DNA from: a virus
IMG/VR virus record: IMGVR_UViG_3300029263_000694
Span: 1-21,690 of that record
DNA length: 21,690 nucleotides
Reading direction: 5' to 3' (one strand)
Shown: positions 1 to 21,690 of the stretch, in pieces
Position numbering within the stretch: the stretch's first letter is position 1
How the letters are laid out: each line of letters opens with the position of its first letter
Translations under genes and position numbers: made by a program
The notes under the pieces: model-generated
What the model was told of the DNA's origin: nothing
The model's database searches: none
What the model saw: the letters and a program-made list of their open reading frames with translations, nothing else

Positions 1-11
1 ATTATTCTCAT
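1..11 (-). CDS. Start of a gene running off the left edge (partial)
   Basis: An ATG at 11-9 reads M-R-I before the window ends. It lies 34 bases after the tape measure stop codon, and three bases before it is a 15-base motif that also precedes the ATG at 7220 with identical spacing. This makes it a plausible start of the next virion gene. Nothing can be said of the product. Portal or capsid genes, which are absent elsewhere in the window, could lie in this direction. Confidence 0.45.
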
Positions 12-14
12 AAC

Positions 15-29
15 TATATAACGTATTTA
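15..29 (-). promoter_or_regulatory. TAAATACGTTATATA start-proximal motif, copy 1
   Basis: On the minus strand TAAATACGTTATATA is followed by GTT and then ATG. The same 15 bases followed by TAT and ATG occur at 7238-7224. Both copies stand in short intergenic regions ahead of virion-type genes. The sequence does not fit the Bacteroidetes housekeeping consensus (TAnnTTTG). It could be a promoter for a leaderless or very short-leader transcript, perhaps read by the phage sigma factor at 15620-16126, or a translation signal. The role is inferred. Confidence 0.45.
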
Positions 30-45
30 AAATTCAATTTTGTAT

Positions 46-2202
46 TTACCCAATTGTCGCTCCTTCAATTGTGTTTCTTTCTAAACTTTGAGCTGTTGTA
101 ACTTCCGATGCCACAACAAAAGCTTGTATTGGTTGCTGAGTTTGACCCCCTATTGCATCGGCTAATTGATTTGTTTCTCCTGCTCCAACCACGTTAAACT
201 CTGGTGGAATTGCTGGAATAGATTCAAGTCTTGGAGTTGCTGTTCCGGCAGCCGGATTGGATGCACTACCTCCTCCACCTTCTGACTTGGTTGCCATTAT
301 GGACTTAACAGATTTAAATCCAATTGCTGCGGTACTTGCTATGTTTACGAGCTTCATCGCAAAACCAAAAGGAGTTGCAGTTTTAGTAGCTAACTCTGCT
401 GTTATTCCCTGGTATGTATTGATTAATGCAGCTGCAACGGCAGCAGCTTTACCTGCTTTTGAATTTTCTCCTAATAGATTTGCTATACCTGCAAACGTAT
501 TTTTAGCCATATCAATCTCAGCATCTCTCTTAATCTTATCAATGTTTTCCTGCTCTTCATTGAACTTAGCTATAATCTTTAATTTATCGTCTTCCGTTCC
601 ACCTAGTCTTGTTAATTCATCTAATGCTTTTGTTTTTTGTTCTTCAAGACTTTCTTCTTCTTTAATTCCTTGTGCTTCTAAAAACGCAGCTTTTTTCTCA
701 TCAAGAACTATTTGTTCCTCGTCTTCTATAATTTTTTTCTTTTCCTTAAATGCTGCTTCAACATCAAGAATCATTTGTTGTTTTTCAGTTTCAGAAAGTT
801 TTAAATCTTCTAAAGCTTTTAATCTTGTTTCTTTTTCTGCTTCTATTTCTGCAAATTTATTTGATTTGTCTTTTACTCTTAATGCATCTTTAAAGTCTTG
901 AACTGCTTTTTCATCTGCTATTTTTGCATCTCTTAAAGCTTTACTTTCCGTAGCCTCTTCTCTAGTTGCTCCTAATATTTGAGCACTTACTGCTTTTGCT
1001 TTTGAGAGTTTAGCTGTTTCTAAGTCTATTAATTTCGCTCTTAAATTTGCTTCTTCATCTAAGTCTTCTTTCGTTGAATCGCCTAAAGCATTCTCTGCTA
1101 TTTTTGCATCTAGTCGTAATTGAGCTGCTTCAATTTCTTGCTTTGTTATTTCATCTTCTATTTTTCCAGCTTCTGTTAAAAATCCGATTCTTTCTTTAGC
1201 TGTAAAGTTTTCTTTTTGAGCTGCTTTGTCTAATAACTCTGCTCTCTTTCTATTTGCTTCGGCTCTTTCAGTTATTAACTTTCTATCTAATTTGTCTGCT
1301 TTTGCTCTTTGATCAGCAATTTTCGCAGCAATTTTACCCTCTTCTGTTAATTCTTTTATTAAGTCTTTTGTTCCTTTTACTAATGCTTGAGTCAAAATAA
1401 CTGCCGGATTTAAAGCTTCATTTAATCCAACAACTCCTTTTCCTGCATCTGCTAAAGCTCCAGAAAAATCTCCTTTAAATAACTTTGATATTGCCGAGCC
1501 TAAAAATCCTAAGCTTTCGACAACTTTATCAACCTTATCCATTACAAACTCCTTAATACTTTTTCCGAAATTCTTTAAAGTTTCAATTGGAGATGTAAAA
1601 AGATTAATTAAACCTCTACCTAAAGATGCTAATTTGTCTGTGAATACTCCTGTGATAGCTCCAAGAACTCCCATCATTTTATTGAAACTATCTTGTCCTT
1701 CTTCCGATGAAGTAAAAGCAGTTGCTAGTGATGTGATTGCAAGTAGTAAAGCTCCAATCCCTGTTCCAATTATAGCGATTTTCATCGCACCCAATCCTTT
1801 TGTAGCTGATCCAATTGACTTAGTCATTCCACCAATACTAGAGCCTAATCCTCCAGTCTTAGCATCAACCATACCTAGAACTCCACCATAATCTGCTGCG
1901 TTTTCTTCTGCGTCTTTTAAAGTATCATTTGCTTTTTGTCTATCAATTCTAACTTCTTTTAATCCAATCTTCTCCTCTTTTAATCTTGAAGTAGTTACTG
2001 CAATTTTATCATTTATTGCTTTTCTTCCTGCAAGATTTGCTTTTGAAGTTTTCTTTAATTGCTTTTGATACCCAAATAATTCTTTTTCAATATTAAAGAT
2101 TAAATCTTCCTGGAGTTTTAAAGATTCATTTAATTCTTCAACATTCGCTTGAGCTTGTTCCGTTGATATTTTTAAACTATATTCTTTTTCTATTACAGCC
2201 AT
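46..2202 (-). CDS. Tail tape measure protein
   Basis: This 718-residue protein is the longest in the window and has the make-up of a siphovirus tape measure protein, which sets tail length and is packed inside the tail tube until DNA ejection. Residues 1-105 are Lys/Glu/Gln-rich coiled coil. A Gly-rich stretch then leads to a hydrophobic segment at about 139-163 (beginning MKIAIIGTGIGALLLAI). Residues 285-600 are a long charged coiled coil full of Ala, Glu and Lys, and residues 610-665 are Ala-rich and hydrophobic, as in the membrane-active ends of other tape measures. By the rule of thumb of 0.15 nm per residue the tail would be roughly 105-110 nm; that is an estimate. The start overlaps the stop of the small gene upstream by ten bases. 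No lysozyme or peptidase domain is evident. The function call rests on length, composition and context. Confidence 0.85.
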   Translation of the reverse strand: MAVIEKEYSLKISTEQAQANVEELNESLKLQEDLIFNIEKELFGYQKQLKKTSKANLAGRKAINDKIAVTTSRLKEEKIGLKEVRIDRQKANDTLKDAEENAADYGGVLGMVDAKTGGLGSSIGGMTKSIGSATKGLGAMKIAIIGTGIGALLLAITSLATAFTSSEEGQDSFNKMMGVLGAITGVFTDKLASLGRGLINLFTSPIETLKNFGKSIKEFVMDKVDKVVESLGFLGSAISKLFKGDFSGALADAGKGVVGLNEALNPAVILTQALVKGTKDLIKELTEEGKIAAKIADQRAKADKLDRKLITERAEANRKRAELLDKAAQKENFTAKERIGFLTEAGKIEDEITKQEIEAAQLRLDAKIAENALGDSTKEDLDEEANLRAKLIDLETAKLSKAKAVSAQILGATREEATESKALRDAKIADEKAVQDFKDALRVKDKSNKFAEIEAEKETRLKALEDLKLSETEKQQMILDVEAAFKEKKKIIEDEEQIVLDEKKAAFLEAQGIKEEESLEEQKTKALDELTRLGGTEDDKLKIIAKFNEEQENIDKIKRDAEIDMAKNTFAGIANLLGENSKAGKAAAVAAALINTYQGITAELATKTATPFGFAMKLVNIASTAAIGFKSVKSIMATKSEGGGGSASNPAAGTATPRLESIPAIPPEFNVVGAGETNQLADAIGGQTQQPIQAFVVASEVTTAQSLERNTIEGATIG

Positions 2203-2333
2203 TTGATAGTATTTTTAATAATTTTAGAAACACTTTGTAAATCTTTAGGCAAAGCATTTTTCCCCTGTGCGATTCTTATGTTCTCTGTTTGACCTTTTGC
2301 TAATTGTAGCAAATCAACTATATTTTTTATCAT
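2193..2333 (-). CDS. 46-residue protein between tail genes
   Basis: This small gene fits exactly between its neighbours. Its ATG overlaps the TGA of the 694-residue tail protein as ATGA, and its TAA lies ten bases inside the tape measure gene, in another frame. The peptide begins MIKNIVDLLQLAKGQ and ends KIIKNTIKWL; it is basic and probably helical, with no membrane segment or cysteine. I do not recognise a family. Position just before the tape measure suggests a small tail-assembly factor, but that is inference. The double overlap is the main reason to believe it is translated. Confidence 0.75.
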   Translation of the reverse strand: MIKNIVDLLQLAKGQTENIRIAQGKNALPKDLQSVSKIIKNTIKWL

Positions 2334-4414
2334 TGTGTAATATTTAGTAATTCAATCTCGCTTTTACCATTTGTGAGATTTGTTGTTATTGAATTGATTT
2401 TGTAATTCTGTAAGTTTATTTGCATTTTAGAATTGAGTTCTAAATTGTGATAAATTTTTAATGGCAAATATGCAGTCACTTTAGTTAGCCTTTTATTTCT
2501 ATTAAAAACTTCTGAGATATATGTGTTATAATAATTGGCAAATAAAGTTCCAGAAAAAACATCATTCGGAGTATATTCATTTATCATTTGACCAAAATTT
2601 ATGTTAGTTGTACTTGATGAAGCTAAAAGCTCCTTACTATTTGATGGAATTATATATTGTGTAATTTGGACATTTGCGTTTGGCTCTGCTGAATTTTTAA
2701 AAGAAATAGCAGTTCCTGATGGAATTCTTATGGCATAAAAAATCAAAGGCAATCCAAAGTAAGCCTCTTGATTATCGTCCACAAAATATCCATACTGAAC
2801 ACTTGTTGGAGTTGTACTAGCAGTTGGAAAAATCCTTTCATATAAAACGTGCTCAAAAGGAATCTCAACAGAATAAGTATTAGTTGGAGCATCGTAAATG
2901 TCCTCGTCTAAAGTGTATTTTAAAGACCCCCACTCTAAGTTATTCACTTGATTATATTGTTTAGCTAAAAAAGTATTAATCCCTTTGAATCTATATACTA
3001 CTTCTCTAAATGGTAAAGCAATATCTACAGTGGATTTTGTTACATCGAGATACTGGTCGATTATTATTGGGTCAGAAGCTCCGGCTGCGTAATAACTATC
3101 TAAAGTTTTAACAACAATTACTCCGGCATTATCAACAAAAGCAGTTAAATTAAACATTCTAAAAATAGAAGTTAAAAAATCAATAATAGTCATTTCTGGA
3201 ATCTGTTCAGAAATAACAAATTGAACGTCTGATTGATTTTGAAAAGTAGATGAATTACTTAAAGTTTGTGTTCCTCCACCTGATCCTTGTCCTGGCTGCG
3301 TATTAACGACAGTAATTTCCCACTCTATATTAGTCGCTGCAAATGTTATTCCTGTTGTTGATGCAATAAGAACAGCGTAAGTTCCTGCTCCTAATGCTGT
3401 TTGTGGACTATTAAAAAGCGTTTGATTTCCGGTTACATTATTTAATTGTGCTACATCTGCACCATTTCTTGAAACTCTAACACTATATTCAACCGTGTTA
3501 TTTGTTGGAGTAAGTTCTAAAGATGTGCTTACATAAACATCACTCCCTGATAAAACACCTAAAGTTAAAGTTCCATTTGCAGCCGTAGATACAGATGGAA
3601 GATTTCCAAAGGTAGTTACTAAATCATTTAATTGCGTGAAATTTAATTGCAATTGAACAGTTGATTCTACTCCTCCTTTTTTCCTATGAAGCCACATCCA
3701 TAAATTATAAAAAGCAGTGTTAGATGTATTATTAAAAAAATCGCTAGAGAAAGTTATTGATTGTTCATTTTCATAAACCTGTGATTGTATTGCTGCAACA
3801 ATTGCCTGTAATCTTATTGCATATTTTAAGTCAGAAAACAAAACTCCATTATCTGAAGTTGAGCCTTGCCAAGCTAAATTACCAACCGCTTGTTTATTAT
3901 TAGCAGGGTCAAATATTAATCTTTGAGTATGAGTTATTAAAGGACAGCAAATATTTCCTGTTGGTGGATTCCTTAATTTTGATAAAACAGAACTATTAGT
4001 ATAAGTTAAATTATCTGATGAAAGACCACTTAAACCTGAAAGTTGAGTAGCTCCTAATATATCATTTAAGTTAATTGTATTTCCAAAAAATGTAACTCGA
4101 TATGTATGTGCAAGATTCCTCTTTAAATTAACTCCTTCTAATCTAATAAATCCGTCTTTAAACGGTATAGTATTAAGCTCTAAAGATGCTGAAACTTTAT
4201 TTCTTGCATCGAATCCCCCTTGAATATCAAAGTTATAATAGTGTTTAAAAATCTTATTATTAGTTGGAGAAGCAGGTAAAGAAAATGTCTTTGAAAATTC
4301 TGTAAATATTTTATTTATATCCTTTACATTTTGGATTGTTTGCGTTAAAGAAACTGTTTCATCTTTAAATAAATCAACTCTTGTTCCTGCAATATATAAC
4401 TGTAGTTTTTGCAT
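2330..4414 (-). CDS. Large tail structural protein (694 aa)
   Basis: The N-terminal 130 residues look like a conserved type I associate with Bacteroidetes phage tails: a beta-rich opening (MQKLQLYIAGTRVDLF), then a segment containing FSKTFSLPAS, and then HYYNFDI. The rest is rich in Thr, Asn, Ser and Gly with alternating hydrophobics, which suggests beta sandwiches, and residues 370-390 hold a Gly/Ser/Thr linker. There is no signal peptide or catalytic motif that I recognise. It sits 18 bases after the 341-residue structural gene and is coupled by ATGA to the 46-residue gene that precedes the tape measure. A baseplate or distal tail role is likely, but unlike most siphophages the gene comes before rather than after the tape measure. 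The exact virion position is not known. Confidence 0.7.
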   Translation of the reverse strand: MQKLQLYIAGTRVDLFKDETVSLTQTIQNVKDINKIFTEFSKTFSLPASPTNNKIFKHYYNFDIQGGFDARNKVSASLELNTIPFKDGFIRLEGVNLKRNLAHTYRVTFFGNTINLNDILGATQLSGLSGLSSDNLTYTNSSVLSKLRNPPTGNICCPLITHTQRLIFDPANNKQAVGNLAWQGSTSDNGVLFSDLKYAIRLQAIVAAIQSQVYENEQSITFSSDFFNNTSNTAFYNLWMWLHRKKGGVESTVQLQLNFTQLNDLVTTFGNLPSVSTAANGTLTLGVLSGSDVYVSTSLELTPTNNTVEYSVRVSRNGADVAQLNNVTGNQTLFNSPQTALGAGTYAVLIASTTGITFAATNIEWEITVVNTQPGQGSGGGTQTLSNSSTFQNQSDVQFVISEQIPEMTIIDFLTSIFRMFNLTAFVDNAGVIVVKTLDSYYAAGASDPIIIDQYLDVTKSTVDIALPFREVVYRFKGINTFLAKQYNQVNNLEWGSLKYTLDEDIYDAPTNTYSVEIPFEHVLYERIFPTASTTPTSVQYGYFVDDNQEAYFGLPLIFYAIRIPSGTAISFKNSAEPNANVQITQYIIPSNSKELLASSSTTNINFGQMINEYTPNDVFSGTLFANYYNTYISEVFNRNKRLTKVTAYLPLKIYHNLELNSKMQINLQNYKINSITTNLTNGKSEIELLNITQ

Positions 4415-4432
4415 TTCTATGTTATTCTTATG

Positions 4433-5458
4433 TTACCTTATGTTATTTATATAATCAGCTGCAAGTTCGAATTCAATTGTGTATTCTATTAGCCTGTCAT
4501 TTACAGAAGTCTTTTGTGTTATATTAGATGTTTTAACAACTACAGGAACAGCAATAAATGATTCAAGCTTTTCTACACTTTCCTGTTGCATCCAAACATA
4601 TTCACTCATTAGCAGTTGTTCAAAATATTGTGTTGCAAACTCAGGATAATAACCAGAGCTTAAAGTAAATGATTGTTGAGCAATTGTATTAAATACTTTT
4701 TTAGGAGCATTATTTATCTCATAACTAGCAGCAGCATTAGATTGTGTTACTATTGTATTTGAATTATACTTTTCGTTTGACCTATTTAATCTATCTACAT
4801 TTTTTAAGAAAAACCAAAGGTCTTGTTGAATTCCATATTTATTTACAAATATAATTTTAACCCCTGTACCGTATTTAGTACACCCTATTCTAGTAACTTT
4901 CATTAAAGGATTCTGATTTGTAACTGCAGGAATAGATGTCGCAGAACTAGTAATATTAGCAAAATGTAAATTGTTATCTGATTTTAAAGCAGTCAATCGC
5001 ATCGCTGCACCAACTGGCAAAAAGACTTCAAATAAATCTCCACCTCCTGGTTGATTATCTGATGCTATTAACCACGTTGGTAAATCTCTACGATTTAAAT
5101 CTACAATGTTAGGATTTGCACCTTCAACATAAATACCATAGGATTCAAAGCCTACATCACTATGAGTTACTGTTGCTCCTATTTGTGTTCCTCCTCCATT
5201 TAATGCAGGAAAGTTTTTCATTACTGTACTAATAGTAACACTTACAGATTGACCTGCAAGTCGAAGCCTCGTATTTAAATAATCTCTAGCAAGTTCAGAA
5301 ATGTCAACATTTGTTCCAGTATTTGAACTAGGATTATTTTTAACTATTGTATATCGCAAAGTTCCATCTATTGTTATAGTTGTGACAGTAGATAATGTTG
5401 CTCCTGTTGTTGCAATGAATTTGTATTGTGGACTTCTTAGTGCTATATTGTTCGGCAT
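4433..5458 (-). CDS. Phage tail structural protein (341 aa)
   Basis: A beta-rich, signal-less protein with many Thr, Asn and Val residues. Residues 9-120 alternate short strands with polar loops; the middle has an aromatic segment (DLWFFLKNVDRLNRSNEK), and the C-terminus ends in NDRLIEYTIEFELAADYINNIR-type sequence (partly quoted), a pattern I have seen at the ends of Bacteroidetes phage virion proteins. The gene starts one base after the stop of the 185-residue completion protein and lies before the 694-residue tail gene, so it belongs to the tail module. It could be the tail tube protein, since no other candidate for the major tail protein is visible, or a baseplate component. I cannot choose between these from sequence alone. 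Confidence 0.6.
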   Translation of the reverse strand: MPNNIALRSPQYKFIATTGATLSTVTTITIDGTLRYTIVKNNPSSNTGTNVDISELARDYLNTRLRLAGQSVSVTISTVMKNFPALNGGGTQIGATVTHSDVGFESYGIYVEGANPNIVDLNRRDLPTWLIASDNQPGGGDLFEVFLPVGAAMRLTALKSDNNLHFANITSSATSIPAVTNQNPLMKVTRIGCTKYGTGVKIIFVNKYGIQQDLWFFLKNVDRLNRSNEKYNSNTIVTQSNAAASYEINNAPKKVFNTIAQQSFTLSSGYYPEFATQYFEQLLMSEYVWMQQESVEKLESFIAVPVVVKTSNITQKTSVNDRLIEYTIEFELAADYINNIR

Positions 5459-5459
5459 A

Positions 5460-6017
5460 TTATTGTTTTTTTCCTAAAATTATCGCTTCTTCAATATCTA
5501 ATACAAAAGCTTTAAAAATCTCATTATCTAACTTTTTTAACATTCTATTATATGGTTTACTAAAAAAGAAAGTTGGCTTAATTCCTTGATAATAAATACT
5601 TCTTTGTAAAGCAAATCCCATTTGAATGTTTGTTCCTTTTTGATATTGTCCAAGCTTATTTCTAAACCTTATATTTTTCTTCTTTGCCCAATCTGCTAGT
5701 ATCTGCATTGGTGGCATTTTATTCGTGTACTTAAATTTACTAAGAGGAGCTTTTTGAACTCCTTTTTTATCGTCATTATTTTTGTATATTTGATTTGGGT
5801 CTTTTCCCTGGACTCCCTGATCAACAAATTTTCCATAAGATTCCATTAAGAAGTCTAATAGAAAAAAATCTTTTTCTGTATCTAATTCATAAGAAATAGA
5901 ATCTTCTAAAGCACCACCTCCTTTTGATGGATCAGCATTTTGTAAGTTTTCTTTCGCTTGAGCGACAACTTCTTTTCCGTATTTATTTAATATTTTATCT
6001 AAATTTTCTAAATTCAT
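5460..6017 (-). CDS. Head-tail or tail completion protein (HK97 gp10-like)
   Basis: This 185-residue basic protein opens with an amphipathic helix (LDKILNKYGKEVVAQAKENL), followed by a segment reading MESYGKFVDQGVQGKDP near residues 58-74. An aromatic residue followed by a Val-Asp-x-Gly turn after an initial helix is typical of the HK97 gp10 and lambda gpZ type of tail completion proteins, which finish the neck of the tail. The C-terminal half is Lys- and aromatic-rich. The ATG overlaps the stop of the upstream 156-residue gene as TAATG, so the two are likely co-translated. Family assignment is by motif and context and is moderate. Confidence 0.6.
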   Translation of the reverse strand: MNLENLDKILNKYGKEVVAQAKENLQNADPSKGGGALEDSISYELDTEKDFFLLDFLMESYGKFVDQGVQGKDPNQIYKNNDDKKGVQKAPLSKFKYTNKMPPMQILADWAKKKNIRFRNKLGQYQKGTNIQMGFALQRSIYYQGIKPTFFFSKPYNRMLKKLDNEIFKAFVLDIEEAIILGKKQ

Positions 6018-6487
6018 TAACAGATATTTATATCGTTATAAATCATTATGTCCATTGTTGCAGTCCATCCGGCTAACTGATTCTCGAATCTATCATAAAA
6101 CGGAGTTAAATTTGGATTCCCATCTAATTGATACATTTCAGTATATAAAGTTCCCTTTCTTAATCTCTGGATTAATCTATTTAAAACAGCGAGTTGAGTA
6201 TTTAAAATATCCTGCACATCGTTATTTCCTGTAAATCTATCAATAGTTAAATCCTTTGATTGGTCAACAATATCACAGGCTAAAATGCTAATATTAAATC
6301 TTAGCACCTGCTCTTCATCTATTACGCTATTTATTATAATATGCCCTAAAGGAAATAAATCTTGTTTATTTAAATTGACATCAGTTAAATCTCCTGTCGT
6401 AACAGTATTAATATTCTTGTCTTCTAATAGCTCTGTTTTAATTGTTTCCGTTAATTGATAAAAACCTCTTATTCCTTCTTGACTCAT
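6017..6487 (-). CDS. Tail terminator or neck-type protein (156 aa)
   Basis: The protein starts with a helix (YQLTETIKTELLEDKNI), followed by VTTGDLTDVNLNKQDLFPLGHIIINS, of which the part up to PLGH is characteristic of a small protein found between completion and tail genes in Bacteroidetes phages. The C-terminus holds ENQLAGWTATMDIMI, a beta hairpin. Size and fold pattern resemble tail terminator proteins of the lambda gpU type, but this is inferred. The ATG overlaps the TGA of the -1 frame of the chaperone-like gene as ATGA, which ties its translation to the frameshift product upstream. Confidence 0.55.
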   Translation of the reverse strand: MSQEGIRGFYQLTETIKTELLEDKNINTVTTGDLTDVNLNKQDLFPLGHIIINSVIDEEQVLRFNISILACDIVDQSKDLTIDRFTGNNDVQDILNTQLAVLNRLIQRLRKGTLYTEMYQLDGNPNLTPFYDRFENQLAGWTATMDIMIYNDINIC

Positions 6488-7220
6488 TTGAATTTCTTTT
6501 TAATTTGTTTTGCTTCTAGCTCGTTTTTATCTTTCATAAAGGATAGCATCATAAAACATTCGTGAACATTTAATTTAGTGATACTTTCAAATTTTTCAAT
6601 ACATCCGTTAGCGAGTCCATAAATTGACTGGTACCAACCCCATTTGCTTGAGAAGTTAGATACTGCGTCAAGGCTTCCGTTTCCTGATTGTCCAAAGAGT
6701 TCGTCATAGTTCTCGACAAGTCGAGTCCTAAATTCCACAAAAAAAAAATTGATGACATTGCTGCATCCATTGGCATATTTAAAAGTTGCTGATCATTTTC
6801 TAATTTATATTCTTCTATATTATATTTGTCTTTTAATTTAACAACAATAGGTCTATATAAAACATTCATTGCTTTTTCCATATTTTCCCAATCTCCAATA
6901 TAAGTGTCTAAGTCAATATATTCCCCTAAAGTTAATTCATCAAGTTGAGGTTGAAAGCCATATTCTATACCATTTAATTTAAATCTAGTAACTAATCCTG
7001 GTTTTTCATCAAATAGATTAGACAATATTTTAACTATCTCCTGCGAATCATTTAATCTTAAAAGCATAACTTGGTCAAGTTTTACATTGCAAAGAATCTC
7101 AATCATTTTAGCATTTAAAAATCGCTGATCTTCTACCGTTTCTTGAATCTTTAAAAAATGTTTATACTGCTTTAATGTAATATCTTTTAAGGATGTAGGT
7201 ATTTTAATATTCATTTTCAT
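6484..7220 (-). CDS. Predicted -1 frameshift fusion of the chaperone-like gene (245 aa)
   Basis: A slip of one base backwards on the T run at 6748-6739 joins residues 1-160 of the 216-residue protein to an 85-codon -1 frame, giving 245 residues. The -1 frame has clear protein character: a Trp/Tyr-rich segment (SSKWGWYQSIYGLANG), then ITKLNVHECFMMLSFMKDK and a Lys-rich tail. It has no good start of its own; its first candidate is a GTG at 6738. Its stop overlaps the ATG of the next gene as ATGA, so the genome is organised around this frame ending there. The two frames overlap for about 170 bases and both look like coding sequence, which argues against a simple sequencing error. Confidence 0.7.
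6570..7220 (-). CDS. Tail-assembly-chaperone-like protein, unshifted product (216 aa)
   Basis: This acidic to neutral helical protein begins MKMNIKIPTSLKDITLKQY and has no export signal. It includes FGFQP/GEYIDLD-type segments (seen here as YGFQPQLDELTLGEYIDLD near 91-110) and VLYRPI at 121-126. Codons 158-160 are ATT TTT TTT, inside a run of ten T at 6748-6739. Reading on in frame gives 56 further residues. A second open frame (-1) begins at the T run and continues to 6484. Short and frameshifted products from one start are the hallmark of siphophage tail assembly chaperones such as lambda gpG/gpGT. Two ATG codons (7220 and 7214) are possible starts; the first is at the fixed distance from the upstream motif. 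The chaperone role is inferred. Confidence 0.75.
   Translation of the reverse strand: MKMNIKIPTSLKDITLKQYKHFLKIQETVEDQRFLNAKMIEILCNVKLDQVMLLRLNDSQEIVKILSNLFDEKPGLVTRFKLNGIEYGFQPQLDELTLGEYIDLDTYIGDWENMEKAMNVLYRPIVVKLKDKYNIEEYKLENDQQLLNMPMDAAMSSIFFLWNLGLDLSRTMTNSLDNQETEALTQYLTSQANGVGTSQFMDSLTDVLKNLKVSLN
6712..6749 (-). other. -1 frameshift signal: T10 slippery run plus hairpin
   Basis: In the zero frame the codons read ATT TTT TTT TTG TGG, so both T_TTT_TTT and T_TTT_TTG heptamers fit the X_XXY_YYZ rule. Thirteen bases after the run lies CTCGACTTGTCGAG (6725-6712), a perfect five- or six-base stem with a very tight loop. The spacer is somewhat longer than the usual 5-9 bases, so the hairpin may be a weak stimulator or the long T run may slip without it. 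Confidence 0.65.
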
Positions 7221-7223
7221 ATA

Positions 7224-7238
7224 TATATAACGTATTTA
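7224..7238 (-). promoter_or_regulatory. TAAATACGTTATATA start-proximal motif, copy 2
   Basis: Identical over 15 bases to the copy at 29-15, and again exactly three bases before an ATG (7220). It follows a terminator at 7296-7268, so something must restart transcription here for the tail module, and no TTTG/TAnnTTTG promoter is visible between 7268 and 7221. This supports a promoter role, but no experiment-like evidence exists in the sequence. Confidence 0.5.
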
Positions 7239-7267
7239 TTTAGGTTTTTTATAATAGTAAAAGTAAC

Positions 7268-7296
7268 AAAAAAAAGGCAGCCATTTCTAGCCACCT
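7268..7296 (-). terminator. Rho-independent terminator after the small-gene cluster
   Basis: The minus-strand RNA reads GGUGGC, eight-base loop, GCUGCC, then eight U. The six-base stem contains two G-U pairs, with an extra A-U at its foot. Because of the G-U pairs only the minus-strand transcript folds well, so the signal is directional. It closes the cluster 7964-7327. Confidence 0.75.
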
Positions 7297-7301
7297 CTAA
7301 T

Positions 7302-7334
7302 TGATGTAAGTTTTCCCAAGTTATTCTTACATCA
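7302..7334 (-). repeat. 9-bp perfect inverted repeat over a stop codon
   Basis: TGATGTAAG (7334-7326 on the minus strand) pairs perfectly with CTTACATCA (7310-7302) across a 15-base loop. The TAA of the small zinc-binding protein lies inside the first arm. The hairpin stands just before the terminator at 7296-7268. It may stabilise the 3' end of the message or bind a protein; the function is unknown. Confidence 0.6.
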
Positions 7335-7452
7335 TATCGGCTTCATAACAATTATTAGAACAATAATCTTTGTCTTGATGCATTGGTTTCCCACAAACTC
7401 CACATTCGAATTCTGGTTGCTCGTGTGGGTTTAAATAGTCATCCCAACTCAT
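7327..7452 (-). CDS. Small zinc-ribbon-like protein (41 aa)
   Basis: The protein starts MSWDDYLNPHEQPEFEC and contains CGVC (C17, C20) and CSNNC (C31, C35), four cysteines spaced for one zinc ion, and ends in EADMM. A longer reading from an ATG at 7515 exists (62 residues), but the start at 7452 is preferred because it overlaps the TAA of the upstream membrane peptide as TAATG, and because its first residues are hydrophilic and consistent with the rest, while the extra 21 residues are only the frame-shifted copy of that upstream gene. No specific function is known; a role in binding nucleic acid or a host protein is possible. Confidence 0.7.
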   Translation of the reverse strand: MSWDDYLNPHEQPEFECGVCGKPMHQDKDYCSNNCYEADMM

Positions 7453-7556
7453 TATATTTGAATTGTTAAAAGGAGCGTTAATATCAAGGCTAAAGTATAA
7501 AAACAAATTAGCCATTTCCAGTTGTTAGGGTCTTTCTTTAAAAATTTCTTTATCAT
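7452..7556 (-). CDS. Small single-span membrane protein (34 aa)
   Basis: A 34-residue reading frame starts MIKKFLKKDPNNWKW and continues with a hydrophobic run at about 16-32 (LICFYTLALILTLLLTI). Four lysines in the first eight residues favour an inside N-terminus. It begins two bases after the stop of the 61-residue gene and ends in a TAATG overlap with the zinc-ribbon gene. Shape and position resemble very small phage inner-membrane proteins, such as exclusion or lysis modulators, but this is a guess from shape only. Confidence 0.65.
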   Translation of the reverse strand: MIKKFLKKDPNNWKWLICFYTLALILTLLLTIQI

Positions 7557-7558
7557 AA

Positions 7559-7744
7559 TTATTCTTTTATTAAAATTAAATCTAATTCTTCGGCTACATA
7601 ATTAATATGTTTTTGAGTTGTTTGACTCCAATATCCTAGTTGAATTAAATCGTTTCCTTCTATCTTTGCTACTTTAGTTGAATAGCTCCATACATCGTTA
7701 TTATGGATGCAAAGGTTTTGCTTGTACTTGTCTAATGTTATCAT
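7559..7744 (-). CDS. Conserved small phage protein (61 aa, DUF8033-like)
   Basis: The middle of the protein reads WSYSTKVAKIEG, then LGYWSQTTQKHINYVA. This Ser-Tyr-x-Thr-x-Val-Ala and Gly-Tyr-x-Ser-x-Thr-Thr-x-x-His-Ile-x-Tyr pattern recurs in small phage proteins of unknown function, and I believe it belongs to the group called DUF8033; that name needs a profile search. It follows the 72-residue gene after one base and precedes the membrane peptide gene by two. No catalytic role can be given. Confidence 0.65.
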   Translation of the reverse strand: MITLDKYKQNLCIHNNDVWSYSTKVAKIEGNDLIQLGYWSQTTQKHINYVAEELDLILIKE

Positions 7745-7745
7745 A

Positions 7746-7964
7746 TTATCTTCTGTTTTTAATTTCTTTAATTACTTTTTTTAATATATTGTTATTAAAT
7801 GAATTAGGTTTTTCTTGACAAAATTGATATTGATTCCATAAATCTTCAATTGTCCAATTTATAAAAGAATTTGTATTATCATTTAAATCATCGCGTAAAG
7901 ATTGGCGTGCATTAAAATTTAAATTATAGCTTTTTACTTTCTCGATTATTTCTTTTGTTGTCAT
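7746..7964 (-). CDS. Hypothetical protein (72 aa), first gene after promoter
   Basis: A helical, charged protein (MTTKEIIEKVKSYNLNF to IKEIKNRR) with a Trp/Tyr/Phe patch in the middle (WTIEDLWNQYQFCQ). I do not recognise it. It is the first gene after the promoter at 8013-7982, with a predicted leader of about 12 bases, and starts a cluster of four tiny genes ended by the terminator at 7296-7268. Such compact promoter-plus-terminator units in the midst of late genes are often accessory (host-takeover) cassettes. Confidence 0.65.
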   Translation of the reverse strand: MTTKEIIEKVKSYNLNFNARQSLRDDLNDNTNSFINWTIEDLWNQYQFCQEKPNSFNNNILKKVIKEIKNRR

Positions 7965-7981
7965 ATCTATTTATTTATACT

Positions 7982-8013
7982 CAAAGGTAATGTAAGTTAT
8001 CTTATAATCAAAA
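7982..8013 (-). promoter_or_regulatory. Bacteroidetes-type promoter (TTTTG-N19-TACCTTTG)
   Basis: On the minus strand TTTTG (8013-8009) and TACCTTTG (7989-7982) are 19 bases apart, fitting the -33 TTTG and -7 TAnnTTTG consensus of Bacteroidetes housekeeping promoters. A start point near 7976 would give a leader of about 12 bases for the gene at 7964. The spacer shares ATTATAAGAT with the promoter at 14851-14820. Confidence 0.75.
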
Positions 8014-8030
8014 TATTTAATAACTTTTAT

Positions 8031-9194
8031 TTAATTAAGAGCATAGCGACCAAAGTTCGGTCTTGACAATATAGAGTAAGTCGCATACCGACAGGGGTCA
8101 ATAATATGATTGTGCTTATCTTCTGGAACATTAATTAACATCCCTGCTTTATCTTCTTTCCACTTATAGTTTCTAAATTCAGATATGGCATTAGTTGAGG
8201 AACTTAAAATGTGAATCTTGTACCTCTTCAATAAATCAATTCCGGCATTGATTGAATCCTTTCCTTTTATACTTGGAAATATATTGTGACCCATTCTCCT
8301 CAACTCTGCGATTAATCTTGGTTCTGCTGAATCGGCATAAATTGGATTAGATAAAAGCTTCTCTTCTTTTAAAAATATATTAATATCATTTGTTGTCATT
8401 TGAGTTCGATACAAATGTTCTTTTATATATAGATTATGACCTTGAGTATAGACAGAAACTAAAGTGCTTGGGTCATTTGAATAACCAAAGTCCATTCCAT
8501 AAGCTATCAAAGTAGCATCAACAGGAACAAGATTAATTTCTGAATATGTAAAAATTGTGCTTCTACTTGCAGCTCTTTCGCCTAATCCGTAAACTTGCCA
8601 ATATTGGTCATCTGTATCTTTAAGTCTTTCAATCTCTTTTATTATTGATTCTTCAATAAATGGATTATCTAAATAGGTAGTTTTAAAAAAGGCACAATCT
8701 TCTCGTGGCAAGACTTTGTCATAAATCCAATGGTATTCATCCGATGGATTAAAATCCAGGATTATCTGCTCCTGCGTTCTAAAGATTAATTGTTGCCAAT
8801 CTTCAAAATATAGTTCGTTTGCTTCATTGATAAAAAGCAGGTCTCTTTTTCTACCTCTAATTTTTTGTGGCTGATCTAAAGAAATAAACTCAATTAGATT
8901 TCCATAAAGATGGTATTCAGAATTTGACTTATTATGGAACTTTTCTCTATATATTTTGTGAGCCTGGAGGATGCTAATAAAATCTCTTAAAACTGTAGCT
9001 CTTAAACTTGGAAAAGCTTTTCGACATATAGTGATAATCTTATTATTATTATTTGTGCAGTATTGGAATATTATCCAAAGCAAGATATTATAAGTTTTGC
9101 CGGAACGAGTTCCTCCCTGCTCAACTAGAATCTTCTTTTCATTATCTAATAAATGCTCGTAGACTGCATTAGTCTTTATCTTTAGTTCTTCCAA
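8031..9194 (-). CDS. terL: Terminase large subunit
   Basis: The motor and nuclease that packages phage DNA into the empty head. The N-terminal ATPase has a Walker A motif GGTRSGKT at 27-34 and a Walker B-type segment ending DLLFINEAN at 118-126, with Glu124 as the likely catalytic residue. An RGRKRD segment precedes Walker B, as in the phage terminase family. The C-terminal RNase H-like nuclease shows MDFG with Asp235, YADSAEP with Asp288, and HIIDP with Asp366, a three-acid arrangement consistent with metal-dependent cleavage. At 387 residues it is on the short side but complete. It overlaps the small subunit by 26 bases. No portal or capsid gene follows: the next genes leftwards are tiny accessory genes and then tail genes, which is unusual. 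Confidence 0.95.
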   Translation of the reverse strand: MEELKIKTNAVYEHLLDNEKKILVEQGGTRSGKTYNILLWIIFQYCTNNNNKIITICRKAFPSLRATVLRDFISILQAHKIYREKFHNKSNSEYHLYGNLIEFISLDQPQKIRGRKRDLLFINEANELYFEDWQQLIFRTQEQIILDFNPSDEYHWIYDKVLPREDCAFFKTTYLDNPFIEESIIKEIERLKDTDDQYWQVYGLGERAASRSTIFTYSEINLVPVDATLIAYGMDFGYSNDPSTLVSVYTQGHNLYIKEHLYRTQMTTNDINIFLKEEKLLSNPIYADSAEPRLIAELRRMGHNIFPSIKGKDSINAGIDLLKRYKIHILSSSTNAISEFRNYKWKEDKAGMLINVPEDKHNHIIDPCRYATYSILSRPNFGRYALN

Positions 9195-9525
9195 TTATCT
9201 CGATTTGAAAGTTAGTAGGCATTCCTTCAGCTCCTGTGATTTCTTGCCTTTCTACATAACCCCTGTGCTTAGCTTTAGTTTTTAAGTAGAATATTGTAGC
9301 CGAAGTTGAGCCATCTTGAATCTGTTTGTGTAATTGGCTTTCAGCAAAATCAATCGCAATATTTGAAATATCGTCTACTTTTCTTTTAAATTCTTCATCG
9401 TCTTTACAATATTTATAAAAGGTTTCCCTGCTACATTCTACCTTCCTACAAGCTGTTGTAACGACACCTAATGCCTTTTCTAATGCAGACAATAGATTCT
9501 CTTTTAGTATGTCAGATTTTGTCAT
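9169..9525 (-). CDS. terS: Terminase small subunit
   Basis: This 118-residue protein recognises viral DNA and hands it to the large subunit. Residues 15-50 form a homeodomain-like helix-turn-helix (LGVVTTACRKVECSRETFY), and residues 50-95 a helical oligomerisation region including FAESQLHKQI and the segment TSATIFYLKTKAKHRGY, which is widespread among small terminases. Its gene overlaps the large subunit start by 26 bases, the usual arrangement. It lies directly after the tRNA-like gene, with about 14 bases between the tRNA end and the ATG, so the message may be processed at the tRNA. Confidence 0.88.
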   Translation of the reverse strand: MTKSDILKENLLSALEKALGVVTTACRKVECSRETFYKYCKDDEEFKRKVDDISNIAIDFAESQLHKQIQDGSTSATIFYLKTKAKHRGYVERQEITGAEGMPTNFQIEIIGRTKDKD

Positions 9526-9539
9526 AATATTTAATTTAG

Positions 9540-9610
9540 AGCGATAGGGTAGAATCGAACTCCTCCTCTTAACTGGAATGTTAAATGTGCAACCATTACA
9601 CTTCTATCGC
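9540..9610 (-). tRNA. tRNA-like gene, probable anticodon TCC (Gly), atypical
   Basis: The minus strand folds with a perfect seven-base acceptor stem (GCGATAG with CTATCGC), a D stem GTGT with GCAC (one wobble) and a D loop containing GG, and a T loop TTCGATT. The anticodon arm is abnormal: TTTAA with TTAAG leaves an eight-base loop CATTCCAG, or six pairs leave a six-base loop ATTCCA; neither gives the normal seven. The T stem AGGAG with CTACC has two mismatches. No CCA is encoded. The most natural anticodon is TCC. The gene may be a functional but odd tRNA, a decaying one, or a tRNA mimic that marks the message for processing. Confidence 0.65.
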
Positions 9611-9612
9611 AT

Positions 9613-10278
9613 TTATTTGTTTTGTCTCTTTTCTAATGTTATTTTTTCTCCTTTGTACATTCCTGCTCCCTGCTTATCAATTTCACTAAATTCTAAAACA
9701 GGAGCATTTATTTTACAAGATTTATCAATTATGTAAATATATCTATTTTGAAACCCTTTTAAGGCTTTAGCTCCAGAAAAGTCATATTTGCTGTCTCCTC
9801 TTTTTGCAACAACTTCTCCATTTGCTAATTTATAAATAGTTGAGTTTTTATTTATTTGAGTTAATTTGAATCCACTTGCTCTATATATTGTACCATCTCC
9901 ACATTGAGTTGCATCGCTATAACTTAAAATCCATTTTATTTGTGGAGCATTCTTTTTTATTAATCGGATGCTTATTGCGATACATCTGCTTTCTGAATAT
10001 TTAGGAAGATAGTCATCAAATGCCATTCGATTCAATTCTAGCATCTCGTTCCATCTTTTGTTAAAATCTAATACTCCAGAATTTACTAAAGGTAATACAT
10101 TTCTTTTATCCATTGGAGAACCGTAGCTCATAACTCCGTGAAGTTGATTATCTAAAAAGCAGCCAAAATGTAAGTTGCTCATATTAACAACCTTTCCTGA
10201 ATAATGATTTTTTTTGACAAATTCATTAGCCACTTTAGAATTTATAACTTTTACGATTATTTCTTTTGCTCTGCCCAC
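9613..10278 (-). CDS. Mom-like DNA modification protein (acetyltransferase fold)
   Basis: The protein matches, by eye, the layout of the phage Mu Mom family, which changes adenine in phage DNA to a carbamoylmethyl form and so blocks host restriction enzymes. Seen here are KKNHYSGK at 22-29, a strand with FGCFLDNQLHGVMSYGSP at 38-55, LELNRM at 80-85, SRCIAISIRLIKK at 97-109, and WILSYSD then GTIYRASGF at 117-137. These correspond to the GNAT-like core with a conserved Ser-Tyr-x-Asp and Gly-x-x-Tyr-x-Ala-Ser-x-Phe. The start is a GTG at 10278, inside the end of the ParB-fold gene with a 22-base overlap. Substrate and cofactor are not shown by sequence. Confidence is moderate to good for the family, lower for the exact chemistry. 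Confidence 0.7.
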   Translation of the reverse strand: MGRAKEIIVKVINSKVANEFVKKNHYSGKVVNMSNLHFGCFLDNQLHGVMSYGSPMDKRNVLPLVNSGVLDFNKRWNEMLELNRMAFDDYLPKYSESRCIAISIRLIKKNAPQIKWILSYSDATQCGDGTIYRASGFKLTQINKNSTIYKLANGEVVAKRGDSKYDFSGAKALKGFQNRYIYIIDKSCKINAPVLEFSEIDKQGAGMYKGEKITLEKRQNK

Positions 10279-10850
10279 TGCTGAATTATTAAGTATAAAG
10301 CGTTTCCATTTCCGTTCTCATTTCCGAAAGTTTCAACGTATTTATATTCTTCTGTATTTTTTATGTCTGTTATTGCGTTTTTTATTACCTCAACTTGAGT
10401 ATCTGCTAAAGTAAAGGTTTGTTTTTGAAATGGTTCTTTTTCTCCATCCGGCAAACTAAAGTGATCAGCTGTTTCAATATCGTCCATTGATTGCCAAACA
10501 TCCATTCCCCAGTCTGTTAATTCTTTAGTGTTCCAACTATTCGCTAATATATCCCAATCCCATTCTCCAAAGCCTACATTATCTTTTATAACAAATTGTT
10601 CCATTTCTTTGTCTGTCAATTTATCTGCTTTGATAATATATATTTCTTTTAATCCTATTTCTTGACAAGCCTTGTATCGCATATTGCCACCAAGGATTCC
10701 CATCTCTTTATTTACAACAATAGGTCGGAGCTTTAGCATCTCCGGAAACTCTTTAATACTTTGAACTAATTTTTTAAATTTAGCTTCTTTTATAGTCCTG
10801 GGATTTGTAGGATTTGAAAAAACTTCATTTATTTTAACTTTTTGAATCAT
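10257..10850 (-). CDS. ParB/Srx-fold nuclease-domain protein
   Basis: The first 90 residues fit the ParB N-terminal (ParB/sulfiredoxin) fold: NPTNPRTI at 13-20, a helix ending in a loop before LRPIVV at 41-46, and the nucleotide-binding-like GILGGNMRYKACQEIG at 51-66. The remainder is less defined. In phages such proteins usually sit beside DNA methyltransferase genes, as here next to the Mom-like gene and near the cytosine methyltransferase, and may bind or nick DNA. There is no HTH domain of classic ParB, so a partition role is unlikely. The Mom-like gene starts within its last codons. Confidence 0.75.
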   Translation of the reverse strand: MIQKVKINEVFSNPTNPRTIKEAKFKKLVQSIKEFPEMLKLRPIVVNKEMGILGGNMRYKACQEIGLKEIYIIKADKLTDKEMEQFVIKDNVGFGEWDWDILANSWNTKELTDWGMDVWQSMDDIETADHFSLPDGEKEPFQKQTFTLADTQVEVIKNAITDIKNTEEYKYVETFGNENGNGNALYLIIQQWAEQKK

Positions 10851-10862
10851 ATTTATATATCG

Positions 10863-11375
10863 CTAATTATTAGATTTTTCTTTCCACTCCCAGCTTTTAA
10901 TAAGATTTGAAATACCTGTATACGCTTTTTCGATACTTTCTTCCGGAATAGAATTGACTAACTTAACTATTGGAGCATTTAATTGTTTGTCTAATTTACT
11001 ATTTTTTTCTATTAAATTGTTGCATTTGTTTTCTAAGTAATGAACCTGATCTATTTCATCGTAATTAAATTTGCTTTTAAATATAAAAACATTCTCAATT
11101 TCATTTAAGTTTTTATTATAGGATTTAAAGACATCATAGTTTCTTACTAAATACATTGCATTAGCGTGAGTCATTGATTTTCCTTGAGCCTCAAAGAAGA
11201 CAGCAATATTAGTCCATCTCATTAAAAGTTTCTCCCTCAATAAATAACATAGTAATGAACGATGTTCTACAAATTCTCTCTTCCTAGAATTAGTAAATAT
11301 ATTTATACCAGATAACTCGATTATCTTGTTGCTTATTTCTTTTGGATTTTCTGCCAGTAATAGTGATATTTCCAT
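10863..11375 (-). CDS. DnaA domain IV-like DNA-binding protein
   Basis: Residues 30-80 carry a helix-rich segment (SRKREFVEHRSLLCYLL, WTNIAVFFEAQGKS, THANAMYLVRNY) that follows the pattern of the C-terminal DNA-binding domain of DnaA, including the Arg-x-x-Leu helix and the closing His-Ala near a predicted recognition helix. The rest is a coiled coil without an AAA+ domain, so this is not a full DnaA. It could bind an origin, or host DnaA boxes, and act as replication regulator. It sits between the cytosine methyltransferase and the ParB-fold gene with short gaps. Confidence 0.55.
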   Translation of the reverse strand: MEISLLLAENPKEISNKIIELSGINIFTNSRKREFVEHRSLLCYLLREKLLMRWTNIAVFFEAQGKSMTHANAMYLVRNYDVFKSYNKNLNEIENVFIFKSKFNYDEIDQVHYLENKCNNLIEKNSKLDKQLNAPIVKLVNSIPEESIEKAYTGISNLIKSWEWKEKSNN

Positions 11376-11383
11376 TTCTTTTT

Positions 11384-12028
11384 TTAAAATAATTCTATTT
11401 GATTTATATTTTCTTTTTTAATTACTCCCATCATAGTGTCAAGAATTGATTTTCCAACTTCATAATCAACTAAGTTTCTTGCAATCTTATTCATTGGCTG
11501 CTTCCCTTTATATATTCTAAAATTAAAATTGTGGAATTTAGACAAAACTTCTATTTCGTTTTTCATATTAGTTAAAGTTCCTGGAAGCTTTCTTTCTCCG
11601 ATATTATTTGGCAAATAAAAGTTAGTCCAATATAAATGTCTCCCTCTCTTTTTTGCTATAATTAAAGGTTCATAAAAAGGAATCACATTTTCAACAACAT
11701 ATTTTCCATCAAAGAAATTATCCAGAAAAATAATTTGTTGGTATAAACTCATATCCGGATACTTATGAATAAATGTTTTTCTATTCTTTTGACTAACTCT
11801 AACTCTTGAATGCGTTGGGCAAGGAGGAGAACTCCATATAAAATCGAATTCTTTAAAATGGTCTAATAAATATTGATGTGCATCCGCAACAATAACTTTA
11901 TCATTTGGGAATCGTTCTTGATATAATTTAGCAAGTTCTTCATCCCATTCCACTGCAGTGATTTCGTGTTCATCCCCCCACTTGTATCGATTGCCTCCAA
12001 GACAAGCGTATAAATTTAGTATTTTCAT
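11384..12028 (-). CDS. DNA cytosine-5 methyltransferase, small
   Basis: Motif I is LNLYACLGGNRYKW at 4-17 (SAM binding), motif IV is SSPPCPTHSR at 66-75 with catalytic Cys70 in the Pro-Pro-Cys triplet, and motif VI is VVENV at 111-115 with the conserved Glu113 and Asn114. Motif VIII may be GRHLYWTNF near 130. At 214 residues it is much shorter than typical Dcm enzymes and has little room for a target recognition domain, a form common in phages and perhaps broad in specificity. No partner restriction gene is visible, so it likely protects phage DNA. It overlaps the ParB-fold gene upstream as ATGA. Confidence 0.88.
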   Translation of the reverse strand: MKILNLYACLGGNRYKWGDEHEITAVEWDEELAKLYQERFPNDKVIVADAHQYLLDHFKEFDFIWSSPPCPTHSRVRVSQKNRKTFIHKYPDMSLYQQIIFLDNFFDGKYVVENVIPFYEPLIIAKKRGRHLYWTNFYLPNNIGERKLPGTLTNMKNEIEVLSKFHNFNFRIYKGKQPMNKIARNLVDYEVGKSILDTMMGVIKKENINQIELF

Positions 12029-12762
12029 TTATGGCATAAATTAAAGTCATTAAGATACATTTCCATTGTAGGTCTAAAATCTCTAATAGAAGTGCAAGAA
12101 GGGTGATTTACTCTCAACATCTTTTCCCATTTCATAAATAAAAATTCTATCGCTTTAAGGTCTTTTTTTGTTTTATTATAAGCTACTGCAATAAATTCTC
12201 TAACACAATATGCTGCAACTCTATTCGAACCATAAGTTTGATTAAGATTTGATATTTTATTTAACAAATAATTAGAAAACTTTTCATCTTGAACTTCTGC
12301 TTTTCCAAATTTAAATTTTTTATTATTAGGAGAAAAGAAAAGATGAATAATATTTCCAACTGTTATGTTATTAGTGTTTGCACAATAACTATCATATACT
12401 AATTTATAGTTAACATTATGTTCCGAAAAAGCTTTTAAGTAATCGAACATACTCCAGCTTAAATTTCCATTATTCAAGCTAATAATACAATTTAAATGTT
12501 CTCTCGCATTAGAAGTATTAACCCAATTAACAATATATGCAGGGATTGTCTTTTGATTTAAAAGCTTTGCACTTTCAATTCTATGATGCCCTTCTATTAC
12601 ATCTCCATTGGATGAAATAATAATCGGCATCAACCAACCGTATTCACTTAGTTTTTTGCTAAAGTTTTCAGCGTGTTTTTCTTTTGTTTCTCTGTTTACC
12701 TTTGCCATTTTTAAGGCTTTAATTGGGTAAGCTGCATCGAATGTTCCTGTTTTTAATTTCAT
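12025..12762 (-). CDS. ParB-fold protein next to the cytosine methyltransferase (245 aa)
   Basis: The ParB-like core holds a helix (ETKEKHAENFSKKLSEYGW), the strand MPIIIS and the motif VIEGHHRIESAKLL (Glu-Gly-His-His-Arg), which is the ParB/Srx catalytic-loop signature. The C-terminal half is helical and unrecognised. A longer reading from 12813 overlaps the 5' nuclease gene; the ATG at 12762 is preferred because it follows an AAAAACAAGACAATG-type leader and leaves a normal 17-base gap. Its end couples by ATGA to the methyltransferase, hinting that the two act together, perhaps in DNA recognition or modification. Confidence 0.72.
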   Translation of the reverse strand: MKLKTGTFDAAYPIKALKMAKVNRETKEKHAENFSKKLSEYGWLMPIIISSNGDVIEGHHRIESAKLLNQKTIPAYIVNWVNTSNAREHLNCIISLNNGNLSWSMFDYLKAFSEHNVNYKLVYDSYCANTNNITVGNIIHLFFSPNNKKFKFGKAEVQDEKFSNYLLNKISNLNQTYGSNRVAAYCVREFIAVAYNKTKKDLKAIEFLFMKWEKMLRVNHPSCTSIRDFRPTMEMYLNDFNLCHK

Positions 12763-12779
12763 TGTCTTGTTTTTAATTG

Positions 12780-13493
12780 TTAATTTATTCTTAGTTTTAA
12801 AAGATGGTAGCACTCTATATATTTCTGTCTAGCCTTACTTTTATATTGTTTTATGAATAGCTCATATAGTTTTTTAGTATATTTATATTTAGAGTCGCAT
12901 TCTTCGAAATATCTTTCGGCAAATCTTTTACCTTTTCCTTTAAAATAGTTGACATTATCTGCAGAGTCACCCATTACCATCTGCTCGTAAAAATTATACA
13001 TCGCTTCATCTTCTGAAATGTCTAGGATTTCTTTGTGCTTATAGTGATAGTTGTATATTAAAGCCGGAAATTGCTTATAGTCTTTATCGATTGAAACAAT
13101 CATTACATTATCTCTCCCAACCTCTTCGCTGATCTTGTGCCAATATCTCGCAACCATATCGTCAGTCTCTACTCCATATCCAAAAATACTATCATAATGC
13201 TCCTTAACAAAAAGATGCATTTGATTTAATAAAGGAGGGAGTTCTTGTTTTTTTCTATTGGATTTATAATTTTTAGTGATAAGTTTTCTAAAGTTTCCCT
13301 TTGAACCACTAAATGTAATTACTTTGTCAACGGAATAAAGCTCTTCAAGTTTGTTGACTATCTCCATAAATTGACTATCAAATTTATTTCTTGCTTCTGA
13401 AATATCGGAATAGAATGGTTCGTCTTCTGGATTTTCTCGCTTTCGATAGCAACTAGCAAAAATTAAACTATCGGCATCTATTAATAAAATCAT
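12780..13493 (-). CDS. 5'-3' exonuclease / flap endonuclease
   Basis: A FEN/5' nuclease of the T5 D15 and T4 RNase H type, which removes RNA primers and flaps in phage replication. Acidic metal ligands appear in order: LLIDADSL with Asp6 and Asp8, VETDDMVA with Glu109, Asp111 and Asp112, SIDKDY with Asp136 and Asp138, and MGDSADNV with Asp176 and Asp179. The arch region contains NYKSNRKK at 75-82. A helix-hairpin-helix-like GKGKRFAERYF follows at about 186-196. It is complete at 237 residues. Its start overlaps the upstream gene as ATGA. Confidence 0.9.
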   Translation of the reverse strand: MILLIDADSLIFASCYRKRENPEDEPFYSDISEARNKFDSQFMEIVNKLEELYSVDKVITFSGSKGNFRKLITKNYKSNRKKQELPPLLNQMHLFVKEHYDSIFGYGVETDDMVARYWHKISEEVGRDNVMIVSIDKDYKQFPALIYNYHYKHKEILDISEDEAMYNFYEQMVMGDSADNVNYFKGKGKRFAERYFEECDSKYKYTKKLYELFIKQYKSKARQKYIECYHLLKLRIN

Positions 13494-13852
13494 AATTCTT
13501 TGATTTCTTTTTTAATATTCTCAAGGTAATAGTCCTGCATTTTTTTATTTTCCTTACAAACTTGATTAATTATAAAAGGAAGGTCTTTAAATAATTGGTC
13601 TGTATTATATACCACCCAATTCTCATTCTCGTAATCTCCGTATTGAATATGCATTTCTCCATCGCTACATTGTAAATGACTTGTTTCGTGGATATAAGTT
13701 ACTTTGCTTTTTAGTTGTTCTTCTAAATTTTTTATTTGGTCTAGCAATTTTTTTGAACCTTTTTTTGCTAATCTTAATGTTTCTTTTTCTTCCATTAAGT
13801 TACCTTCTAGTTCCGTAATTCTTTGCATTAAGTTGTCTTTTGATGTTCCCAT
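13490..13852 (-). CDS. Coiled-coil hypothetical protein (120 aa)
   Basis: Residues 5-50 form a leucine-repeat coiled coil rich in Glu and Lys; the second half (YIHETSHLQCSDGEMHIQYGDYENENWVVY) is probably a small beta domain, and the end is helical. I recognise no family. The gene couples by ATGA to the 5' nuclease that follows, so it may be part of the replication set. Confidence 0.65.
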   Translation of the reverse strand: MGTSKDNLMQRITELEGNLMEEKETLRLAKKGSKKLLDQIKNLEEQLKSKVTYIHETSHLQCSDGEMHIQYGDYENENWVVYNTDQLFKDLPFIINQVCKENKKMQDYYLENIKKEIKEL

Positions 13853-13856
13853 ATTA

Positions 13857-13982
13857 TTATATTAAAATTATTGTTATTATTATTAAACCTATAAACGCAA
13901 GTGCTATGACTTTCATACTACTTGAATATTGTTTATCTGATCTTCCTTGTCTAGAACGAAATTGTCTGTTTTTTTTAGTCAT
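13857..13982 (-). CDS. Small basic one-TM protein (41 aa)
   Basis: Starts MTKKNRQFRSRQGRSDKQ, strongly basic, followed by a hydrophobic span at 24-41 (KVIALAFIGLIIITIILI) that ends the protein. The charge pattern predicts an inside N-terminus with a tail-anchor-like C-terminus. Its first codons overlap the previous gene (ATGACTAA), and it ends four bases before the next ATG. No family is recognised; it could be a membrane anchor for a replication factor or a host inhibitor. Confidence 0.65.
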   Translation of the reverse strand: MTKKNRQFRSRQGRSDKQYSSSMKVIALAFIGLIIITIILI

Positions 13983-14139
13983 TATTTTCAATTTTTATAT
14001 CTAGTTTTAAGAAATTTTTAACATTTCCCATCTTCTTAACTTGATAATTAATTATAATGTCGGTTATATTAGAATCTTCTTTAGTATGCTTTTCAATTGA
14101 TTCTTTTAATTGCTTCCAAGCCTCTAAATTTACTCTCAT
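13975..14139 (-). CDS. Hypothetical protein (54 aa)
   Basis: A 54-residue protein (MRVNLEAWKQLKESIEKHTK to FLKLDIKIENND) predicted as a helix followed by two strands. ATGA overlap with the 82-residue gene upstream and an eight-base overlap with the membrane peptide gene downstream support translation. Function is unknown. Confidence 0.68.
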   Translation of the reverse strand: MRVNLEAWKQLKESIEKHTKEDSNITDIIINYQVKKMGNVKNFLKLDIKIENND

Positions 14140-14384
14140 AAATTTTCAGCTTCAACTTCTTCAAGCTCAAATATTCCGTTATCTCCTCTAAATGTTATAA
14201 AGCCTCCATTTAATCCATCAAAATTTGTTTCAATAGAACCACCTTCGTGCATCTCAATGTCCCAATAAATGTCATTATGATTTTCTTCAAGCCACGCCCA
14301 AAGAACTTCTTTAAGATATGATTGATTGACATTGATATTAATTAAAAATCCTTCTTTGTTTTGTGATTGAAATAATTTTGTCAT
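14136..14384 (-). CDS. Hypothetical acidic protein (82 aa)
   Basis: An acidic protein with tryptophans (VLWAWLEENHNDIYWDIEMHEGG) and a beta-like second half ending EEVEAENL. No family recognised. It is third in the cluster after the promoter at 14851-14820, follows the 64-residue gene by 12 bases and couples to the next gene by ATGA. Small acidic phage proteins made from an early promoter can act as inhibitors or DNA mimics, but nothing here proves that. Confidence 0.65.
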   Translation of the reverse strand: MTKLFQSQNKEGFLININVNQSYLKEVLWAWLEENHNDIYWDIEMHEGGSIETNFDGLNGGFITFRGDNGIFELEEVEAENL

Positions 14385-14396
14385 AATTAAATTTTT

Positions 14397-14591
14397 TTAA
14401 ATAATAGTTATTAAATCTTTTAATTTAAATCTATAATCGCTTTTTGGATATTGCTTTACAATATAAGAAACTAAAGTTTTAGTATTTAACGGTCTAAAAT
14501 CTATAAAAAGCTTATTATTCATTTGGGTAATTTTTAATCCCAAATTTAATTGATTGTGCAATTGTTGTTGAAGTTTAGTAAATTTTGACAT
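14397..14591 (-). CDS. Hypothetical protein (64 aa)
   Basis: MSKFTKLQQQLHNQLNLG opens a helix, then two strands (LKITQMNNKLFIDFRPL) and a Lys-rich end. Not recognised. It follows the 65-residue gene by two bases. The repeat of a helix plus beta hairpin resembles small DNA-binding or adaptor folds, without a diagnostic motif. Confidence 0.62.
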   Translation of the reverse strand: MSKFTKLQQQLHNQLNLGLKITQMNNKLFIDFRPLNTKTLVSYIVKQYPKSDYRFKLKDLITII

Positions 14592-14593
14592 AA

Positions 14594-14791
14594 CTAAGAT
14601 GTTTTAAATGTTTGAGATAATTGCTTTACCATAGATTTTGCAATAGGTAAATTTTGATTTGCTCCTTCGCAAATTAATTTTGCAAGTTTATCTTGCATTT
14701 CAAATAATTCATCTTGATGAATCATATCACTTAAAAAAAATTGGTCTCCTAAAATTTCTGCAATTGATTGGGTAAATTTTGAATTTGTCAT
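14594..14791 (-). CDS. Hypothetical helical protein (65 aa), first after promoter
   Basis: Helical protein (FTQSIAEILGDQFFLSDMI, LAKLICEGANQNLPIAKSMVKQL), not recognised. It is the first gene after the promoter at 14851-14820 with a predicted leader of about 22 bases, so it would be among the earliest made products of this cluster. Confidence 0.65.
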   Translation of the reverse strand: MTNSKFTQSIAEILGDQFFLSDMIHQDELFEMQDKLAKLICEGANQNLPIAKSMVKQLSQTFKTS

Positions 14792-14819
14792 TGTTTATGT
14801 TTTAATTATTAATTATAAA

Positions 14820-14851
14820 CAAATGTAATAAGAATAATCTTATAATCAAAA
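14820..14851 (-). promoter_or_regulatory. Bacteroidetes-type promoter (TTTTG-N19-TACATTTG)
   Basis: TTTTG (14851-14847) and TACATTTG (14827-14820) are 19 bases apart. The spacer begins ATTATAAGAT as in the promoter at 8013-7982, and both are preceded by TTATTAAAT. The predicted start point is near 14813, for the gene at 14791. Confidence 0.78.
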
Positions 14852-14867
14852 AATTTAATAAGTTATT

Positions 14868-15284
14868 TTAAGATTTATTTATATTAATCCTAACAGCTTC
14901 GTTTTCTTTGAGAAGGAAAACATCTTTTAAAAGCATCTTTTTTGTCCACATTGTAGTGTCCGGACAATATTTTTTTATAGGATCAGCCATTTTTAAAGCA
15001 TTGAGCCAATACATAAAGTTTCCTTTTGGGTCATTTACAAAATATAACTTGACTATATTTTTATTTAATGACATCAAAGCATCGTATTTATACTTTTCTA
15101 ACATTTTGTCAGAATAATACTTATTTCTGAACTTCATTTCAATCACACAATCTAAACCTTTTGGAGTTTTACCTACTGCATCATAATGAGAAAACTCATC
15201 TTCTGGAGCTTTTAAATCCCAGCCATCAAAATTCAAAAGCAATATCACAGCTTTTTCCCATTTTTTAACCTGTTTGATTCCCAT
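14868..15284 (-). CDS. PD-(D/E)XK nuclease-like protein (138 aa)
   Basis: The core motif is visible: HYDAVGKT with Asp35, then a strand ending CVIEMKFR with Glu49 and Lys51, separated by about 14 residues as in PD-(D/E)XK nucleases, followed by a helix with an LEKYKYDAL segment and a strand LYFVNDP. Proteins of this size and type act as Holliday-junction resolvases or phage recombination and repair nucleases. It overlaps the 72-residue gene by 20 bases. The fold call is good; the substrate is unknown. Confidence 0.65.
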   Translation of the reverse strand: MGIKQVKKWEKAVILLLNFDGWDLKAPEDEFSHYDAVGKTPKGLDCVIEMKFRNKYYSDKMLEKYKYDALMSLNKNIVKLYFVNDPKGNFMYWLNALKMADPIKKYCPDTTMWTKKMLLKDVFLLKENEAVRININKS

Positions 15285-15483
15285 TATTCCAAATAATATT
15301 CAAGTCCTTAATCCACTTATTTATCGTTTTCGGTGAGCAGGTGCACGGTTTATAAAAACTATGCTTGTAATATTTGCTGTGTAAGTTGCAGACCAGCTCA
15401 AATTCCATTGAGCTGATAACGTCCTTTGTTCCTTGTCGAAATAATTCCCAATCTTTATAGTCGAGTTCTTCAAAATTTACCAT
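15265..15483 (-). CDS. Hypothetical HTH-like protein (72 aa)
   Basis: A mostly helical protein with a Cys-containing segment KPCTCSPKTINKWIKDLN at 45-62 that reads like a helix-turn-helix with a recognition helix. It may bind DNA, but there is no specific family that I can name. The start overlaps the 48-residue gene's end (ATGGTAA). Confidence 0.6.
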   Translation of the reverse strand: MVNFEELDYKDWELFRQGTKDVISSMEFELVCNLHSKYYKHSFYKPCTCSPKTINKWIKDLNIIWNNGNQTG

Positions 15484-15623
15484 CTTTTAATTTTTAGATT
15501 ATTTAGTTTTTTTCTTCTTTTATCACAATTACATTTAGTTCCTTTTAATGCGTGATAACTTTCAACTAAATATTTTATCCCTGTGTATTTTGTTATGTAG
15601 TATATAATGTCTCCTAATTTCAT
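15477..15623 (-). CDS. Small conserved Cys-x-Cys protein (48 aa)
   Basis: The peptide reads MKLGDIIYYITKYTGIKYLV at the start and KCNCDKRRKKLNN at the end. Leu-Gly-Asp, then a Thr-Gly-Ile-Lys and a Cys-x-Cys-Asp-x-Arg-x-x-x-Leu-Asn is a pattern I have met in small proteins of Bacteroidetes phages, with unknown role. Its ATG overlaps the sigma-factor stop as ATGA, and its stop overlaps the next ATG. Conservation suggests a real function, maybe metal binding by the paired cysteines. Confidence 0.7.
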   Translation of the reverse strand: MKLGDIIYYITKYTGIKYLVESYHALKGTKCNCDKRRKKLNNLKIKRW

Positions 15624-16126
15624 AATAGTTTTTTTAATTTCTCTTTAACTTTTTTATAAGTAAAATAAAGAGCATAATATTTTATATTGGATTGTCTAGA
15701 AAAATCGGCAATACTTTCTCCTCCATTAATAATTTCAAAAACTTTTCTATCATACCAATGCATTTGTGATAATTCATTATTAATAGTTTCAAAAGAGCCT
15801 TCAAAGTTAATATCAATCTCCTGGATTTGCTGCGCAAAAATTTTCTCTCTTAAATAAGGAACACTTCCATCGATTGAAATTATAGTAATGTTTTTCCCTT
15901 TTCTTTTTAAATCCAGGAATAAAGTTTTTAATGTTTTAAAAATGTAATAGTAATTTATCTCGTCATTATACATAATGTCAAGACCTTTTTCTAATTTTAG
16001 TTGAATTTTAATATACATTTCTTGAGTTATATCTTCTGCTACAGTTTTAGTACATCCGAAAGTCATAACAATTTCAACCCAAATATCGTGTTTTTTAAAA
16101 ATTAGAATAAGCTTTTCTTCTACCAT
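15620..16126 (-). CDS. ECF-like sigma-70 family factor
   Basis: This 168-residue protein fits a minimal sigma factor that redirects host RNA polymerase. Residues 15-45 match region 2 (IVMTFGCTKTVAEDITQEMY, with the acidic Glu-Asp-x-x-Gln-Glu core), 60-80 include a hydrophobic helix and LDLKRKGKN, and 120-168 match region 4 with a helix-turn-helix (ADFSRQSNIKYYALYFTYKKV) that would read the -35 element. It begins one base after the P-loop ATPase stop and couples by ATGA to the next gene. No anti-sigma gene is visible. Targets might be the TAAATACGTTATATA sites, but that is a hypothesis. Confidence 0.75.
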   Translation of the reverse strand: MVEEKLILIFKKHDIWVEIVMTFGCTKTVAEDITQEMYIKIQLKLEKGLDIMYNDEINYYYIFKTLKTLFLDLKRKGKNITIISIDGSVPYLREKIFAQQIQEIDINFEGSFETINNELSQMHWYDRKVFEIINGGESIADFSRQSNIKYYALYFTYKKVKEKLKKLL

Positions 16127-16127
16127 A

Positions 16128-16964
16128 TTAATTCAATGGGTCATATAAATCCTCCACTATTTTTGGTAAACCCAATTCATTAACTTCAAAAGAAAAAGTT
16201 TCAAAAGCGTATCCTCTGCTTCTTCTGCATTTAACTGTTACCCAATCCTTGTTAACAGTATTCGCTTCTAACTCAATATGAGTCTCACATTTTTTTTCTA
16301 GGAAGCTACCTAAATGACCGGACATTTTAGAACTTCCATAATTTTGATGAATAACATTTATTATGTGACAGTTGAACTTTGCTGACCATTCCATTAGCTT
16401 CTGAACAACTGCGTTTGATTCTTCAAGTGAATTTACATCACTTACAAGGTCGGCAATTCCATCAATTATCACAAGAGATGGAGTATTTATTTTTTGGCTC
16501 AAATAATATTCTATAAATTCTAACCTTGTTTTATAAGCAATTGCACGAAGTCCAAAAGTGTGATAAATATCCGGAGTAATCCTGGAATCCATAGAAAAAA
16601 CTCGTTTAAATACTTTTTGACAGTGCCACAATCCCTGCTCTGTGTCAAAATGAACGAGGCTTCCGTTCCCTCGATGCCCTTTAATTTTGCCTCCATATCT
16701 ATTCGAATCACTTAAATAAACAGATGCAAGTAATGATATAAAAAATGTTTTTTTGGTTTTTGGTGGAGCAGAAACGCAGCTTAAGTTACCGTAAGTTCCC
16801 AAAGGAATCGGTAAAAGCGAATCGCCTAATTTAGTTTTAATTAATTTCTCTCCAAATGATAAAGCCACTGGAGGATATTCGATAGTTTCTTTAGTATTTA
16901 CGAAGCAGTCTTCTTCTATAAATTGCATTAACATATTGTGTTCTGTTGTCTCTTTTATTGTCAT
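16128..16964 (-). CDS. RecA-like P-loop ATPase (RepA/AAA_25-type)
   Basis: A Walker A-like loop SAPPKTKKTFF at 65-75 keeps the Lys-Thr but lacks both glycines of the standard motif. Walker B is LVIIDGIADL at 164-173 with Asp168 in the RecA style, followed by a Leu-Glu-Glu-Ser segment, and the strand IINVIHQNYGSSKMSGHLGS at 201-220 resembles RecA motif 3. The overall layout fits the AAA_25/RepA family of replicative helicases and ATPases. The degenerate Walker A may be typical of this Bacteroidetes group rather than a loss of function. It lies just after the SSB terminator and just before the sigma factor. A role in replication or recombination loading is likely. Confidence 0.75.
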   Translation of the reverse strand: MTIKETTEHNMLMQFIEEDCFVNTKETIEYPPVALSFGEKLIKTKLGDSLLPIPLGTYGNLSCVSAPPKTKKTFFISLLASVYLSDSNRYGGKIKGHRGNGSLVHFDTEQGLWHCQKVFKRVFSMDSRITPDIYHTFGLRAIAYKTRLEFIEYYLSQKINTPSLVIIDGIADLVSDVNSLEESNAVVQKLMEWSAKFNCHIINVIHQNYGSSKMSGHLGSFLEKKCETHIELEANTVNKDWVTVKCRRSRGYAFETFSFEVNELGLPKIVEDLYDPLN

Positions 16965-16977
16965 TTAATAAATGTAT

Positions 16978-17012
16978 AAAAAAAAAAGGTATGAATTAAT
17001 ATAACTCATACC
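16978..17012 (-). terminator. Rho-independent terminator after the SSB-like gene
   Basis: GGTATGA (17012-17006 on the minus strand) pairs perfectly with TCATACC (16994-16988) over an 11-base loop, followed by ten T (16987-16978). An A run on the other side makes it usable on both strands. It separates the SSB group from the ATPase and sigma group. Confidence 0.8.
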
Positions 17013-17037
17013 CTTTTAAAAGATTAATAAAGGTAAT

Positions 17038-17385
17038 TTAAAAAGGCAAATCTGACTTTTCACTTGTGTGAGCAGAGGCAGTTACAGAATTATCTGTTTT
17101 CTCTTCTCTCTCGGCTAATTGAATAACCCCTTGACCATCTTTTACGTCTTTAATCCATACTACTTTACCGTTTCCTAAATAATCTACTTTCTTTTTAGCT
17201 TCTCTTTCTTCTTGAGTTCGACTATCCATTAAAGCAACATTATTTCCGTATCTTGTTTCATCTTGAACTGCGATTGTAAAGTTATAATAAACCGGAATAT
17301 TTCCATCCTGATCCTTTTTTCCTTTAATGAATTTTTCTTTCGGTAGTTTATCTACTCGAATACTTGCTGTGATTAATGCACCCAT
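17038..17385 (-). CDS. Single-stranded DNA-binding protein-like (115 aa)
   Basis: A beta-rich N-terminal part (ITASIRVDKLPKEKFIKGKK, YYNFTIAVQDETRYGNNVAL, GKVVWIKDVKDGQGVIQLAE) fits an OB fold, followed by a disordered Ser/Thr/Glu tail ending in SDLPF. That acidic-hydrophobic end mirrors the SSB tail DDIPF that recruits partner proteins. It is the last gene before a strong terminator, after a protein that may be a recombination factor. A short spacer before the next gene up suggests the two are co-transcribed. The OB fold is predicted by pattern; the tail is clear. Confidence 0.72.
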   Translation of the reverse strand: MGALITASIRVDKLPKEKFIKGKKDQDGNIPVYYNFTIAVQDETRYGNNVALMDSRTQEEREAKKKVDYLGNGKVVWIKDVKDGQGVIQLAEREEKTDNSVTASAHTSEKSDLPF

Positions 17386-17413
17386 AATTATATTTATTTA
17401 GTTTTTGTTAATA

Positions 17414-17809
17414 TTATTTCTTTTTAAAATCATCACTTTCATCTTCTCCAAATACACCGAGTTCGTAAAAACCAGTAAGTTTTAAAACTGCTCTTGATAA
17501 AGCTCGTTTTTCTGCCATTTCCATTACATACCAAGAGTTACAATTACCATCTTTAAAGTTAGTGCCTTTTAAAGCCGAACCAAATGTTTCAATTGGATGC
17601 TCCGGATTAATTATTAAAAATGCTTTTGCTCTAACTACGGCAAAATTAGTTTTGCATTCAACGACATCATAAGAAATACTTATTTTTTCTTTCGATTGAA
17701 TTTTTTCAATACCGGCTCGTGTTATTATAACATAGTGTTGATGTTTATAAACATCGTCTTTACTTAATTCATACTTCTTGTAAAGTTCTACTAATCTGTC
17801 TCTATTCAT
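17414..17809 (-). CDS. Possible recombination-associated protein (131 aa)
   Basis: The protein has an alpha-beta N-terminal part and near residues 95-115 the segment MEMAEKRALSRAVLKLTGFY, followed by GVFGEDESDD and a charged tail. The Ala-Glu-Lys-Arg-Ala-x-x-Arg-Ala motif resembles helices seen in Rad52/Erf-type annealing proteins and in related phage proteins, which often sit beside SSB as here. There is no firm family call. It may be a single-strand annealing or DNA-binding partner of the SSB-like protein. Confidence 0.5.
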   Translation of the reverse strand: MNRDRLVELYKKYELSKDDVYKHQHYVIITRAGIEKIQSKEKISISYDVVECKTNFAVVRAKAFLIINPEHPIETFGSALKGTNFKDGNCNSWYVMEMAEKRALSRAVLKLTGFYELGVFGEDESDDFKKK

Positions 17810-17826
17810 TTTATTGTTTTTAAAGG

Positions 17827-17991
17827 TTAATAAATTCCAAGGTCTTTGCTCAATGAATCTAATTGTCCATTTTTAAATTTAATGTCCGACTCTAAGTCAT
17901 CAATTTTTTTAAGCATTGCTTCGATTCTAAACTCATAATATTCAAGTAATGAATCTTTAGTTTGTGGCGATTGATTTGTTCTTACATCCAT
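17827..17991 (-). CDS. Small coiled-coil protein (54 aa)
   Basis: Residues 14-50 form a coiled coil (LLEYYEFRIEAMLKKIDDLE). Its start overlaps the end of the 51-residue coiled-coil gene by ten bases. The two neighbours may interact. Function unknown. Confidence 0.65.
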   Translation of the reverse strand: MDVRTNQSPQTKDSLLEYYEFRIEAMLKKIDDLESDIKFKNGQLDSLSKDLGIY

Positions 17992-18137
17992 TGTAAAGTG
18001 TCTAAAAGTGATTTTTTTTCTTCTAATTCTTTATATAAAGCTATTTGAGAAAATGCATCTTTAAATAATGCAGCGTGATGAAGTTGAACTTCTAATAATT
18101 TAATTTCTTTCCGAAGAGTTGTTTCCTGGGTAATCAT
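17982..18137 (-). CDS. Small coiled-coil protein (51 aa)
   Basis: A helical, Leu/Glu/Lys-rich protein (MITQETTLRKEIKLLEVQL to EEKKSLLDTLQWM). A longer reading would need TTG at 18170, but that TTG is the end of a TATATTTG promoter element, so the ATG at 18137 is chosen. It is the first gene after that promoter. No family recognised. Confidence 0.65.
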   Translation of the reverse strand: MITQETTLRKEIKLLEVQLHHAALFKDAFSQIALYKELEEKKSLLDTLQWM

Positions 18138-18167
18138 AAATAAGTGTCTTTTATTGTTAGAATGATT

Positions 18168-18175
18168 CAAATATA
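18168..18175 (-). promoter_or_regulatory. Probable promoter -7 element (TATATTTG)
   Basis: TATATTTG fits TAnnTTTG and would start transcription about 24 bases before the ATG at 18137. No TTTG stands 19 bases upstream. Instead TTATTAAATTTTTTG (18192-18178), shared with the region before the promoter at 14820, lies directly next to it. It may be a weak or activator-dependent promoter. Confidence 0.5.
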
Positions 18176-18207
18176 GACAAAAAATTTAATAAAATTGTAT
18201 TTAGAGC

Positions 18208-18234
18208 AAAAAAAAAGGTCAATATATATCAACC
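18208..18234 (-). terminator. Rho-independent terminator after the NinG-like gene
   Basis: The minus-strand RNA GGUUGA, loop UAUAUA, UUGACC, then nine U. Two G-U pairs make the stem stable only for this strand. It lies between the nuclease gene and the next promoter. Confidence 0.7.
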
Positions 18235-18278
18235 CCTTTTTTACAATAACAATAAACAAGACAAGTAAATATACTAAA

Positions 18279-18668
18279 TTAGATAGAATCTACAAAATCC
18301 TGGTATCTTTTTATTAGCTCCTGTAATTCCTTGTCCGAAATCTTTACTATTTCTTGAGCTTTAATATGCAGTCTTCTTGCAGTTCCTTCTCCGTATTTTG
18401 CGTCAAGATTTGCACTAAAAATATATTGTTCACCATATTTAAAAACATTACACCCAGCACACTGTACCTGACAATTAATGTCATCCCATCGTGTTGAATA
18501 GTGCCTTCGTGACTGGAAATGACCGTTTTGTAGTTTTTTGTAATGATCAGCTTTTCCACAAGTAAAACATTGAGCTATCTCATTATCTGCATCTTTTCGT
18601 CTAATATATTGACTAAATATTGAATCTAATTTTTTTATTAATTTGCTTCTAGGAATTTTCTTTGCCAT
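18279..18668 (-). CDS. NinG-like recombination nuclease (HNH, zinc)
   Basis: A 129-residue protein of the lambda NinG/Rap type, a Holliday-junction-related nuclease with zinc. CFTCGK supplies Cys34 and Cys37; NGHFQSRRHYSTRWDDIN at 48-65 carries the catalytic His50 region; CQVQCAGCNVFKYGEQY at 66-82 supplies Cys70 and Cys73 plus Asn74, and the sequence GEQYIFSANLDAKYG is the rest of the family signature. The N-terminus is basic. It stands alone between an AT-rich leader and a terminator. Family confidence is good. Confidence 0.85.
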   Translation of the reverse strand: MAKKIPRSKLIKKLDSIFSQYIRRKDADNEIAQCFTCGKADHYKKLQNGHFQSRRHYSTRWDDINCQVQCAGCNVFKYGEQYIFSANLDAKYGEGTARRLHIKAQEIVKISDKELQELIKRYQDFVDSI

Positions 18669-18807
18669 TATTTTATTATAAAAAGTTTTTTAAACTGGTT
18701 AAAAAATAATAAATTTGAATTTTTTCAATTCTTTAAAATATAATATCTAAATATATATATAAATATATATCTAATTAAATATATAGAAAAATAATGAGTT
18801 AGGAGAT
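18669..18807 (-). other. AT-rich intergenic leader, 139 bases
   Basis: A nearly pure A/T stretch with TATATA runs and the near-palindrome TTGAAAAAATTCAA (about 18722-18735). No TAnnTTTG promoter is evident, no good ORF fits, and the stem at 18790-18810 is too short for a terminator. It could be a control region for the NinG-like gene or a DNA-unwinding element. Confidence 0.4.
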
Positions 18808-19233
18808 TTACTCTTTGCCTATTGCTCTAATCTTCTCAAAACCTCTACTTCCGAAATATGCTGCAACTATTAAAGATAATAGTCCTGTAATGCTATCCAA
18901 AGGATAATTTAAAAACCAGCCAATTATATAAGAAATAGAGAAAAATACTAGAGTTAAAGGTCTCACATTTTTTGAAAGCCAAGAATCGCTTGACATATCA
19001 CTTGACCATCTTTTACTTACTTCTTGCATCTCTATTAAATCGATTTCTAAAAGCTTTAAAGCCTTCTCTTTATCTATTGGATTAATTACTTTGTCTTTAG
19101 AAATAAGACCTTTTATAAGCTTTAAAATGCTAGATGTTGGATTAATACTTGAAGTCACGTCAAATATATGAGGAGCAACATTCATTAAAAATTTACCAAC
19201 TTTAGTTTCAGAAAATTTCTTTTTTGGTTTCAT
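18808..19233 (-). CDS. Holin, three transmembrane-segment type
   Basis: This 141-residue protein fits the 3-TM holin family. The conserved part is SKRWSSDMSSDSWLSKNVRPL at about 73-93 (quoted in part) ahead of two hydrophobic spans (LVFFSISYIIGWFL and ITGLLSLIVAAYFG), ending in RGFEKI. The N-terminal segment has one weaker span near 34-44. Holins open the inner membrane to let endolysin reach the wall. The gene is coupled by ATGA to the one-TM protein, itself coupled to the 154-residue gene, giving a tight lysis operon. Confidence 0.82.
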   Translation of the reverse strand: MKPKKKFSETKVGKFLMNVAPHIFDVTSSINPTSSILKLIKGLISKDKVINPIDKEKALKLLEIDLIEMQEVSKRWSSDMSSDSWLSKNVRPLTLVFFSISYIIGWFLNYPLDSITGLLSLIVAAYFGSRGFEKIRAIGKE

Positions 19234-19379
19234 TTCTTTTTATTAAGTAAATACCATTTTTGGACAGTGTACCCAATTGTTACACTTACTAAAATAATCT
19301 TTAATCCAATATCAATCGATGTCATACTTATTCCGAAACTTCCTATATTGATTAATATGGTGTTATAATCTGTTTTCAT
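19230..19379 (-). CDS. One-TM protein of the lysis cassette (49 aa)
   Basis: The protein reads MKTDYNTILINIGSFGISM, then a hydrophobic span at about 22-40 (IDIGLKIILVSVTIGYTVQ) and KWYLLNKKK at the end. A Tyr-Thr-x-Gln-Lys-Trp-Tyr-Leu-Leu stretch before a poly-Lys tail is reminiscent of small phage proteins that neighbour holins. ATGA overlaps at both ends confirm it. It could be an antiholin or spanin-like partner, but there is no lipobox. Confidence 0.75.
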   Translation of the reverse strand: MKTDYNTILINIGSFGISMTSIDIGLKIILVSVTIGYTVQKWYLLNKKK

Positions 19380-19840
19380 TTCTTGTCTATTTGTTGAAGC
19401 TTTTTAGATGCCCAATTAATACCTGATGTTCCACCCCATCCAAGCCAAGCTACATACCCTTTGTCTTTCCAAGGTGTTTCTTCAAACTCCGGACTAACTT
19501 CTGCATTTTTTTGATGTCTTTTAAATGCTGACATTCTTGCAATTGTTTCCCTGCTTATGTTCTCCCTTTTTGCTAATTGATTTGCACGAGTCCATCCAAT
19601 CTGAGTCATTCCCTTGACTTCATCCTTGTATTTATCTCGCCATCTTAAAACCTTTTTAGCATTATTAGAAACGCTTTTAGGATAGTCATTATAAGTTTCA
19701 AGGTTAATCATTTTACCTTTAAAAGAACGATAGCAAATGGCAATCGCTTGACTTTTGTCGTGGTATCTCATCATTTGAGGAACGCAGCGAATCATATAAT
19801 CACTTTGTTTTTCTCCTGTCTTTTTATTTGGTATTGGCAT
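19376..19840 (-). CDS. Conserved phage protein with NAKK...WLGWGG domain (154 aa)
   Basis: Two recognisable parts are present. Residues 1-42 hold PNKKTGEKQSDYMIRC, then KSQAIAICYRSF, a Cys-containing motif found at the N-termini of several phage proteins. Residues 58-150 include NAKKVLRWRDKYKDE, GWTRANQLAKRENISRETIARMSAFKRH (partial), and GYVAWLGWGGTSGINWASK, a domain with Arg/His residues and Trp-Gly-Gly that recurs across phages, sometimes fused to head-maturation proteins. The biochemical role is not known. Position between endolysin and holin suggests lysis or virion assembly. Confidence 0.65.
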   Translation of the reverse strand: MPIPNKKTGEKQSDYMIRCVPQMMRYHDKSQAIAICYRSFKGKMINLETYNDYPKSVSNNAKKVLRWRDKYKDEVKGMTQIGWTRANQLAKRENISRETIARMSAFKRHQKNAEVSPEFEETPWKDKGYVAWLGWGGTSGINWASKKLQQIDKK

Positions 19841-19843
19841 TAT

Positions 19844-20302
19844 CTAGCAATTTTCACAGTTACTCCAAGTATAGTATTTATTTTTTCTTTTAGTTACTAA
19901 GACTTGCTTTCGATTGTCTTTAGCTTTATAAGAAATATGCAACCATTTTGGTTCTTCACCAAATTCCCAGATAAGCTGATCAAAGTCTAAATTGTCTTTT
20001 ATGTAATGAAACATTTCTAAATTAGTCTTTCCACCCATTGATGTAATGTCAATAGCATTTCCTGTTAAATGTTGACTTACTGAACTTCCCCTAATACCAG
20101 AATTTAATTTAGAACATCTATAAAAGCTATTAACTTTAATAGGAGCTTCTACCCATTCTCTTAATGGCTCAAAAACTTTTTCAGCGATAAGCTCCATATT
20201 TTTCAAATGATCAGCTTTAGGCTTATTATCAATATTATACTGATTAGCATAATTAGAATAAGTTGCTTCTTTATAGCTTATATTTTTACTTATTTTCTTC
20301 AT
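19844..20302 (-). CDS. M15-family zinc peptidase, endolysin
   Basis: A D-Ala-D-Ala carboxypeptidase-like enzyme that would cut peptidoglycan peptides at the end of infection. The signature is SFYRCSKLNSGI at 59-70, then SQHLTGNAIDI with His78 and Asp85, and WLHISY with His122, giving the His-x(6)-Asp and His zinc site of the M15 family (M15A/DUF882 type). There is no signal peptide, consistent with release through the holin. It overlaps the preceding coiled-coil gene by 17 bases. Family call is good; being a lysin is inferred from the cassette. Confidence 0.85.
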   Translation of the reverse strand: MKKISKNISYKEATYSNYANQYNIDNKPKADHLKNMELIAEKVFEPLREWVEAPIKVNSFYRCSKLNSGIRGSSVSQHLTGNAIDITSMGGKTNLEMFHYIKDNLDFDQLIWEFGEEPKWLHISYKAKDNRKQVLVTKRKNKYYTWSNCENC

Positions 20303-20531
20303 CTTTTTCTGGAATTAATTCGAAAGAACCATCTTTAAGATTTATGTTTACTTTTCCATAACTCTCCTCAAGCTCTTTCTTTGTTTTATCTTGTTCTACC
20401 ATTAACTCGACATACATATGATTTAAGCTGTATATTTGAGTTTGTAATAAACCAAGGTCGTGCAAAATTGCACCTTTCTTCTGCTCTTGTTCTTGTAATC
20501 CTTTTAATTCTGCTTCGGTAATTTTTGACAT
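20286..20531 (-). CDS. Coiled-coil protein upstream of endolysin (81 aa)
   Basis: A Glu/Lys/Gln-rich helical protein (ITEAELKGLQEQEQKKGAIL, TKKELEESYGKV), followed by a short beta end (NINLKDGSFELIPEK). A pattern of this kind precedes lysis or tail-fibre genes in Bacteroidetes phages, but no function is known to me. It follows the fibre gene by 45 bases. Confidence 0.65.
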   Translation of the reverse strand: MSKITEAELKGLQEQEQKKGAILHDLGLLQTQIYSLNHMYVELMVEQDKTKKELEESYGKVNINLKDGSFELIPEKDEENK

Positions 20532-20576
20532 TTTAAATGTTTTTTAAGTTAGATGTAAATATACTGAATTTTATTT

Positions 20577-21690
20577 TTACAGTTTTCTAATAATTCTTAT
20601 ATCCTGATTACTTCCTGCTGAATTTATATACTGACTTACATTAATTAAAATCATAGTTGTTGCTTTAGCCGAAGTTGGTTGTAAAAGTAAATTAGAATTA
20701 TTAGCACTATTATATAAACTAGCAGCAACTACTAATTGCCTGTTAGCCGAACCCCCACCATCTTGAATAAGTGTTGTTTGACTTATTCTAAATTGAACAT
20801 CACTACTAACAAAATCACACGCAATACTTATCAATCCTGCAAAAGTACTAGCATATGCTCCTGAGCCTTGTGCATTAGGATTTCCTTTAACATAGATTTC
20901 ATAAATTCCCTGCTCAGGTATAATACCAGTAAAACAGTTTATTTCAGTAGTTGCAGATGCACCCGGTGTAACTGTATAATTTTCTCCAAATATTGTTGGA
21001 GCAGATATATTTGTAACTTTATTAACTTCAAGGTGTCTGTCTTTTGTAAGAGTTATAACCTTATCTGTTTTAGTTGCACTATCGTTATTGTTTGCAGTAT
21101 TAACTGCTAAAATTAAACTTCCTATTCCATTCGCTGCTTCTCGTTCAAAAAAGATTCCCCCTTTTGCTCTCAAATCTGAATTTGGTTCTCCTCCTTCTGC
21201 TCTAAGTAATATACCTGCAGTAGTTCCTACTGTGTCATCTGCTGAAGTAACCAACATTTGCGAACCTGTTACTCCTTCAAGATGAAAGGGTTTTTGTGGT
21301 GTAATTGTTCCTATTCCAACATAACCGTTTGACTGCATAGTCATTACTGTAGTCTCAGGTGCAGCAACATTTGTACCTGCTGCATCTTTTAATTTAAAAT
21401 CTAATCTTGATTTTGGTGCTGATGAACCTCCTGTAGAATATCTACCTACTGCTAAACTTGCCCCTCCTGACCAAACACTAGCAGAACCATATCTATATAA
21501 GGTAAGCATATCTTCAACACTTGCTGCATCGCCCGTTAAAGGCATTGCGCTACCTTCTACATAAAGTTTAGTTTCTGAAACTCCTGCAGTATGATTAATA
21601 AGTACGTTACCACCTGAGGTGATACGCATTCTTTCGGCACCATTTGTATTAAAAGTTATCACACTTGAACCATCAGCTCTTAGCCTTGTG
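20577..21690 (-). CDS. Tail-fibre-like protein, 5' end missing
   Basis: The frame is open to the right edge, where it reads TRLRADGSSVITFNTNG, so the true start lies outside. The visible 371 residues contain AERMRITSGGNVLINHT, GYVGIGTITPQKPFHLEG, KVITLTKDRHLEV and a Ser/Gly/Asn-rich beta C-terminal domain (from about APTIFGENYTV to the end). The Ile-Gly-Thr-x-x-Pro and Met-Arg-Ile-x-x-x-Gly-x-Val repeats are typical of beta-helical phage fibres. There is no S74 self-cleaving peptidase ending; the C-terminal domain probably binds a host receptor. Confidence 0.75.
   Translation of the reverse strand, partial: TRLRADGSSVITFNTNGAERMRITSGGNVLINHTAGVSETKLYVEGSAMPLTGDAASVEDMLTLYRYGSASVWSGGASLAVGRYSTGGSSAPKSRLDFKLKDAAGTNVAAPETTVMTMQSNGYVGIGTITPQKPFHLEGVTGSQMLVTSADDTVGTTAGILLRAEGGEPNSDLRAKGGIFFEREAANGIGSLILAVNTANNNDSATKTDKVITLTKDRHLEVNKVTNISAPTIFGENYTVTPGASATTEINCFTGIIPEQGIYEIYVKGNPNAQGSGAYASTFAGLISIACDFVSSDVQFRISQTTLIQDGGGSANRQLVVAASLYNSANNSNLLLQPTSAKATTMILINVSQYINSAGSNQDIRIIRKL

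Follow-up and report, generated by a model that had tools for sequence, protein, structure and literature searches.

Comparison of homologous loci identifies hundreds of related, mostly uncultured phages as a group with a conserved, evidently programmed frame transition in one gene. We consider it fairly probable that the explanation as a whole is correct, namely a conserved programmed T9-T10 frame transition, most likely caused by slippage of the polymerase, that yields a tail protein pair of the G/GT type. The slip gene is a probable tail-assembly gene and, judged from its homologues, appears unusual for the selection acting on its T9-T10 run.

According to the proposed mechanism, most mRNAs would be translated into a zero-frame protein of 216 aa. 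A fraction of the mRNAs, with one extra U (or two fewer), would lead ordinary translation into the -1 frame and to a fusion of 245 aa, and the products of the opposite shift would end after a few codons. The likeliest cause would be a slip of the RNA polymerase on a T run as long as its RNA:DNA hybrid of 9-10 bp, with a ribosomal -1 slip on the embedded U_UUU_UUU as a possible additional contribution. The common N-domain would carry either the zero-frame tail or the T-like domain, and the two forms would act in tail assembly as a pair of the G/GT type. That the polymerase slips and that the pair has a tail-chaperone role are both what we infer from the data below.

The slip gene and its conservation in two frames

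The window analyzed here is an IMG/VR virus contig of 21,690 bases, in which the slip gene is read on the minus strand. The relevant features are:

6570-7220, minus strand: zero-frame ORF, 216 aa, ATG start (PHROG 32199, unknown function; homologues found)
6739-6748, minus strand: putative T10 slippage run, zero frame ATT TTT TTT TTG, with the in-frame heptamer U_UUU_UUU
6484-6741, minus strand: predicted extension in the -1 frame (85 codons and the stop TGA) with the T-like domain
6570-6738, minus strand: dual-coding overlap 3' of the run, approximately 55 codons in both frames
6712-6725, minus strand: CTCGA/TCGAG hairpin, present in the window, unconserved and set aside from the mechanism
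6017-6487, minus strand: next gene, 156 aa (PHROG 30964), its start overlapping the -1 stop
5460-6017, minus strand: HK97-gp10-like or tail completion/neck protein (weak match), context
46-2202, minus strand: 718-aa tape-measure candidate (PHROG 32985, unknown function), by size and composition only
8031-9194, minus strand: terminase large subunit, context

The zero-frame ORF comprises an N-domain (approximately residues 1-157) and, after the run, a tail of 56 codons reading from TTG to TAA. The run consists of exactly ten T on the minus strand (A10 on the plus strand). Immediately 3' of it the -1 frame has a GTG (position 6738). The T-like domain carries the motif K-W-G-W-Y-Q-S-I, and its stop TGA at 6486-6484 overlaps the ATG of the next gene (6487) as ATGA. 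A slip on U_UUU_UUU is predicted to yield a fusion of 160 + 85 = 245 aa. When the minus strand was re-read, the preliminary description proved right in its coordinates and counts for a ten-T run inside a 216-codon ORF, in the 56 zero-frame codons after the run, in the -1 frame of 85 codons ending as ATGA with the next gene and in the arithmetic of a 245-residue fusion beside a 216-residue product. Of the programmed -1 frameshift that it had proposed, the conserved -1 transition and the selection on both products stood, but ribosomal slippage as the obvious mechanism did not.

Homologous loci were collected using the 216-aa protein, the -1 product and alignments of the -1 domain without the run as queries, and loci from isolates and genomes were included. 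All 381 loci had the N-domain in the zero frame and the T-like domain in the -1 frame, joined at the same T run; an independent recheck of the frame relation gave the same result. The family extended down to a protein identity of approximately 27%, its most divergent members ranging from 27 to 40%. As a control for bias a separate search was performed with the upstream domain alone, and each of the 80 loci returned (80/80) carried a run of T9 to T11. Run length was determined in 373 distinct sequences, corresponding to 108 clusters at 70% and 33 clusters at 50% identity of the -1 domain. Nine T were found in 253 of them, ten in 116, eight in three and eleven in one, i.e. 9-10 T in 369/373 and T9-T11 in 370/373. 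Elsewhere in the contigs of the 94-cluster set T runs of at least nine bases were rare (14 in 386 kb). An alignment of homologues, which had been suggested as a check on whether a slippery run is retained, showed it kept at the same place. Since the frame relation and the run are common to 381/381 and 80/80 loci, the arrangement at the T run is far beyond chance.

Eight T occurred in a single cluster (L238, L257 and L270; CTT TTT TTT ACT), which kept U_UUU_UUU and the -1 domain and may rely on another slip mode. Relatives with T9 were also present in two genome assemblies of the family Flavobacteriaceae (L469 and L470); the genome searches found few bacterial relatives. One close relative (L137) came from a MAG assigned to Epsilonproteobacteria, where its contig is probably a phage sequence binned by mistake.

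The variability of codon positions was measured in 45 gap-free near relatives. By zero-frame codon position it amounted to 0.69/0.44/1.33 bits 5' of the run, the third position being the most variable. Past the zero-frame stop it was 0.26/0.84/0.44 bits, where the most variable position is the third of the -1 frame, and within the overlap it was low and even (0.40/0.61/0.59 bits). The variation by codon position changes from one frame to the other at the run, and the 55-codon overlap is under selection in both. The zero frame remained open after the run for a median of 55 codons. When codons were re-chosen synonymously for the -1 protein, it remained open for 14 codons on average and the observed length was reached in approximately 4% of the trials; in the same control with each sequence's own codons, which is weaker, it was reached in 14% of the trials on average. 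Because variability in the overlap is low and the zero frame stays open longer than in these controls, the tail of the short product is evidently maintained by selection as well.

The phages P12024S and P12024L, whose host is a marine Flavobacteriia strain, form a cultured isolate pair that carries the T9 site. Their homologue is located directly after the terminase gene and has the -1 extension. The zero frame reads ...ATA CTT TTT TTT TAT CAT... and the -1 frame FFLSFRERLRDLYPELY...KWSWYHTF.... Both halves are listed as separate hypothetical proteins, gp38 and gp39, with the fusion unannotated, and PHROGs assigns them to two unrelated families of unknown function (32199 and 38404); the earlier expectation that such genes are annotated as two ORFs was borne out here, and the comparison corrects this annotation. 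The query P0002 matched no isolate phage directly, and divergent members matched only P12024S/L.

Relation to tail assembly and genetic surroundings

A tail-chaperone role like that of lambda G/GT is our best guess, held with reasonable confidence; the pair may work like G/GT and is a candidate member of that family. The label 'chaperone-like' used in the preliminary description was not backed by any sequence match. Among 67 members no match to a Pfam tail-chaperone family was obtained, the top Pfam matches being due to chance, and no NCBIfam match was found. PHROG 166 ('tail protein') was matched weakly by 11/67 members (best E 0.008).

The AlphaFold model of the 216-aa protein (pLDDT 81) consisted mainly of helices, with a minor beta portion, and the slip point lies within its long C-terminal helix (151-193). 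The model of the -1 domain (pLDDT 79) was helical too. In BFVD the N-domain model matched many uncharacterised phage proteins, P12024S gp38 and a protein of Flavobacterium phage 6H; its similarity to proteins annotated as tail assembly chaperones was weak (E 0.06, prob 0.94; E 0.11, prob 0.60). A fold search of the N-domain against the PDB returned nothing usable, a known fold being still compatible with this, and PDB sequence profiles returned nothing.

The slip gene opens a module that also encodes the gp10-like neck protein, and in the window small ORFs separate the slip gene from the terminase. In lambda-type pairs the genes are expected between those for the major tail protein and the tape measure, adjoining the latter. 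It is followed by the PHROG 30964 gene, the gp10-like gene, genes for 341 aa and 694 aa and then the 718-aa tape-measure candidate. An alternative is that the fusion is real and the pair is not a tail chaperone but, for example, a protein of the neck or connector whose extended version is minor, a logic comparable to that of T7 gp10A/10B. The P12024S gene directly after the terminase, the gp10-like neck gene that the window gene precedes, the distance from the tape-measure candidate, to which the slip gene does not adjoin, and the Pfam result (0/67) would all agree with such a protein. We nevertheless regard it as rather unlikely, given small, mostly helical proteins of G/GT size with the hinge in a long C-terminal helix, their location in the tail module, the weak BFVD similarity to such chaperones and the weak PHROG 166 matches.

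Several further elements were observed around the gene. A terminator-like hairpin GGTGGCTAGAAATGGCTGCC followed by T8 is located just upstream of the slip gene (7268-7292, minus strand), and a hairpin with T6-T9 was found at about the same place in 26/86 clusters. From this recurrence the slip gene may begin a transcription unit of its own. On the coding strand, further T9-T10 runs are present at 16978-16987 and 18208-18216 (minus strand), both between ORFs. Between the gene of the terminase small subunit and the preceding ORF, at 9540-9610 on the minus strand, Infernal detected a tRNA (32.9 bits, gathering 29, E 1.3e-5); ARAGORN misses it, and its anticodon loop is seemingly one base too long.

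The slipping enzyme and other routes to the second frame

The T run began at codon position 1, 2 or 3, and its length was held at 9-10 in each of these phases. Its two ends compensated each other: where the 5' codon had no middle T (GGT, AGT, GCT, TAT) the 3' codon started with TT in 7/7 clusters, compared with 10/83. Across 94 clusters this gave a Fisher p of 2.6e-6, which is indicative only since the sequences are related; at 50% clustering the counts were 3/3 versus 2/24 (p 0.003, likewise only indicative because of kinship). One run shorter than nine was observed in the 94 clusters, as against 7.5 expected with independent ends. In the second slippery codon T can be replaced by C without altering either protein, leaving U_UUU_UUC. 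This replacement was found in 0/124 sequences that would allow it, whereas C was found at 127/361 equivalent sites elsewhere in the overlap. The comparison demonstrates selection on run length, and these data fit selection on the whole run of 9-10 T, beyond the seven-base heptamer. Against this reading, T at the ends is also favoured by the residues preferred in the two frames (hydrophobic before, aromatic after, Phe-Phe).

No stimulator was conserved. The preliminary description had correctly placed a hairpin (CTCGA-CTTG-TCGAG) beginning 13 nt 3' of the run, but its role as a frameshift stimulator was dropped, as 0/94 clusters keep it and it is unconserved in the alignment columns. In the 94 clusters the folding energy downstream of the run equalled that of shuffled sequence (mean z -0.21). 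Motifs resembling a Shine-Dalgarno sequence were found in 11/94 clusters, none of them forming a conserved stimulator. For -1 ribosomal frameshifting a conserved stimulator is frequent and not obligatory.

Bacterial RNA polymerase slips efficiently at nine As or Ts, its RNA:DNA hybrid being 9-10 bp long (PMC5009743), and the E. coli polymerase shows more slippage on poly-T (PMC6260861). T runs longer than eight bases take part in transcriptional slippage (PMC3711429), and a run of 9A or 9T conserved among homologues very likely reflects purposeful transcriptional slippage (PMC1088944). At least nine T with conserved length, the pattern of transcriptional slippage, were present here in 370/373 sequences and were kept whatever the codon phase. 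On the strength of run length, end compensation, the missing silent C, the lack of a stimulator and this published work we favour RNA polymerase over the ribosome as the probable slipping enzyme; a mixture of both is possible, with a ribosomal slip as the main rival.

In a purely ribosomal, lambda-like -1 frameshift, two tRNA-Phe would slip on U_UUU_UUU with little or no stimulation. An in-frame U_UUU_UUU, the X_XXY_YYZ heptamer of ribosomal shifting, is indeed present in every cluster including that with T8, and the frame relation is always -1; furthermore, the lambda-type tail shift is widespread and needs no strong stimulator (PMC5009743). Any run of nine T must contain this heptamer, so that the runs are compatible with a ribosomal shift, and the T8 cluster and the partial non-independence of the clusters also speak against polymerase slippage. 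We still judge the purely ribosomal explanation unlikely: a total run of at least nine in all three phases with compensating ends exceeds the seven bases needed, conserved stimulators are missing, and U_UUU_UUU is far less prone to shifting than A_AAA_AAG in E. coli (PMC5009743). The lack of U_UUU_UUC points in the same direction and is not decisive, as UUC should slip a little less readily.

Across the homologue set (183 contigs), coding sequence was strongly depleted of T runs of at least seven bases relative to non-coding sequence (ratio 0.05 for T8 and 0.02 for T9), and much less so of A runs (A8 0.40, A9 0.44). The depletion of T8 and longer runs fits an avoidance of slippage; it is confounded by amino-acid composition and terminators and was not used as main evidence.

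It is very improbable that no fusion is made and that the second frame is instead expressed independently, through re-initiation or a separate start codon. The GTG at 6738 directly 3' of the run would offer such a start, and P12024S gp39 is annotated from an ATG overlapping the gp38 stop. The GTG was dropped as an internal start codon, however, since relatives have CTG, TGG, TAC, TAT or TCG in its place. Separate start codons for the second frame, which the preliminary description had named as an observation against the slip, were looked for among the relatives, and no conserved one was found. Moreover, conservation of the -1 frame sets in at the run, 5' of any possible start (F-x-F-R-x-R...Y-x-E-L-F), and a free start would need no T9 run.

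Fold-level relatives with both domains in one frame also argue against separate translation. Nine BFVD proteins of 226-267 aa were matched by the models of both the N-domain and the -1 domain (A0A516L611, A0A516L5A8, A0A6J5SVK3, A0A6J7WDG4, A0A6J5N0W0, A0A6J5N3F3, A0A6J7WJY4, A0A6J7XA66 and A0A6J5MY57). In a genome of the family Flavobacteriaceae (L472, G040) a T-like domain ends a single frame of 218 codons with no long T run. Together these suggest distant relatives with both domains in one frame. The preliminary description had regarded fused homologues as refuting a slip; at long range they seem to exist, and they seem to support the fusion as a real, functional form rather than to refute the slip. 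In Flavobacterium phage 6H (L386), AGN89393 is a fold-level relative of the N-domain. Behind it lies an unannotated gap in which the -1 frame is open (10352-10047, minus strand). The gap has no long T run, no run of at least seven T being present at the corresponding place, and may contain a differently programmed shift.

Homopolymers are error-prone and vary by replication slippage, but a sequencing or assembly error, a pseudogene or a phase-variable homopolymer is refuted by the constant frame relation in 381/381 loci, which come from numerous samples and include isolates as well as assembled bacterial genomes, by purifying selection in both frames and by a run length confined to 8-11 with no in-frame corrected copies seen, and its probability is negligible.

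Significance and comparison with known systems

Frameshifting in tail chaperone genes is usually regarded as ribosomal. For a gene that is probably of this kind, the hundreds of natural sequences compared here speak for slippage of the polymerase. They would offer a clear test case for the question whether assembly ratios in phages can be set at the level of transcription. That a polymerase slip sets a G/GT-like ratio at transcription in the phages related to P12024S/L, in addition to the dual reading of 55 codons, is a possibility which we put forward tentatively. Finders that were trained on XXXYYYZ and expect a nearby zero-frame stop would tend to overlook this site, which lies 56 codons ahead of the stop.

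In lambda, the tail assembly chaperones G and G-T are said to be produced by a programmed -1 frameshift according to Xu, Hendrix and Duda (2004). The gene pair described here resembles G/GT in its two overlapping ORFs in -1 relation, with a short product and a fusion to a second domain, in its location in the tail module and in the protein sizes. Overlapping ORFs with a -1 shift at a conserved slippery site were found in 381/381 and 80/80 loci. It differs in its slip site, a T9-T10 run instead of a heptamer of the GGGAAAG type, in the zero frame, which continues for approximately 55 codons in a conserved dual-coding overlap, in its position, which is not directly upstream of the inferred tape-measure candidate, and in having no detectable sequence similarity to G/GT. 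The programmed -1 frameshift of the lambda chaperones has been reviewed (PMC5009743).

Among genes with transcriptional slippage, dnaX of Thermus thermophilus (A9), mxiE of Shigella and IS elements can be compared (PMC1088944, PMC3711429, PMC5009743). They share with the slip gene an uninterrupted run of at least nine A or T, a run length conserved among homologues, two products per gene and no ribosomal stimulator found. The case presented here differs in concerning a gene of a phage structural module, known from DNA sequence alone; in the open-access papers searched we found no phage tail-chaperone gene reported with transcriptional slippage.

The closest counterpart in isolates is gp38/gp39 of the Nonlabens (Persicivirga) phages P12024S/L (Inhavirus). 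Although this pair has approximately 30% identity to that of the window, a zero-frame tail of approximately 25 codons and an annotation as two hypothetical proteins, it is homologous and has a T9 run and a -1 extension at the same place.
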